NCBI RefSeq assembly: GCF_015482585.1
Contig: NZ_CP049742.1
Coordinates: 1,570,501-1,634,500 of the forward strand
DNA from: Mangrovibacillus cuniculi
GTDB taxonomy: Bacteria; Bacillota; Bacilli; Bacillales; R1DC41
Direction: 5' to 3'
Length of the DNA stretch: 64,000 nucleotides
A program made the translations under genes and the position numbers. Numbering within the stretch: position 1 is the first letter of the stretch; every line of letters starts with the position of its first letter. Positions 1 to 64,000 of this stretch are shown here, piece by piece. The notes beneath the pieces are model-generated. The model saw nothing but the letters and a program-made list of their open reading frames with translations, was not told the DNA's origin and did no database searches.

Positions 1-556
1 GGTAATCAAATTTTTCAACAGCTTTGATTAAGCCCATGTTTCCTTCTTGAATTAAATCTAAGAATAACATACCACGACCAACATAGCGTTTCGCGATACT
101 TACAACTAGACGTAAGTTAGCTTCAGCAAGTCTACGCTTCGCTTCCTCATCACCTTGTTCAATTCGAAGGGCAAGATCAATTTCTTCTTCTGCTGAAAGG
201 AGGTCAACACGCCCAATCTCTTTTAAATACATGCGTACAGGATCGTTAATTTTTACTCCAGGAGGAACACTCAAGTCATTTAAATCAAATTCCTCTTCTC
301 CGTCCGCAGCTTTTAATTCACTTCGTGCTGGAGTGGATGCATCACTCTCTGCTACTACGTCTATTCCTTGATCAGCTAACGCCTCATAGAATTCATCCAT
401 TTGATCGGAGTCTAATTCAAAATTAGCTAATTTCTCTGTAATTGCCTCATACGTGATTTCTCCACGCTTTTTACCTGCTTCGATGATTTGTTCTTTCACT
501 TGATCTACAGTTAATTCAGTTTCTACTTCTTTGGAACGAGCTGATTTTTCAGCCAT
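1..556 (-). CDS. sigA: RNA polymerase primary sigma factor SigA (partial, N-terminal part)
   Basis: Housekeeping sigma factor that directs RNA polymerase to vegetative promoters. Only about the first 185 codons are present; the rest lies beyond base 1 of the window. The ATG at 556 is preceded by a strong AAGGAGGGG ribosome site. The translation shows the charged, lysine-rich region 1.1, then [11 protein letters not shown] (region 1.2), and [12 protein letters not shown] followed by [11 protein letters not shown] (regions 2.1-2.2), all characteristic of sigma-70 family primary factors. The DNA-binding regions 3 and 4 cannot be seen. It follows dnaG by about 45 bases, the conserved Gram-positive sigA operon order. 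Confidence 0.97.
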
Positions 557-601
557 ATGTCCCCTCCTTCCAAACTTTACAAACACCCTAGTAATGCTAT
601 C

Positions 602-2410
602 TTAACTACGACGGAGCACATTAATTTCTTGATTAATTCTTGCAGCTTTAAGATAATCTTTAACTCGCTCCGCTGCCTTTAGTTGTTCTTGTTTTTCTTT
701 AATCGCTAGTACATTAATATGCTTCTTTAATACTTTGACGTAATCAAGAATTTCTTGATCTGTTACTTCGTATTCATCATCCATAGACATCTTAATATCT
801 ACAATAATCTTACGCAGCTCTGGATCTGTTAACATGTCAATAAAAGACAAGCCACTATCTTCCTCTTGATCATAAAAAGCATATAAATACGTTACTATTG
901 CTTCATGCTCATCTATATAAAAAGTCACTCCGTCTAAATAACGGTGAACCTTTGAAGCCATTTCACTATCTTTTAACATACAACCAATTAATTTACGTTC
1001 TGCATTAATATGTGCAGGCATTAGTGATTTTACTGGCAAACGTACTGGAGTATGCATAGTAGATGGACTATTTTTCTGTTTTTGTTTATTATCTGGATTA
1101 CTTTTCCTTACCTTCTCTACTTGTCCTATTAGTGTATCCATCTGTATGTTAAATTCATCTGACAAGGATTTAACATATAACTCTTGTTCGACAGGACTTT
1201 CGATGTGCGATATTTCTCCTATCATCTTTTCGATATAGGTAAGCCGATCTCCTTCTTCTTGGAGGTTTTTACCTTGACGATAAAAATAAGACAGAAAGGA
1301 CATTCGCGTAAGGCTTGATTGGATAACTTCTACTCTAAATTTTTCCCCACCATACTTTTTTATATAGTCATCAGGGTCCATTCGATCTGGCATTAGAGCA
1401 ATTTTCACTTGAAATCCACTTTGTATTAATGCAACAGATGCTCTGTTCGCAGCCTCCATACCAGCTTTGTCGGAATCAAAGCAAATGACTACTTTGTCTG
1501 TAATACGCTTTAGGCTTTGAATGTGTTGTGGAGTTAGGGATGTTCCCATTGTCCCAACACTATTTTTGACATCCGCTGTAGTAGCAGATATAACATCTGC
1601 GAATCCTTCAAAAAGCACCACTTCGTCTTTTTGCCTAATAAACGTCCTCGCTTTGTGAAAATGATATAATACCGTACTTTTATGGAAAATAGGTGTTTCT
1701 GGACTATTTAAATACTTTGGCTGTTCATCCGGTTGTATAGCACGACCAGAAAAAGCAACTGTTCGTCCTTTTTCATCTTCTAAAGGAAACATTATTCGAT
1801 TTCTAAAGCGGTCGAAATACGAATTAGAATCTTCTTTTTTTATTATTAAACCACTGCTTTCCATTTCTTTAAGAGAAAATCCTCTTTTTTCAAGAAACTT
1901 AACAGTAAAATCCCAACTAGGTAAAGAGTACCCTATTTGAAACTCGTCAATCGTCTGACGTGTAAAACCTCTCTCTAACAGATACTCCAGCGCTTCTTGA
2001 CCTTCTTTTGTATTTACCAGTAAATGATGGTAAAATTTACGTAGTAATTCATGCGCTTGAATCATTCGATGTTCTGGGGACTCTAAACGGTCTGAGTTAG
2101 TATTTTCATTTGTATGAATATCTAACTGCACATCTGTTTTATCGGCTATTTTGGAAATTGCTTCTACGAAAGAATAGCCTTCTATATCCATGATAAAGGT
2201 AAAAACATTTCCTCCTGCACCACATCCAAAGCAATGAAATATTTGCTTGTCTTCCGATACAGAAAACGATGGTGTACTCTCCCCATGAAAAGGACAAAGT
2301 CCAAAGTGATTGCGACCTTGTTTCTTTAATTGGACATATTCGCCAATTACATCAACAATATTCGTTTTTGAACGAATGAGTTCAATGGTTTCTTTTGGTA
2401 TTTTTTCCAT
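602..2410 (-). CDS. dnaG: DNA primase DnaG
   Basis: Synthesises the RNA primers for lagging-strand and initiation DNA synthesis at the replication fork, working with the DnaB-type helicase. The 602-residue length is normal for Bacillus primases. An N-terminal zinc ribbon is visible at residues 39-63 (CPFH ... HCFGCG). A central Toprim core follows, with the EGFAD motif and the metal-binding VICFDSDKAG stretch. A C-terminal region with the SLMPAHINAERKLIGCML segment is the helicase-interaction domain. It sits between yqxD and sigA on the same strand, so the three probably share a transcript. Confidence 0.97.
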   Translation of the reverse strand: MEKIPKETIELIRSKTNIVDVIGEYVQLKKQGRNHFGLCPFHGESTPSFSVSEDKQIFHCFGCGAGGNVFTFIMDIEGYSFVEAISKIADKTDVQLDIHTNENTNSDRLESPEHRMIQAHELLRKFYHHLLVNTKEGQEALEYLLERGFTRQTIDEFQIGYSLPSWDFTVKFLEKRGFSLKEMESSGLIIKKEDSNSYFDRFRNRIMFPLEDEKGRTVAFSGRAIQPDEQPKYLNSPETPIFHKSTVLYHFHKARTFIRQKDEVVLFEGFADVISATTADVKNSVGTMGTSLTPQHIQSLKRITDKVVICFDSDKAGMEAANRASVALIQSGFQVKIALMPDRMDPDDYIKKYGGEKFRVEVIQSSLTRMSFLSYFYRQGKNLQEEGDRLTYIEKMIGEISHIESPVEQELYVKSLSDEFNIQMDTLIGQVEKVRKSNPDNKQKQKNSPSTMHTPVRLPVKSLMPAHINAERKLIGCMLKDSEMASKVHRYLDGVTFYIDEHEAIVTYLYAFYDQEEDSGLSFIDMLTDPELRKIIVDIKMSMDDEYEVTDQEILDYVKVLKKHINVLAIKEKQEQLKAAERVKDYLKAARINQEINVLRRS

Positions 2411-2449
2411 CGGACGTCTTTGTCACCCACTTATTCATAACTAGTCATA

Positions 2450-2887
2450 TTAATTTTGATTGTTTAAAAGACGGTCTAAAGACTGAATAAATCGGTCTTT
2501 GTCTTCTTGTGTGAATTTTTTTGGTCCTTTTCCATAATTACCTTTTCGTCTTTCTTTGGCTGAATAGTATCTCATGGTAAGTGCCGTATCAATAGTTTCT
2601 TCTGTGTATACTTTTCCCGTAGGAGCAATGACGTAAACACGTTTAGCCAAAAGGAGACTAGCTAGCCCAATATCATGTGTAACAGCGATATCACGAGGTT
2701 TACAACGATTTAATAGATATAAATCCGCTGAATCTTGCCCTGGGTCCACATAAATCCATTTCCCAAAAGTTGGGGACGTTCTCATATGATCATAGGAAGC
2801 GATAAAATATACTTCTATAGATCGTCTCTGAGCTATTTGTGTAATTTCTTGAACTACCGGACAAGCATCTGCATCAACCCAAATCAT
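2450..2887 (-). CDS. yqxD: DUF188 / YaiI-YqxD family protein
   Basis: A 145-residue member of the YaiI/YqxD (UPF0178) family, whose biochemical role is unsettled; a PIN-like nuclease fold has been suggested for the family. The sequence begins with the family hallmark WVDADACPV. It also contains DIAVTHDIGLA and YTEETIDTALTMRYYSAKERRKG, which are family-typical. The ATG at 2887 follows a GAGGAGGA ribosome site. It is the first gene of the yqxD-dnaG-sigA run, as in B. subtilis. The name reflects family and position; no function should be inferred. Confidence 0.9.
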   Translation of the reverse strand: MIWVDADACPVVQEITQIAQRRSIEVYFIASYDHMRTSPTFGKWIYVDPGQDSADLYLLNRCKPRDIAVTHDIGLASLLLAKRVYVIAPTGKVYTEETIDTALTMRYYSAKERRKGNYGKGPKKFTQEDKDRFIQSLDRLLNNQN

Positions 2888-3072
2888 TGGTCCTCCTCAA
2901 CGTTATTCTACATAAAAAAGCAAATCCCTTCTAATTTTATCGGTTTTTTATAGAAAAGAAATGTTTTTGTCGAATTTTTTTGTTTACGGTACTCTTGACA
3001 TGAACTCTTAAATAGTTTATTCCTTATTTGTCTAGTCTAAACCTCTTAGAACTATTTTTATCACAATTTTTT

Positions 3073-3101
3073 ATTATAGTATAGGAATGTGCATTTGACT
3101 A
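3073..3101 (-). promoter_or_regulatory. Candidate sigma-A promoter for yqxD-dnaG-sigA
   Basis: On the minus strand a perfect TATAAT (3073-3078) lies 17 bases after TAGTCA (3096-3101), a 4-of-6 match to TTGACA. It lies about 185 bases before yqxD in the right orientation. Assignment rests on the consensus match only. Confidence 0.45.
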
Positions 3102-3265
3102 CATTTTTTCGATAATTTATGTAATATTGATTATAGTTAAGACACTTCGCAATAATTTACATATATTTACTCTTTCTGGCTAGAAAGGGATGTTCACTCC
3201 AATCCCTAAAGATAGATACGGATAAAGCATTCATTCTGTATTACTATTGTACTTAGGCTAAATAA

Positions 3266-3291
3266 ACTCATCCAAGCTCCGGTCACCTAAC
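3266..3291 (-). repeat. Truncated copy of terminator-adjacent hairpin repeat
   Basis: Read on the minus strand, directly after the terminator T-tract, comes GTTAGGTGACC followed shortly by GAGCTTGGATGAGT. These match the two ends of the full-length copy at 3728-3791 (GTTACGTGACC and GCTCTTAGATGAGT), with the central hairpin missing. The call depends on the fuller copies elsewhere. Confidence 0.45.
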
Positions 3292-3293
3292 AT

Positions 3294-3327
3294 AAAACAG
3301 GTACATTCTCTAGAATGTACCTGTTTT
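3294..3327 (-). terminator. Intrinsic terminator of the 78-residue gene
   Basis: Near-perfect palindrome AAAACAGGTACATTCT... ending in CCTGTTTT, 10 bases past the stop codon of the small gene. Closely related in sequence to the terminators at 14523-14558 and 21221-21256. Confidence 0.85.
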
Positions 3328-3337
3328 CCTTCCTTAC

Positions 3338-3574
3338 TTAGAACTTTTCCCAGCAATGACGTCGACGTCTACCGTTATGGTTATCGTCGTCATTCGCACC
3401 TGCAACTAAATCACCAAGACAGCGATTAACAGCACGACAGAAGTCATCACCATCGATATAAGCGTTCACCTTTACTTTAAAATCTCTCTGATTATCACGA
3501 GCACCAGCTACATCATCTCCGTTTCTACGGCCATTCATTACACCACGTACTTGTCCATTTCTACAACAACCCAT
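3338..3574 (-). CDS. Small cysteine- and arginine-containing protein of unknown function
   Basis: A 78-residue product that I do not recognise. The start is supported by TGGAGGT placed 7 bases before the ATG, and the gene ends just before a strong terminator, so it looks like a real single-gene unit. The protein opens MGCCRNGQVRG and has a middle section, FKVKVNAYIDGDDFCRAVNRCL, with two further cysteines. A DDDNHNGRRRR tail ends in HCWEKF. There is no signal peptide or membrane segment. Five cysteines plus alternating acidic and basic stretches recall small spore-coat proteins, but that is only an impression. It lies between sigA-operon and ppsR/ccpN genes that are adjacent in relatives. Confidence 0.7.
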   Translation of the reverse strand: MGCCRNGQVRGVMNGRRNGDDVAGARDNQRDFKVKVNAYIDGDDFCRAVNRCLGDLVAGANDDDNHNGRRRRHCWEKF

Positions 3575-3727
3575 TTTAAAACCTCCAATATATTTTTTTG
3601 TCTTACGATGACAGTATATGAAGAGGGTAACTCGTCGATTGGGTTGATTTAATAGTTTCTATCAAAATGTGCGGATACTCTAGTATATATAACTTAAAAT
3701 ACTAGATGGTCATTAACGAAATCATAT

Positions 3728-3791
3728 GGAGACTCATCTAAGAGCAAGCCACATCACGTGGCTAACGATGAGTTGTTACTGGTCACGTAAC
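3728..3791 (-). repeat. Terminator-adjacent hairpin repeat, copy 1
   Basis: On the minus strand this 64-base element starts GTTACGTGACC right after the T-tract of the yqfL terminator. It then shows ACTCATC-GTTA-GCCAC-GTGAT-GTGGC-...-CTTA-GATGAGT and ends CTCC. ACTCATC/GATGAGT and GCCAC/GTGGC pair, leaving a GTGAT loop. Related copies lie at 8568-8629 and 50059-50122. Confidence 0.8.
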
Positions 3792-3795
3792 AAAA

Positions 3796-3833
3796 AAACA
3801 GTTCTTTGGAGAAAATCTCCAAAGAACTGTTTT
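3796..3833 (-). terminator. Intrinsic terminator after the PPDK regulatory gene
   Basis: Perfect inverted repeat ACAGTTCTTTGGAGA / TCTCCAAAGAACTGT followed on the minus strand by seven T; its first bases touch the stop codon at 3832-3834. Confidence 0.9.
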
Positions 3834-4647
3834 ATCTATGTTGGTGAAGTTGTTGATAACGCTGAAGAATTAAGTTAGCAGTTTCTTCTACTGCTTTATT
3901 CGTCACGTCTATTAATTGACAATCTAGTTTATCAGCAATTGTTTTAAAGTATTCCATTTCTTCGTTAATTCGCTTAATTGTTGCATAACTAGCAGAATCA
4001 CTTAAACCAAGTGCACGAAGACGTTCTCGTCGAATATCGTTTAACTTTTCTGGTTGAATCATTAAACCAAAGCATTTTTCTTTTGGTAAACTAAACAACT
4101 GTTCCGGAGGGTCTACTTCTGGCACTATTGGTACATTTGCTACTTTCAGCCTTTTCAATGCAAGATATTGTGATAATGGCGTTTTGGATGTTCTTGAAAC
4201 ACCAATTAAAACAATGTCCGCTTTTGCAAGTCCTCTAGGATCACGACCATCATCGTACTTTACTGCAAATTCAATTGCTTCTACCTTTTTAAAGTAATCA
4301 TCATCCAATCTGTGTACCATACCTGGTTCACACAATGGCTCTGTGTTAAACAATTTACTAAACCCATCCATTAATGGCCCCATTATGTCATACGCTAGGA
4401 CATTTTCTTCTTGAGCTCTTTTCGTTAAATATGCTCTCATTTCGGGTTTTACTAACGTAAATGCAATCATAGACGTATGTAGTTTTGCTAAAGATAACAC
4501 GTCTTCAATATGATCAAAATCCTCTACGTAAGCATATCGCTTAATATCCACTAATGGTGTTGGGAACTGACTTATAGCAGCTTTCGTTACAAGTTCGGCT
4601 GTTTCACCGACAGAATCTGATACAACATAAATAGTAGGTTCTTGCAT
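3832..4647 (-). CDS. yqfL: Pyruvate,phosphate dikinase regulatory protein (YqfL/PpsR family)
   Basis: Bifunctional ADP-dependent kinase / Pi-dependent phosphorylase family (DUF299) that switches pyruvate,phosphate dikinase or PEP synthetase on and off by threonine phosphorylation. The 271 residues begin [16 protein letters not shown], the family's N-terminal signature. A P-loop-like [18 protein letters not shown] lies in the middle and [20 protein letters not shown] downstream. It follows ccpN by about 25 bases, so the two are very likely co-transcribed. This matches B. subtilis, where YqfL influences CcpN-mediated control of gluconeogenesis. No dikinase gene is seen in this window. Confidence 0.93.
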
Positions 4648-4672
4648 TATTCGTTCATCCCTTGTCCCCTAT

Positions 4673-5308
4673 TTAATCTTCTAATGCTAAAGAGACAAAT
4701 GCTCTTGTGATGTTCGTTTTTGTAATTCTCCCGACAACTTCCATCCCTGTTTCAGTTTGACGGACGACTGGTACTGCATCAATCTGCTTTTCAATTAATA
4801 TTTGCGCTATGTCCAAAAGTCGATCTTCTTTTGTACAGACACTAATATTAGGCATTCTAGTCATAATAATATTCACTGGAATACTTGAGAGTTCTTGTTT
4901 CCCGATACTTGCGCGAAGTAAGTCTTTTCTGGAAAGCACTCCTACCAAATGCGTATTTTCGTCTATGACAAAAAGTGTTCCAACGTCTTCTAAGAACATT
5001 GTAACGATGGCATCATATACAGATACATTTTCTTGAACAACTACAGGCACAGATTGATAATCTCTCACGACGATCTTCTTCAAGTTTTCTGTTAGTAGTT
5101 GTGACCCTGTTTTACCAGTGAAAAAGTATCCAACTCTTGGTCTAGCATCTAAATAACCTGCCATTGTTAAGATTGCTAAATCCGGGCGTAATGTAGCTCG
5201 TGTTAGATTTAGCTGCTCGGCAATGTTTTCACCCGTTATGGGGCCATTTTCTTTTACGATCTGTAAAATTCTCTCTTGGCGCTGATTTAGTTCTATTGGA
5301 ACCACCAC
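4673..5308 (-). CDS. ccpN: Transcriptional repressor CcpN (HTH plus CBS domains)
   Basis: Repressor that, in B. subtilis, holds gluconeogenic gapB and pckA off during glycolytic growth, independently of CcpA. The 211-residue protein starts with a winged-helix domain (about residues 5-60, ENGPITGENIAEQLNLTRATLRP). Two CBS repeats follow (about 75-205, with GTLFVIDENTHLVGVLSRKDLLRA in the first). The start is GTG at 5308, with a second GTG one codon later; the upstream TAGGGTGG is a modest ribosome site. Length and domain order match the family. It leads the ccpN-yqfL pair. Confidence 0.93.
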   Translation of the reverse strand: MVVPIELNQRQERILQIVKENGPITGENIAEQLNLTRATLRPDLAILTMAGYLDARPRVGYFFTGKTGSQLLTENLKKIVVRDYQSVPVVVQENVSVYDAIVTMFLEDVGTLFVIDENTHLVGVLSRKDLLRASIGKQELSSIPVNIIMTRMPNISVCTKEDRLLDIAQILIEKQIDAVPVVRQTETGMEVVGRITKTNITRAFVSLALED

Positions 5309-5378
5309 CCTACATAATTGCTTCTTAATTCTATTATAAACGACAGTACACTTTTAGGAAATGAAATATAGTTAGAAA

Positions 5379-5409
5379 TGAAAGCCTCGAATAAAATCGA
5401 GACTTTCGT
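5379..5409 (-). terminator. Terminator after glyS
   Basis: Inverted repeat GAAAGTCTCGA / TCGAGGCTTTC with an ATT-rich loop, lying 8 bases after the glyS stop codon; the T-tract is short, so termination strength is uncertain. Confidence 0.7.
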
Positions 5410-5416
5410 TTTCATT

Positions 5417-7489
5417 TTATGATTTCACCAATACAAGACTTGGGTCTACGAAAGGTAGAATGATTGCAGCTAATGTAGCTAAAGTAGATAGACGGTTATG
5501 CTTGATGCCTTCATCGTCTACCATTACCATCGTATGTTCAAAATATTGATCAATAACTGGTTGTAACCCTTTTAGTTGATTATACATTTGATCCATATTC
5601 TTTAATTCACTTGTATTCTCAGATAATGCTACTACAGCATCTATTAGAGCTTTTTCAGCATCATGTTCTGCCAAATCCTTGTTAATAGAAGGAGTTCCTT
5701 CTAATTTTTTTGATAAGTTTATTACACGACCAAGAGACTCCATGACTGGCTTAAACTCTTCATTGTTCTTTTGGTCATCTAATACTATAGCACGCTCTAC
5801 TAGAGCAGGAATATTTTCTAGTCCACCTGATAAAACAGCATCTATGATATCATGTCGAACACCACGGTCTAAACACACTTGTTTAACACGAGCCGTAAAG
5901 AATTCCGTTAGTTCTTCTACAAGTTGCTGTTTGTCTTTTTGTCCTATACCTTTTTCTAAAAGTAGAGTTACTGCTTCGTTAAACAGTTCTTTTAATGAAA
6001 GACCAAATGAATGATCCATTAACGTTAAGACAATACCTGTAGCTTGCCTTCTTAATGCATATGGATCTTGTGAACCAGTAGGAATTCTACCAATCGCAAA
6101 AGAGGAAGCAATGGTATCTAATTTATCCGAGATAGCTACGATTGCACCGATTTTACTTTCCGCTGTAGTATCTTCAGCAGATCTTGGTTGGTAATGTTCT
6201 TCAATTGCCTGTGCAACTTCCGCTTCTTCTCCTAATCTAGTCGCATAATCCCTTCCCATCGTTCCTTGAAGCTCTGGGAATTCATATACCATTTGAGAAA
6301 CTAAATCAAATTTACTGATTTCTGCTGCCCTTACCGCTTTCGTTCTTGTCTCTGATTCTAGATGTAGCTTATCTGAAACGAAAGATGTAAGCTTTGTTAT
6401 TCTTTCCACTTTCTCAGCCAAGGTCCCTATTTCTACTTGATACACGATGGCAGCCAATTTTTTATTAAAGCTCTCAATGTCTTTCTTTTGGTCTTCTTTG
6501 TAGAAGAAATCAGCGTCAGATAATCTAGCACGTAATACTTTCTCATTTCCTTTCGCCACTTTTTCCATATGTTCATGATTACCATTTCGAACAGTTACAA
6601 AGAAAGGCAATAAAGTATCACCTTGAGACTTTACCGGGAAATAACGCTGATGTTCTTTCATCGAAGTAATCAAAACTTCTTCGGGTAAAGTTAAGAACGC
6701 TTCTTCAAATGCTCCAAATAATGCAGTTGGGTATTCTACTAAGTTTGTTACTTCTTCTAAAAGGTTTGGATCAACTGGAATAATCCAACCTTTTTCTTCC
6801 GCTAATTTTTCTAATTGGGAGACAATAGCTTCTTTTCTAGCAAATGCATCTACTACAACATATTCAGCTAACAATTGTTTTTCATACGTACTTGGTTCTT
6901 CTATAGCTGTTTCTTTTCCTAAGAATCTATGCCCTTGTGAAGTACGTCCAGTCTCTACTCCAACTACCGAAAAAGGAATAACCTCTGACCCAAACATACA
7001 AGCCAACCATTTAATAGGTCGTACATATCTTAAATCATTGGAACCCCATTTCATATTTTTAGGAAACGTTAAGGATATAACAATCTTTTCTAATTGTGGT
7101 AGTAAATCAATCGTAGATTTACCTTTCGTAAATTTCTTTACGTGCACATACTCGATACCTTTTATTTCTTGGAAGAACAAATCGTCAACAGTCCCACCTT
7201 GTCCTTTAACAAATCCAACTGCCGCCTTTGTCCATTCCCCATTTTCATTTACTGCTATCTTTTTGGCTGGACCTTTTGCGATTTCTTCTTTATCTTCTTG
7301 TTGAGACACTAATCCATTAACTCTTACTGCTAGTCGACGAGGAGTGGAAAAACGTTCTATTGACGCGAAACTTAGACCTTGTTCTACTAACCAATCTCTT
7401 ACCTTGCCTTCGAGATCTTCACTAGATTGTGTAACGAACCTAGCTGGCATTTCTTCTAACCCAATTTCTAATAATAAATCTTTAGTCAT
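5417..7489 (-). CDS. glyS: Glycine-tRNA ligase beta subunit
   Basis: Beta subunit of the heterotetrameric bacterial glycyl-tRNA synthetase; it binds tRNA-Gly and is required for charging. The 690 residues show the family start [17 protein letters not shown], the segment GHRFLGKE, and the HD-like region with [11 protein letters not shown]. Further family stretches are [31 protein letters not shown] and a C-terminal anticodon-binding domain. Its ATG lies inside the end of glyQ (8-base overlap), so the two are translationally coupled and share the upstream T-box. Confidence 0.97.
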
Positions 7490-8372
7490 TTTTCGCCGCC
7501 TCCTCTTTAGCTAAAATAGGGAATCCTAGTTTTTCTCTCTCTTCGTAGAACGTTTTGGCTACTTGTCTTGCCAGCGTTCTCATTCGACCAATATATCCCG
7601 TTCTTTCGGTTACAGAAATTGCTCCTCTTGCATCCAACAAGTTAAATACATGTGAGCTTTTAAGGATGTAATCATATGCTGGGTGAACTAAACCATGCTC
7701 CATTTGAGCTTTCGCTTCCGCTTCATATTTTTCAAATAGTTCAAAAAGCATTTCTTGATTAGATGTTTCAAACGTGTACTTGGAATGTTCAAACTCCGGT
7801 TGATAGAAAATATCACGTACAGTGAATCCCTCTGTCCACTCTAAATCAAAAACGTTCTCTTTATCTTGAATGTAAGAAGCCAAACGTTCTATTCCATAGG
7901 TAATCTCAACAGAAACCGGCTTACATTCTAATCCACCAACTTGTTGAAAGTATGTGAACTGCGTAATTTCCATACCGTCTAACCATACTTCCCATCCAAG
8001 ACCTGCACATCCTAAAGATGGATTCTCCCAGTTATCCTCTACGAAACGAATATCATGTTCTAATGGATCAATACCAAGTGCTCGAAGTGAATCTAAGTAA
8101 AGTTCTTGGATGTTATCTGGAGATGGTTTCATAATTACTTGAAATTGGTGATGTTGATATAATCGGTTAGGGTTTTCTCCATAACGTCCATCCGCTGGTC
8201 TTCTGCTTGGTTCTACATACGCTACATTCCAAGGCTCTGGCCCAATTGCTCGTAAGAACGTATACGGGCTCATTGTTCCTGCACCTTTCTCTACGTCATA
8301 TGCTTGCATTAAGATACAACCTTGCTTTGACCAATGTTGTTGTAGTGTTACTATCATCTGTTGAATATTCAC
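7482..8372 (-). CDS. glyQ: Glycine-tRNA ligase alpha subunit
   Basis: Alpha subunit of glycyl-tRNA synthetase, carrying the class II catalytic site that makes glycyl-adenylate. The 296-residue length is typical. Recognisable family stretches are [24 protein letters not shown] near the N-terminus, [24 protein letters not shown], and [20 protein letters not shown]. It is the first coding gene after a glycine-specific T-box leader. Its 5' untranslated part is unusually long because two repeat copies lie between the attenuator and the ATG. Confidence 0.97.
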
Positions 8373-8402
8373 TTATTTTCCTCCTATTCTTTTTAACCTT
8401 AA

Positions 8403-8437
8403 AGACTGCATAGGATTTTCCCCTATAGGTCGCAGTC
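8403..8437 (-). other. Imperfect hairpin in the glyQ leader
   Basis: GACTGC / GCAGTC flank a second short inverted pair (CCTATAGG and CCTAT) about 30-65 bases before the glyQ start. There is no T-tract, so it is not a terminator; its role is unknown. Confidence 0.35.
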
Positions 8438-8505
8438 AAAGGAAACTTATCAAAGTGTTTACTGCATCTAGTAATGGACATGTACTTGTTAGCGATTAAG
8501 CAAAA

Positions 8506-8553
8506 GGGAGACTTATCGTTGAACACATCACGTTGCGGGTGATGAGTTGTTAC
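8506..8553 (-). repeat. Diverged hairpin repeat, copy 2b
   Basis: On the minus strand GTAACAACTCATC ... GTGAT ... GATAAGTCTCCC repeats the architecture of copy 2, which lies 15 bases upstream on the transcript. One outer pair is mismatched and the inner stem is degenerate, so this looks like an older, decaying unit in tandem. Confidence 0.6.
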
Positions 8554-8567
8554 AAGAAGGACAATAA

Positions 8568-8629
8568 GGAGACTCATCTAAGTACAGACCACATCACGTG
8601 GTCAACGATGAGTTGTTACGTCACGTAAC
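8568..8629 (-). repeat. Terminator-adjacent hairpin repeat, copy 2
   Basis: On the minus strand GTTACGTGACGTAAC begins immediately after the seven-T tract of the T-box terminator. ACTCATC-GTTG-ACCAC-GTGAT-GTGGT-...-CTTA-GATGAGT-CTCC follows. Relative to copy 1 the inner stem has an A-T pair in place of G-C, a compensatory change. Confidence 0.8.
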
Positions 8630-8631
8630 AA

Positions 8632-8825
8632 AAAAACTCCCGCCCCTAGCGTTAAAGATAACGCTAGGGACGAGAGTTGACCCGCGGTTCCACCCTAGTT
8701 ACTGAAGAAAAACTCCAGTCACTTTTAAAGAAGTTGCTCCAAGATGCCGTTCAACAGTTGTTCCTTACCTAGCTTTCACTATCCTAGGTTCGCTTTAAAG
8801 TACAAGCTGTTTACTCCTTCTCTTC
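8632..8825 (-). promoter_or_regulatory. Glycine-specific T-box leader of glyQS
   Basis: Tandem regulatory RNA that senses uncharged tRNA-Gly and prevents early termination. On the minus strand the 14-base T-box core GGGTGGAACCGCGG lies at 8682-8695. Its TGGA can pair with a tRNA 3' end UCCA, as expected for tRNA-Gly. The likely specifier codon is GGC (8746-8748) in the context GAACGGCAT, the arrangement of known glyQS leaders. A strong terminator (about 8632-8678; CCCTAGCGTTA / TAACGCTAGGG plus T7) follows. Exact 5' end not determined. Confidence 0.93.
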
Positions 8826-8882
8826 AACACAACATAATAAAATAATATGATAAACAAAAACTACTCTATCTAGCTGTAAAAG

Positions 8883-9659
8883 TCAAGTTTCTTTCTCATT
8901 TGACGAGGAAAGGTTCCACATATCTGACGTCATTTGACGTAAAAACCGTTTAGACTTTATAAATATTCCCGTGTACTCCTCATAGTAACTATCAATAACT
9001 TGTCTTATCTCTTTTTTTGTCTGTTCTTTGACAGATATATTTCCTAATCTAGAAAGGTCAAATGCATAAAATACACGAATTAGACGTATAGTGTGAGGGG
9101 TAACTTGAAATCGATAAGGATCCACTTCAAAGCAGCGATGGCATAGTAGTCCATTTTCTCTTATAGAGAAATGAAAATGTCCTTCTGTTTCACCACAGTT
9201 AGCACATTGATTTAACGTGGGATAATACCCTAATAAAGGCAATAGCTTTATTTCAAAAATAGCAGTTAAAATTTCAGGGTCATTTCCATCTTCTAATCTG
9301 GACATTAGCTGGTGGAAAAACTCAAACAGAAATGGATCCTGTTTAGATTCTTCTACAGATTTATCAAGCAATTCACTAAGGTAGGAAGCATAAGCCGTTT
9401 TCATAATGTCCTGTTGAATACTTCGCGTAGATGAAAGCCTTTCCCCTTGTTGAAGCGTTCCAATTCCTTGACCTCTTTGAAATAAAAAAGAGCCGTGAGT
9501 AAACGGCTGAGTAATTGATGAAAGACGGCTGTTGGTTTTCTTTGCGCCTCTTGCCATTACTCCTACTTTCCCTAACTCACGGGTATAAAGTGTCACAATT
9601 TTGTTCGTTTCGCCATAAGGGACAGTTCGAATGACATATCCCTCACATTTATGCAGCAT
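8883..9659 (-). CDS. recO: DNA repair protein RecO
   Basis: Recombination mediator that loads RecA onto SSB-coated single strands with RecR. The start was set at the ATG at 9659 (LHKCEGYVIRTVPYGETN), which follows AAAGGGGGA by 6 bases; an upstream in-frame start at 9680 lacks support. The protein has an N-terminal OB fold, a helical middle and a four-cysteine zinc site (CANCGETEG ... LLCHRC). Length, 258 residues, is normal. It directly follows yqzL and era. Confidence 0.95.
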   Translation of the reverse strand: MLHKCEGYVIRTVPYGETNKIVTLYTRELGKVGVMARGAKKTNSRLSSITQPFTHGSFLFQRGQGIGTLQQGERLSSTRSIQQDIMKTAYASYLSELLDKSVEESKQDPFLFEFFHQLMSRLEDGNDPEILTAIFEIKLLPLLGYYPTLNQCANCGETEGHFHFSIRENGLLCHRCFEVDPYRFQVTPHTIRLIRVFYAFDLSRLGNISVKEQTKKEIRQVIDSYYEEYTGIFIKSKRFLRQMTSDMWNLSSSNEKET

Positions 9660-9698
9660 TATAAGTCCCCCTTTTACCAATGGGGTACATCACTAACG

Positions 9699-9842
9699 TT
9701 ACGTTGCAGGAAAATCCAGTGGTTCGATCGCTTCCTCTGTACCATGTGTTTGCTCATGAAGGTCTTGTTCCAATTCCTTGTACAAAAGGTATGTGGAAAT
9801 ATCACCAGTGCTTGAAAAAACTTTCCAGGTAAGATCCAGCAT
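9699..9842 (-). CDS. yqzL: YqzL family small protein
   Basis: A 47-residue protein starting MLDLTWKVFSSTGDIS and ending EAIEPLDFPAT. It matches the short YqzL proteins found between era and recO throughout Bacillus; their function is not known. The start ATG at 9842 is preceded by AAAGGCGGGG. It fills the space between era and recO on the same strand and is probably part of the same transcript. Confidence 0.85.
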   Translation of the reverse strand: MLDLTWKVFSSTGDISTYLLYKELEQDLHEQTHGTEEAIEPLDFPAT

Positions 9843-9970
9843 TATAAACCCCGCCTTTCATGTTAGTAAACGCTTTAATCAGTTAGCCTGTACCTATAGA
9901 ATGACCTTAAACGGATAAAACATGAAACGAAAATTGTGGAAGAAATGGGTTCCATCATTATATTTAATTC

Positions 9971-10879
9971 TTAGTATTCATCTTCTCTAAAGCCGAAGTC
10001 TCTTAGATGCAATGATTTATTGCGCCAGTCTTTTTGCACCTTCACCCATAATTCTAAGTATACTTTAGAGCCAAGCAGTGCTTCAATATCTTGACGAGCC
10101 CGCTTTCCAACCTCTTTTAACATTGCTCCTCGTTTTCCAATAATAATCCCTTTTTGTGAATCTCTTTCCACTATAATCGTTGCCATCACGTGAACTCGAT
10201 TTTCCTCTTGTCTTTCCATTTTTTCAATAACAACAGCTAATGAGTGTGGAATTTCTTCACGTGTTAAATGTAGAGCCTTCTCGCGAATTAATTCGGATAC
10301 AATAAATCTCTCTGGGTGGTCTGTTACCTGGTCAGCTGGGTAGAACTGCGGACCTTCTGGTAAGTATTTATAGAGTACTTCCAATAATGTCTCAACATTA
10401 TTTCCTTCTAGTGCAGAAATAGGGATTAGCTCCGCGAAATCATATCTTGATTGATAATCTTGAATTATTGGTAGCAGCTGATCAGGGTGTACTTGGTCAA
10501 TTTTATTTAAAACTAAGAATACTGGAGTTTGTACTCCTTCTAATTGTTCTAAAATAAATTCTTCCCCTTTTCCAAAGCCTTCTGTCACATTTACCATAAA
10601 CAAAATTAGATCTACTTCTCGTAAGGTATTTGTAGCAACCTTCATCATGAAGTCTCCTAGCTTGTGCTTTGGTTTATGAATACCAGGTGTATCGATAAAG
10701 ATCATTTGTGCACGATCATCTGTATATACACCTTGTACTTTATTCCTAGTTGTCTGTGGTTTGTCACTCATAATAGCGATTTTTTGTCCAATTACTCTGT
10801 TTAGAAATGTTGATTTCCCCACATTTGGACGTCCAATAATCGAGATAAAACCTGATTTATGATCTTGATTTTGTAACAT
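9971..10879 (-). CDS. era: GTPase Era
   Basis: Essential GTPase that binds 16S rRNA near its 3' end during 30S maturation. The G-domain motifs are clear: GRPNVGKST (G1, about residues 15-23), DTPGIH (G3), NKID (G4) and SALEG (G5). A C-terminal KH domain carries [15 protein letters not shown]. Length is 302 residues. It starts two bases after the cdd stop, so cdd and era are co-transcribed. Confidence 0.97.
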
Positions 10880-10880
10880 A

Positions 10881-11297
<417 letters not shown>

Positions 11298-11351
11298 TCA
11301 GTTGTTCGTGTGCGCTAATTTTAGCGTAAAATGAAAACAAATACAAATAGA

Positions 11352-11717
11352 TTAGAACCAATACGGTAGAAAAATACTTCCTCCTACCAAGACAGATACA
11401 GTAGCTGCTACGAGTACAGCTCCTGCCGCGACATCCTTTGCAATCTTAGCTATGGGATGATACTCCTGTGTTACAAGGTCCACACACTTTTCAATGGCTG
11501 TGTTGACTAATTCTAAAGATATGACAAGCCCAATGCTTAGCCAAATCGTTCTCCATTCAGCTAACGTGATGCGTGTTAGTAAGCCTAAAATAGTGACAGA
11601 TATAGTTGCTGCTATGTGAAACTGCATATGTCTTTCCTTTTTAAGCCCATACCATACACCGGTAATTGCATATCCAAATGAACGTTTAAAGGAATATTTA
11701 CGCTCTCGATAGCCCAT
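11352..11717 (-). CDS. dgkA: Undecaprenol / diacylglycerol kinase family (DgkA)
   Basis: Small integral-membrane kinase; in Gram-positives the main substrate is undecaprenol, feeding the lipid carrier of wall synthesis. The 121 residues contain three likely membrane helices. The DgkA signature [14 protein letters not shown] is followed by [19 protein letters not shown]. Its start overlaps the end of ybeY by 20 bases, indicating coupling. Confidence 0.93.
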
Positions 11718-12174
11718 AGCTAGTTAAAATTTCCTCTTGTTTTCCAAACATCTTCTTCTCGTCTTCTTCTGTCATATGGTCGTATCCCAGTAAATGTAGT
11801 AAACCATGTATCGCTAAGAAGCCTAATTCTCTTTCATACGTATGACCGTATTCTTCTGCTTGCTCTCTCGCACGTTCTATGGAAATGATGATATCGCCTA
11901 ACATTAAAGGAATATCTTCCCCGATAATTTCCAATTCATCTTCTCCCATCTCTTCCATCGCAAAAGAAATGACGTCAGTTGCCTGGTCTTTACCTCTATA
12001 ATCATGGTTGATTACGCGAATTTGCTCGTTTGTTACGAACGTAACAGAGACTTCACTTTCTTCTGGTACCTCTTCTACTTCTGCAGCATGCTGTAAAAGT
12101 TTCTCCACTAATGCCTGTTCTTGTTCTGTTACTTTCTCTGTTTCATCTAAGAAATCAATTAGTAGTCTAGTCAT
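11698..12174 (-). CDS. ybeY: Endoribonuclease / rRNA maturation factor YbeY
   Basis: Zinc-dependent endoribonuclease family involved in 16S rRNA 3' processing and ribosome quality control. The catalytic zinc motif [11 protein letters not shown] is near the C-terminus, with [16 protein letters not shown] upstream. The ATG at 12174 was chosen because it follows AAGGAGAAGG at good spacing and gives the family start [10 protein letters not shown]; an upstream in-frame start at 12210 lacks this. It overlaps the pgpH end by 8 bases. Confidence 0.95.
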
Positions 12175-14374
12175 TTTCCTTCTCCTTTTTTTCATCTTCT
12201 GGGTACTCAATTCTGGAGTGAAATATACCGTTTAATGTTTCGCTAAATGTTTTTTTAATAGTTTCTAGTTGACTTAATGTTAGATCACATTCATTAAATT
12301 GCCCATCATTTAGACGATCTTGAACAATGGAATCAATTACTTTCTTGATTTGTTCTGATGTCGGGTGATCCATGGACCGAACTGCAGCTTCAACACTATC
12401 TGCAACCCCTATGATAGCAGCTTCTTTAGATTGTGCTTTTGGACCAGGATAACGGTACGATTGCTCTGATACATCTTCATTTTCTTTCTTTTCTTTAAAA
12501 TAAAAGAATTTTAAAAGTGTAGTCCCATGATGTTGTTCCGCAATATCAATAATTTCTTTTGGCATCTTAGCTTTTCTTAACATTTCTGCTCCATCAGTAG
12601 CGTGAGCAATAATGATGTCTCGACTTGTACTAGGTCGTAAACGATCATGTGGATTAGGACCACTCATCTGATTTTCAATAAAAAATTTCGGTCTCTTCGT
12701 CTTTCCTATATCGTGATAATAACACCCTACTCTTGCTAATAGTCCATTTGCTCCAACCGCTTCACATGCAGCTTCTGCAAGATTCGCAACCATGACACTG
12801 TGATGATATGTACCCGGTGCTTCTACTAGAATTTTCTTTAGTAATGGATGATTAGGATTGGATAATTCAATTAACTTCATAGGTGAAAGTATTCCAAATC
12901 CAGCTTCAAAGAATGGTAACAGTCCAAGCGTCAATACAGCAGCTAACAATCCTGACACAAGCGAGAAGATAGTAAAATAGACATATTCTATTTGTGAGTA
13001 CGTGCCATCACCAATCATAATTGTACTTAAAATAACAAGCATATTTACAACAGATACGACAAATCCCGTTTGTAGTATATTACTTCTAGCACTATTAGCC
13101 GAAAGGAACAACACTCCAGCTAATCCACTAAAGAGACTATATAGGGCAAACTCTAGATCTAGTAATCCTCCGACACTTTGTTGAAATAAAATACTACCAC
13201 AAGCTGAAAGAAGTACTGCTTGGACAATAGCAACTCGTTCGTTAATCAGTAATCTAATCAACATTGGGGCAAGAGCTGCAGGATACATATAAGACAGATT
13301 AGGAATTTCTAATTCGGTTACCAACCTAATCCCTTTCATTAAAAGCAAAGAGAAGATAAATATAATACTCGCCATAATTAAGTGCGCTTGTTTAATATCT
13401 ACATCTTCTTCACTTCTTTTTAAGAATACGTGCATAAATACAACTACTAATAAAACAAATACACCTAGACCTAAATATGGGAAGATTGTTGGGTTATTCT
13501 TTAGTACACCAAGCAATTCTAACTGTCGATATACTTCTCTATCAATAATATAACCTTTTTGAACTATTACTTGTCCTTGTAATATTCTTGCAGGCTCAAC
13601 AGATTCTTTAGCATCCGACTTTCTTAATTCTGTTTCTTCTTCATCAAAAAGTTCACTTGGTGTAATAGAAGCTCTAATCATTAACTGTAATACTCTTATA
13701 ACATCTTGTGGAAAATCATATTCTGTTACCCGATATGCTGCTTGTTGCTTAGCATCTGTGAGTGTTGTTTCTCTTACTCTAGAATTTAAAATTTCTCTTA
13801 CGTCACTTACGATGTTTTCTTTTATGCCTTCAATTTGACTTAATGAAAGCTCCAATAATAACTGAATTTCTCTATCAGTTAATTCATTAATAATTGTTTT
13901 TTCTCTATTATCCGATAGCTGTGCTTTTATGTATGTAACTTGTTCTTCAATAGTTAGAGAAACCTTTCGATCTACAGTGCTAGTTTCTGTTGAAGAATCT
14001 GTGTTACTAGCATTACTTGACACTTCTTCTTTTACTATTTTTGTTTGTTTTTGCGCTTCAATAAACAAATCAAAAACAGATGATAGCAAGGCAGTTTGAT
14101 TGTTGACTACTTCATCTTTAAAGACATACACATCATTTATAGAATCTGCAGCTCTTTCTCGTTCATCTTCTGTTTTTACAGGATCTAGAACAGTCTTTGG
14201 AGCTGTAATGGTTCGGTCTGCGATAGAAAATGGTTGTACATCGTATGTGTCAGGTTTAATACTATCCATTAATAACCCATACGTTATTAAACCTAAGATT
14301 GTTAAAATGACCACATTAAACATTCGTTCACTTAAAAGTGATCGTAGTTGTTGAATTTTCTTCCCCCACTCCAT
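12167..14374 (-). CDS. pgpH: PgpH / YqfF family 7TM-HD phosphohydrolase
   Basis: Membrane phosphodiesterase of the 7TMR-HD class; the Listeria member PgpH degrades cyclic-di-AMP. From the ATG at 14374 (after GGAGGGTGC) the protein has about 735 residues. There is an N-terminal membrane anchor and a long extracellular region with [13 protein letters not shown]-like sequence. Seven membrane segments follow, then a cytoplasmic HD domain with [16 protein letters not shown] and [12 protein letters not shown]. An upstream in-frame start at 14470 has no ribosome site. Substrate is inferred from the family. Confidence 0.93.
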
Positions 14375-14522
14375 ATGCACCCTCCTATCTTTTACATGTT
14401 TGTATGTAAAATGATAGCACTTTACTGAAAATAAATCATTTTTTATTGAAGATTTTTTCTGCGAAGACAAAAATCTTCAGTAATGAAACTGCATTAACAT
14501 GTTCTATCTTTAATTCCTAATA

Positions 14523-14558
14523 AAAACAGGTGCATTCTTTAAAGAATGCACCTGTTTT
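14523..14558 (-). terminator. Intrinsic terminator after phoH
   Basis: Perfect 36-base palindrome with arms AAAACAGGTGCATTCTTT / AAAGAATGCACCTGTTTT, about 45 bases after the phoH stop, followed by T-rich sequence on the minus strand. Same core as the terminators at 3294 and 21221. Confidence 0.85.
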
Positions 14559-14602
14559 CGATATTCTTATCACTGCTCTGTTAGAAGGTAATTATCTATG
14601 AT

Positions 14603-15571
14603 TTATTTTTCGTCTTTTGTCGTCTCGTAAGCAGATATAATGGACGCCACTAATGGGTGTCTTACTACATCGGCTTGCTCTAGGTGGATGAAAGAAACCC
14701 CTTTTACGTTATGTAGGACTTTTTCTGCATCCACTAAGCCAGACTTAGCTCCTTTTGGTAAATCAATTTGCGTTCTGTCTCCCGTGATAACCATTTTGGA
14801 GTCGAAGCCAAGACGTGTTAAAAACATCTTCATTTGGGCAGAAGTTGTATTTTGCGCTTCATCTAAAATGACAAATGCATCATCCAATGTTCTACCACGC
14901 ATATATGCTAATGGAGCAATTTCTATTGTCCCACGTTCAATTAAACGTTGCGTTTGCTCTGAGCCTAATAAATCATGGAGTGAATCATATAGTGGACGTA
15001 GATACGGATCTACTTTTTCTTTCAAATCACCAGGTAAAAACCCTAGAGATTCTCCTGCTTCCACTGCTGGTCTTGTTAAAATTATTCGCTTTACATTACC
15101 TTGTTTTAATGCATTCACTGCCATTACAACAGCTAGATACGTTTTACCGGTTCCTGCTGGTCCAATTCCAAACGTTAAATCATTTTTCTTCATACTATGG
15201 ATATATTGTCTCTGACCAAGCGTCTTTACACGTATTGGTTTACCCTTTGTATTCTTTCCTATTTCTTCTTCATAAAGATCACTGAAATAGTCTAGGGTTC
15301 CAGCTTTTCCCATCTGAATAGCTTGAATAACATCTCGACCAGAAATAGTAATACCCTTTTTAATTACTTTAGTAAGAGCATCCAATACACCATGAACCTC
15401 ATGTAGGTCGTCTTCTTGTTCACCGATAATATAAACGGCTTCTCCACGTGTAACAAGCTGAACACGATAGGATTCTTCTATTTGCCTTAAATGAGCATCA
15501 GCTGAACCGAATAATGCTACGGCGACATTAGCGTCACCGATTTGAAAGATAACTGGTTGAAGTTCCTGCAT
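14603..15571 (-). CDS. phoH: PhoH family ATPase
   Basis: P-loop ATPase of the PhoH/PhoL family; the cellular role is not firmly established, though links to RNA metabolism and to YbeY are known. The 322 residues carry Walker A GPAGTGKTYLAV and Walker B VILDEAQN. The Q-rich coupling stretch TTSAQMKMFLTRLG and ITGDRTQIDLP follow. It starts three bases after the yqfD stop and precedes pgpH and ybeY, as in relatives. Confidence 0.95.
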   Translation of the reverse strand: MQELQPVIFQIGDANVAVALFGSADAHLRQIEESYRVQLVTRGEAVYIIGEQEDDLHEVHGVLDALTKVIKKGITISGRDVIQAIQMGKAGTLDYFSDLYEEEIGKNTKGKPIRVKTLGQRQYIHSMKKNDLTFGIGPAGTGKTYLAVVMAVNALKQGNVKRIILTRPAVEAGESLGFLPGDLKEKVDPYLRPLYDSLHDLLGSEQTQRLIERGTIEIAPLAYMRGRTLDDAFVILDEAQNTTSAQMKMFLTRLGFDSKMVITGDRTQIDLPKGAKSGLVDAEKVLHNVKGVSFIHLEQADVVRHPLVASIISAYETTKDEK

Positions 15572-15574
15572 TCA

Positions 15575-16761
15575 TTAGTCTCCTTGCACAATAGGTTGAG
15601 CGATTGCAATATCCTCAATCACTTGATAGTAAATAGTTACTTTCACTTTACCATTCTCTACACGCTCATGCAAAATTTTTTCCTTTTTAATCGTGGCATC
15701 GTCAGATACTTTAGAGAGAACATCTTCTCTTGCCAGTTTGAACAGTACATCTTTTGCTTCTTTTTTCGTATAAGTCTTTATACCGAGTTCACTTTCATGT
15801 ATCACTTGTTTAGTAAACGTTATCGGTAATTCCATCCCTAAAAAATGAAAGCTTGATGTATTCTTTTCTACCGTTTCCCTTTGATAATCTTTTCCCCAAA
15901 ATCCCCATATAGGAATAGAAGTATCTTTCCACCCGATCCGATACATTGTTTTATTTTCACCTGTTAAAACATCAATTTCAGATTTTAAAGGAAGTTCTGC
16001 TTCTGTTGTATACCATGTTTCTGCAAGTACAACTCCTTTTGCAGCAACCAACTGTGGTTTATCTTCTGCTCCGATATTACCGGACACTAAAATGTCACCT
16101 TTTTTAACATAGTCGTTCAATTTAACAATCGCTAACCCTTCATCTACTACTAATCTTTGGATAACAGCTTTTTTCTTCGCGACTAGATGACGAGGACTCA
16201 CATACTCTTCTTTTTCGGGTTCATTTTTCTCTACTACAGTTAAATGATAAGTTGTCCCTTTTAACTCTACACCAACCCATGTAATGTTATTCATACGGTC
16301 TGTCAATGTCTTTTGAATGGATTCTGTAGACTTAAGAGCAAATTGCACCTTTCCAACCTTTACCCCATCTTGTCCAATTCTTTGGAAATTTGATGCTCTG
16401 TTTCTGGACTTGCTCCATTTATATTAATCCCCCAAACAATATTGGATAGCATAAATAAGACGAAGAAAAATAAAAACATCCCTAAGACAAATCCGTTATT
16501 ATTCCAAGCTCTTTTCATTAGGAAAGGAGCGCCTGTCCCTCTTTTAAAGGAAAAACGAGCATCTAGATCTCTAGCAAGATGCCGTAATTTCTTAATATCC
16601 TGTAGCGACATATGAAAAGATGCACTGGTAGTTCCTGTTCTTTCAATAGACCAAATATGAATACCAGACTTTAATATACTATTTAAATTTCTTTCAATAC
16701 TCTTTGCCTCTATCTCTACCTTGACAATGCCATACCAAGGTAACATCCACTTGTTTCGCAT
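15575..16761 (-). pseudogene. yqfD: Sporulation protein YqfD, frameshifted
   Basis: YqfD is a membrane protein of the sigma-E sporulation regulon in B. subtilis. Here it is split: 16360-16761 encodes the N-terminal part (through one membrane segment, FVLGMFLFFFVLFMLSNIVW, to ELDKMG, then a stop). 15575-16348 encodes the rest in another frame (LTDRMNNITWVGVELKGTTYHL ... IAQPIVQGD). Adding one G to the four-G run (CCCC at 16363-16366 on the plus strand) joins them as KMG-VKVGKVQFALK, giving a family-length protein of about 396 residues. Either a real mutation or a sequencing error; everything else about the gene is intact. The ATG at 16761 follows GGAGGAGGG. Confidence 0.88.
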
Positions 16762-16774
16762 AGTATCCCTCCTC

Positions 16775-17059
16775 CTACTCCTCTAAAAATGTTACGCTAT
16801 CCACTTTTCCTTCCAGTAATATTTCTTCTGGAAGTATCGTTTTTATAACAAACCCGCTTCCTTTTACTAAAAGCTGGCCTTGCTTTAGCAATAACCTGCA
16901 TTCACAATCTGTAAATGTTAGGAGTCCTCGGTGATTTTCTATGTATATGTGAAGTTGTCCAATCATGGTAATACGAGGTAAATCCATCATTATATCGTCA
17001 GGTAGATCCATCGTTTTCGTGACCCATGATTGAAGAGTTTTACGCCAATGTTTAGCCAT
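16775..17059 (-). CDS. yqfC: Sporulation protein YqfC
   Basis: Small protein of the YabP/YqfC family, expressed in the mother cell during sporulation in B. subtilis. The 94-residue form from the ATG at 17059 fits the family (MDLPDDIMMDLPRITMIG ... LLLKQGQLLVKGSGF). An upstream in-frame start at 17086 is inside a hairpin. The only good ribosome site, AAAGGGGG, lies within the 3' arm of that hairpin. The gene is followed 14 bases later by yqfD. Confidence 0.88.
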   Translation of the reverse strand: MAKHWRKTLQSWVTKTMDLPDDIMMDLPRITMIGQLHIYIENHRGLLTFTDCECRLLLKQGQLLVKGSGFVIKTILPEEILLEGKVDSVTFLEE

Positions 17060-17066
17060 AACAAAA

Positions 17067-17110
17067 AGAACCCCCTTTCTACTCATACATATGAGCGAAA
17101 AGGGGGTTCT
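17067..17110. terminator. Strong hairpin between the yqfB-position gene and yqfC
   Basis: Twelve-base arms AGAACCCCCTTT / AAAGGGGGTTCT enclose a second inverted pair, CTCATA / TATGAG, and on the minus strand five T follow. It lies about 18 bases after the upstream gene's stop and only 7 bases before the yqfC ATG. The 3' arm therefore doubles as the yqfC ribosome site. Confidence 0.85.
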
Positions 17111-17128
17111 AATACATATTTATTTCTT

Positions 17129-17542
17129 CTATCTTCTTCTGGTATTCTTTTGTAAGGATTTTGGTTTACCAATTACCTCCGAAAAGATGATACCAGATAC
17201 AATTTGTTCCCTGGAGAAAGAAAGATCTGGTTCAAAGCTGTCTTTCTTCTCTGAAACAATATTTTTTTTACGCAACATAGAAGGTCTACCTTCTTTTAGT
17301 TCTCGTGACTCTTGTTTCTCTACGTATTGTTTCATTGTTTCGGAAACTTGGACGATCTCTTTCTTCTTAACAGGCTGTTTCGTTTGTCGAGGTTCCGTTT
17401 TTAGTACTGGTCTCTCCATTGGGTTTTCCCTTGGTCTTGATTTAGGTTTTACTTCTTTTTCATTTTTTTCCTTGCGTTTGTTAAAGAATGAAGAAATCAA
17501 ACCAATAAGTAAGGCAATTATTAACCCTTCCAAAGAAATCAC
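17129..17542 (-). CDS. Membrane-anchored charged protein in the yqfB position
   Basis: A 137-residue protein with one N-terminal membrane segment (LEGLIIALLIGLISSFF), then a long lysine-, arginine- and glutamate-rich tail (KRKEKNEKEVKPKSRPREN ...). It ends ISEVIGKPKSLQKNTRRR-like. No enzymatic domain is visible. It occupies the place of yqfB between floA and yqfC in B. subtilis, but I cannot confirm sequence homology. ATG at 17542 follows AGGAGGTGATT. Possibly a partner of the flotillin system because of operon position. Confidence 0.7.
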   Translation of the reverse strand: MISLEGLIIALLIGLISSFFNKRKEKNEKEVKPKSRPRENPMERPVLKTEPRQTKQPVKKKEIVQVSETMKQYVEKQESRELKEGRPSMLRKKNIVSEKKDSFEPDLSFSREQIVSGIIFSEVIGKPKSLQKNTRRR

Positions 17543-17578
17543 CTCCTATGATCATTCGAATTTAGAAGGTTTAGTTTG

Positions 17579-18580
17579 TTACTGACGATCGTTATCACCT
17601 TTTTTAGGGTCTGTTAATTTACCAATGGACTCACGCATTTCTGTATCTGATTCCACATTTTTTAAGTTAATGTAATCCATTACTCCAATGTTACCAGAGC
17701 GTAAGGCTTCTGCCATAGCTTGTGGAACTTCCGCTTCTGCTTCCACAACTTTCGCACGCATTTCTTGAACTTTTGCCTTCATCTCTTGCTCTCTTGCAAC
17801 GGCCATTGCACGACGTTCCTCTGCTTTCGCTTGTGCAATATTTTTATCAGCTTCTGCTTGTTCTGTTTGTAATTCCGCACCAATGTTTTTACCGATATCA
17901 ACGTCCGCAATATCGATGGACAGGATTTCAAACGCTGTCCCTGCATCTAAACCTTTAGATAAAACTGTTTGAGAAATCATATCTGGGTTTTCTAAAACTT
18001 TTTTATGGTTATCAGAAGAACCTATTGTGGAAACAATACCTTCCCCAACACGTGCAACAATTGTTTCTTCTCCTGCTCCACCTACTAGACGTTCAATATT
18101 TGCACGAACTGTAATACGAGCTTTTGCTTTTACTTCAATACCATCCATCGCTACACCCGCAATAAACGGTGTTTCAATAACTTTTGGATTAACACTCATT
18201 TGTACTGCTTCTAATACGTCACGACCTGCAAGGTCAATAGCAGCACAACGCTCAAATGATAATTCAATATTGGCACGGTGAGCAGCAATTAAAGCATTTA
18301 CAACACGGTCTACATTACCACCTGCAAGGTAGTGACTCTCTAATTGGTTTGTTGTAACGTCTAACCCTGCTTTATGTGCTTTAATTAATGGATTAATTAC
18401 TCGACTTGGAATTACGCGACGTAATCTCATACCGATTAACGTGAAGATGCTAATTCGAACCCCTGCAGCTAATGCAGAAATCCATAGCATAACTGGAACA
18501 AACGTTAGGATTACTCCTAACAAAATGACACCTACTACTATGATTAGTAGCAAAGTAATGGTTCCTGGATCTAATACCAT
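17579..18580 (-). CDS. floA: Flotillin-like protein FloA
   Basis: Scaffold protein of functional membrane microdomains. The 333 residues begin with a hydrophobic membrane hairpin ([21 protein letters not shown]). An SPFH/PHB domain follows ([38 protein letters not shown]), then a helical region of EA repeats ([19 protein letters not shown]). It starts 4 bases after the nfeD-type gene, the usual operon partner of flotillins. Confidence 0.96.
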
Positions 18581-18584
18581 TGAA

Positions 18585-19910
18585 TTATTCCTCCTTAGAT
18601 TGAGTCAACGCACGAACGACAATGCGAGACCCTTCTACTTTAATAATTTGTACTTCTATATGAGAAGGTAAGAAACCACCTTCTGAAACGGCATCAAGCC
18701 GTTCGTTCTCTAACATTATAGTTCCACTCGGGCGGAGTGGAGTAACAGTAACAGCTGTTCTTCCTACAATTTCTAGCCTATTTACATTTGATACATATCC
18801 TAATTCAGTAGTGGTAGCGTCTCGCAAAATTAAACGATTCCATAATCGCATTCTTTTACCAAATACTTTAGCTAATACAACCATAGCAACGATGACAACA
18901 ACAAAAGATATAAGGATGGCATATCCCATTTGTACAATGTCACCTCCAGCCAATAAAATACTACCTACAACACCAAGAGCACCTAAAATACCAAGAATGC
19001 CTCCTGGGACAAAAAACTCCAAAATAATAAGCACTGCCCCAATGATAAACAATAATATCGCTTCATATCCAGCCAAACCAGCGACTAGATGTCCATAGAA
19101 GAACAAGAGTAAAGAGCTTAACCCCATAGTTCCTGCAATACCGAATCCCGGTGAATATAATTCTACCACTAACCCTAGTCCAGCTATGGATAGAAGGATT
19201 GGCACAACAACTGGATTTGTAATAAAGCGTGCTAATTTCTCTACAAAAGTTTCTTCAACAGACAAAACTTGAGGATTTTCTATCGAAAGGTCCGCAAATA
19301 TATCGTTTATTGTACTAGCAGAACCATTGGAGTAACCTACTTCTTCAGCAGTTCTAGTGGTCAATGTTAAAAACTTACCTTTCCCCGCATCATATTTAGG
19401 AAGATCGATATCTGCATTCGTCATTGCTTGTGCATAAAGAGGGTCTCTACCATGACTCTCCGCAGCAGAAGTCATAGCCGCATACCAATAACTTTGAACC
19501 TTTTGACCTGCTGCATTCCCTGCACCATCAATCACGCCCGCTGCACCCATTTGAGCATTGGGGTGCATATAAATGTAATCTGCATGAAGAGAAATGTATG
19601 CGCCAGCAGAGATAGCTTCTGGATTTACGTAAGCGATAATTGGAATATCAACAGAATCTAATAATGAGCCGATATCTCTTGCTGCATCAACAACTCCTCC
19701 AGGAGTATCAATGTCTAACACAATATAATCTGCTTGTTGTTCCTTTGCTTCTTCCATGCCTCTTGTTAGAAATTGCAACAATCCTTTTTCTACTTCATTT
19801 TGTAAAGGAATAACAAATACTTTTTGTTCCCCTTTCGCAAAAGTTACGATTGGATTTATCAAAGAGAAGCAAAGTAGCAGTAGCCATGAAATAATAAGCC
19901 ACCTTCTCAT
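18585..19910 (-). CDS. yqeZ: NfeD family membrane protein (YqeZ)
   Basis: Long-form NfeD protein. A signal peptide or anchor (about residues 5-25) precedes a ClpP-like serine-protease domain with [12 protein letters not shown] and the catalytic-serine context [10 protein letters not shown]. Four to five membrane helices and a C-terminal OB-fold ([20 protein letters not shown]) follow. The 441-residue length matches B. subtilis YqeZ. Family members act with flotillins, and the adjacent floA supports this. ATG at 19910 follows AAGGAGGGACCC. Confidence 0.94.
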
Positions 19911-20106
19911 TGGGTCCCTCCTTTTCCTGTCTTATTGTTATGTACGTATCAGGATTAAATAGGTTTCACTTTATTTTATGCAATAAAGAACTAAATTACG
20001 AAAAATAATATGTGATCAACTTCTTAGGAAGAAAACAGTAAGGTACAAATTGTAAGAAATCACTATACCCCAATTGTTACTCTAAGAAAGAAGTAATTTC
20101 TCTATG

Positions 20107-20138
20107 TAAAAAGGCTACCGATAAAACCGGTAGCCTTA
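20107..20138 (-). terminator. Intrinsic terminator after yqeY
   Basis: AAGGCTACCGG / CCGGTAGCCTT-type inverted repeat with a TTTATC loop followed on the minus strand by TTTTT, just after the yqeY stop codon. Confidence 0.85.
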
Positions 20139-20141
20139 AGC

Positions 20142-20588
20142 TTATGAAAGCAATTGTTGAACTAATTTATTCACAAGAGATCCATCCGCACGGCCTTTGA
20201 CCTTCGGAATGACAGCTCCCATGACTTTCCCCATATCAGCTTTAGAAGATGCCCCAACATCTTGGATGGCTTCTTGAATCACGTTACGTAACTCTTCTTC
20301 TGAAAGTTGTTGAGGTAGATAAACTTCTACGTAAGTTAATTCATTGCGAACTTTATCAACAAGGTCTGGACGACCTGCTTTATCGAATTCATGAAGGGAG
20401 TCCTTGCGCTGTTTGACTTCACGAGAAAGAACTGTAAGCTCTTCTTCTTCTGTCAAATCTTGCTTACCTAGTTTGATCGCTTCATTTTGTAAAGAAGCTT
20501 TTATCATACGTATAACAGTAAGCTTCTCTTTTTCTTTAGCTCGCATCGCTTGCTTCATATCGTCATTTAAACGTTCAAGAAGATTCAT
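20142..20588 (-). CDS. yqeY: GatB/YqeY domain-containing protein
   Basis: A 148-residue member of the YqeY family, related to the C-terminal tRNA-binding domain of GatB; its own function is undefined. Family-typical stretches are [48 protein letters not shown] and [21 protein letters not shown]. It follows rpsU by 11 bases, the standard Firmicute pairing. Confidence 0.95.
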
Positions 20589-20599
20589 CTAAACACCTC

Positions 20600-20773
20600 T
20601 TACCACTTGCGTTTTCTAGCTGCTTCAGACTTCTTCTTACGTTTTACGGATGGTTTCTCGTAGAACTCACGTTTTCTAGACTCTTGAATTGTACCTGCCT
20701 TAGATACAGAACGTTTGAAGCGTCGAAGAGCATCCTCTAGTGATTCGTTTTTACGAACAACTGTTTTTGACAT
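20600..20773 (-). CDS. rpsU: 30S ribosomal protein S21
   Basis: Small basic 30S protein near the mRNA/anti-Shine-Dalgarno region. The ATG at 20773 (after GGAGGGAAACG) gives 57 residues: [20 protein letters not shown] ... [14 protein letters not shown], the normal size and sequence pattern. An in-frame start at 20800 would add an unsupported N-terminus. Upstream of yqeY in the same unit. Confidence 0.97.
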
Positions 20774-20937
20774 CTCGTTTCCCTCCCTCCGAACACACAC
20801 TACAATTAAACAATTAACTGCATGAAAATACCATGCACTATCTGATTATAAACGATACAAAAAAGAAGGTCAACCCTAAAAAGAGAAATGGTTATTTGGT
20901 TGAATTTAAGAATAGAAATAGACAAAATCCTTAGTGA

Positions 20938-21142
20938 CTGCACCGGGATTTCCGCTGCAGGGGGACGCTTTCCGCCTCGAAAAGCGGAAGGCGCGCGTTT
21001 AGCCACGACAGGAAAGTTCAGAAGACCGAGGAGGCAGTTCTTCAGCCACCGGAGGGCTTTTGGACTTTCCCGAGTGGTTGCGCACCTGGAGCTAGACATT
21101 TAACCTTTTCCGCAGGAGTCGCCCCCCTTCCGCTCCAATCCC
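20938..21142. repeat. Composite GC-rich repeat, element C copy 1 hosting element B
   Basis: The left end reads GGGATTTCCGCTGCAGGGGG then ACGCTTTCCGC. The right end reads CCGCAGGAGTCGCC and CCGCTCCAATCCC. The same ends bound the copy interrupted by the IS at 33.5-35.0 kb. Here the centre is replaced by a different element (20990-21086). Such GC-rich repeats are, from memory, common in Bacillaceae intergenic DNA; I know of no assigned function. Confidence 0.75.
20990..21086 (+). repeat. Structured element B, copy 1
   Basis: GGCGCGC ... GCGCACC at the ends pair in 6 of 7 positions. Inside, CCAC / GTGG and GGAAAGTTC / GGACTTTCC pair in order, giving a three-part nested stem. A second copy at 28927-29085 has different stem sequences that still pair. 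Confidence 0.7.
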
Positions 21143-21220
21143 TAAAGATAAATATTTATTATGCATTATTTCTGCAGAACTATGAATTTAGCACCTAATA
21201 CTTAGACCTTTTATAATTAA

Positions 21221-21256
21221 AAAACAGGTATAGTCTTAAAAGACTGTACCTGTTTT
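21221..21256 (-). terminator. Intrinsic terminator after deoC
   Basis: AAAACAGGTATAGTCTT / AAGACTGTACCTGTTTT (one imperfect pair), 23 bases past the deoC stop; related to the terminators at 3294 and 14523. Confidence 0.85.
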
Positions 21257-21278
21257 AGCTCTTATTGACATTTATATC

Positions 21279-21950
21279 TTAATAATCGCTATCAGCCGTT
21301 AGACCTTGGACGATTTTTACTCCTGAGCTTGCTCCGATACGCGTTGCTCCTGCTTTTGTCATTGCAGCTGCATCTTCAGCTGAACGCACTCCACCAGATG
21401 CTTTTACTCCTAAGTCTGGGCCAACTGTTTTACGCATTAATGCGATGTCTTCAACCGTTGCTCCTCCAGTAGAGAATCCAGTAGATGTCTTAACGAAATC
21501 CGCACCTGCTTTAACAGATAGTTCACAAGCACGTACTTTTTCTTCGTCTGTAAGAAGGCATGTTTCAATGATTACTTTTGTTAATGCTTTTCCTTTTGCA
21601 GCATCTACTACTGCTTTAATGTCACGAAGAACTAACTCGTCATTTTTATCTTTTAGTGCACCGATATTGATGACCATGTCTACTTCTGTCGCACCGTTTT
21701 CAATAGCATTTGTTGTTTCAAATGCTTTTACTTCTGGAGTAGATGCGCCTAGAGGGAAACCAATAACCGTACATACGTCCACACCTGAGCCTTTTAGTTG
21801 CTCAGCAGCATAGTTAACCCAAGTCGGATTAACACATACAGATGCAAATCCGTATTCGCGTGCTTCTGTACATAGTATTTCTACTTCTGCAGTTACAGCA
21901 TCTGCTTTTAATAACGTATGATCAATTAGTTTTGCTACATTTGTTGTCAT
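21279..21950 (-). CDS. deoC: Deoxyribose-phosphate aldolase
   Basis: Splits 2-deoxyribose 5-phosphate into glyceraldehyde 3-phosphate and acetaldehyde in deoxynucleoside catabolism. The ATG at 21950 (after AAAGGGG) gives 223 residues; an in-frame start 168 bases upstream is unsupported. The Schiff-base lysine motif [15 protein letters not shown] and [12 protein letters not shown] are present, as is [10 protein letters not shown]. Single-gene unit here, with its own terminator. Confidence 0.97.
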
Positions 21951-22075
21951 TTTAAAAACCCCTTTAACAAGTTGTATGTACCTCTTACAAAATAATATCA
22001 TTTTTTCTTCATTAATACTATTATATTGTCGCAAATTGTCGTATTTATGACCAGAATCCGTAAATGTTACATACA

Positions 22076-22107
22076 AAACCCTCTCTACCTTACGTAGAGA
22101 GGGTTTC
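22076..22107 (-). terminator. Intrinsic terminator after mtaB
   Basis: AAACCCTCTCTAC / GTAGAGAGGGTTT hairpin followed by TTTG on the minus strand, directly after the mtaB stop. Confidence 0.85.
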
Positions 22108-22110
22108 AAT

Positions 22111-23478
22111 TTAAGCATTAGCTGCAGATTTTAAAGTGGACTTCTCTTCTTCCATCACACGTACAAACGTACCTTCATTGTATGGATAGCCCGCTTTTGT
22201 CATTTTGACTCTTACTAATTTTCCAATCATAGACTCATCAGCAGGGAAAACTACTTTTAAGTAGTTAGAAGTATATCCTTCGTATAAACCACTTTCTCCA
22301 TCTTTTTTAAATTTCTCTTCTGGAATCACATCTACTACTTGATCTTCAAAACGTGAAGCATATTCTTTCGCTAATTGATTAGATAATTCAATTAGACGAT
22401 GAACTCTTTCATTCTTCACTTCTTCATCAATTTGATCATCCATTCGTGCTGCTGGTGTACCAGTACGTTTAGAATAAGGGAATACATGTAATTCAGAGAA
22501 ACCATGTTCTTGAATAAAGGTATATGTCTCCATAAATTCTTCTTCTGTTTCACCTGGGAACCCAACGATAACATCAGATGTAATCGCTAAATCTGGTAAT
22601 GCTTTTTTCAGTTTAGTTAATCTTTCTCCGAAGAATTCCATCGTGTACTTACGTCTCATACGTTTTAACACTGTATTGGAACCTGATTGCAGTGGTATGT
22701 GTAAATGATTAACCACAATGTTAGATTGTTCTAAAACATCAATCACTTCATCTGTTAATTGACTAGCTTCAATAGAAGAAATACGTAATCGTTTTACACC
22801 TTCAACATTTGCTTCAATATCACGTAGTAATTGCGCTAAGTTATAATCTTTCATGTCTTCACCGTAACCACCTGTGTGAATTCCAGTTAAAACAATTTCT
22901 TTATAACCAGCATCAACTAGTTGTTGCGCTTGACGAACCACTTCTTTTGGGTCACGAGAACGCATTAATCCACGAGCCCAAGGAATGATACAGAAAGTAC
23001 AGAAGTTATTACAACCTTCTTGGATTTTTAAAGACGCACGTGTACGATCCGTAAAAGCAGGAACATCCAGTTCTTCGTACACTCTGTTCTTCATGATATT
23101 TCCTACACCATTGATAGGTTGACGCTCTTGTTTATATTGCTCGATATACTCAAGCATTTTCACACGATCTTGCGTTCCTACAACAATATCGACACCTGGT
23201 ATTGCCATAATTTCTGCAGGTGAAGTTTGTGCATAACAACCTGTTACACATATAACTGCGTCTGGGTTTTTACGAATCGCACGACGAATAACTTGTCTAC
23301 TTTTCTTATCACCCGTGTTTGTTACGGTACATGTATTGATTACATATACATCAGATGCTGCTTCGTAATCAACTCTCTCGTAGCCATTTTGTTTAAATAG
23401 TTGCCAAATCGCTTCAGTTTCATAGTGGTTTACTTTACACCCAAGCGTATGGAATGCTACTGATGGCATTTTGTTCAC
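22111..23478 (-). CDS. mtaB: tRNA (N6-threonylcarbamoyladenosine(37)-C2)-methylthiotransferase MtaB
   Basis: Radical-SAM methylthiotransferase that converts t6A37 to ms2t6A37 in ANN-decoding tRNAs. The 455 residues include the N-terminal UPF0004 cysteine domain ([28 protein letters not shown]). The radical-SAM cluster [15 protein letters not shown] and a C-terminal TRAM-like domain follow. It overlaps the end of rsmE by 4 bases, so it is translationally coupled to that (frameshifted) gene. Confidence 0.96.
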
Positions 23479-24226
23479 CTCTCTAATTCTAGCTTATAAG
23501 ATAGCGCACTTAATGCATAAAGCGGCGCTGTTTCTGCTCTAAGTATTCGTGGTCCAAGTGCACAAGCTACAAACCCTTTGTTTAGAAGCTGTGTCACTTC
23601 TTCTTCTGTTAGTCCACCTTCTGGTCCAAACACCATCATAACAGAATTTGACGACTTCATCGATTGTAAAACTGTGGAAAAATTAGTTGTGTCTCCTGAT
23701 CTAGCTTCTTCTTCATACGCAACTATTTTATGGGTATACTCATCAGCAAGTTGAAGTAATTGTTTTAACGTGACAGGAGAATCCACATTAGGAACGACTT
23801 GTCGATGAGATTGCTCTGCTGCTTCACTCGCAATCTTCGTCCATCTCTCGACTTTCTTATCACCCTTCTTTTCATCCCATTTAACAACAGATCTCGCTGC
23901 CTTAAGTGGAATAAATGAATGTGCACCTAGTTCTGTTCCTTTTTGAATAACGTATTCCCATTTATCGGCTTTCACTAGCCCCCAACCACTGAAACAGTAA
24001 CAGGTAGCTCTACTTGTTCCTGTATTTCTTTGGTAAGAGTAAATAGAGGTGGATTCGTTTCCGCATTTGTTAGGGTGTAGATACCTGTTTTCTTATCAGT
24101 AAAAACAAAGTAACAGCTATCTCCTTCTTTCATCCTCATCACACGAATCATGTGATGAAGTTGGTCTTGTGACAAAGAAGACTCTTGAAATTGTTTCATC
24201 GGGATATCAAGAAAATATCGTTGCAT
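23475..24226 (-). pseudogene. rsmE: 16S rRNA (uracil1498-N3)-methyltransferase RsmE, frameshifted
   Basis: RsmE methylates U1498 of 16S rRNA through a knotted SPOUT domain. The N-terminal PUA-like part (MQRYFLDIPMKQFQ ... VSVVGG, stop) is in one frame at 23978-24226. The SPOUT part (VKADKWEYVIQKGTELGAHSF ... FGPEGGLTEEEV ... LGPRILRAETAPLYAL) is in another at 23475-23975. Restoring one G in the five-G run (23979-23983) gives VVGGLVKADKW and a 250-residue protein of normal length. The catalytic end is intact. Sequencing error or a recent mutation. Confidence 0.9.
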
Positions 24227-24229
24227 CAG

Positions 24230-25174
24230 TTACTCTCCTTGTTTCTTTGCGATAATAGCTACCCAATCTTCCATCGTTAATACTTCTTCGATATCAAACC
24301 CAGCACTTTCTACAGCAGCTTTAACCTCATCTTTTTTCCCATTAATAATTCCGGAAGAAACAAAGTATCCACCAGGTTTCACTAGACGTCCAACATCATC
24401 TGTGAAACGTAAAATAACCTCTGCAAGGATATTTGCTACAATGACATCCACTTGTTCTGTTACACCTTGTAGTAAATTCTTTTGCGCTACGGTTACTTGA
24501 TTGGCTACATGGTTTAATTCAATGTTTTCTTTCGCTGTTTTTACTGCGACTTCATCCAGATCATATGCATCTACGTGCTTTGCGCCTAACTGCGCTGCTG
24601 CAACAGATAACACTCCTGAACCAGTACCAACATCAATCAACATGTCACCCTTTTTAACCGTACGCTCAAGAGCTTGAATACACATAACAGTTGTCGGGTG
24701 CGTTCCTGTCCCAAAAGCCATACCTGGATCTAATTCAATAATTAACTCATCACTACTTACTGGAGTGTACTCTTCCCAAGTAGGGACAACAGTAAATCTT
24801 TCCGAAATTTTTACAGGGTGGTAATATTGCTTCCATGCAGTTGCCCAATCCTCGTCGTTCACTTCTGTAATTGTCACTACATTTTTCCCGATATCAATTT
24901 GGAATTCTTGTAGATTTGTAATATTTTGCTTAATTTCTTCTATTGTTTCTGTTAAGAAACTAGTTACAGGAAGGTATGCTTTCACATACACCCCCTCCGA
25001 AGGGTAATCTTCCTTTTGGAGCTGATAGATTTCACCGAACTGGTCCTCGCGCTCCTTCGTTAATTCCGTTGGGTCTTCAATTACTACCCCACTCGCTCCT
25101 GCTTCGTGCAAGATATTTGAAATTGGTTCTATTGCCTCATTTGTTGTATGAACCGAAAGCTCAGACCACTTCAT
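24230..25174 (-). CDS. prmA: Ribosomal protein L11 methyltransferase
   Basis: SAM-dependent enzyme that trimethylates ribosomal protein L11. The 314-residue protein has an N-terminal L11-recognition domain ([20 protein letters not shown]) and the Rossmann motif [33 protein letters not shown] and VANILAEVI are also present, all family-typical. It lies between dnaJ and rsmE as in B. subtilis. Confidence 0.96.
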
Positions 25175-25193
25175 TACTACCAGCTCCTTCTAC

Positions 25194-26321
25194 TTATTCA
25201 CCTTTAAATGCACGTTTGACACGGTCAAAGAAACCTTCATGTTGTTCTTCCACTGTTTCTCCTGTAGCATCTCCAAATTCTCTTAATAGTTCTTTTTGTT
25301 TCTCTGTTAACTTAGATGGAGTAACGACTTTTACAATAACAAATTGATCTCCGACTCCATATCCTCGGACATTAGGAATACCTTTTTCTTTTAAGCGGAA
25401 ACGTCTACCGGTTTGCGTTCCAGCTGGTACTTTTAACATGACATGTCCATGGATAGTAGGAACCTTAATTTCATCTCCAAGTGCTGCTTGCACAAATGTA
25501 ATAGGCATTTCGCAATAAACGTCATCACCATTACGCTCAAAGAAATCATGTTCACGAACAGAGAAAACAATGTATAAGTCTCCAGGAGGTCCTCCGTTCA
25601 CACCTGGTTCTCCCTGACCACTTAAACGTAATTGTTGTCCATCGTCTACTCCTGCTGGAATCTTCACAGAGATTTTTTTGCGTTTTGTTACTTTTCCTGC
25701 TCCACTACAAGTAGAACATTTTTGTTTTATATCTTTACCAGTTCCTTGACAGTGATGACACGCTCTTCTGTTGACAATTCGACCAAAAGGCGTATTCTGC
25801 TCTTGGTTTAATTGGCCAGAACCTCCACAATGTTTACAAGTTTCAGGTTTTGTACCTGGCTTCGCACCAGATCCATGACACGTATCACATGTTTCTTCAC
25901 GTGGAATTTGGATTTCTGTATCCTTCCCAAATGCAGCTTCTTCAAATGTGATATCCATTGTATATTGTAAGTCTGCTCCTTGGCGAGGGGCATTAGGGTC
26001 ACGACGACGTTGACCGCCACCTCCAAAAAAGGTGTTAAAAATATCTTCAAACCCGCCAAATCCACCGAAATCTCCACCACCAGCGCCACCAAAGCCTTGA
26101 TTTGGATCAGTGTGACCAAAGCGATCATAATGCGCACGCTTTTGATCATCGCTTAATGTCTCATAAGCTTCTTTCACTTCTTTAAATTTATCATTAGCGT
26201 CAGCTGCTTTATTAATGTCCGGATGATATTGTTTAGATAATTTACGGTAAGACTTTTTAATCTCTTCTTTAGAGGCGTCTTTTCCTAGCCCAAGGACTTC
26301 GTAAAAATCTCTTTTACTCAT
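25194..26321 (-). CDS. dnaJ: Chaperone protein DnaJ
   Basis: J-domain co-chaperone that stimulates DnaK ATPase. Residues 1-70 form the J domain with the HPD motif (YHPDINK). A glycine/phenylalanine-rich stretch ([14 protein letters not shown]) follows. Four zinc-binding CxxCxGxG repeats come next: [24 protein letters not shown] and CSTCSGAG. The 375-residue length is normal. It lies about 150 bases after dnaK, past the dnaK terminator hairpin, so its level may depend on read-through. Confidence 0.97.
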
Positions 26322-26428
26322 AGATTAACACTCTCCCGTTTCGTTTCACATAACGATTATTGTAACAAAGCAATAGTAGTTGTGGCAATGTTAACGTTAG
26401 TTATTAGGTAAATTATTATCTATCATGG

Positions 26429-26463
26429 AAAAAGTCAAAGCCGCTATTCGACTTTGACTTTTC
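26429..26463 (-). terminator. Terminator-like hairpin between dnaK and dnaJ
   Basis: AAAAGTCAAAG / CTTTGACTTTTT inverted repeat around TCGAATAGCGG, 13 bases after the dnaK stop; probably attenuates transcription into dnaJ. Confidence 0.75.
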
Positions 26464-26475
26464 CGTTACTTCATC

Positions 26476-28314
<1,839 letters not shown>

Positions 28315-28338
28315 TTACCTCCTTAAATTATATGTAAT

Positions 28339-28896
28339 TTATTCATTTACTTTAACCATCGCAGGACGAATCACGCGATCGTGTAGTTTGTATCCTTTTT
28401 GGAATACTGCTGTTACCGTGTTTGGTTCAGCATCTGGTGTAGACTCTTGCATTACTGCTTGGTGTAAGTGTGGATCAAATGCAGCACCTTGCGCATCGAT
28501 TTCTTCAACACCTTCACGTTTAAGGGCATCTTGTATTCCTCGATAAACCATTTCCATACCTTGAAGTAGAGATTGCGTTTGTTCGTTTTCCGTCTCTACT
28601 TGAAGAGCACGTTCAAAGTTATCTAGGCTAGTTAAAAGGTCCGTAACTAAACTTTGTGCACGGAATTTTTTGTTTGCCTCTTCATCTAATTGAACACGAC
28701 GTCGATAGTTGTCAAAGTCCGCACGAAGTCGAAGATATTTATTTTCAGATTCCTCTAACTTGGCAGTAAGCTCATTAGTTGAACCTTCCGTAGTTGTATC
28801 CTCTTCTACCTCTTCAGCGAATACCTCTTCCACAACCTCTTCTTGTGTATCTTGTTGAGTTGTTTCTTCTTGGTTTGTTTTTGCTTCGTTTGTCAT
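28339..28896 (-). CDS. grpE: Nucleotide exchange factor GrpE
   Basis: Releases ADP from DnaK. The 185-residue protein has a long acidic N-terminus, a coiled-coil ([19 protein letters not shown]), and the beta domain with [20 protein letters not shown]. It ends in VIRPAMVKV-type sequence. The ATG at 28896 follows AAGGAGGTGAGAAC. The 260 bases separating it from hrcA hold a repeat element, larger than the usual gap in this operon. Confidence 0.96.
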
Positions 28897-28915
28897 GTTC
28901 TCACCTCCTTATAAA

Positions 28916-28939
28916 GAAATGCTGTAGGCGCGCGTTTAG
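28916..28939. repeat. 24-base direct repeat, left unit
   Basis: GAAATGCTGTAGGCGCGCGT plus TTAG, repeated exactly at 29104-29127, 188 bases apart; the pair brackets element B copy 2. The left unit ends three bases from the grpE ribosome site region. Confidence 0.85.
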
Positions 28940-29085
28940 CTGCGGCAGGGAACTTGGGAAGACCGAGGGCTTGTGCGTGAGGCACTGTCTTCTACGTTGG
29001 TGACGTGATGTCACCTGCACTTAGTAGAAGGTCCTTTATAATCTCCACCACAGGGCTTTCCGAGTTCACAGAGCAGTTGCGCACC
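28927..29085 (+). repeat. Structured element B, copy 2, with a nested hairpin
   Basis: Ends GGCGCGCGTTTAG and GCGCACC as in copy 1. Internal pairs are CTGC / GCAG and GAACTTGG / CCGAGTTC, different from copy 1 but still complementary. The loop carries a GTGAT-type hairpin (28989-29034). The copy lies in the hrcA-grpE intercistronic region. Confidence 0.7.
28989..29034 (+). repeat. GTGAT hairpin repeat, copy 4 (stem-swapped)
   Basis: CTTCTAC-GTTG-GTGAC-GTGAT-GTCAC-CTGCA-CTTA-GTAGAAG-GTCC. Same joints (GTTG, CTTA) and loop (GTGAT) as copies 1-3, but the outer 7-base stem and inner 5-base stem have different, fully complementary sequences. The 5' GTTAC hairpin is absent. Confidence 0.7.
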
Positions 29086-29103
29086 GAAAGCTGGACACCT
29101 TCC

Positions 29104-29134
29104 GAAATGCTGTAGGCGCGCGTTTAGGCGCACC
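29104..29134. repeat. 24-base direct repeat, right unit, with empty element B ends
   Basis: Starts with the 24-base repeat and continues so that GGCGCGCGTTTA is joined directly to GGCGCACC (29115-29134): element B ends without the internal stems, like an empty or deleted copy. Confidence 0.75.
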
Positions 29135-29155
29135 TATTGCATGTATCAGCTTTAC

Positions 29156-30189
29156 TTATTTTTGATGAAAATTTGTTAAAGCTTTGGATAGGTCGTTTGT
29201 AAATAAATCTAACAAACTAATGACACGAGAGTATTCCATTCTTGTAGGACCTAGGATAGCAATCGACCCTACTGGTACTTGCCCAATGGAATAGGACGCA
29301 GTAATGATACTACAATCATCCATCTCATGTACACCCATTTCTTTTCCAATTTTCACATGTATACCGCTTGGTGTTTCCTTAAACAACTGAAGAATTCCTT
29401 CTTCTTTCTCCATCAATTCCATGATAGAGCGTAGCTTTTGGATATCATGAAACTCAGGTTGAGATAGAATATTTGTTTTACCACCAAAGAAGACTTTTTT
29501 GGAGCACTATCTTCCATTGAATACGTAAGTCGATCAATAATAGTTTCAAATTGATTAATTTGATTCTTTAGGAAGAGTGCTAGCTCTTTATACATATAAT
29601 CTTTTAATTGGTGAAGAGGGATATTTCGCAATTTATCATTAAATAAACGAACCATTACCTCTAAGTTTTCCCAGTTCAGTGAGCTTGGGATTGTTACTGT
29701 ATGATGCTCTACATGCCCCGTGTCCGTAACAATCATTGCTACTGCAGTATTCTCTGTCAAAGGGACTAATTGTAAACTTCGAAATTTATGTTTTTTCAGG
29801 GCTGGACCAAGAACGATGGACGTATAGCTAGTTAAGTCAGAAAGAATGGATGCTGACTTTTGTATGACTTGTTCGGTCTCATATATATGATCGTCAAATA
29901 CCGATCTGACTCTTTCCACCTCTAATGGATCTAATGAGCCAGGAGATAAGAGATGGTCTACATAGTACCTATAACCCTTTTCTGAAGGCACACGACCTGA
30001 TGACGTATGCGTTTTTTCGATCAACCCAAGTTCCTCTAAGTCTGCCATCTCATTTCTGATGGTGGCAGAACTAAAAGATAGTTGTTCCTTTTTTGATAAT
30101 GCACGTGAACCTACTGGTTGGGCAGAACGAACGAAGTCATCAACGATAACTTGCAAAATTAAAAGCTGACGTTCTGTTAACACATTCAT
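29156..30189 (-). pseudogene. hrcA: Heat-inducible transcription repressor HrcA, frameshifted
   Basis: HrcA binds CIRCE operators and represses the dnaK and groE operons. The N-terminal 258 codons from the ATG at 30189 (NVLTERQLLILQVIVDDFVR ... with the winged helix SSATIRNEMADLEELGLI) run into a shifted end after EDSAPKK. The last 88 residues (MELMEKEEGILQLFKE ... DLSKALTNFHQK) are in another frame at 29156-29422. Adding one A to the six-A run (29495-29500, T on plus) restores APKKVFFGGKTNIL and a family-length protein of about 344 residues. If genuine, the heat-shock operon would be derepressed. Confidence 0.9.
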
Positions 30190-30197
30190 CACCCCTG

Positions 30198-30224
30198 TTA
30201 GCACTCTTTTGTGTTGAGTGCTAA
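30198..30224. promoter_or_regulatory. CIRCE operator
   Basis: Perfect consensus TTAGCACTC-N9-GAGTGCTAA, located 9 bases before the hrcA start codon and directly downstream of the promoter. This is the HrcA binding site controlling hrcA-grpE-dnaK-dnaJ. Confidence 0.98.
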
Positions 30225-30234
30225 ATCTAAGAAT

Positions 30235-30263
30235 AAATTATCAAAAACCATACCATCTGTCAA
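30235..30263 (-). promoter_or_regulatory. Sigma-A promoter of the hrcA-dnaK operon
   Basis: Perfect TTGACA (30258-30263) and TAATTT (30235-30240) separated by 17 bases, immediately upstream of CIRCE. Confidence 0.8.
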
Positions 30264-30281
30264 CGATGTTGCATAAATCTC

Positions 30282-31418
30282 TTATTCAATTACGCCAATA
30301 AATTTTTCAAACACTTGATTCCCTAAAAACCTTCCCTTGTCAGTAAGTCGGACACCAACTTCATCTGATTGAAGAAGTCCTTCGCCTATCGCTTCCTCTA
30401 TTGGAGAATGAAACACGTCTACCAGTTGCACACCAAATTTTTCATAAAATCTAGCTGCACTGACACCTTCCACTTTTCTTAAACCGAGGAACATCTCTTC
30501 TTCCATTCTTTCTACTCTTGTTACTTCATGCGTATGGTTTGTTGGTCTATTCCCGTTTTCCACCGCTTTAATATATTGGTTGACAGGTCCGATATTTGAA
30601 AGTCGTTTACCCAATTCATACCCATGTGCACCTGCTCCTAAACCGATATATTCTTCATTATCCCAATAAACTTTATTATGCTTACTCTCAAATCCCTTTT
30701 GAGCAAAGTTACTGATCTCGTATTGATGTAAACCATGTTGAGAAAATACATCCATTACTTCTCGATACATATCAGCTTCAAGCTCTTGAGGAGGTAGCGA
30801 TAACCTGCCTTTTCGATGCATGTTATAAAACACTGTTTTAGGTTCTACAATTAACGAGTACGCTGAAAAATGAGGTAGTTCTAACTGCACGGCTTTTTTA
30901 AGCGTATCTTTCCATTGATCCATTGTTTGACCAGGTAATCCGTACATGACATCTATGGATATATTCGTAAACCCATTATTAGTTAGTAAGTCAATTGTTT
31001 CTCTAACTTCTTTTTCTCGATGCGTTCTACCTATCTTCTCTAGCAATCCCGTATCGAAGCTTTGTACTCCTAGACTAACTCTATTTACTCCTCCAGCTCT
31101 TAACACAGATAGTTGATCGGCGCTTATGTCTCCTGGATTCGCTTCAATCGTAAATTCCACATCACTACTTATCGGTATAAACTTCTCAATCCCCAACATT
31201 AAACGTTCCAGTTGCTTTGCTGAAAGCGCTGTCGGTGTACCTCCACCAATAAAAATAGTTTCAACTGGTTCTATTAACAGAGGAGAAACCATCTCTATCT
31301 CTCTCAATAACGCATCCACGTATTGATCAACTGGCTGATTTTTTAAAAAGACTTTATTAAAATCACAATAATGACATATATGGTGACAAAAAGGGATGTG
31401 TATATAGATTGATTTCAT
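30282..31418 (-). CDS. hemW: Radical SAM family heme chaperone HemW
   Basis: HemN-like radical-SAM protein; family members act as heme chaperones, not as coproporphyrinogen oxidases. The ATG at 31418, after AAAGGTGGGAAAG, gives 378 residues starting KSIYIHIPFCHHICHYCDFNK. The CxxxCxxC cluster lacks the extra cysteine of true HemN, as in HemW. FIGGGTPTALS and VSLGVQSFD are also present. It lies between lepA and hrcA. Confidence 0.93.
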   Translation of the reverse strand: MKSIYIHIPFCHHICHYCDFNKVFLKNQPVDQYVDALLREIEMVSPLLIEPVETIFIGGGTPTALSAKQLERLMLGIEKFIPISSDVEFTIEANPGDISADQLSVLRAGGVNRVSLGVQSFDTGLLEKIGRTHREKEVRETIDLLTNNGFTNISIDVMYGLPGQTMDQWKDTLKKAVQLELPHFSAYSLIVEPKTVFYNMHRKGRLSLPPQELEADMYREVMDVFSQHGLHQYEISNFAQKGFESKHNKVYWDNEEYIGLGAGAHGYELGKRLSNIGPVNQYIKAVENGNRPTNHTHEVTRVERMEEEMFLGLRKVEGVSAARFYEKFGVQLVDVFHSPIEEAIGEGLLQSDEVGVRLTDKGRFLGNQVFEKFIGVIE

Positions 31419-31455
31419 TTCTTTCCCACCTTTACCAACTAAATCTTCTAAACGG

Positions 31456-31488
31456 AAAAGGGAAGACACGCATTGGCGTTCTCCCCTT
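31456..31488 (-). terminator. Possible terminator between lepA and hemW
   Basis: Imperfect AAGGGGAGA...CGCC / GCGTG...TCTTCCCTT inverted repeat with TTTT on the minus strand, 10 bases past the lepA stop and about 40 before hemW. Confidence 0.5.
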
Positions 31489-31498
31489 CCTTGTTTGA

Positions 31499-33331
31499 TT
31501 ATTTGTTATTTGTATCGTCCATTTTAAGAACCGCCATAAACGCCTCTTGAGGAACTTCTACAGATCCAACTTGCTTCATACGTTTCTTACCTTCTTTTTG
31601 CTTTTCTAACAATTTACGTTTACGGGAGATATCTCCACCATAACATTTTGCTAATACGTTTTTACGCATTGCTTTAATTGTTGAACGAGCAACGATTTTT
31701 TGACCTACAGCAGCTTGAATCGGTACTTCAAACTGTTGACGTGGAATTAGTTCTCGAAGTTTTTCTACAATTACTTTCCCACGTTCGTATGCAAAATCTC
31801 TATGCACGATGAAACTTAGAGCATCGACCTTTTCTGCATTTAACAGGATATCCATTTTCACTAGTCTAGATTCTTTATACCCTATTAATTCGTAATCAAA
31901 GGACGCATATCCTTTTGTATTAGATTTAAGCGTATCAAAGAAATCATACACGATTTCAGAAAGAGGAATTTCATAAACAACCCCAACACGAGTATCATCT
32001 AAGTATTGCATATCAATGAAGTTACCACGTTTAATCTGACAAAGCTCCATAACAGCACCAACGTAATCATTCGGTACCATAATTGTCGCTTTTACATATG
32101 GCTCTTCAATAAAGTCAATTTTTTGAGGATCAGGCATGTTCGATGGGTTATCAATGTTTAATTCTTGTCCGTCTGTCATCGTTACTTTATAAATAACAGA
32201 TGGAGCTGTCGTGATTAGATCGATTTTAAATTCACGTTCAATACGTTCTTGAATGATTTCCATATGAAGTAATCCTAAGAAACCGCATCGGAAACCAAAC
32301 CCTAGTGCTTGAGATGTCTCTGGCTCAAACTGAAGAGCAGAGTCATTTAGTTCTAATTTTTCTAAAGCTTCACGAAGATCATTGAACTTCGCTGTATCGA
32401 TTGGATACAGACCACAATAAACCATTGGATTTAATTTTCGGTATCCAGGTAGTGGCTCTAGAGCACCATTCTTCGCTGAAGTAATCGTGTCACCTACACG
32501 AGTATCTCCGACGTTTTTAATAGCAGCTGTTAAATATCCTACATCTCCTACAGTCAGTTCTTCTAATCCTGTAGCTTTTGGTGTGAATACACCAATTTCA
32601 GAGACTTCAAATTCTTTCCCAGTCGCCATCATTTTAATTTTATCGCCAACTTTAACTGTTCCATCGATGATACGGATGTACGCAACAACCCCACGATATG
32701 GATCGTATAGCGAGTCAAAGATTAGGGCTTTTAACGGAGCGCTTGGGTCACCCGTTGGAGCAGGTACTTTTTGTACGATTTGTTCTAGGATGTCTTCAAT
32801 ACCAATACCCGCTTTTGCAGAAGCTAACACTGCATCAGATGCGTCTAATCCAATAACCTCTTCAATTTCCCCACGAACGCGTTCTGGATCCGCTGCTGGC
32901 AAGTCAATTTTATTGATGACAGGCATGATCTCCAGATTGTTATCTAGTGCTAGATAAACATTCGCTAGAGTTTGTGCTTCAATACCTTGGGCAGCATCTA
33001 CTACAAGAATTGCACCTTCACAAGCTGCAAGACTTCTAGATACTTCGTATGTAAAGTCGACGTGTCCCGGTGTATCAATTAGATGGAAAATATATGTTTC
33101 TCCATCTTTTGCTTCATATCGTAATTGTACAGCATTTAGTTTAATCGTTATTCCACGTTCACGTTCTAGGTCCATGGAATCTAATAGCTGCGCTTTCATT
33201 TCACGAGCTGTTAGTGCTTTTGTTTTTTCTAAGATACGGTCAGCTAACGTAGATTTTCCATGGTCGATGTGAGCGATAATGGAAAAGTTACGAATTCTAT
33301 CACGTCTTTTAATTCTATCTTCATGATTCAT
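31499..33331 (-). CDS. lepA: Elongation factor 4 (LepA)
   Basis: Ribosome-associated GTPase that back-translocates or assists initiation under stress. The ATG at 33331 follows AGGAGTG at normal spacing; a GTG three codons earlier lacks room for a ribosome site. The 610 residues contain [15 protein letters not shown] (G1), DTPGHVDF (G3) and NKIDLP (G4). The LepA-specific C-terminal domain carries [24 protein letters not shown]. Normal length. Confidence 0.97.
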
Positions 33332-33470
33332 GTCATTCACTCCTACTACCTTACACGATTACATACACTTCAAACTATTATAGCATTCAACTTGCTTACA
33401 TTCAAAGTAATCTTGTTAGCTGGTTTACTAATAATGACGTTATAACAGTTAAGAACATATGCAAAAAGAG

Positions 33471-33552
33471 AGTGCACTGGGATTTCCGCTCCAGGGGGGA
33501 CGCTTTCCACGGGGTGGGTTGCTGAGCCTCCTCGTCGCGATAGTTCGCGCTC
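33471..33552. repeat. Element C copy 2, left half (interrupted by the IS)
   Basis: GGGATTTCCGCTCCAGGGGG, then ACGCTTTCC and GGTGGGTTGCTGAG. The last stretch is complementary to CTCAGTAACCCACC in the right half at 34998-35011. The IS splits the loop of what was a long hairpin. Confidence 0.8.
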
Positions 33553-33585
33553 TGAACTGCCCCCCTGAAATTGGACACAGATTAT

Positions 33586-34440
33586 TTAAGCAGCTTGCTC
33601 ATAATTTCTTCTATAGGCAACTGGGCTTTTTCTATTTAGTTTCGATTTAATTCTTAAGTTATTGTAGTAAAAAATGTAATTTTCTAATTCATGTATGAAG
33701 TGCTCTACACTCTCAAATTGTTCTAACTGTATAAATTCTGATTTAAATATCCCAAAGAAGTTCTCTATAACTGCGTTATCGTAACAGTTTCCTTTTCTAG
33801 ACATACTTTGGGTGATATTGTGATCTTTCAATAATCGACGATATTGGGGCATTCGATAATGCCACCCCTGATCTGAGTGAATTAATAAATCATCACTTGT
33901 TTTTTTACGAGTAAGGGCTTGGAGCATCATATCTTCTACTAGATCGTATGTCGGTCTTGTTTGAAGGGTATAGGAAATAATCTCACCATTAAATAAATCT
34001 AATATAGGTGAGAAATATAGTTTCTGTCCAAATAGTTTAAATTCCGTAATATCTGTCACCCATTTTTGATTGGGCTTTGAGGCATGGAAATTACGATTTA
34101 ATATGTTTTCAGAAGCTTTTCCGAACCCACTGATGTACGATTGATATTTTTTCATTCTTACTATACAGCGTAACCCCAAATCACCCATGATACGATAGAC
34201 TTTCTTTTTGTTTATACAGTGACCCTTTTCTTGGAGAATGTCTGTAATTCGTCTATATCCTAATCGACCTTTATGTTTTTTATAGATGAATTTAATGCGT
34301 CGTTTCCATTTTCGATCAGGATCTTTTCTTTGCCAACACTTCACAATGAAATAGTAAGTGCTTCTTGAAATTCTAGCTACTTTAACTAGGTCTTTAACGG
34401 GGAATTCATGCCTTAGTTCATATATTACCTTGGCTTTCAT
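33586..34440 (-). CDS. IS3-family transposase OrfB (DDE integrase domain)
   Basis: A 284-residue integrase-type transposase subunit. It has an HTH-21-like N-terminal region, then an rve domain with the catalytic triad: WVTDITEF (D), LIHSDQGWHYR (D), and NCYDNAVIENFFGIFKSE (E). Its ATG overlaps the orfA stop (ATGA), so it is made either by coupling or as an OrfAB fusion through -1 frameshifting. The overlap lacks the classical A6G slip site, although A-rich sequence (GAAAAATC) lies just upstream. Confidence 0.95.
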   Translation of the reverse strand: MKAKVIYELRHEFPVKDLVKVARISRSTYYFIVKCWQRKDPDRKWKRRIKFIYKKHKGRLGYRRITDILQEKGHCINKKKVYRIMGDLGLRCIVRMKKYQSYISGFGKASENILNRNFHASKPNQKWVTDITEFKLFGQKLYFSPILDLFNGEIISYTLQTRPTYDLVEDMMLQALTRKKTSDDLLIHSDQGWHYRMPQYRRLLKDHNITQSMSRKGNCYDNAVIENFFGIFKSEFIQLEQFESVEHFIHELENYIFYYNNLRIKSKLNRKSPVAYRRNYEQAA

Positions 34441-34931
34441 TTCTTTGGTGATTTTTCCTGAACTAAGGCTTTCAACTTTTTTAAATAAGCATTTTCCATT
34501 CTCAGATAATCCAGTTCTTTTTGAAGTTCTTCTATTGATGGATTTGATTGTTTATCTTGTTTGGTATTTTTTGATTTGGTCATGTCTACTAGCCTCACTT
34601 CTTCTTGAAAGGCTTGGGATCCTTGACTTTCCCACTTCCTAATCCATTTACGCACCATAGAAGGATCAGGAATTTGAAAAATAGCAGCTGCTTTCCTAAT
34701 AGAATAGTCCAAGCCTTTAACGGATTTAATTACTTTTAGTTTAAAGGCTGAAGAATAGTTTGTATAGGGAAAGGAAAACGCAGTATCTCCATGATAGTGA
34801 ACTAATGCCACCCAATGTCGAAGGACCGAAGGATCAATTCCTAGTTCTTTGGATAACGAGCGATAACTTACATTTTCAGTTTGATATCGATAAACAGCAA
34901 GTAACTTTTGTTCTTTAGAAAATTGGGACAA
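34437..34931 (-). CDS. IS3-family transposase OrfA (helix-turn-helix)
   Basis: DNA-binding subunit with two helix-turn-helix units (YRSLSKELGIDPSVLRHWV and IRKAAAIFQIPDPSMVRKWIRKW) and a C-terminal leucine-rich coiled coil (LQKELDYLRMENAYLKKL). The TTG at 34931 is preceded by GGAGG at 10 bases and gives about 164 residues. The longest open frame begins inside the terminal inverted repeat, which is not a credible start. Confidence 0.88.
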   Translation of the reverse strand: MSQFSKEQKLLAVYRYQTENVSYRSLSKELGIDPSVLRHWVALVHYHGDTAFSFPYTNYSSAFKLKVIKSVKGLDYSIRKAAAIFQIPDPSMVRKWIRKWESQGSQAFQEEVRLVDMTKSKNTKQDKQSNPSIEELQKELDYLRMENAYLKKLKALVQEKSPKK

Positions 34932-34984
34932 AAAAACACACCTCCAACTGTGGAATGTGTGTCCAACAATTGGGGTGCAGTTCA

Positions 34985-35046
34985 CTCCTGTGGGGTCTCA
35001 GTAACCCACCTTTCCCGTAGGAGTCGCCCCCTTCCGCTCCAATCCC
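34985..35046. repeat. Element C copy 2, right half
   Basis: After the IS and CTC duplication: GGGGTCTCAGTAACCCACC, CCCGTAGGAGTCGCCCCC and CCGCTCCAATCCC, the same right end as the copy at 20938-21142. Confidence 0.8.
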
Positions 35047-35105
35047 TCACTTTTATTGTGAAATTACCTACTAATTTATATCTATTTAATATAAGACCAA
35101 GAGAA

Positions 35106-35140
35106 AAAGTACATCCATTTGATAGGATGCACCTTGTGAA
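35106..35140 (-). terminator. Terminator after yqxA
   Basis: AGGTGCATCC / GGATGTACTT hairpin with TTTTTC on the minus strand, about 15 bases past the yqxA stop; the GGTGCAT core resembles the terminators at 3294, 14523 and 21221. Confidence 0.65.
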
Positions 35141-35154
35141 AATTAAGTCAATCT

Positions 35155-35487
35155 TTAGAAAAACGAACCTATGAAGTCTATCGTGGATTTTGTTGCTGCT
35201 TCTACCCAGTTCGCTAATGTTTGGCCCATGGAGGAGAATGCGTTGAATGCTTCCATTTCTGCTAGTTGTTCTTTCTTTTCTGTTATGTCGTATGAGCCCA
35301 CTTGGTTGCCCATGAAAGTTGCGCTTACCTCGTCTTCTTCGACTTCCCATTTTACTGGCTCGTGTAAAGTAGTAGAGGAGTACCCTTGCATTTCACGCAT
35401 TCCATCATTTGCTTTTTGCATACCAAGAACGACACCAAAAAAGAATATAAGCACAATTGGTAGTAACTTTAGCATCCATTTACCCAA
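35155..35487 (-). CDS. yqxA: YqxA family (DUF3679) membrane-anchored protein
   Basis: A 110-residue protein with one N-terminal membrane segment (KLLPIVLIFFFGVVLGM), a short extracytoplasmic middle and a C-terminal amphipathic helix (ATKSTIDFIGSFF). Position directly after spoIIP, 18 bases away, matches yqxA of B. subtilis, also next to spoIIP. Function unknown; sporulation timing is likely from the operon. Confidence 0.8.
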   Translation of the reverse strand: MGKWMLKLLPIVLIFFFGVVLGMQKANDGMREMQGYSSTTLHEPVKWEVEEDEVSATFMGNQVGSYDITEKKEQLAEMEAFNAFSSMGQTLANWVEAATKSTIDFIGSFF

Positions 35488-35504
35488 TCTAGACCCCTAC
35501 TTTC

Positions 35505-36704
35505 CTATTGTTCACTAGCATCTTCTTCTACAGTTGAAGTAACTCCTTCTGCTTGCCAGTAGTACTCACTTAATACATCTGCAAAAACTGCAGCTGTAGC
35601 ATTCAGCTCTTCAAATGTATTGTCCACTCCGCCAAATTCGATTAAAAATGACTTTTCAGATAAGTCCTGATTATATATTCCATTGTTACCTGGTTCAGCT
35701 TGTAATTTAACTCCTCTACTAATACCAGGAATTTTTTTCTCTAACATTTGATGTAACTCGTTAGCTAACTCTGCATTTTTTTCATAGTTTTTATTTTTAC
35801 CGCCTATGACAAAGAATAGTTTGGCATACTTTTTATCTCCAACAGTTAGAGTTGTGACATTCTTTCTAGCTGCGTCACGGTGAATATCTATTAAATATTG
35901 AATATCCTTCCTATTTTGCATTGCAGCGGTAACTACTTCTCTTGACTCAATATAGGACTTTCCGTAACTACCATGCGGTAACCTTCCTGTTATATCTGTT
36001 TTTTCAATGATGGAGCCTATCCCACTATTTTGGAGTTGTTTTTGTAATTCATCTCCAATCAAGGTAACGTTAATCTTAGAATGCATTGCTAAGTCAGGAT
36101 TTGTCACACCTTTTAAATAAGGCAAGAAGGATTCTCTATTATGAGAAAAATAAATATAAAATGGCTTCCTGTCTCCAGTTGTCAAATTATTCGTAGGCTT
36201 CTCCACTGGGTCTTCAGTAGGCTCTTCTGACGGAATTGGATCTCCTACTAACTCCGGCTCCTCGCCTTTAAAGAAATCTGCAGGAGGGTTAGACTCTATC
36301 GGTAAATTGGTGTAATCTGTTCCTTCTCCAGCAACTAAAATGACAGAGTCAAAGATAGAGAAACCTGGTAGTTCCCTTCCTAGAAAACTACGAGGATCTT
36401 CTAGTCTTACATTGGAAACTAATTTCATAAATTGATTTCCTGTAAAGAATTGCTCTTCTTGTGGTGCAGCACTCGCTAACGCTTTATTTTCCATTGCTAA
36501 TAGCTGAAATAATGCACTAGGTTCAACTAATTGAATACTTTTCTTCAATTGATTTTGACTAAAAGGAACATTATTTTGTAGGGAAGATAACACTCCCACA
36601 AGCGAAAACAGCGAAATAAAAAATAACAACATCATAATAATGGACTTCATCATCTGCTGTATAGGAAACGTAACACTTATCGGAGTAGGATATTTATTTC
36701 TCAT
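35505..36704 (-). CDS. spoIIP: Stage II sporulation protein P (peptidoglycan hydrolase)
   Basis: Amidase/endopeptidase of the SpoIID-SpoIIM-SpoIIP complex that thins septal peptidoglycan during forespore engulfment. From the ATG at 36704 (after AAAGGGATGACC) the protein has 399 residues. It has an N-terminal membrane anchor (SIIMMLLFFISLFSLVGVLS), a linker, and the SpoIIP domain with YFSHNRESFLPYL, YLIDIHRDAARK, and the late SFLIEFGGVDNTFEE. The catalytic histidine/glutamate contexts are present. It follows gpr. Confidence 0.95.
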   Translation of the reverse strand: MRNKYPTPISVTFPIQQMMKSIIMMLLFFISLFSLVGVLSSLQNNVPFSQNQLKKSIQLVEPSALFQLLAMENKALASAAPQEEQFFTGNQFMKLVSNVRLEDPRSFLGRELPGFSIFDSVILVAGEGTDYTNLPIESNPPADFFKGEEPELVGDPIPSEEPTEDPVEKPTNNLTTGDRKPFYIYFSHNRESFLPYLKGVTNPDLAMHSKINVTLIGDELQKQLQNSGIGSIIEKTDITGRLPHGSYGKSYIESREVVTAAMQNRKDIQYLIDIHRDAARKNVTTLTVGDKKYAKLFFVIGGKNKNYEKNAELANELHQMLEKKIPGISRGVKLQAEPGNNGIYNQDLSEKSFLIEFGGVDNTFEELNATAAVFADVLSEYYWQAEGVTSTVEEDASEQ

Positions 36705-36794
36705 AACGGTCATCCCTTTCTCATTCACTCTAGTACAAGTTATGCACTTGCTAGAGTTACTAGAACTAGAATTTCCGTTATGAGAGAAAATGAC

Positions 36795-37919
36795 TTATCT
36801 TGTTTGAAATCCTGCTTGATCTTGTCCAATCGCTTCATGTAATGCTGCGTTTAAACCTGACGCAATTAAATTTGCCATATCTTCAATAAATACATCCACC
36901 TCTTTAGGTGTGACCATAAGATTATGACCTAAAGGAGCTAATACTTCTTGTATAAACTTTCTCTTCTCTTGATCTTCTAGAGTTCCTACTAACCCTAGTA
37001 CAGATTTACGGTGATGTTCTTCAGGTAAATCTTCTTCTGTCAGTTTTTTCTTCTCACCAAATGTCATACCTGCTGGCGTTAGCGATTTAGAAGGCTTGTC
37101 CCCTTCTTTCATCTCTCTTCCTACATGCTTTAAGATGTAGTCAACGGTGTCGCTAGTAATAGTAACTGCATCCACCACGGTAGGGACACCGATAGCAATT
37201 ACTGGTATTCCTAATGTTTCTTTACTTAATTCTTTTCGTTTATTACCGACACCGGAGCCTGGGTGTATCCCAGAATCAGAAATTTGAATAGTTGAGTTAA
37301 CTCTTTCAATAGATCTTGCTGCAAGTGCATCAATTGCGATAATAAAGTCTGGTTTTGATTTATCCACTACTCCTTTAATAATATCGCTAGTTTCAATGCC
37401 TGTAATTCCCATCACTCCTGGTACTAATGCACTTAACGGTCGATACCCTTCTGATACCGACTCTGGTTGTAGTTCAAACAAGTGACGAGTGACGATTAGA
37501 TTTTCACACACAGAAGGACCTAAAGCATCTGGTGTGACATTCCAATTCCCTAACCCAACAACTAAGCCGCTTGCATTTGGACCAATCCCAGCTTCTTTGA
37601 GGAAATGACTAAATTCTCTTGCAAACACTTTCTCTACTTTTTGTTGCAACTCACTGTCTTGTTGCCTAATTCCCTGAACTTCCATAGACAAATATTTACC
37701 TGGCTTTTTTCCGATGGAAGAAGAACCAGCTTCATCTACTTCTACTAAAGTAATGGTTAGGTCATCATTTACTCTTTCTTTAATAATGACTCCTTCCAGA
37801 TTTGAGATATTTTTTTCTGCATGTACCGTAGCGTTTGCTGTATCTAAAGCTAAAGCATGAGCTTCCATTGCTAAATCCGTTCTTACCGAGAATGATGATA
37901 AATCTAGTGAATGTCCCAT
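36795..37919 (-). CDS. gpr: Germination protease GPR
   Basis: Aspartic-type protease that starts degradation of small acid-soluble spore proteins at germination; made as an inactive zymogen. The 374 residues start [20 protein letters not shown]; self-processing in the family occurs around the RTDLA stretch. Conserved [34 protein letters not shown] and IGVPTVVDA are present. Usually sigma-G dependent; I see no clear sigma-G promoter. Confidence 0.95.
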
Positions 37920-38019
37920 ATTTCATTTCCTCCTTTATCGTACTACCTAAACTTCTTATTCCTTATCCTTGACGAAAAAAAAGACAATCATTCATACGCG
38001 TTAATTTACTCTATCACTA

Positions 38020-38048
38020 TTGCAATATCCTCTACTGTTTGATAGAAT
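38020..38048 (+). promoter_or_regulatory. Candidate sigma-A promoter for rpsT
   Basis: TTGCAA (38020-38025), 17-base spacer, TAGAAT (38043-38048), about 80 bases before the rpsT start. Confidence 0.6.
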
Positions 38049-38126
38049 ATCACTTGTTCTTTGTATAAGGAAAAGTGATGGTCGAGTTATATATCATCTC
38101 GATGTACGTTGTAGGAGGTGAACGGT

Positions 38127-38381
38127 ATGCCAAATATTAAATCAGCAATTAAGCGTGTGAAAACGACTGCAAAAGCTAACGCACACAATGCGACTCTTAA
38201 GTCTGCAATGCGTACAGCTGTAAAGAAAGCAGAAGCTGCAATCACTAGCAATGACACTAATGCAAATGGTTTCATTCAAGACGCAGCAAAACATCTTGAT
38301 AAAGCAGCTCAAAAAGGTCTTATCCATAAAAACGCTGCTAACCGCACAAAATCTCGTCTAATGAAAAAAGTTAACGCTTAA
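38127..38381 (+). CDS. rpsT: 30S ribosomal protein S20
   Basis: Primary 16S rRNA-binding protein of the small subunit. The ATG at 38127 follows GTAGGAGGTG at 6 bases; an in-frame GTG three codons earlier overlaps that site. The 84 residues ([20 protein letters not shown] ... [15 protein letters not shown]) are typical. It is transcribed opposite to its neighbours gpr and holA and has its own promoter and terminator. Confidence 0.97.
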
Positions 38382-38397
38382 TTTTGATGACGAATAG

Positions 38398-38429
38398 AAG
38401 AAGAGCCTCCATTATGGAGGCTCTTTTTT
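38398..38429 (+). terminator. Terminator after rpsT
   Basis: AAGAGCCTCC / GGAGGCTCTT hairpin followed by TTTTTT, 17 bases after the rpsT stop. Confidence 0.92.
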
Positions 38430-38441
38430 CGTACGATCTCT

Positions 38442-39461
38442 TTATGAAGAGGTACCAAACTTTACAATAAGTAGTTCTAAGATCATATCTTTGGGCTTTG
38501 TCGAGCGCTTCATATCTAAATCTGCTTCTGCCAGTAAAGTCATAATCATTTGAAGTCTCTCTGCTGGAAAATCTTTCACTTTCCCGGCTGCTAATTTTAC
38601 CCTAAAGGGATGAACACCAATTTGTTTGGCAATTTGGGGCTGTCCATATCCTTGTTGTAATAACGCTTTTACTTGATACATCAGTCGAAATTGACCAGCA
38701 AGTAATGCTAATAATTTTAATGGTTCTTCATTCATTTTCCTCAAATCATGATAAATTCGTAGCGCTTTTGATACTTCTCCATTTACCGTACATTCTACTA
38801 ACTCAAACACATTTTGTTCTAGTGATCTTGGCGTTAAGTCTTCTACCATGTCATACGTAATGCGTTGTTGATCTTGCGCATACAACATTAGTTTTGCCAA
38901 TTCATTTACAACAGTTTGAAGTTGAAAGTTTGATCGATATAATAAAAGTTCTATCGCTTGCGGCTGAATAGAAAATGCCGCTTCTGCACAAGATTGGTTT
39001 ACCCAATTAGTCAATTCATCTGCGTTTAGCAAAGAAGCCTCATACACAACTCCTTGCTTTTTTAACAGTTTTGTGACTTTTTTTCTTTCATCTAACTTCT
39101 CATATTGAGCAAGGAATACAACAGAAGCATACGGAGATGGAGATTGAATATACTGAAGTAGAGTATCTAAATCATGCTCCACTTTTGACTTTGATTTTTC
39201 CGACGTTAAGAAATGAGGTCTTTCAATAAAAATCACTTTACGTTCACCAAAGAAAGGCAACGTTTCTGCATCACTTAAAGCAACTTCTATTGGTGTTTCT
39301 TCCATATCATAGATGGACACATTGAAGTCACGAGACTCTTCTTCCACAAAATGAATCATCATTCGATTTTTCGTTTCACCTATTAGATAAGATTCTTTTC
39401 CATATATTAAATAAATTGGTGCTGGTGCTTCTTTTTGAAGCGATTTCCAAAATGCAATCAT
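38442..39461 (-). CDS. holA: DNA polymerase III delta subunit
   Basis: Clamp-loader subunit that opens the beta clamp. From the ATG at 39461 (after AAAGGAGC) it has about 340 residues. It begins IAFWKSLQKEAPAPIYLIYGKESYLIGE, the family N-terminus, with FGERKVIFIERPHF and the C-terminal collar QFRLMYQVKALLQQGYGQPQIAKQIGVHPFRV. It lies downstream of the comE genes with yqzM and rpsT nearby, as in B. subtilis (yqeN). Confidence 0.94.
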   Translation of the reverse strand: MIAFWKSLQKEAPAPIYLIYGKESYLIGETKNRMMIHFVEEESRDFNVSIYDMEETPIEVALSDAETLPFFGERKVIFIERPHFLTSEKSKSKVEHDLDTLLQYIQSPSPYASVVFLAQYEKLDERKKVTKLLKKQGVVYEASLLNADELTNWVNQSCAEAAFSIQPQAIELLLYRSNFQLQTVVNELAKLMLYAQDQQRITYDMVEDLTPRSLEQNVFELVECTVNGEVSKALRIYHDLRKMNEEPLKLLALLAGQFRLMYQVKALLQQGYGQPQIAKQIGVHPFRVKLAAGKVKDFPAERLQMIMTLLAEADLDMKRSTKPKDMILELLIVKFGTSS

Positions 39462-39776
39462 TACACTTGCTCCTTTAGCCGAATCATTTACTAGCTTTAC
39501 TGTAAAGAAGCAGAAAGAAAACTTCAAGTAAAATCAAATATGTATGGAGGGAGAAAGTGTCCTAATTCTTCTCTTTCTCCCCCAATCTATAGTAAACGTC
39601 TCAAGTGCAGGCCTAGGATTCTGCCCTTAAAACGGTGGCCCCGATCTATAGTCATAGTGTGTGACAAAAGGATTTTTCTATAGGTGTTAACTCTTGTCAT
39701 TAAAGGAATTGTTATTATTGGTATAGATTTTCATTTGACAATCAGCTATACTGAAATGGAAATAGGAGGGGTATAT
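39462..39776. other. 315-base intergenic region before yqzM
   Basis: No gene seen. It contains a hairpin with GGAGGGAGAAAG / CTTTCTCCCCC arms (39543-39583) lacking a T-tract, and ATCTATAGT occurs twice (near 39585 and 39644). A TTGACA lies at 39735 in front of yqzM, without a well-spaced -10. Confidence 0.4.
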
Positions 39777-39911
39777 GTGAACGAATTTGAAAAGAATGTC
39801 CAGTCAAAGCGTAACGATGCTGTCGACTCTGGAGTAGGATTTGTTGTATCTTTTGGCTTCTTCGCAACAATCTTTATTATTGCAACGGTGGTTAAGTTCA
39901 TCGGGTCATAA
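39777..39911 (+). CDS. yqzM: YqzM family small membrane protein
   Basis: A 44-residue protein starting at GTG (39777) after AGGAGGGG: NEFEKNVQSKRNDAVDSGVG, then one membrane helix (FVVSFGFFATIFIIATVVKF). It matches the short YqzM proteins encoded between comEC and holA in Bacillus. Function unknown. The longer open frame upstream has no ribosome site. Confidence 0.85.
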   Translation: MNEFEKNVQSKRNDAVDSGVGFVVSFGFFATIFIIATVVKFIGS

Positions 39912-40000
39912 GGTATACGGGAGAATGATTTGGCGGGATGAGTTAAATGTTAGCGCATACTTTTCCCGCCCTTAAGAAATGTATAAGGTAAAAAACTTAT

Positions 40001-40026
40001 TGCACACTATCTATAGTGTGTTTTTT
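40001..40026 (+). terminator. Terminator after yqzM
   Basis: CACACTATCTATAGTGTG hairpin followed by TTTTTT on the plus strand, about 90 bases past yqzM; A-rich on the other side, so it could also serve comEC from the opposite direction. Confidence 0.7.
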
Positions 40027-40044
40027 CTATGGAAATAATAAACT

Positions 40045-42395
40045 TTATTCTGTGATAGTCTCATGATATGGGTAAAAGGTCCAAAAGGTTCCAGGTTCCA
40101 AAAAGTTATACCGATATGTTACAGCACCATGAAGATCCGTTCGATAAATCCTTACTCGTGAACTCGCCAATGCATGTAGGACCTCTTTATGAGGGTGACC
40201 GTAGCGATTGTTCCTTCCAGCCGATATCACAGCTACCTTAGGTGATACTTGCTTTAGAAAAGTCGTTTTAGTAGAAGTATTACTTCCATGATGACTAACT
40301 TTTAACACATCCGTTTCTAAATAAGGGTAATTAACAAGTAAATCTTTTTCCGCCGCTTCCTCTATATCACCTGTAAATAACCAACGCAACCCACCAATCT
40401 TCCCATACAACACAATAGATCCATTATTGCTACTTTGATACATTACATCACTTGGGTGAAGCACCTTTAGTTTAGTTCTTTTTGAAACGAGTAATTCATC
40501 CCCTTGCTTGACGGTATGAATCGGAATTCCCCTCAAATTCGCCTCGGCAAGTAACTCTTGCATGAGTTCATCCTCTAATGAAGGATAAGCTATAACAATT
40601 TTCTTAACCTTTATAAATTGTATGAGTTTTAACGCTCCTTGCATATGGTCCGCATCACTGTGTGTTAAAACGAGCTGATCAATATGCTGTGCCCCTATAC
40701 CTCTTAAATATGGTAATAAAATATCGTATCCAGTACTATATTCAGAATCTTTTTTCTTCCATTCCTCCTCATTAAACATTAACACCCCTCCCGTATCTAT
40801 GACGGTAGCTCCTAAAGAAAAAGGCTCTCTTATAACAAAAGCATCCCCTTGACCTACATCTAACATGGTTACATACCCGTTTAAAGGATAGAAGTTAAAC
40901 GTTAAAAATACCAACCAACAAATAAACAGGAAAGTAATTTTCTTTTTATTTTGCCAGAAATAGAATAACAAAAGTGTAAGAATAGAAAATAGAAGCCAAT
41001 GCATGAAATTAAATTTCCCAATATGAAGAAAGCTATAAGGGAGACTGCTTAAATGTCCCAATATATTTTCACATACCGTAAGAAAAAACGAAGTGATTGA
41101 ATCAAGATAAAAAAACCATGTAGGTTGTACAAATAAGAGGATAAATAGAACAAAGCTCAGAGGAAGCAAAATCAATGTGAAGTAAGGTACAAATAGCAAG
41201 TTTGCCATCCATCCTATCGTAGAAAAAGTATAAAAATGTAGAGGTAAAACAAAAAGAGAAGCTAAACTAGAGATTGTAGTGACAATGATGTTTAACGCCC
41301 AAATAGAAGAAACACCCTTCATTAGACTCAAAGAAAGTAATAAAGCCGCAGTAATAATAAAGGAAAGCTGAAAACCGACATGCAAGAGGGAGTGTGGAGA
41401 GTAGATAAGGTACGTGATAAATACTATGGAGAAAACATATAAAGAAGGCAATTTTAATCGTGAGAGTATACAAATTATCAGAATCATCCCCATTAACCCT
41501 GCTCTAATTACTGGCGGATTAGCACCAGTTATATAAATGTAAAGGGGATAAAAAAAATCAAACATATATATATAATTTCTCGTAACATACCTACACGAAA
41601 ACTAATAAACGTTAAGGCAGCAATAATTATTCCCACATGTAAGCCAGAGATAGCTAACAAGTGAATGATTCCAGTTTGCTGAAAGATATTTATTTCTTGT
41701 TCAGAAAATAACGATCTATCCCCTAACACAAGTGATAAGACGTACTTCGTCCATTCTGAGCCATCCATCTTATTGTTAACAAAGAATAGTAATGGAGATC
41801 TTGCAAAAGTATTACCGACCATATCACATTTTATGATGCGGTCAATATCTAGAACAAAGGAAGTATTATTTGTAGTAAGAAAACGCGGAAAATCGAAGAC
41901 AAATGGATTTGACACAGTTGGAGGTAAGGAGAAAACTCCTGTTACGGTACATTTTCCTCCATGTAACAACATGTTACTTAGTTTTAGTTTCTCCAGTTCT
42001 GAGATGGATTTATATTTGATAAATATATTCTCTTTATTTCTCCTGACTCTTACTTCTCCCATCCCTGTTAACGTATCCCCATTCCACTTGGATTTTTCAG
42101 AAATCAAGATCTCCCCTTCCCAAGGTCCGGCAGAAAGCAGAGAGTCAGCTTGATGAAAGATGGAGAGCAGAAAAAAAACTAAAGCACTCTGAAGTATGAG
42201 AAAAATAATGAATTGGAAAGGGAGTTTGCGAAAATGAAGAAGTGTTAGTAGAAAGAATAACATAATCCAAAGAAGGTTTTCTTGCAGCCAAAAAAGCACA
42301 GTGGTTATTATACTGAATACATAAGCAGGAAGTAACACCATTCTCCCTGCTTTCATTTGTAAATTGATATTTTCAACAGATAGTCGCTTATTCAT
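40045..42395 (-). pseudogene. comEC: DNA uptake channel ComEC, frameshifted
   Basis: ComEC forms the inner-membrane channel for single-stranded DNA during transformation. The N-terminal part (ATG at 42395 overlapping the comEB stop as TAATG; competence domain, ending LLAISGLHVGIIIAA ... IPFTFI, stop) is in one frame. Membrane helices plus the metallo-beta-lactamase-like domain (MLDVGQGDAFVIRE, LTHSDADHMQG, VSHHGSNTST) are in another (40045-41565). The frames overlap at 41529-41565. One extra base in the C4 (41544-41547) or T8 (41550-41557) run would join IPF/PLYIYITGANPPVIRA, restoring a protein of about 780 residues. Without repair, transformation would be lost. Confidence 0.9.
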
Positions 42396-42841
42396 TATTC
42401 TTCCCATCGAGGAGGTGTAAATGGTACTTTTCTCACTTCGACGTCTGCTTGTCGAAACAGTTCAATTGCATAAGGATGATTTTTGTAATCCTTCGCGTAA
42501 TGAACTGTTTTAATCCCTGCTTGTATAATTGATTTGCAACATGCTAAGCACGGAAAATGCGTTACATAAATATCAGCATCATTTGTTGATACACCAAATT
42601 TGGAACATTGAAGGATAGCGTTCATTTCTGCATGGATCGTCCGAACACAATGATGATCAATAACATAACACCCCTCATCTATACAGTGTGTTCCCCCTGC
42701 AATCGACCCGTTATATCCACCAGCAATCATTCTTTTATCTCGAACGATAGTGGCTCCTACCGATAATCGCTCACAAGTACTTCTCATAGCTAACAAGTGA
42801 CTTTGCGCCATAAAATATTGATCCCATTCCATTCTTTGCAT
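42395..42841 (-). CDS. comEB: ComE operon protein 2, dCMP deaminase family
   Basis: A 148-residue zinc deaminase with the motifs TIHAEMNAILQ and FPCLACCKSIIQ. The related T-even dCMP deaminases make dUMP. In B. subtilis comEB lies in the late competence operon but is not required for transformation. Its stop codon overlaps the comEC start. ATG at 42841 follows GGGAGGG. Confidence 0.93.
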   Translation of the reverse strand: MQRMEWDQYFMAQSHLLAMRSTCERLSVGATIVRDKRMIAGGYNGSIAGGTHCIDEGCYVIDHHCVRTIHAEMNAILQCSKFGVSTNDADIYVTHFPCLACCKSIIQAGIKTVHYAKDYKNHPYAIELFRQADVEVRKVPFTPPRWEE

Positions 42842-42897
42842 CTAATTCCCTCCCTCTTGTTTATAGTCTATAGAAGGCTTGTCTTACCGTCAACACA

Positions 42898-43500
42898 CTA
42901 AAGATCAATAAATTCTTTTAATTGTTCAAACGTTTTTTCTCCTATCCCACTCACATTTTTTATCTCTTCTATTGTAGTAAAATGACCATTTTCTTCTCTG
43001 TAAAGGATAATTGCTTCGGCTTTTTTCGGACCGATAGTAGGCAATTTCACTAATTCATCTTTTGTACCAAGGTTTATAGAAACTCTTTTATTTTCCGTTT
43101 CCTCTTGTTCTACAGACTCCTCCATAAATTCTTCTACGGACGGAACATAAATCATTTCACCGTCGTTAACTTTTTGAGCGAGATTTATAGCTCTTTCAGC
43201 AGCTTCGGTATCAAATCCTCCAGCTAACTCAATAATGTCTTTTACCCTCATATTCTCTTTTACTTTATAGACACCTGGGTTCTTTACATATCCTTTAACA
43301 TCAACAAACTTCTCTTCTTCCACCCCATCCACTTCAGGCGCCACTTTTATGTTTTCTTCTAGCATTAAGTCAGATGAATCCGAATCAGACAATAAATCTT
43401 GCATAGTAGGAGATGGTGGTTGTTGCAGATATATAAATACAATGAAAACTAATAGAACAAATACAGCAATAAGCCATTTGCGATTAACTAAAAAGTCCAT
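42898..43500 (-). CDS. comEA: Competence DNA receptor ComEA
   Basis: Membrane-anchored DNA-binding protein needed for transforming-DNA uptake. One N-terminal membrane helix (KWLIAVFVLLVFIVFIYL) is followed by an acidic linker and an SLBB domain (VDVKGYVKNPGVYKVKENM). A C-terminal helix-hairpin-helix domain (LVKLPTIGPKKAEAIILYR and IKNVSGIGEKTFEQLKEFI) ends the protein. The 200-residue length is typical. First gene of comEA-comEB-comEC, divergent from comER. Confidence 0.95.
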   Translation of the reverse strand: MDFLVNRKWLIAVFVLLVFIVFIYLQQPPSPTMQDLLSDSDSSDLMLEENIKVAPEVDGVEEEKFVDVKGYVKNPGVYKVKENMRVKDIIELAGGFDTEAAERAINLAQKVNDGEMIYVPSVEEFMEESVEQEETENKRVSINLGTKDELVKLPTIGPKKAEAIILYREENGHFTTIEEIKNVSGIGEKTFEQLKEFIDL

Positions 43501-43623
43501 TTATACACTCCTTTTATATTTACTAATAATCCCATTACGTCTTTCCCCTTTTACTTCTTCGAATAATGAAACAATATTGTGCATAAAGTGTTATGAACAT
43601 CGTCTTTTAAGGAGGGGTGTACG

Positions 43624-44454
43624 TTGAAAATCGGGGTTATCGGAACAGGTAATATGGGGACCATTCTTATTGAAGCATTTATTGAGAGTGGCGCTGCTTC
43701 CCCTTCAGATCTATTCATTACCAATAGAACGATTCAGAAAGCACTCAATATAAAAAAAGGAAATCCGGAGGTAACAGTATTCCGTCATGCCTCGGAGGTT
43801 CTAGAATTTTGCGATTGTATTTTTTTAGCATTAAAACCACATGATATTTTTCCGTTTATTCAAGAACATAAAGAACAATTTCACGAAAATCATTTAGTCG
43901 TTTCTATCACAAGTCCTGTAAGTACAGATCAACTAGGTTATTTTATTCCTTCGCAATGCGCTAGACTAATCCCAAGTATCACGAACAGAGCTTTGTCAGG
44001 AGTATCTTTACTTTCATTTGACGATAGATGTACAGATTTATTAAAGGATTGGTTGAGTTACGTAGCAAGTCAATTTTCAAGACCGATGGAGATTGAGGAG
44101 TCTATTACAAGAGTTTCATCCGATATTGTGAGTTGTGGACCTGCATTCTTTACGTACATTACACGAAGATTTATTCAATCTGCAACAGAAGAAACAGGTA
44201 TTACACACGAGGAAGCAGAACAGTTAGCGAGTGACATGTTAATTGGACTAGGAGAATTACTTAAAAAAGAAATTTACACATTACCAACACTTCAAGAAAA
44301 AGTTTGTGTAAAAGGTGGAGTAACCGGGGAAGGCATAAGAGTAATGGATGAGGAGTTAGGAAAAGTATTTAATCACGTGTTCTTAGCAACGCAAGCTCGG
44401 TTTGTGGAAGACAAAGAAGTAATTGATAAGCAAATCGCAAAATTTTTACCTTAA
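43624..44454 (+). CDS. comER: Late competence protein ComER, ProC-like
   Basis: A 276-residue pyrroline-5-carboxylate reductase-like protein; in B. subtilis it lies opposite comEA, is dispensable for competence and has been tied to sporulation in some species. NAD(P)-binding GVIGTGNMGTILIEAFIESG at the N-terminus and the late KGGVTGEGIRVMDEEL of ProC folds are present. Start TTG at 43624 after AAGGAGGGGTG. Divergent from comEA with about 120 bases between. Confidence 0.92.
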   Translation: MKIGVIGTGNMGTILIEAFIESGAASPSDLFITNRTIQKALNIKKGNPEVTVFRHASEVLEFCDCIFLALKPHDIFPFIQEHKEQFHENHLVVSITSPVSTDQLGYFIPSQCARLIPSITNRALSGVSLLSFDDRCTDLLKDWLSYVASQFSRPMEIEESITRVSSDIVSCGPAFFTYITRRFIQSATEETGITHEEAEQLASDMLIGLGELLKKEIYTLPTLQEKVCVKGGVTGEGIRVMDEELGKVFNHVFLATQARFVEDKEVIDKQIAKFLP

Positions 44455-44497
44455 TACTTATTCTATACATTTTAAAAAATCCCTGCTTTTTTCACAA

Positions 44498-44530
44498 AAA
44501 AAAACGCTGCAAAACCTGCAGCGTTTTTTA
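44498..44530. terminator. Bidirectional terminator between comER and yqeM
   Basis: AAAACGCTGCA / TGCAGCGTTTT hairpin with A-rich and T-rich flanks, placed between convergent genes. Confidence 0.88.
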
Positions 44531-45265
44531 CTTTTTAACAGTATAGAACACTCTCTCACCAGGGTGATCATCTGCTTGAAAGTCTCCTACTTTGTTCACC
44601 AAAGAGAAACCAATCTCCTGTAATACCTCTTCCATCCACTCTTCTTCATAAGCTCTCTGCTCATGCGTTTCAGAAAAACGTTCATAGAGACCAGATTGTT
44701 CCTCTAACAGGAAAAAGTCTAAATCATGATAGATTCCATTCTCTTTTCCGCTCGGTACGGAAGTCCAAATATAAGAAATGTCATCACCAGCAAAAGAAAA
44801 CGATTGGTTTTCAAACACTTCTTTTACTTTGAACGTAGTATGCATATCAAACAGTAGCAAACCACCAGGTGTAAGAATGTCATATACTCGTTGAAGTGTC
44901 TGTATTACTTCCTCTTTTTCTGTCACATAGTTTAGGGAATCTAGAAAAATCGTCACTACATCGAATGGCCCAATATCAGACAACTCTCTCATGTCTTGCT
45001 GGTAAAGAGAAAGTGATACAGATTGTTCTTGAGCTTTCTCTGAAGCTATAAATAACATATCATCAGATAGGTCCACCGCAGTTACATCGTACCCTTTTTT
45101 TGCTAATTCAATAGCTATTGTTCCCGTCCCACAACCAATATCAGCAACTGTCTTTGCGTTTTCATTGTAGATATTTACTTGATTTATTGTGTGAGTTAAC
45201 CAATGGTCATATGGTACATCTTCCATTAATTCATCATAGACAAGAGCAAAGCGTTGGTAACTCAT
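44528..45265 (-). CDS. yqeM: Class I SAM-dependent methyltransferase YqeM
   Basis: Putative methyltransferase of unknown substrate, 245 residues, with SAM-binding VADIGCGTGTIAIELAKKG and DMLFIASEKA. FDVVTIFLDSLNYV is also present. It overlaps the rsfS end by 4 bases and is the last gene of the yqeG-yqeM unit. Confidence 0.92.
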   Translation of the reverse strand: MSYQRFALVYDELMEDVPYDHWLTHTINQVNIYNENAKTVADIGCGTGTIAIELAKKGYDVTAVDLSDDMLFIASEKAQEQSVSLSLYQQDMRELSDIGPFDVVTIFLDSLNYVTEKEEVIQTLQRVYDILTPGGLLLFDMHTTFKVKEVFENQSFSFAGDDISYIWTSVPSGKENGIYHDLDFFLLEEQSGLYERFSETHEQRAYEEEWMEEVLQEIGFSLVNKVGDFQADDHPGERVFYTVKK

Positions 45266-45627
45266 TCAGGCGTTATCCACTCTCTAATGTCGACATTAGG
45301 AGCGTCTCCCCATAATCTTTCTAAATTGTAGTATGAACGATCTTCACGATGGAAAATATGACAAACAACATCTCCAAGATCGATTAAGATCCAACGAGCT
45401 TCATCAAAGCCTTCCATACGCTTAATTGTATAACCTAACTTATCTGCTTCATCTTTGATCTCTCTCGCAATAGCTTGTACTTGTTTGTCAGAGTTCCCGT
45501 GAGCGATAAAGAAGTAATCCGCAATAAGCGAGATACCTTTCATATCTAGCGCTAACAGTTCTTCTGCCCTTTTATCATCCGCTGCTTTTACTACTGTTTT
45601 TAATAAATTTTCTACTTTTTGAGTCAT
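45262..45627 (-). CDS. rsfS: Ribosomal silencing factor RsfS
   Basis: Binds ribosomal protein L14 and blocks subunit joining when nutrients are short. The 121 residues contain the DUF143 hallmarks IADYFFIAHGNSDKQVQAIA and DEARWILIDLGDVVCHIFH followed by YNLERLWGDAP. Starts two bases past yqeK. Confidence 0.96.
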   Translation of the reverse strand: MTQKVENLLKTVVKAADDKRAEELLALDMKGISLIADYFFIAHGNSDKQVQAIAREIKDEADKLGYTIKRMEGFDEARWILIDLGDVVCHIFHREDRSYYNLERLWGDAPNVDIREWITPE

Positions 45628-45629
45628 AC

Positions 45630-46193
45630 TTACTCTCCTTTAGTAACAATCCAGTTATATAAATTTAATGTATCTGGATAAATTGGTACTTCTTTTTTTA
45701 GTAAGAAGTTGATTGTGTTCTTGACACTTTGCTTTAGTGCTGCATCTAAGCTAACTTCTGCAAGCTTACGGACTTCCTCTACACCAGGAAAATCTCTACC
45801 TGGCTCTATATAGTCCGCTACGTATATTATTTTTTCCAGTTCCGTCATTTCTTTTCTTCCAGATGTATGGTACCTAATAGCAGACAATATCTCTTCATCT
45901 ACTATCCCAATTTCCTGTTGAACTAGAAGGGCACCTACTGGAGCATGCCATAGTTCTGAATGAAATGATAACAATAACGGATCTAGTGATTTTTGAACAA
46001 TAATGTTACGCATTTCATCCAAGTCGCGGAACTTAGCATAATCGTGAAAGATAGCAGCTAGCTCTGCCTTCTTTTGATCTACTGCATATTTACTAGCTAG
46101 CGTAATGGCAGTTTCCATTACACCAATCGTGTGAATATACCTTTTTTCTGTCAAATGAGGCTTTACGAAAGCCAATGCTTCTTCACGATTCAT
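45630..46193 (-). CDS. yqeK: HD-domain hydrolase YqeK
   Basis: HD-superfamily protein; characterised YqeK members hydrolyse diadenosine tetraphosphate (Ap4A) to ADP. The 187 residues carry RYIHTIGVMETA, IFHDYAKFRD and IRYHTSGRKEM in the expected order, followed by YVADYIEPGRDF. It overlaps nadD by 11 bases. Confidence 0.94.
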   Translation of the reverse strand: MNREEALAFVKPHLTEKRYIHTIGVMETAITLASKYAVDQKKAELAAIFHDYAKFRDLDEMRNIIVQKSLDPLLLSFHSELWHAPVGALLVQQEIGIVDEEILSAIRYHTSGRKEMTELEKIIYVADYIEPGRDFPGVEEVRKLAEVSLDAALKQSVKNTINFLLKKEVPIYPDTLNLYNWIVTKGE

Positions 46194-46752
46194 ACAATTT
46201 CCGCTCCCTTATATACTTTTCAACTTGTGTAGGAACACGATAACGAATAGACTTTCCGGAAGCAATTCTCTCCCTTATATCAGTAGAGGAAATAGAAACT
46301 GGTTGAAAAGGTACAACTGTAACGGGATAGGATGTCTCCAATTGATAGCCTTCTCTGTTAACTGCAACAAAGTGAACTAGCTCCAACATAACATCAATCT
46401 CTTTCCAGGTTGGTAACGTTTCTACTGAATCCGCACCGATAATGAAGTAAAAATCATTAACGGGAAACTCTTCTTTTAGCTCTCTCAGCGTATCAACTGT
46501 ATAAGAAGCCCCACCCCTATTCATTTCTCTTTCATCTACTTTAAACGCAGGGTGGTCTTTTGTGGCTTCTGATAGCATCTTTACTCGATCTTCATTGGAA
46601 ACACCTAATGATTTTCTCTTATGAGGAGGAGAAGCATTTGGAATAAACCATATTTCATCTAACTCCAAGAACTCCAAAACTGTCTCTGCTACAAGTAAAT
46701 GACCAATATGGGGTGGATCATAGGTTCCTCCGTAAAGTCCAATTCGTTTCAT
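46183..46752 (-). CDS. nadD: Nicotinate-nucleotide adenylyltransferase
   Basis: Essential NAD biosynthesis enzyme joining nicotinate mononucleotide and ATP. The 189 residues begin RIGLYGGTYDPPHIGHLLVA (nucleotidyltransferase HxGH motif) and end with SISSTDIRERIASGKS, the ISSTxIR signature. Located between yhbY and yqeK. Confidence 0.97.
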   Translation of the reverse strand: MKRIGLYGGTYDPPHIGHLLVAETVLEFLELDEIWFIPNASPPHKRKSLGVSNEDRVKMLSEATKDHPAFKVDEREMNRGGASYTVDTLRELKEEFPVNDFYFIIGADSVETLPTWKEIDVMLELVHFVAVNREGYQLETSYPVTVVPFQPVSISSTDIRERIASGKSIRYRVPTQVEKYIRERKLYES

Positions 46753-46764
46753 ATTTATTGTTCC

Positions 46765-47055
46765 TTAAGGTAATACGATTTCTTTGTTTTCTTTTGATTC
46801 TTTGTAAAGGACCACAGTCAAGCCAATTAATTGAACCAATTCTGCACGAGCGCCTTTCGCTAACGCTTCAGCTACTTCTTTTTTATCTTCTTCACAGTTT
46901 TGAAGGATACTAACTTTAATCAGTTCTCTCACTTCAAGTGCTTCTTGAATTTGTTTAGTCATATTCTCATTTACTCCACCTTTTCCAACTTGGAAAATTG
47001 GCGTTAAATGATGAGCTTTTGCTCGTAAAAATCTTTTTTGTTTACCTGTTAACAT
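46765..47055 (-). CDS. yhbY: YhbY family RNA-binding protein
   Basis: Small CRM-domain protein associated with pre-50S ribosomes in other bacteria. The 96 residues show LTGKQKRFLRAKAHHLTPIF and the GKGGVNENM loop (GxxG type). Upstream of nadD by 12 bases. ATG at 47055 follows AAGGAGGAGG. Confidence 0.95.
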   Translation of the reverse strand: MLTGKQKRFLRAKAHHLTPIFQVGKGGVNENMTKQIQEALEVRELIKVSILQNCEEDKKEVAEALAKGARAELVQLIGLTVVLYKESKENKEIVLP

Positions 47056-47099
47056 AAAATCCTCCTCCTTTTTAGTGGTTGTTCACTAAAAAGTACATT

Positions 47100-47924
47100 C
47101 TAATCTAAGTTGAGAGCACCTAGCACAGTGTCTCTCATTCTCGAAATATTTGGTTTGTGACTTGTCCACTTTTCAAAGGCTAATGCTCCTTGAAAGACAA
47201 ACATGTTAAGTCCGTTCTGTATCATCGCACCTTGCTCTTCCGCAATTTTTAAGAAAGCTGTTTTTGAAGGGTTATAAATAATATCAGAGACAATAGCATC
47301 TTGTTGTATACGGAAAGCGCGTAATGGTGTTTCTTCTTTTTTCAGTCCTACACTGGATGTTTGAATGACAATATCATATTGTAACGTACATTGATCCTTT
47401 AAGGAATAGGAATTTTCTGTAGGAAGAGAAAATTCCTCACATAATTTTTGTGCATTTTTTAGAGAGCGATTCATAATATCTAAATGATTCTTTTGTACTC
47501 CTGATTGAAGTAAGGAATAGATAATACCTCTTGCTGCACCACCTGCTCCAATAATTAGCACCTTGGATTGCGGTAATTCTAATGAGGAAAAGTCATGAAG
47601 TAACCCTCTTACATACCCTTCCCCGTCTGTATTATACCCTATCCATTTTCCTTGTTCTTTTACAACGGTATTTACAGCTCCTATTACTCTAGCTGATGAA
47701 TCAACGTCATCTAAGTAAGGAATAATTTTTTCTTTAAAAGGTAACGTAACGTTAAAACCAGTTATGTCTGAATCTAACAATTTTGTAACTTTCTCTGTAA
47801 AATCATTCGGGTGTATTTCTATTCTTGTATAGTTCCCTTGAATACCTAATGCATCAAGTTCAACTTGATGCATTAGTGGGGATAATGAATGGTGAATGGG
47901 ATACCCAATAACAGCTAGTTTCAT
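47100..47924 (-). CDS. aroE: Shikimate dehydrogenase
   Basis: NADP-dependent reduction of 3-dehydroshikimate in aromatic amino acid synthesis. The 274 residues have the substrate site YPIHHSLSPLMHQ, the catalytic region NVTLPFKEKI, and NADP-binding IGAGGAARGI. It starts 15 bases after yqeH. Confidence 0.97.
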   Translation of the reverse strand: MKLAVIGYPIHHSLSPLMHQVELDALGIQGNYTRIEIHPNDFTEKVTKLLDSDITGFNVTLPFKEKIIPYLDDVDSSARVIGAVNTVVKEQGKWIGYNTDGEGYVRGLLHDFSSLELPQSKVLIIGAGGAARGIIYSLLQSGVQKNHLDIMNRSLKNAQKLCEEFSLPTENSYSLKDQCTLQYDIVIQTSSVGLKKEETPLRAFRIQQDAIVSDIIYNPSKTAFLKIAEEQGAMIQNGLNMFVFQGALAFEKWTSHKPNISRMRDTVLGALNLD

Positions 47925-47939
47925 GTCTTCACCTCATGA

Positions 47940-49043
47940 TTAAATTAATGCTGGGCGAATAGATACATTAACTCCCTTAGGAGCCCAAGCTTGCACCTTA
48001 GCTCCTGGTTCTGGAACTGTTATCCAGCCAAGACCCGAGAAGACGATATCTGTTTTGCCTTCTGGTAAAGAGAACGTGTGCTTTACTAGTTCTGGCAATT
48101 CTTTTGCATCTTCTTCAAATGGAGGAGATAACAACTCTCCCTTGTGCTCTTTATAAAGATTGTCCGCTTTTTCTAACTTTGTTCGATGGATAGTTAAATC
48201 GTTTGCTACATGAACTACGAACGATCTACGTCCACCAGAGACATAATCCATACGTGCAAGGCCACCGATATATAACGTTTGCTCTTCGTTTAGTTGGAAT
48301 ACTTTTGGTTTAATTTCTTTTTTCGGCGTCATTAGCTTTAATGTTTTCTTACCGACGTAATGAGCCATTTGATGATGATTTATAATTCCTGGTGTGTCTG
48401 TTAACGTTGTTCCGTCGTCTAATGGAATATGAATCATATCAAGTGTTGTTCCAGGGAAATGGGATGTTGTAATAACATTCTTCTCTCCTGATACTTCTTG
48501 GATAATACGATTTATAAAAGTAGATTTACCAACGTTCGTACATCCAATTACGTATACATCTTTACCATTACGGTATTTTTCGATAACTTCTAGTAATTCA
48601 CGGATACGTAATCCTTTTTCCGCACTAACTAGTTGGACATCGATCGGCTTTAGCCCTAACTCTTTTGCTTCGTGTTTCATCCAATGAACTAGTTTGGAAG
48701 CTTTTACGGATTTAGGTAATAAATCAACTTTGTTCCCAACTAATAATACAGGGTTCTTCCCTACAAATCGGTGAATACCTGGTAACCAACTACCGTTAAA
48801 GTCAAAGATATCTACAACTTTTACAATAAGACTTTCTGTTGTTCCTAAGCTATTTAGTATTTTTAAAAAGTCATCATCTGTAAGACTTGCATCTTGGACT
48901 TCATTATAGTGTTTCAAGCGGAAACAACGTTGGCAAATAATTTGTTCTTTTTCTAAAGAAGATGCTGGAGCATACCCTAGCTTCGTTGGGTCTTCTGTTT
49001 GAATTTCTACTCCACATCCTACACATCTAATTACTTCTTCCAT
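47940..49043 (-). CDS. yqeH: Ribosome biogenesis GTPase YqeH
   Basis: Circularly permuted GTPase needed for 30S assembly. An N-terminal zinc finger (CVGCGVEIQ ... CQRCFRLKHY) is followed by motifs in permuted order: NKVDLLPK (G4) precedes GCTNVGKSTFINRI (G1) and LTDTPGIIN (G3). The 367-residue length matches the family. Eleven bases after yqeG. Confidence 0.96.
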   Translation of the reverse strand: MEEVIRCVGCGVEIQTEDPTKLGYAPASSLEKEQIICQRCFRLKHYNEVQDASLTDDDFLKILNSLGTTESLIVKVVDIFDFNGSWLPGIHRFVGKNPVLLVGNKVDLLPKSVKASKLVHWMKHEAKELGLKPIDVQLVSAEKGLRIRELLEVIEKYRNGKDVYVIGCTNVGKSTFINRIIQEVSGEKNVITTSHFPGTTLDMIHIPLDDGTTLTDTPGIINHHQMAHYVGKKTLKLMTPKKEIKPKVFQLNEEQTLYIGGLARMDYVSGGRRSFVVHVANDLTIHRTKLEKADNLYKEHKGELLSPPFEEDAKELPELVKHTFSLPEGKTDIVFSGLGWITVPEPGAKVQAWAPKGVNVSIRPALI

Positions 49044-49053
49044 GTTTGTCCTC

Positions 49054-49560
49054 CTACTGGATATGCCCTTTTCTTCTTAGTTGGGCTAATATTACTCGCT
49101 CCATACGGCGATTAAATTTTGTCACAAAACCATCTGTTGAGGCAACTGGTACAACTAAGATGGTGTAAAGTCCTGCTCTATTACCACCTAATACATCTGT
49201 CATTAATTGATCCCCAATCATAACAATTTCTTCTTTTGGTTTATCTAATGCTTTTACCGCTCGACGAAATGAAATGTTAAGTGGCTTTCTTGCTTGATGT
49301 ATGAAAGGTATTCCTAGCGGATCAGAGAAGTCTTTCACTCTCTTTTCTGCATTGTTGGAAACAATCGTAATACTGATTCCAGCTCGTTGCATATCTTCAA
49401 ACCATTGAATTAGCATCGGAGTTGCAAGTGGACGATCCCATTCTACTAACGTGTTATCCAGGTCAGTGATGATTGCTGTTTTCCCCTTACTTTTTAATGA
49501 TTCAGGGGTAATTTCAAATATACTTTTCACGAATTCATTCGGTAGAAATTGTTTTAACAC
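49054..49560 (-). CDS. yqeG: YqeG family HAD-type phosphatase
   Basis: HAD-superfamily phosphatase (class IIIA); substrate not established. The GTG at 49560 follows GAGGTGTCCAGT and gives 168 residues starting LKQFLPNEFVKSIF, the family N-terminus; earlier in-frame codons lack support. Catalytic DLDNTLVEWD, TIVSNN and MIGDQLMTDVLGGNRAGL are all present. First gene of the yqeG-yqeH-aroE run, divergent from sda. Confidence 0.94.
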   Translation of the reverse strand: MLKQFLPNEFVKSIFEITPESLKSKGKTAIITDLDNTLVEWDRPLATPMLIQWFEDMQRAGISITIVSNNAEKRVKDFSDPLGIPFIHQARKPLNISFRRAVKALDKPKEEIVMIGDQLMTDVLGGNRAGLYTILVVPVASTDGFVTKFNRRMERVILAQLRRKGHIQ

Positions 49561-49685
49561 ACTGGACACCTCTTTTATTATAGCTGCTTGTACTATCATA
49601 ACGAATGTACGAAGAGAACTCAAAATATCATTTTTTTCTAAATAGAACAAAAATAATTCGACAAAATTCCCCTTTTCTCTACAGG

Positions 49686-49784
49686 TGTGGATAAACTTAC
49701 TAACATTATCCCAGTTGATATTGCTAGTTTTTCCTATTTTATCCTCACATTACCCACAACTTATCCACCTCTGTCTGTGGACAA
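49686..49784. promoter_or_regulatory. DnaA-box cluster upstream of sda
   Basis: Within 99 bases: perfect TTATCCACA on the minus strand (49686-49694); TTATCCTCA (49739-49747), TTACCCACA (49750-49758) and TTATCCACC (49761-49769) on the plus strand; TTGTCCACA on the minus strand (49776-49784). All have at most one mismatch. In B. subtilis DnaA controls sda transcription, so this is the likely control site. Confidence 0.88.
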
Positions 49785-49793
49785 CTGGAACAC

Positions 49794-49822
49794 TTGTTCT
49801 ACTGGGAGGGGTTTGGTAAAGT
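49794..49822 (+). promoter_or_regulatory. Candidate sda promoter
   Basis: TTGTTC (49794-49799), 17 bases, TAAAGT (49817-49822), placed 50 bases before the sda start and directly after the DnaA boxes. Confidence 0.5.
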
Positions 49823-49872
49823 ATTCTTACAGGGAAATCATTCCTTGTAGAAAATTTCTGGAGGTGTTCGTC

Positions 49873-50010
49873 TTGTCTAAATTATCTAACGAATTATTGC
49901 TTGAATCTTATTATAAAGCTGTCGATTTAAGGCTTCATGAGGATTTCATTGCATTAATTCGCCAAGAAATTGAACGCCGTTCCTTACATCTCGTTGCAAA
50001 ATCCTCTTAA
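49873..50010 (+). CDS. sda: Sporulation inhibitor Sda
   Basis: Checkpoint peptide that binds the kinase KinA and blocks sporulation when replication is being initiated or DNA is damaged. Start TTG at 49873 follows GGAGGTGTTCG and gives 45 residues, [20 protein letters not shown] ... ERRSLHL, two antiparallel helices as in known Sda. The longer in-frame reading upstream crosses the promoter and DnaA boxes and is not credible. Own terminator at 50026-50058. Confidence 0.93.
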
Positions 50011-50025
50011 TTTTACCAACCGATC

Positions 50026-50058
50026 ATTCCTTATTGTACATACAATAAGGAATTTTTT
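50026..50058 (+). terminator. Terminator after sda
   Basis: ATTCCTTATTGTA / TACAATAAGGAAT perfect hairpin followed by TTTTTT. Confidence 0.92.
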
Positions 50059-50122
50059 GTTACGTGAACTGTAACAACTCATCGTTGGCCACGTGATGTG
50101 GCTCGTACTTAGATGAGTCTCC
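50059..50122 (+). repeat. Terminator-adjacent hairpin repeat, copy 3
   Basis: Begins at the base after the sda T-tract: GTTACGTGAACTGTAAC, then ACTCATC-GTTG-GCCAC-GTGAT-GTGGC-...-CTTA-GATGAGT-CTCC. Same strand as the terminator, as in copies 1 and 2. Confidence 0.82.
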
Positions 50123-50145
50123 GTTAAATAATGGAGCTGGTGGGG

Positions 50146-50262
50146 CGCCCTTATTCTCTTTTAACTCCGGAATTTCATGGCCTTCATGAGTTTTAGACGC
50201 TCTTATTCTCTCCTAGCACTCGAACTTCTCAGCCTTCGTGAGTTTAAGACGCCTTTATATCC
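50146..50262 (-). repeat. Tandem 52-base repeat after psd
   Basis: Two imperfect 52-base units (50146-50197 and 50198-50249), each starting CGC-CTTATTCTC-like and ending GAGTTTNAGA. A third partial start (CGCCTTTATAT) runs to the psd stop region. Each unit contains a short hairpin with ACTC ... GAGT arms; the arms differ between units. Confidence 0.7.
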
Positions 50263-50265
50263 TAT

Positions 50266-51039
50266 TTACACCCACTCAGCAATAGATTCCCCCATTTTAA
50301 TGGAAGTACCTTGCTGCTTAGTCAGTTTCACTTTGTCTCGTTCAAAGAAAAGAACTACTGTAGATCCAAAAGAGAACATTGCTACTTCTTCGCCCTTTTT
50401 CCAGTCCTTTTCTTCCGTTAATAGATCGATTGTGTTAACGAATAGTGCTCCTACTTTGACCATAGTCATTCTACCATAACTCGTTTCAAGTTCTGTCAGT
50501 CTTCGGTAATTTTTTGAAAGTGGTGCATCTCCATATAAAAGACCCCATTGATTGACAGGATAAGATACTCCACCTAGTGCAGCATGAGTGAGAACCTTTC
50601 CATCAAATGGAGTGTGAATTCTATGGTAATCTGTTGGGCTTAAGTACAATACTAGGTATGTTCCATTTTTGTAGCGATTAGATCTCTCCGTGGAACCAAG
50701 TAACTCGACGATAGAGTAATCTTGACCTTTAACTGTAAAGGTTTGATCGCTAGAGACTTTCCCAGAAGATTCTATAAATGCATCAACAGGACTAATAATT
50801 GTCTTTTCTCCCTCTTCAATTGGCCTACTACCTTCTTTTAACCTTCTAGTAAAAAGGTCGTGAATAGAGTGATACTGGTCAATAGGGTGTTCTGCTTCTT
50901 CTATATTAATGTTATATTTTTTTACAAAGCGTTCAATCCATTTCTTACTGCGCTGTGAACGTGTAAATTGAAACGCACGATTGGAGAAGAATGGATGTTG
51001 TAAAAAGCTAATAAACATTCTATAGCTTAATTTTTTCAA
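50266..51039 (-). CDS. psd: Phosphatidylserine decarboxylase
   Basis: Pyruvoyl enzyme making phosphatidylethanolamine from phosphatidylserine at the membrane. The 257 residues carry YLSPTDYHRIHTPFDG and the self-cleavage/pyruvoyl site MFSFGSTVVLFF (serine of FGST). Divergent from pssA, which supplies its substrate. In B. subtilis the pair lies elsewhere in the chromosome. Confidence 0.95.
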   Translation of the reverse strand: MKKLSYRMFISFLQHPFFSNRAFQFTRSQRSKKWIERFVKKYNINIEEAEHPIDQYHSIHDLFTRRLKEGSRPIEEGEKTIISPVDAFIESSGKVSSDQTFTVKGQDYSIVELLGSTERSNRYKNGTYLVLYLSPTDYHRIHTPFDGKVLTHAALGGVSYPVNQWGLLYGDAPLSKNYRRLTELETSYGRMTMVKVGALFVNTIDLLTEEKDWKKGEEVAMFSFGSTVVLFFERDKVKLTKQQGTSIKMGESIAEWV

Positions 51040-51149
51040 AAAAACTCACCGACCTTTAATAATTTTCTACCATAAATGTGTTCTTTTCACGTATAATAAA
51101 GTATTATTATACCTTAACCTTTTAGGAAAGAGAACAAGTACGAAGGAGA

Positions 51150-51695
51150 ATGTACATGTTTATCTCAAATGTTTTAGATTTAACATTTCATAAGATTAAG
51201 TCCAATTTAGCAAATATTTTAACGTTAACAAATGTTGCACTAGGAAGTTGCTCCATTATTTTTAGTGTCAAAGGTGAACTACTTTTAGCACTTATTTTTA
51301 TTTTTGTTGCTGCACTAGCCGATCGTTATGATGGAATGGTTGCCAGAAAGTTGAACATTGAATCTGAATTCGGAAGGCAATTAGATTCCTTATGTGATTT
51401 ATTGTCTTTTGGAGTAGCACCCGCTATCCTGCTTTATCAATTGGTTATCGTAGAATTTAATGCGGCAGGAATTATTGTTATTGTGTTATATATTTCAGCT
51501 GGTGCCTATCGTTTAGCTCGTTTTAATGTTTCTGAACAAAATGGATTCTTCCAAGGACTACCTATTACAGCAGCTGGATGTTTATTAACAATTAGTTACT
51601 TCTTCTATGCGTTTGTTTCACCAGCATTTTATATGTTTCTTATCATTGTGCTTTCTATATGTATGGTGTCTACATTTAGTTTACGAAAAGTATAA
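51150..51695 (+). CDS. pssA: CDP-diacylglycerol-serine O-phosphatidyltransferase
   Basis: Membrane enzyme making phosphatidylserine. The 181 residues contain the CDP-alcohol phosphotransferase motif DG-x2-AR-x8-G-x3-D-x3-D (DRYDGMVARKLNIESEFGRQ followed by LDSLCD) and six or so membrane helices. Start ATG at 51150 or the nearby ATG at 51156; GAAGGAGAATGTAC precedes. Own terminator. Confidence 0.95.
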   Translation: MYMFISNVLDLTFHKIKSNLANILTLTNVALGSCSIIFSVKGELLLALIFIFVAALADRYDGMVARKLNIESEFGRQLDSLCDLLSFGVAPAILLYQLVIVEFNAAGIIVIVLYISAGAYRLARFNVSEQNGFFQGLPITAAGCLLTISYFFYAFVSPAFYMFLIIVLSICMVSTFSLRKV

Positions 51696-51700
51696 AATGA

Positions 51701-51730
51701 ACCAAGTGGCCTAAGTCACTTGGTTTTTTT
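51701..51730 (+). terminator. Terminator after pssA
   Basis: ACCAAGTGGCCTAAGTCACTT-type hairpin (arms ACCAAGTG / CACTTGGT) followed by TTTTTTT. Confidence 0.9.
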
Positions 51731-51734
51731 GTGT

Positions 51735-51887
51735 TTAATGATAGCAGTAGTAACCAAATCCTCCGAAAAGGAATAAGAGTACTAGTAAGACGATGATTAA
51801 AGCAAAATAACCTCCAAATCCCACTCCACATCCCGGTGTTCCATAATACACTGGGTAGCACCCATATCCTGGATAGACAGTTTGCAT
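51735..51887 (-). CDS. YjcZ family sporulation protein
   Basis: A 50-residue peptide: tyrosine/glycine/cysteine-rich N-terminus ([20 protein letters not shown]) and one C-terminal membrane helix ([20 protein letters not shown]), the YjcZ/YuzJ-type architecture of small sporulation membrane peptides. ATG at 51887 follows AGGAGGGATC. A perfect sigma-K-like -10 element lies just upstream, and sigK itself is divergent from it. Confidence 0.85.
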
Positions 51888-51907
51888 ATAGATCCCTCCT
51901 CTATGAT

Positions 51908-51916
51908 TAACGTATG
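51908..51916 (-). promoter_or_regulatory. Candidate sigma-K (or sigma-E) -10 element for the yjcZ-like gene
   Basis: CATACGTTA on the minus strand fits the sigma-K -10 pattern CATAnnnTA, 20 bases before the start codon. A matching -35 was not identified. Confidence 0.4.
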
Positions 51917-52052
51917 TAGGGACATGCCTATTGGAATAGGTATATACCCACTTGTACAGCACATTGGAAAAGAAATCGTTTTGGGTACAGGCAATTGTCA
52001 CCATTTTTCACATATGTTGAAGTATAGGCACACGTCTTACGGAGGTGACTGC

Positions 52053-52790
52053 ATGATGTCTAGTTTATTAGCTACGTTAACGTACTTTGTAAAAGAATTG
52101 ATGTTTCTTGTTTCCTATGTTAAGAACAATGCTTTCCCGCAACCTCTTTCTGCTGCAGATGAACGTAAGTATATGAAGCTGATGAAAGAGGGAGATGAGC
52201 ATGCAAGAAATTTGCTAATAGAGCATAATTTGCGTCTTGTTGCTCATATTGTAAAGAAGTTCGAAAACACAGGAGAAGAACCAGAGGATTTAATTTCGAT
52301 TGGGACGATTGGGCTTATTAAGGCAATTGAGAGCTTTTCTGAGGGTAAAGGCACGAAGTTAGCTACGTATGCTGCTAGGTGTATTGAAAATGAGATACTA
52401 ATGCACCTGCGTGCGTTAAAGAAGACAAAAAAAGATATCTCGCTCCATGATCCAATTGGTCAAGACAAAGAAGGCAATGAGATTTCGTTGATTGATGTGC
52501 TGAAGTCTGAATCAGAAGATGTAATCGATACAATTCAGTTAAGTATGGAGTTAGAGAAGGTAAAGAAGTATATTGATGTGTTAGATGATAGAGAAAAAGA
52601 AGTGATTGTAGGTAGGTTTGGGTTAGGCTTGTTAAAGGAAAAGACGCAAAGAGAGATTGCCAAGGAGTTAAATATTTCTCGTTCGTATGTGTCTCGGATT
52701 GAAAAGCGTGCTTTGATGAAGATGTTCCACGAGTTTTATCGTGCGGAGAAAGAGCGTAAAGCGCAGATTGAGAGTGAGCGGAAGAATTGA
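52053..52790 (+). CDS. sigK: RNA polymerase sporulation sigma factor SigK, uninterrupted
   Basis: Late mother-cell sigma factor, made as pro-sigma-K and cleaved by the intramembrane protease SpoIVFB. The 245 residues include a hydrophobic pro-sequence of about 21 residues before [12 protein letters not shown], where B. subtilis pro-sigma-K is cut. Region 2 ([33 protein letters not shown]) and region 4 ([23 protein letters not shown]) follow. Start ATG at 52053 after GGAGGTGACTGC. No skin-type element interrupts the gene. Confidence 0.96.
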
Positions 52791-52792
52791 AG

Positions 52793-52831
52793 AAAAGTGC
52801 CGACCGTTTTTGAATGTGGTCGGCACTTTTC
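52793..52831 (+). terminator. Terminator after sigK
   Basis: AAAAGTGCCGACC / GGTCGGCACTTTT hairpin with an 11-base loop, directly after the stop. Confidence 0.9.
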
Positions 52832-52935
52832 ACATTATACAGAATGAAATTTTTAAAAGGAAATTGAACAACCCTAACCTCATTTTTTTGAATCATTACC
52901 ATTTTCAACTGACAACTTAACGGGTCCTTTGTCAA

Positions 52936-53343
52936 TTAAATCCCCTTTGTACACATTAAAACAACACGCCATCCATCTGGATCTTCAATCGTAATTCCAG
53001 ATTCATTCCAGTAAGGATTTTCTGGTTCGACTACTTTGTACCCCATTGATGTTAAATGACGCTCTAGGCGGATAACCTCTTCTTTGATAGGAATATAGAA
53101 AACAAGTAAATTATCTTTTGTTGGAGCAGGGCAAGGAGTTCCATCCTTATGTTGTGTAAATTCTAAATGATAGGATGCGTCCGGCATACCAAACATAATT
53201 CCATCATAGCCTTCATGATTTTGAAATTGTCCTATTTGTTTCAGCCCTAATCCTTCTCCGTAAAATTGAATGATTTCTTGTAGATTGTTTGTTGGTCTAG
53301 CAACACGAACTTGTACATAATTCATTTTATCTCCCCTTTCCAC
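52936..53343 (-). CDS. VOC family (glyoxalase-like) protein
   Basis: A 135-residue metal-dependent dioxygenase/glyoxalase-fold protein with two beta-alpha-beta-beta-beta modules: NNLQEIIQFYGEGLGLKQIG at the start and GITIEDPDGWRVVLM at the end. Conserved metal ligands fit YHLEFTQH and the terminal acidic position. Substrate cannot be told from sequence. Start GTG or the ATG at 53325 (NYVQVRVARP), which follows AAGGGGAGATAAA and is the better start. Confidence 0.85.
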   Translation of the reverse strand: MERGDKMNYVQVRVARPTNNLQEIIQFYGEGLGLKQIGQFQNHEGYDGIMFGMPDASYHLEFTQHKDGTPCPAPTKDNLLVFYIPIKEEVIRLERHLTSMGYKVVEPENPYWNESGITIEDPDGWRVVLMCTKGI

Positions 53344-53772
53344 TATTTCATTTTACCAAATTTATACAGAATCACATCATTAAGAAGGAGGAACTCTGTT
53401 GCAACTTTTGGTTTAATTGGAAAGATAGGTATCTATTACAGAATTCTTTTGTTTCAGGCACTGTTAAAGTTTAATGCTGCTATCTTAGGGATTATCTAGT
53501 TTAGTGATACTTCAGACAATCTCCCTTGTACCTTTTCAATTTCACTGATAGAGAATCGGATAGAAAACTCCATTTGTATTTATCACCTTAAAGTAAATTT
53601 GATTGTATATGCCTCTTTTATACCAATCCTGACTTTCCTTAACAGTACACTTATATAACAATTGGTATTAAGACAGGTAGAAGAACTGTGTCTTCACAAA
53701 GCCACTAAAGGTTTAGTGAACTATATGTAAGGATTGAGTAAGACAAATTTTGAGGTGCACCTTAAAAGTTAC
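53344..53772. other. 429-base region without a supported gene
   Basis: An AAGGAGG at 53383-53389 precedes a short reading (VATFGLIGKIGIYYRILLF to a stop near 53499) with no proper start codon. It may be a gene remnant. Nothing else recognised. Confidence 0.4.
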
Positions 53773-54213
53773 CTAATAATTTTCTATATTAGGATACTTA
53801 TCCTCATTGAACATTATTGTTAGACTTTTCTTTATCCCCATATAATAATAAGAAATTTCAAATGAACCATACGTAGGTAAGAAATCTATCAAAATACCAT
53901 ACTGTTCATGATTTTTACTATCCATAGGGAGGACTCTTAAACTATCAGGTGGTAAGTAGAAAATGTCAGGACTATTCAATATGCCAGAACCCACAACAGA
54001 ATGCCCGTTATAGCTTACCCCTACTTTTAATCCTTCTACAGCTTCTTTGTTAAATTCAACACTTTCTACAACTAAATGAGACGGTCCTAAGTTACGAATC
54101 TCGAATACAATCTTTCCACTATCAAAAGTTGTACCTATATGTTCAAGTGGTTGAAAGAGTACAAAAAACCAATAAATGCTATAGCTAATCAAAACAATAC
54201 AAGATAGTAACAT
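53773..54213 (-). CDS. Membrane-anchored protein of unknown function
   Basis: A 146-residue product with one N-terminal membrane helix (LLSCIVLISYSIYWFFVLF) and an all-beta-looking external part (GKIVFEIRNLGPSHLVVESV, GILIDFLPTYGSFEISYYY). I do not recognise the family. There is no good ribosome site before the listed ATG. AT-rich codon use resembles the other accessory genes nearby. Confidence 0.6.
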   Translation of the reverse strand: MLLSCIVLISYSIYWFFVLFQPLEHIGTTFDSGKIVFEIRNLGPSHLVVESVEFNKEAVEGLKVGVSYNGHSVVGSGILNSPDIFYLPPDSLRVLPMDSKNHEQYGILIDFLPTYGSFEISYYYMGIKKSLTIMFNEDKYPNIENY

Positions 54214-54390
54214 AAATCATAATACTTTACATTTGGTTCTCATTACACTACTCCCTTTAGGTACTGTGACTTTATAAAATTCTAAAAATTTCTATTTCTA
54301 CCGATCAATTATATAACTAAATTCAGTAAGACAATTCACCTGACCTTCTGTCTTGAACTTAGCCCTAGACGATGGATTATTCCTGTTAAA

Positions 54391-54903
54391 TCAAAATAGT
54401 TTCTCAATCTGTTTGACAAAATCTTCTTTCCCTTTAGTGTACTCTTCTCTATTATTCGGAAATTTAACTGCTAGTTCTTCCTTTAATTTATTATATTCCA
54501 AAGCTACATTTACATTTTCCCTTAAATAGTCACGAAAATGTATCATCCTATTCCATTCATTACTGTCGTGTTGAACAACATGTAGATGATGTGTCCTAAA
54601 ATCCTCTGTGCCTTTAATAAAAAATAAACGGTCTTTTGTACTTGCATTAGGTCTATATTTATAGTTTTTCTCTTCAAGTTTTGAAATGAAACTCTCTGTT
54701 TCAAAAATATTCTTAAGCCCAACTAATATATCTATTATAGGTTTAGCTGAAATACCTGGTATTGCTGTACTACCAACATGTTGAATATCCACAATATTAT
54801 TTCCTAATATTTGAAGTATCATATTTTTATCTTTATGAAAGATTTCACTCCATTCTTCTTTATAATGTATGAGAGACACTGTACCTCTTTTTTGACCAAT
54901 CAT
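54391..54903 (-). CDS. GrpB family protein (UPF0157)
   Basis: Nucleotidyltransferase-fold protein of the GrpB/UPF0157 family; some are fused to dephospho-CoA kinase, but the free-standing role is unclear. The 170 residues contain the signature DIQHVGSTAIPGISAKPIID and THHLHVVQHDSNEWNRMIHF. ATG at 54903 follows AGGGGGATTATG. Confidence 0.9.
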   Translation of the reverse strand: MIGQKRGTVSLIHYKEEWSEIFHKDKNMILQILGNNIVDIQHVGSTAIPGISAKPIIDILVGLKNIFETESFISKLEEKNYKYRPNASTKDRLFFIKGTEDFRTHHLHVVQHDSNEWNRMIHFRDYLRENVNVALEYNKLKEELAVKFPNNREEYTKGKEDFVKQIEKLF

Positions 54904-55005
54904 CTCATAATCCCCCTATTCTTTTTAAAATGAAAAGCAAATAACACCACTTAGTTAAGAAGAGAAAGTGACGTACATAAACCACTTTATTTACTTGCAC
55001 TAAAA

Positions 55006-55662
55006 CTAGAACGTCTCATCCAATTTTTGAAACTTTGAATTGGAAAGCAAATAAATATCCCCTATTACATCGATTTTGTCTCCCTTTGTACGTAAAGCAC
55101 AATCTTTGTTCGATACATAGATATCGATTTCTTCGGATAACACAGATAGTTCGCTTTGCACTAGCTCCATGTTGTTTTCAAGATCAAAATGAGAAAGGAT
55201 AGAAAAAATATCAAGACCGATTCCTTCATACACTGTGTTCACTTCAACTTTATCTCCAATGTTTTTCGAGCATAACCACTTAGCTGACATATTGATTGCA
55301 CCAGCGCTTGCTCCTAAAACAACGGCGTAGCTCTTTTTTATCAAATCCGACAATTCATATTCCTCCAAAAAGCTATGCAGTTTAAGAATGTCCCCTCCCA
55401 ACAAGAAAATAACGGAAGCATTTTCAATGATTGCTTGGGCTTCTTCCTTCTGTACACGATAATTAATTAAATGATATTCCTCAAACATAATACCAGCATG
55501 GTCAAGCCATGAGCGTTCAGTAGCCCCATCGTTTTCATAAATAGAAGGATCTGCGCTAATCATAGCGAGTGATTTTCTTTCAGTTATATCCTCTTGTAAC
55601 ACTTTGGATAGATTATCTGGAAAATAATTATTAAACCAACCTAAATAATAATGAGTTTTCAT
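55006..55662 (-). CDS. Peptidase S51 family (dipeptidase E / cyanophycinase-like)
   Basis: Serine-peptidase-like protein of the class I glutamine-amidotransferase fold. The nucleophile elbow GASAGAINM follows VVLG at about residues 110-120. Early SADPSIYENDGATERS and IFLLGGD fit the family. At 218 residues it is typical. Substrate unknown. ATG at 55662 follows AGGGGGA. Confidence 0.8.
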   Translation of the reverse strand: MKTHYYLGWFNNYFPDNLSKVLQEDITERKSLAMISADPSIYENDGATERSWLDHAGIMFEEYHLINYRVQKEEAQAIIENASVIFLLGGDILKLHSFLEEYELSDLIKKSYAVVLGASAGAINMSAKWLCSKNIGDKVEVNTVYEGIGLDIFSILSHFDLENNMELVQSELSVLSEEIDIYVSNKDCALRTKGDKIDVIGDIYLLSNSKFQKLDETF

Positions 55663-55797
55663 AAGTCCCCCTATTAAAGTGCAAACAACATTTATTGCTT
55701 GCTTTACTTATTCTATTTTCTCTCGAAAATGGAATAATTGATTAACTTGATTCACACCTAAATAATAAAAAAAAGTGTAAATATGAAATAAAACGAA

Positions 55798-55832
55798 CCC
55801 CCTGTCTAAAGGTTCATCTATGGACAGGGGTG
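55798..55832 (-). terminator. Terminator after the 98-residue gene
   Basis: CCCCTGTCCATAGATGAACC-type hairpin with arms CCCCTGTC / GACAGGGG, followed on the minus strand by GTTCGTTTT; moderate T-tract. Confidence 0.65.
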
Positions 55833-55841
55833 TATTTTAAA

Positions 55842-56138
55842 TTAGTCCAGAACTGACCAAAAAATAGCTAAATAAGACGAGAATATAAAACAGAAAAACA
55901 CGAAAGACCACATAAGATTCACCTTGATATTATCCTTACGAAAAGCAGCAATAAGAAACACGATTAAATTAGGACATGAACCAGTAATCGCAACCGCTAA
56001 CATAGCCTTAAATAATTCTATCTTCGGCGTATAATCCGGTGCCGACCCAAAACCCATAACTGCCCCAAAGAATATAAAAGGGTGATTAAACATTAGGATA
56101 CCTTTTACTAAAAAGTATTTTTTGAATAGGCCACCCAT
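55842..56138 (-). CDS. Small membrane protein of unknown function
   Basis: A 98-residue protein with three hydrophobic stretches (FNHPFIFFGAVMGFG, AMLAVAITGSCPNLIVFLIAAF, LMWSFVFFCFIFSSYLAIFW). Family not recognised. The true start may be the ATG at residue 16 (MFNHPFIFF). It is followed by a terminator hairpin. Confidence 0.55.
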   Translation of the reverse strand: MGGLFKKYFLVKGILMFNHPFIFFGAVMGFGSAPDYTPKIELFKAMLAVAITGSCPNLIVFLIAAFRKDNIKVNLMWSFVFFCFIFSSYLAIFWSVLD

Positions 56139-56325
56139 TGAAAATTCAAAAGATAATGACCTTTTTCAAAACGGCTAACCTTTAATAAAATTTTATCTAT
56201 TACTCCGAGTTAAAACAAACAATAATTTGAATTAATGGTATTATATTCTTTAAATAACTACTAAAATGGTAAATTACCCTGCTAGCAACAATGCAAAGCA
56301 TTCATTTTTCTATAGGAGGATCATA

Positions 56326-56934
56326 ATGGATATTGAAAGTGTATATGGCAATTTACCTACATTAGAAACCGCACGTCTTACATTACGTAAAATAACATTA
56401 GAGGATGTTGAAGAAATGCATTCCTATGCGTCTAATGAAGAAGTTTCCAAATACGTTACTTGGCAGACCCATAATACTCTCTATGACACTAAAGAATTTA
56501 TTCAATATGTACTTTCACAATACGAAAATAAAAAAGTCGCTCCTTGGGGAATAGAGTATAAAGAAAATGGAAAATTCATCGGAACCATAGATTTTGTATC
56601 GTGGTCCCTAAAGCATCAAGTAGCAGAAATTGGATATGTGCTTTCACAAGAGTATTGGGGAAAAGGAATTGTTACAGAAGCTGCAAATGAATTAATTACA
56701 TATGGATTCAACAATATGGAATTAGTTCGTATTCAAGCAAGATGTTTTGTAGAAAATGTTGGATCCGCGAGAGTCATGGAGAAAATAGGTATGTCTTATG
56801 AAGGGACCATCAGAAAAGGATGGAAGCTAGAGAGTGGAGAACATCAAGATATTAAACTGTACTCTATTCTAAAAGAAGAGCATTCATCACTTCATAATAC
56901 AATAAAAGCAAGTAATCTTAATGGCCAATCTTAG
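56326..56934 (+). CDS. GNAT acetyltransferase, RimJ/RimL type
   Basis: Acetyl-CoA dependent N-acetyltransferase. From the ATG at 56326 (after AGGAGGATCATA) it has 202 residues: LPTLETARLTLRKITLEDVE at the start, then the acetyl-CoA site YVLSQEYWGKGIVTEAANEL. NVGSARVMEKIGMSYEGTIR follows, all typical of the ribosomal-protein acetyltransferase group. Target unknown. Confidence 0.9.
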   Translation: MDIESVYGNLPTLETARLTLRKITLEDVEEMHSYASNEEVSKYVTWQTHNTLYDTKEFIQYVLSQYENKKVAPWGIEYKENGKFIGTIDFVSWSLKHQVAEIGYVLSQEYWGKGIVTEAANELITYGFNNMELVRIQARCFVENVGSARVMEKIGMSYEGTIRKGWKLESGEHQDIKLYSILKEEHSSLHNTIKASNLNGQS

Positions 56935-57000
56935 TCTAATAAAACATATAAGGACCTAACTTTATTACTTCTTAGATAATGAATCCTGCATACTAAAACA

Positions 57001-57047
57001 GAAAGATAAAAGCTATGAACACTTTCTCCCATTGCTTTTATCTTTGT
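57001..57047 (+). terminator. Terminator after the GNAT gene
   Basis: AAAGATAAAAGC / GCTTTTATCTTT arms around a 20-base loop, with a T-rich tail. Confidence 0.55.
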
Positions 57048-57111
57048 ATTTGTTGTTACAACTGTAACTTTGCACTCTTTTTCATGTTCTTCCACTTTTA
57101 TAAATAAAACG

Positions 57112-57546
57112 TTACAATCTCATGTTGCCTAATTTGTTTAAATAAAAGAGAACTTTCCCTTTCGACTTCAAGCATAAAGTACTTTTAATCCCCTCATCCA
57201 TTAACCAAACAAGGATAGATGAGACGACAGCTAATAGGAAAAAGAAGTTACTTATCAAATAGTATATAGAAAAGTCTTTTGGAAACCCCAGAATGACTAA
57301 AGCTAAAATGATAAATAGAACACTACTTGATGTATGAAGAAAAAGCGATACTATCTTTTGCGTTATCCCTGAAAATCTCTTCGTTAAGCCATCTGATATG
57401 ATAGAAGTTGGAATTCCATAAAGCAATACAATCGGTAATGAATATACCCCTATAAACAGACTTGCTCCAGTTCCATCCAAAAGGAACATAAGAAAAGTAG
57501 TAATAGCCACGGTTAGTATAGCGGCACTAATTTTTCTACCAATCAT
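57112..57546 (-). CDS. Four-helix membrane protein of unknown function
   Basis: A 144-residue protein with about four membrane helices (AAILTVAITTFLMFLL, LFIGVYSLPIVLLYGIPTSI, SSSVLFIILALVILG, FFFLLAVVSSILVWLM). It resembles the small UPF0715-type membrane proteins of Bacillus in size and layout, but I would not assign it. ATG at 57546 follows AAAGGGGG. It is 15 bases after the DinB gene's stop. Confidence 0.65.
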   Translation of the reverse strand: MIGRKISAAILTVAITTFLMFLLDGTGASLFIGVYSLPIVLLYGIPTSIISDGLTKRFSGITQKIVSLFLHTSSSVLFIILALVILGFPKDFSIYYLISNFFFLLAVVSSILVWLMDEGIKSTLCLKSKGKVLFYLNKLGNMRL

Positions 57547-57561
57547 AAAAATACCCCCTTT

Positions 57562-58014
57562 TTATTTTTGTCCTATGCTTTCCATTATTTGATTTAAATG
57601 ATAAATATCATGATCCAAGAAGATTTTGATATACCGCTCTAAAGTGTATGGTCCTGGTTCATTCTCAATAATAAAGGTTATAGACCTATCGAGGTTCTCG
57701 AATTCATTTACTAATAGATTCCGAGTGCTGACAAACTCATTAATAATCTCATCTACATCTACAAATCGCTCAATATATTTCATAGCTTCGTGGTTATGTT
57801 GACCATGGTCTGGAAAAGCAGGAAGGGTTGCTCCATTCTTCATCAGTGGTATCATTTTTTCTAAGGTAAAGATGTCCCAGTATAAAATATGGCCGATAAT
57901 TTGGATGGGCGACCATTTGTCCTTGGCGATGGGTGTTGTTAAATTTGAATTGCTAAATTTTTTAAATACAGAAAATTTTTCCGCATTATCTTGATATTTG
58001 TGAAGTAAATTCAT
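57562..58014 (-). CDS. DinB family protein
   Basis: Four-helix-bundle metal-binding protein of the DinB/YfiT group; many are thiol-dependent transferases, but the substrate here is unknown. ATG at 58014 follows AAGGAGATAAA. The three-histidine site fits IIGHILYWDIFTLE, DHDIYHLNQIME and the pair between them. About 150 residues. Confidence 0.85.
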   Translation of the reverse strand: MNLLHKYQDNAEKFSVFKKFSNSNLTTPIAKDKWSPIQIIGHILYWDIFTLEKMIPLMKNGATLPAFPDHGQHNHEAMKYIERFVDVDEIINEFVSTRNLLVNEFENLDRSITFIIENEPGPYTLERYIKIFLDHDIYHLNQIMESIGQK

Positions 58015-58040
58015 TTTATCTCCTTGTTCAAAAAATTCGG

Positions 58041-59333
58041 TCAACTTACATAAAATCTATTTATAAAAGACAGTGCAAATTCCAAATCTACATCAACCTC
58101 TAAGTGTTTAGGCGTCCATGGTATGTATATATCTGGCTTAATTCCAACTTTAGACATTCCTCGACCTTTGTCTATACGTGATAATCTAGAAGTAGGATAA
58201 CTAAACTGAAAACCTTCTTCCCATTCCTGCGTTACTAGATTTGCATAGTCATTTAATCCCTTCGTCGGTCTACCTAATACAGTAACTTTATTAGATTTCT
58301 TACATATTTCTACAAAAGAATCTCCAGAACTCCCACACATTGTATCAGACAAGACTATAACTTTTTTAGGTAATTTAGTCCCTTTCACAAAAGTGTCTGG
58401 AATTATATCTGCAAAATCAAACTGCACAAAGCCCTTACCTTTATTTTTTTCCCATTCTCTTTGAAAAACTCTTAGAAAAGCAATGGTTTCTGGATCTTTT
58501 GTATTTTCTAAATCATTTTGTATTTCTTTCAAAGCTTTATCGGCATTTGCAGAAGTACAGTTAAACAACATAAATTCATCTGTATCTAATAAATCTATAC
58601 CATCTTCAGGCATGATATATGGTAACAAATGATAAAAACTGACATCTGCTCCACCATAATTCACTCTTACATCTATAATCCAATTCTCTTTTTCTACTAA
58701 TAATTCTTGATTTTCATTTATTAATCGTGCGATTGCATCGGAATCCATAAAATCGGTAATAGTTAAAATCAATGTTTTATTATCATATGTTTCTAATGTG
58801 TAACGTGCCTCATAATTTGATCTCTTATAGTTCTGAAATTCTATCTCATATACTTTACCTTGTTGATCTTCTATTACCCCATAGTCATACTTAGTCAAAA
58901 TTGGGGTCCAATTTTCTCTCTCAGGGTGATTTTCATTCAATAAATGTATATGCTTTTGCTTCAATTCTTTGATTGTTTTACCACCCAAAGAATGTATTTT
59001 CATCCCTACCTTTAGTGTATTTTCTGAGGATATCTCTGTAATATAAAGAACTTCTTCATAACGCCTAACTTTAAATCCCTTATGTACATTTTTGACTGGA
59101 TGAATGTTCATATCTTTAAAAGATATATGATGATCTTCATAATTCCGTAAGTAACTTTGTACGAACTCTACAAACTGCTCTCTGGAAATTCTAGATGAAC
59201 TATTTAATTTTATTATTTCTTCTGAATACTCTGTGGAGGTAGTAGCGCTCTGTTTATCTCTACAGCCTGCATAATCATTTTCCATAATAGAAACAATTTC
59301 GTAAAAAATATGTATCACTATTCTATCCCTCAT
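58041..59333 (-). CDS. S41 family C-terminal processing peptidase-like protein
   Basis: Putative serine protease of the S41 (CtpA/tricorn) family. The 430 residues include FYEIVSIMENDYAGCRDKQS near the start and a PDZ-like middle (KVGMKIHSLGGKTIKELKQ). The protease core has WIIDVRVNYGGADVSFYHLLP and the nucleophile context LSDTMCGSSGDSFVEI, then VLGRPTKGLNDYANL. No signal peptide is evident, so it may be cytoplasmic. The next in-frame ATG is at 59285. Confidence 0.85.
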   Translation of the reverse strand: MRDRIVIHIFYEIVSIMENDYAGCRDKQSATTSTEYSEEIIKLNSSSRISREQFVEFVQSYLRNYEDHHISFKDMNIHPVKNVHKGFKVRRYEEVLYITEISSENTLKVGMKIHSLGGKTIKELKQKHIHLLNENHPERENWTPILTKYDYGVIEDQQGKVYEIEFQNYKRSNYEARYTLETYDNKTLILTITDFMDSDAIARLINENQELLVEKENWIIDVRVNYGGADVSFYHLLPYIMPEDGIDLLDTDEFMLFNCTSANADKALKEIQNDLENTKDPETIAFLRVFQREWEKNKGKGFVQFDFADIIPDTFVKGTKLPKKVIVLSDTMCGSSGDSFVEICKKSNKVTVLGRPTKGLNDYANLVTQEWEEGFQFSYPTSRLSRIDKGRGMSKVGIKPDIYIPWTPKHLEVDVDLEFALSFINRFYVS

Positions 59334-59619
59334 TTCTTTGCTAATGTAAATTGCTATGTAAAGTGATAAAAATATTTATTTATTAAAATGTTTTAAGATT
59401 AGAAGGAGTACTTATAATACATTCTACATAGCAGGATCGAAACCACTGATAGTAACCTTGCAAAAAAATAAGTAATCAAAACTTAGGAAAACTTCATCAC
59501 AAGAAGATATCATTTCTCTTTTATTCCAATTGTTTTGTACTTACTAGTATTAGTATATTATGTTAAAGTAATTATATGGAAAAATAATACTATGATCTCA
59601 GATGAGAGGGATGTTAGAA
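59334..59619. other. 286-base intergenic region between divergent genes
   Basis: AT-rich; should hold promoters for both flanking genes. TTGTTT near 59530 and TATATT near 59553 could serve the rightward gene, but no assignment is firm. Confidence 0.3.
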
Positions 59620-60102
59620 ATGAAAAAACTTATTCAGTTCGGCCTTACCATATCTTTTTTACTCTTTTTCCTACTCGTCAGTCTCTATGAAGGATCGGAA
59701 TTACTACAAAACCCTTTTGAATGGGGAAGCTCAACACCAATTACCAATCTATTTCATAAAGAAATTACAGACTCAGAGCAACTATCAAGCCTAGACTTTT
59801 TCTTTTATGCATTAAAATTCAAACCTACCTATCCAATACTCGTTATGCTTACCGCTATCTATTTAATCTTCTTAGTAGGCAGACAACTAGTAAAACATAA
59901 CAATCTACGTTTTCGTTATTTTTCCATATTATTCTCTACATTGCTTTTAATAATTGGCGTTTTTTCACTCGGTTCCACTACTGCAGGAGCCCAACTAGCA
60001 GCAAAAGTACTCCTAGTTACTTCCATGCTCACCTTTGGAATAATCGCATTACAAATTTTTCTTCCCAATAAAACAAATCGTATAGTCAGAAACCTTTTAT
60101 AA
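59620..60102 (+). CDS. Membrane protein, possibly DUF4306 / YjdJ-like
   Basis: About 160 residues from the ATG at 59620, chosen because GAGAGG precedes it by 10 bases (two earlier in-frame ATGs do not fit). Four hydrophobic segments: FGLTISFLLFFLLVSLY, YPILVMLTAIYLIFLVG, ILFSTLLLIIGVFSLGS and VLLVTSMLTFGIIALQIF. The YEGSELLQNPFEW stretch after the first helix recalls YjdJ-type proteins. Function unknown. Confidence 0.65.
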   Translation: MKKLIQFGLTISFLLFFLLVSLYEGSELLQNPFEWGSSTPITNLFHKEITDSEQLSSLDFFFYALKFKPTYPILVMLTAIYLIFLVGRQLVKHNNLRFRYFSILFSTLLLIIGVFSLGSTTAGAQLAAKVLLVTSMLTFGIIALQIFLPNKTNRIVRNLL

Positions 60103-60129
60103 AAAAGAGCTAACCCTCAGCTCTTTTTT
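60101..60129. terminator. Bidirectional terminator between convergent genes
   Basis: AAAAAAGAGCT / AGCTCTTTTTT with a short loop between the membrane-protein gene and the GNAT gene. Confidence 0.88.
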
Positions 60130-60631
60130 ATAGGCTCCACCCATACACCAGCTCCGTAACTTTCACCCCAGCAATCTCGTCTTCCAATGAATCTATCACT
60201 TTTCCACCTAATGCTTCATAAAACTTACACGCGGTGTTACCCTCTAAGACCATTACCAACACAGCCGAATAACCATTATCCTTAAAGCCATTCACTAAAT
60301 TCTGCACTAATAGCTTTCCTAAGCCTAATCCTTGCACCTCTTCTAACAAATAAATCGCATACAACTCCGCATCATGTTCTTTGTAATTACCGCTGCGTTC
60401 CTTTCCTCCAGAAGCAAAACCAACAATCTTGCCATTTGGATCTTCTACAACATAGATACCTCCTAGAGGAATTGCCCCCTCCCAAAGCGGTACTCTCTTT
60501 TCATACGTTAATGAATCTAAATAACTATCTGGTAAGAATCCTTTGTACGTAGTTTTCCAACTATTTACGTGAACCTTTGCTATACAAATTGCATCTTTTT
60601 TCACAGCAGATCTCACAATAAAATTTTGCAT
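60128..60631 (-). CDS. GNAT family N-acetyltransferase
   Basis: A 167-residue acetyltransferase: IAKVHVNSWKTTYKGFLPDSYL at the start and LYAIYLLEEVQGLGLGKLLV as the acetyl-CoA binding motif A. NTACKFYEALGGKVI follows as motif B. Substrate unknown. ATG at 60631. Confidence 0.88.
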   Translation of the reverse strand: MQNFIVRSAVKKDAICIAKVHVNSWKTTYKGFLPDSYLDSLTYEKRVPLWEGAIPLGGIYVVEDPNGKIVGFASGGKERSGNYKEHDAELYAIYLLEEVQGLGLGKLLVQNLVNGFKDNGYSAVLVMVLEGNTACKFYEALGGKVIDSLEDEIAGVKVTELVYGWSL

Positions 60632-60697
60632 AATAGGAAAAATACTCCTTTCATACTTTCGTTTAGAAAATTATAACAGTTTTAGTTATGGATATGT

Positions 60698-60733
60698 AAA
60701 AAAGACCAACTTTATTAGAAGTTAGTCTTTTTA
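60698..60733 (-). terminator. Terminator after the SDR gene
   Basis: AAAAAGACTAACTT / AAGTTGGTCTTTTTT hairpin immediately past the stop codon. Confidence 0.8.
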
Positions 60734-60740
60734 AGCTCAG

Positions 60741-61667
60741 TTATTTAGATTCTATGTCAAATCGCATCCCAACAAGTTCTTCCGAAACCGTCCACAGCCT
60801 CTCCATAACATCCCTACTACCCGCAGAAGCATGTGGAGTTTCTAGAGCAGGATAACCCTTTCTGTTCCCAGCACCATTCGGACCGATATATTCTCCACCT
60901 TTTATCGTTGAACTTGTCGCAGCGTACAAAGTCGGTAATGCACCCATTTCCGCCGATTGAGAAAACAACGGTAATAATAAATTAATAAACCAAGTCGCCT
61001 TCTCTCTTCCAAAACGGAATAAATTCGTGGAAGAGATTCCTGGATGACAGGCAACGCTTTTTATATCTACTCCCGCTTCCTTAAACTTTTCATCCAACGC
61101 TAAAGCAAAATACAAATTAGCTAACTTACTTTGACCATAAAACTTAGATGCCTTATACCCTTTTTCTCCATGTAAATTATCAAAATAAATGTGAGCACCA
61201 CGATGAGCAATCGAACTTAATGTAATTACTCGTGCACCTGGTGTTTTCTTTAATACAGGAATCAGATGTGCCGTTAACGCAAAATGACCTAAATGATTCG
61301 TGCCAAATTGCAACTCAAATCCATCTTTTGTTTTAGAATATGGCGGGAACATCACACCTGCATTATTAATCAACAAATCTAACTGCTCGAAGCGTTGTTG
61401 AAATTCCTCTGAAAATTCCTTCACGCTTAGCAGATCTCCTAGATCTAATTGCATCACGGTTAACTGAGAAGAATTATTTATATTTGTTTTTTCCAGCAGC
61501 TCAATTTTTGCTTCTTCCCCTTTTTGCACATTTCTAACAGCTAAAATAACATGTGCACCTTTTAAGATTAGTGCTTTTGCTGTTTCTAAACCTAAGCCGC
61601 TATTTGCACCAGTAATGATAGCTACCTTATTCTCTATCCCATTCATCTCTTCCAAGTTCCACTTCAT
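60741..61667 (-). CDS. Short-chain dehydrogenase/reductase, retinol-dehydrogenase-like
   Basis: NAD(P)-dependent oxidoreductase. ATG at 61667 follows TTGGAGTGATTTTC and gives 308 residues. Cofactor motif ITGANSGLGLETAKAL, structural LLINNAGVMFPP, catalytic serine in RVITLSSIAHRGA, and YGQSKLANLYFALAL for the YxxxK pair are all present. Substrate cannot be told. An upstream in-frame start at 61730 is unsupported. Confidence 0.9.
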   Translation of the reverse strand: MKWNLEEMNGIENKVAIITGANSGLGLETAKALILKGAHVILAVRNVQKGEEAKIELLEKTNINNSSQLTVMQLDLGDLLSVKEFSEEFQQRFEQLDLLINNAGVMFPPYSKTKDGFELQFGTNHLGHFALTAHLIPVLKKTPGARVITLSSIAHRGAHIYFDNLHGEKGYKASKFYGQSKLANLYFALALDEKFKEAGVDIKSVACHPGISSTNLFRFGREKATWFINLLLPLFSQSAEMGALPTLYAATSSTIKGGEYIGPNGAGNRKGYPALETPHASAGSRDVMERLWTVSEELVGMRFDIESK

Positions 61668-61831
61668 GAAAATCACTCCAATTTCTACACTTATAAAACC
61701 TAGTTTACTTAAATCCGACTTAGGTGTCATTTTTAAAGCTTTTCATTAGGAGATAAATTCATTGGAAAAAACAAGAAAATTAAATATACTTAAGATAACT
61801 ATTACTCTGAGGAGGAAGTAAAATAAAAAAA

Positions 61832-62296
61832 TTGCTTTTCGTATTCCTTGTAGCTATCTCACTTACTGCATGTAAAGCTGATAACACTTGGACACCAAAC
61901 GAAAATCACTTAGTGGAACATTTAGAAGCTCTTGGATATGATGCAATCTCCTTAGAATCAACGAAAGAAATAACATTTACAGAACAAAACTTATCCCTTC
62001 TTCCACATCAACAACTATGGGCTATACAAACAGAAGAAGTAACACCTTATTTAAATAAATCACTAAAAATGTATTCCTTTGTGGTTAAAGGCCATCCCTT
62101 AGATCATTCATATGGAATGGTAACTACGGAAGTTGGACTGTTAGTAGATGCAAACAACATCATTGGTGGCTGGTCATTCCCAATGGAAAAGAACAACAGT
62201 CTAAGCGGCTCCTATTATTCCTTGAATGGATTAACAGCAGAAGAAGTACAAACAAATTATCCGGCTTGGCAAAAAGAGTGGAATGAAAAATACTAG
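61832..62296 (+). CDS. Putative lipoprotein of unknown function
   Basis: The first canonical start is TTG at 61832, giving LLFVFLVAISLTACKAD, a lipoprotein signal with lipobox LTAC. The ribosome site GGAGGAAG (61810-61818) fits better to an ATA codon at 61823, three codons earlier. That start would supply the usual two lysines (KKLLFVF...). The mature part (about 140 residues: WTPNENHLVEHLEALGYDAI ... PAWQKEWNEKY) is not recognised. Extracellular, membrane-tethered. Confidence 0.75.
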   Translation: MLFVFLVAISLTACKADNTWTPNENHLVEHLEALGYDAISLESTKEITFTEQNLSLLPHQQLWAIQTEEVTPYLNKSLKMYSFVVKGHPLDHSYGMVTTEVGLLVDANNIIGGWSFPMEKNNSLSGSYYSLNGLTAEEVQTNYPAWQKEWNEKY

Positions 62297-62383
62297 AAGT
62301 CTTTACGATTTAAATTTTAAATGATTTTTCTTGCTAGAAAGGGGAAGGCTACTGATGAAAATAAATGTTAGGAGGCTTTCCCC

Positions 62384-63073
62384 ATGGAACACCATCAAGA
62401 TCATGCAAGAAATGAATTTTTGTTAAACAAGATGGGCTTTGATCCATCTATGCCAGGACACGAGCAAAGTAAAGAAATGATTCTTCGTCAAGAACCAAGA
62501 ACAGTAAGAGAAACAGGTAGCGGTATTAGTTTAGACAGAGACAAACGTCTAGAAATCGGTCTACATTTAGACGAACATTTATGTGCATTTAACGTCGCTT
62601 TGCACCAATATACTAAACACCACTGGTTAACTGAGGGTGCAGAGTCTTTTGGAAGCTTACATCACATTTTAGATGAGCACGTTGACGTAACAAAGAAACA
62701 TATTGACCAAGTTGGAGAACGCGTTGCAAGACTTGGAGTAGTTCCTACAGCTCACCCAGTTACTCAGCATGCTCTTTCTTATATTAAACACGAGCCAGAA
62801 GGACGTTACACGATGCGTGACTTCCTACGTAACGATTTAGAGCACGAATTAAAGATTCAATTAATGTTGCGCAAAACAATTGATCGCGCACATGAGTTTA
62901 AAGACTTTGGAACAGTACAAGTCCTAGAAGAAATTTTATTAAAGCGTGAAGACTTAGGCTACCATTTATGGTCTCTATTAGAAGATGATTCACTAGTACG
63001 CGGTATGAATCATTTCTTCGAAGGCGGAGATGACGTAGCATCCAATCGTCCATTAAATCCTAAATTGAATTAA
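62384..63073 (+). CDS. Dps-type ferritin-like protein with N-terminal extension
   Basis: Dps (DNA-protecting, iron-storing) family. The dinuclear site motif HHWLTEGAESFGSLHHILDE is at about residues 86-105, and LGVVPTAHPVTQHALSYIKH follows. A final helix holds VLEEILLKREDLGYHLWSLL. At 229 residues it is some 60-70 longer than classical Dps, mainly from an N-terminal segment (HHQDHARNEFLLNKMGFDPS ...). ATG at 62384 follows GTTAGGAGGC. The function of the extension is unknown. Confidence 0.85.
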   Translation: MEHHQDHARNEFLLNKMGFDPSMPGHEQSKEMILRQEPRTVRETGSGISLDRDKRLEIGLHLDEHLCAFNVALHQYTKHHWLTEGAESFGSLHHILDEHVDVTKKHIDQVGERVARLGVVPTAHPVTQHALSYIKHEPEGRYTMRDFLRNDLEHELKIQLMLRKTIDRAHEFKDFGTVQVLEEILLKREDLGYHLWSLLEDDSLVRGMNHFFEGGDDVASNRPLNPKLN

Positions 63074-63079
63074 GATGGT

Positions 63080-63119
63080 AAAAAAATACCCTCTGCAATT
63101 ATTGCAGAGGGCGTTTTTA
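63080..63119. terminator. Terminator between the dps-like gene and yrhC
   Basis: AAATACCCTCTGCAAT / ATTGCAGAGGGCGTTTTT hairpin between convergent genes; serves at least the plus-strand gene. Confidence 0.88.
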
Positions 63120-63347
63120 TGACGAAGCATTATCAATAAATTTCTTATATTTACGAGCTTTCAAAAAGTAAAGTGTACTTCCACATAGGCTCAAAAAGGA
63201 AATAATCATATACGCTAGCTGTTGAGTAGATGTTCTAGTCTCCATAGGCAATAACGCGCCAAGAAAGAACATTGCTCCAATCGCTAACAACACAATACCA
63301 AAGTGACGGTAATCTTTCACTTTTCCTTGCCAATTCTTCAACATCAT
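63117..63347 (-). CDS. yrhC: YrhC family membrane protein
   Basis: A 76-residue protein with two membrane helices (FGIVLLAIGAMFFLGALLP, AYMIISFLSLCGSTLYFLKA). Its position directly after the cystathionine lyase gene matches yrhC of the B. subtilis mccA-mccB-yrhC operon. Function unknown. ATG at 63347 or 63344; AAGGGGTGG precedes both. Confidence 0.82.
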   Translation of the reverse strand: MMLKNWQGKVKDYRHFGIVLLAIGAMFFLGALLPMETRTSTQQLAYMIISFLSLCGSTLYFLKARKYKKFIDNASS

Positions 63348-63415
63348 TACCACCCCTTACTATAGTACTAGTGTAACATAGTAAGAGAAACATTCCGTTT
63401 GGTAATAACTAGAAC

Positions 63416-64000
63416 TTACGCTTCAAAAGCATGCTTTAAATCTTCAATTAAATCCTCTACATCTTCTAATCCGACAGAAATACGAACCAATCCATCCGTA
63501 ATTCCTAACTCTGCACGACGCTCAGCAGGGATAGATGCATGTGTCATTTGAGCTGGTAAAGAAATCAAGCTTTCTACCGCTCCTAAACTTTCTGCTAACG
63601 TGAAATATTTAGTAGAACGTAACACTTGCTCTGCTTTTTCTTTACTTCCAACATCAAAAGAAACCATACCACCGAATCCAGTTGCTTGTTTCTTCGCTAC
63701 CTCATGACCTACATGAGATTCTAGTCCCGGATAATAAATAGTAGATACTAATGGATGTTCCTGTAAGAAATCAACAATCGTTTTCGTATTCTCTTCAATC
63801 TCTTCCATACGAATACCTAACGTCTTAATACCACGGATCAATAACCAGGAATCTTGAGGTCCAAGAACGCCTCCAGTAGAGTTTTGAACAAAATGTAGAT
63901 CTTCCGCTAGCTTTTTCGTTGCTACAACCACTAAACCAGCTACCACATCAGAGTGACCGCCAATGTACTTTGTTGCAGAGTGAAGGACAATGTCTGCACC
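63416..64000 (-). CDS. mccB: Cystathionine gamma-lyase / homocysteine gamma-lyase (partial)
   Basis: PLP-dependent trans-sulfuration enzyme making cysteine from cystathionine. The N-terminal half lies beyond base 64000. The visible 194 codons open with GADIVLHSATKYIGGHSDVV, containing the PLP lysine (SATK). NSTGGVLGPQDSWLLIRGIKTL, YYPGLESH and ESLISLPAQMTHASIP follow, up to GLVRISVGLEDVEDLIEDL. The following yrhC supports mccB over metC/metI, but the family is hard to split by sequence. Confidence 0.9.
   Translation of the reverse strand, partial: GADIVLHSATKYIGGHSDVVAGLVVVATKKLAEDLHFVQNSTGGVLGPQDSWLLIRGIKTLGIRMEEIEENTKTIVDFLQEHPLVSTIYYPGLESHVGHEVAKKQATGFGGMVSFDVGSKEKAEQVLRSTKYFTLAESLGAVESLISLPAQMTHASIPAERRAELGITDGLVRISVGLEDVEDLIEDLKHAFEA

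Follow-up and report, generated by a model that had tools for sequence, protein, structure and literature searches.

A double-hairpin repeat behind intrinsic terminators, related to Bacillaceae-1 RNA, as a probable mobile DNA element

R1 copies in the 64-kb window

The window, that is, the whole 64-kb stretch of DNA analysed here (C1:1570501-1634500), belongs to a two-contig genome of 3,153,416 bases. It contains three full copies of a double-hairpin repeat of 64-66 bp, which we call R1. The plus-strand copy (50059..50122), detected by both blastn and a covariance model, lies behind the terminator of a small sda-like ORF. This intrinsic terminator (50026..50058, plus strand), read from the sequence, has the stem ATTCCTTATTG/CAATAAGGAAT, and its T-run ends at 50058. 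The copy at 3728..3791 (minus strand), detected by the covariance model, lies behind the terminator of a yqfL-type gene (Kinase-PPPase); here the terminator (3792..3830, minus strand) was read as ACAGTTCTTTGGAG...CTCCAAAGAACTG followed by a T-run. The third copy (8568..8629, minus strand) is a 62-nt form with the first hairpin GTTACGTGACGTAAC, located between the glyQS T-box terminator and glyQ. The T-box attenuator terminator and its T-run were read at 8630..8678 (minus strand), and the Rfam scan gave a T-box match (RF00230) at 8663-8836 on the same strand. The first-pass annotation had placed all three copies at the correct positions and strands, each with GTTACGTGA beginning at the base after a T-run, and gene matches together with the RF00230 match bore out its yqfL-type and glyQS genes and its T-box.

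A decayed tandem partial copy without the first arm of the first hairpin follows at about 8507..8553 (minus strand). Allowing up to three mismatches, the R1 core pattern occurred four times in the window and never in 100 shuffles, while the 9-mer GTTACGTGA alone, with one mismatch, was not enriched there (16 occurrences vs 11.1 expected). The window also holds another member of the Rfam family RF01690 (41.3 bits; 28972..29040, minus strand), which lies inside a longer mosaic repeat and has no terminator before it. A mosaic of ~200 bp includes a GC-rich module (..CTGCCGCGGCTGAACGCGCGCC..CTTTT) that was observed at 20979-21031 and 28916-28968.

Copy number, structure and placement of R1 in the genome

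A blastn search of the genome against itself detected 40 near-full R1 copies, and the covariance model was built from these, using the element only and excluding the flanks. At E-values up to 1, this model gave at least 145 R1 matches in the genome among the best 150 candidates scored, so further copies may exist beyond the 145. R1 was thus far commoner than had been noted from the window. All 145 copies were read together with their flanks.

Each R1 unit opens with a small hairpin (GTTAC/GTAAC; loop GTGA...), and its second hairpin is long, in two parts, with the loop GTGAT. In the alignment of the 40 copies, 97.7% of cells were base-paired and five pairs were changed on both sides, a number reached by only one of 500 shuffles; the count of further pair types in this alignment was not unusual (80 of 500 shuffles). 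The copies that are exactly 64 nt long number 105; in these, 1657 of 1785 cells were paired, and whole versions of the long stem were swapped between copies (ACTCATC/GATGAGT in 34, ACTCAGT/ACTGAGT in seven, ACTCGGT/ACCGAGT in five, and ACTCCGT/ACGGAGT in three). The first loop was GTGA in 88 of these copies and the second GTGAT in 80. The likeness of the two loops suggests one binder for both hairpins. As single-stranded DNA, the consensus folded better than shuffled sequences on the terminator strand (z = -4.1) and on the other strand (z = -3.0).

The unit had first been described as ending in CTCC. This tetranucleotide is present, but TT comes next in 78 of the 105 copies, as it does in most RF01690 members examined, and the unit may therefore be 66 bp long. 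The ends, GTTAC... and ...CTCC(TT), are not inverted repeats of each other, as a DDE-type MITE would require. Identity to the consensus ranged from 0.70 to above 0.95 across the 105 copies, several of the weakest matches carried deletions, and several copies were without the inner hairpin. The copies thus form an age gradient, which is what mobile DNA should show. One copy at a terminator (L248, C1:2933050-2933242) is interrupted by a mosaic repeat that separates its two halves, which looks like the entry of one repeat into another. Near-identical tandem R1 pairs lie behind the same terminator at C1:1-199 and 381981-382119; as one of the pairs is at the contig start, duplication or an assembly effect is possible.

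We examined how strictly R1 is tied to terminators. At least four T's were present in the last five left-flank bases of 128 of the 145 copies, including all 40 blastn copies. A T-run together with a hairpin (stem score of at least 9) was found before 115 of 145, as scored by a purpose-written script that rates some real terminators badly, for example that of the purine-riboswitch copy at 3118566. Stems scoring at least 12 preceded R1 at T-runs of 4, 5, 6 and 7 in 40% of 20, 83% of 23, 84% of 31 and 89% of 35 cases, respectively, against 2% of 3483, 5% of 1253, 6% of 451 and 16% of 180 background T-runs in 20 sample stretches (300 kb) of the same genome. A plain preference for T-runs as the target was rejected, because hairpins are far commoner before R1 than before background T-runs.

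The flanks themselves are diverse. At 70% identity, the 145 left flanks fell into 134 clusters. Clusters with several members were formed by ten copies that follow a repeat module and by two pairs from a duplicated site. Only 19 of 10440 right-flank pairs were similar. The number of left-flank clusters led us to reject movement of terminator and R1 as one block within this genome. Many copies away from terminators, or a whole terminator-repeat block on the move, were the outcomes that the first-pass annotation had set against its own reading; neither was seen, the latter in a comparison within this genome alone.

The 17 copies without a T-run at the left edge comprise members of tandem clusters, copies whose edge is decayed or shifted, a copy that follows another repeat, and a split copy; two of the 17 (1254882 and 1989873) have no terminator in sight. 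The copy at 1134101 has a T-run but no hairpin. At least ten copies with a short T-run, elsewhere in the genome, lie directly behind a repeat module ending in CTTTT, the GC-rich module of the window (CTGCCGCGGCTGAACGCGCGCC), instead of an ordinary terminator. A search for an empty version of the duplicated terminator (C1:1 and 381821) returned only the two occupied places and weak matches to the other strand of the hairpin itself.

R1 is not confined to gene ends. We chose 46 sources with no same-strand gene end within 150 nt upstream of R1, and the Rfam scan covered 41 of them (the window and 40 loci), leaving out L202, L203, L204, L212 and L245. In 13 cases, the Rfam match of a regulated leader ended 22-71 nt before R1 on the same strand. 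Five of these sites were T-boxes (the window, L004, L223, L225 and L246), and the riboswitch sites were SAM (L020 and L022), TPP (L186 and L236), purine (L206 and L250), lysine (L230) and Mn (L198). R1 was also found behind RNase P (L210), two tRNA arrays (L227 and L247) and BsrF (L016). The feature common to these sites is the terminator. If R1 is mobile, at least 13 leaders of the riboswitch or T-box type would carry an internal insertion, placed immediately after the terminator.

The orientation of R1 was also biased, with 130 of 145 copies co-directional with replication, on replication arms whose limits were first drawn partly from R1 copies and then supported by GC skew. Under matched criteria, 78 of 87 R1 copies were co-directional compared with 73 of 111 terminators at gene ends (p = 9e-5), and stricter criteria for R1 and gene-end terminators gave p = 2e-3 and 3e-3. 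Compared with ORFs in the sample (213 of 270), the bias of R1 (78 of 87) was weak (p = 0.026). The strand bias fits, without proving, insertion into the lagging-strand template, where co-directional genes have their terminator strand exposed and free to fold. R1 lay in 85 tandem and 37 convergent gene settings, compared with 14 tandem and 41 convergent in the background, where bidirectional terminators were possibly counted twice. As convergent settings were not enriched, an action of R1 on convergent transcripts was rejected.

Relationship to Bacillaceae-1 RNA and occurrence in relatives

The reverse strand of R1 matches Bacillaceae-1 RNA (RF01690), so that Rfam and the terminators are on opposite strands. 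Of the R1 copies in the 40 scanned loci, 12 reached the gathering score of 35 and the others remained below it; the opposite strand of the window copy at 50059..50122 scored 32.8 bits. Judged by these matches, R1 is a divergent branch of RF01690, and the earlier statement that it belongs to no described family does not hold. Both have two hairpins, GTTG/CTTAG joints and a conserved (AA)GGA end on the Rfam strand. They differ in their loops, which are GTGA(T) in R1 and mostly CAGGAY in RF01690 elsewhere, and in their setting, as R1 is a solo unit directly at terminators whereas RF01690 elsewhere lies in mosaics or rRNA spacers.

Of the 397 genomes sampled from the order, 197 contained RF01690, 87 of these with at least 12 matches, and the genome of a Halobacillus halophilus strain had 78 members. 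A T-run with a hairpin within 8 nt was present at one of 30 RF01690 loci elsewhere (the best-scoring ones, one per genome), compared with 103 of 145 R1 copies by an equal measure. The loop types were observed to vary among genomes (L043-L072), with CAGGAY and CACGAY elsewhere and GTGA in the R1 genome, as if tracking a changing recogniser.

The Bacillaceae-1 motif came from a computational screen, as an excerpt of PMC2864571 states, and the portions consulted of two further papers report eight Bacillaceae-1 in B. subtilis (PMC8208703) and ten in Brevibacillus reuszeri (PMC5764928). Rfam types RF01690 as an sRNA, and its strand is called uncertain in a section of PMC4333381. Neither mobility of Bacillaceae-1 nor a link to terminators appears in the excerpts of PMC2864571, PMC9029176, PMC8208703, PMC4333381, PMC5764928 and PMC10440787. 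The family name is known; the terminator placement rule was found in no text of the literature covered, and a 2022 two-class Bacillaceae-1 study lies outside that literature.

In the same section of PMC4333381, Gardner and colleagues proposed two CsrA sites in the Bacillaceae-1 reverse complement, which here is the strand in the terminator direction. R1 might accordingly be read as a CsrA-binding RNA, and two AGGAY motifs were present in 25 of the 30 RF01690 loci elsewhere and one in the other five. Yet none of the 105 full-length R1 copies carries GGA in a loop, and the R1 strand behind terminators would be transcribed only by read-through. This motif-level misfit led us to reject CsrA binding for the R1 branch, and we regard such a role as extremely improbable.

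Some RF01690 members elsewhere touch the 5' end of 16S or 5S or lie at most 9 nt from it (L296, L297, L298, L300, L314, L316 and L321), with the rRNA ends set by Rfam models. RF01690 touches the 5' end of 16S or lies 6 nt before 5S in Bacillus sp. SKDU12 and B. inaquosorum; Lederbergia and Domibacillus carry it in the opposite orientation, 8-9 nt ahead of 16S.

These rRNA-adjacent members, the strict placement of R1 and the maintenance of its stems by paired changes would all suit a selected RNA element, in which the double hairpin stops, cuts or protects read-through RNA. Against such a role, the 145 R1 copies compare with roughly 1,160 estimated terminators, they occur at leader attenuators as well as gene ends, and they form an age gradient in which several copies are without the inner hairpin. 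In addition, RF01690 loops differ among genomes, and the orientation beside 16S differs among genera. We therefore consider a selected RNA function unlikely, including the action on 3' ends that the first-pass annotation offered as its alternative.

To place R1 in time, we compared glyQ loci of other species. In a GlyQ scan of 80 loci, the T-box motif GGTGGNACCGCG preceded glyQ in all 80, and a run of at least five T's followed the motif in 71. The R1 model, at E-values up to 1, gave no match in these 80 loci (1.02 Mb). The terminator of the glyQ T-box is thus old, and R1 was added in this lineage; the 40 relatives compared share the order only, none being closer. When the best 13 candidates per genome were scored in the remaining 396 genomes sampled from the order, R1 of its own type gave one match (G331) at E-values up to 1e-7. 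Weak R1 matches in G002, G007 and G032, 20 of which were read, lay inside mosaics or other repeats. No match to R1 was found in the plasmid and phage sequences searched. In G032, a mosaic with an RF01690-like unit was observed to start directly behind a terminator T-run (L263), and the lineage of R1 may therefore not be quite alone in following the terminator rule.

Candidate mobilisers and a proposed mode of insertion

R1 lies directly after intrinsic terminators, as do group IIC (class C) introns, which insert after terminators according to the excerpt of PMC4424553. Its start also coincides with the usual RNA 3' end. R1 could thus be imagined as a retro-element attached to transcripts at the 3' ends left by termination, or as one targeted in the manner of those introns. 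However, no reverse transcriptase (RVT_1) match was found in this genome, which is 98% complete, making a group IIC-like route unlikely now, and R1, at ~65 nt, has no intron features. We consider a retro-element origin highly improbable.

The genome has one Y1 transposase gene. It encodes a RAYT-like protein of 195 aa that scored 60.8 bits, below the RAYT cut-off of 80, and it raises the question of whether R1 is a REP sequence moved by the genome's own transposase. Like REP/BIME sequences, R1 is short, present in many copies, mostly intergenic and found in mosaics, and it may have a comparable tetranucleotide head with an imperfect palindrome. On its reverse strand, GGAG precedes the imperfect palindrome and TAAG lies in the interior; the REP heads are GTAG/GTGG. 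This arrangement recalls enterobacterial REPs with GTAG heads, and the portion consulted of PMC2817692 names REPs that carry GTAG and TAAG. TnpAREP acts strand-specifically on folded single strands, according to part of PMC8266576.

The genomic evidence points away from this enzyme. The RAYT-like gene adjoins a different, 85-bp tandem repeat (L031, C1:2436854-2437404), and the nearest R1 match, among the matches listed, is ~32 kb away. The same portion of PMC2817692 describes the rayt gene as flanked by two inverted REP copies; R1 shows no such arrangement. An RF01690 scan of 20 RAYT loci found none, and none was present in L031. Across the 397 genomes, RAYT and RF01690 were not associated (126 with both, 71 with RF01690 only, 122 with RAYT only and 78 with neither; p = 0.60), nor were they when the comparison was restricted to genomes with at least 12 RF01690 matches (p = 0.26). 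RAYT was missing from 28 of those 87 genomes, 18 of which also had no Y1_Tnp match. With no co-occurrence and no RF01690 at RAYT loci, RAYT was rejected as a general mobiliser of RF01690. R1 further differs from REP/BIME in its strict terminator target, and mobilisation by the RAYT-like protein of this genome seems rather doubtful, if somewhat less so than the other alternatives; an enzyme since lost is conceivable.

IS200/IS605 elements and their miniature derivatives have hairpin ends, a fixed 5' target and a lagging-strand bias. R1 resembles them in all three respects. In contrast, its target is a hairpin plus T-run, there is no room for a guide 5' of its first hairpin, and the one Y1_Tnp gene available as a cognate transposase is the RAYT-like gene with its different neighbouring repeat.

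Taken together, these results suggest that R1 is probably a non-autonomous mobile DNA element of the RF01690 branch, which moves as a folded single strand and inserts behind terminator hairpins. This interpretation draws on the copy number, the exact abutment, the need for a hairpin, the unrelated terminators, the paired stem changes, the decayed and tandem copies, and the co-directional bias. On insertion, one end of R1, always the same, would be placed immediately 3' of the terminator T-run, on the same strand. The target may be the terminator hairpin folded in the exposed lagging-strand template, to which a hairpin-recognising enzyme, supplied in trans, would join R1 in its folded single-stranded form. 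Folded R1 and folded terminator would then both be recognised in single-stranded DNA. Of the first-pass reading, an undescribed family with a mobile element targeting terminators, the second part is well supported by the at least 145 copies abutting unrelated terminators exactly, by their decayed and tandem forms, and by their absence behind the glyQ T-box in the 80 loci.

More tentatively, Bacillaceae-1 "RNA" as a whole could be, instead of an sRNA, a large family of mobile repeats that travel as folded single strands by means of an enzyme other than a reverse transcriptase or any known RAYT. Here the family would have acquired new loops and a new target, the terminator hairpins exposed on the lagging-strand template; we regard this wider reading as possible but hold it with less confidence than the mobility of R1 itself. 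R1 suggests a mobile-DNA nature for an Rfam sRNA family whose function is unsettled. R1 itself would be a mobile repeat of a non-retro kind, for which intrinsic terminators serve as safe places to land, and with its strict target rule the ~145 copies would offer natural insertions for studying hairpin recognition in replicating DNA. The pneumococcal SPRITE is likewise a repeat tied to terminators in a Firmicute, but SPRITE is itself terminator-like, as the excerpt of PMC3049150 indicates, whereas the terminators of R1 are host sequence outside the element.

The 85-bp repeat beside the RAYT-like gene is possibly the partner of that transposase, and arrays related to it were observed near 96, 164, 191, 200, 599, 2347, 2420 and 2897 kb.
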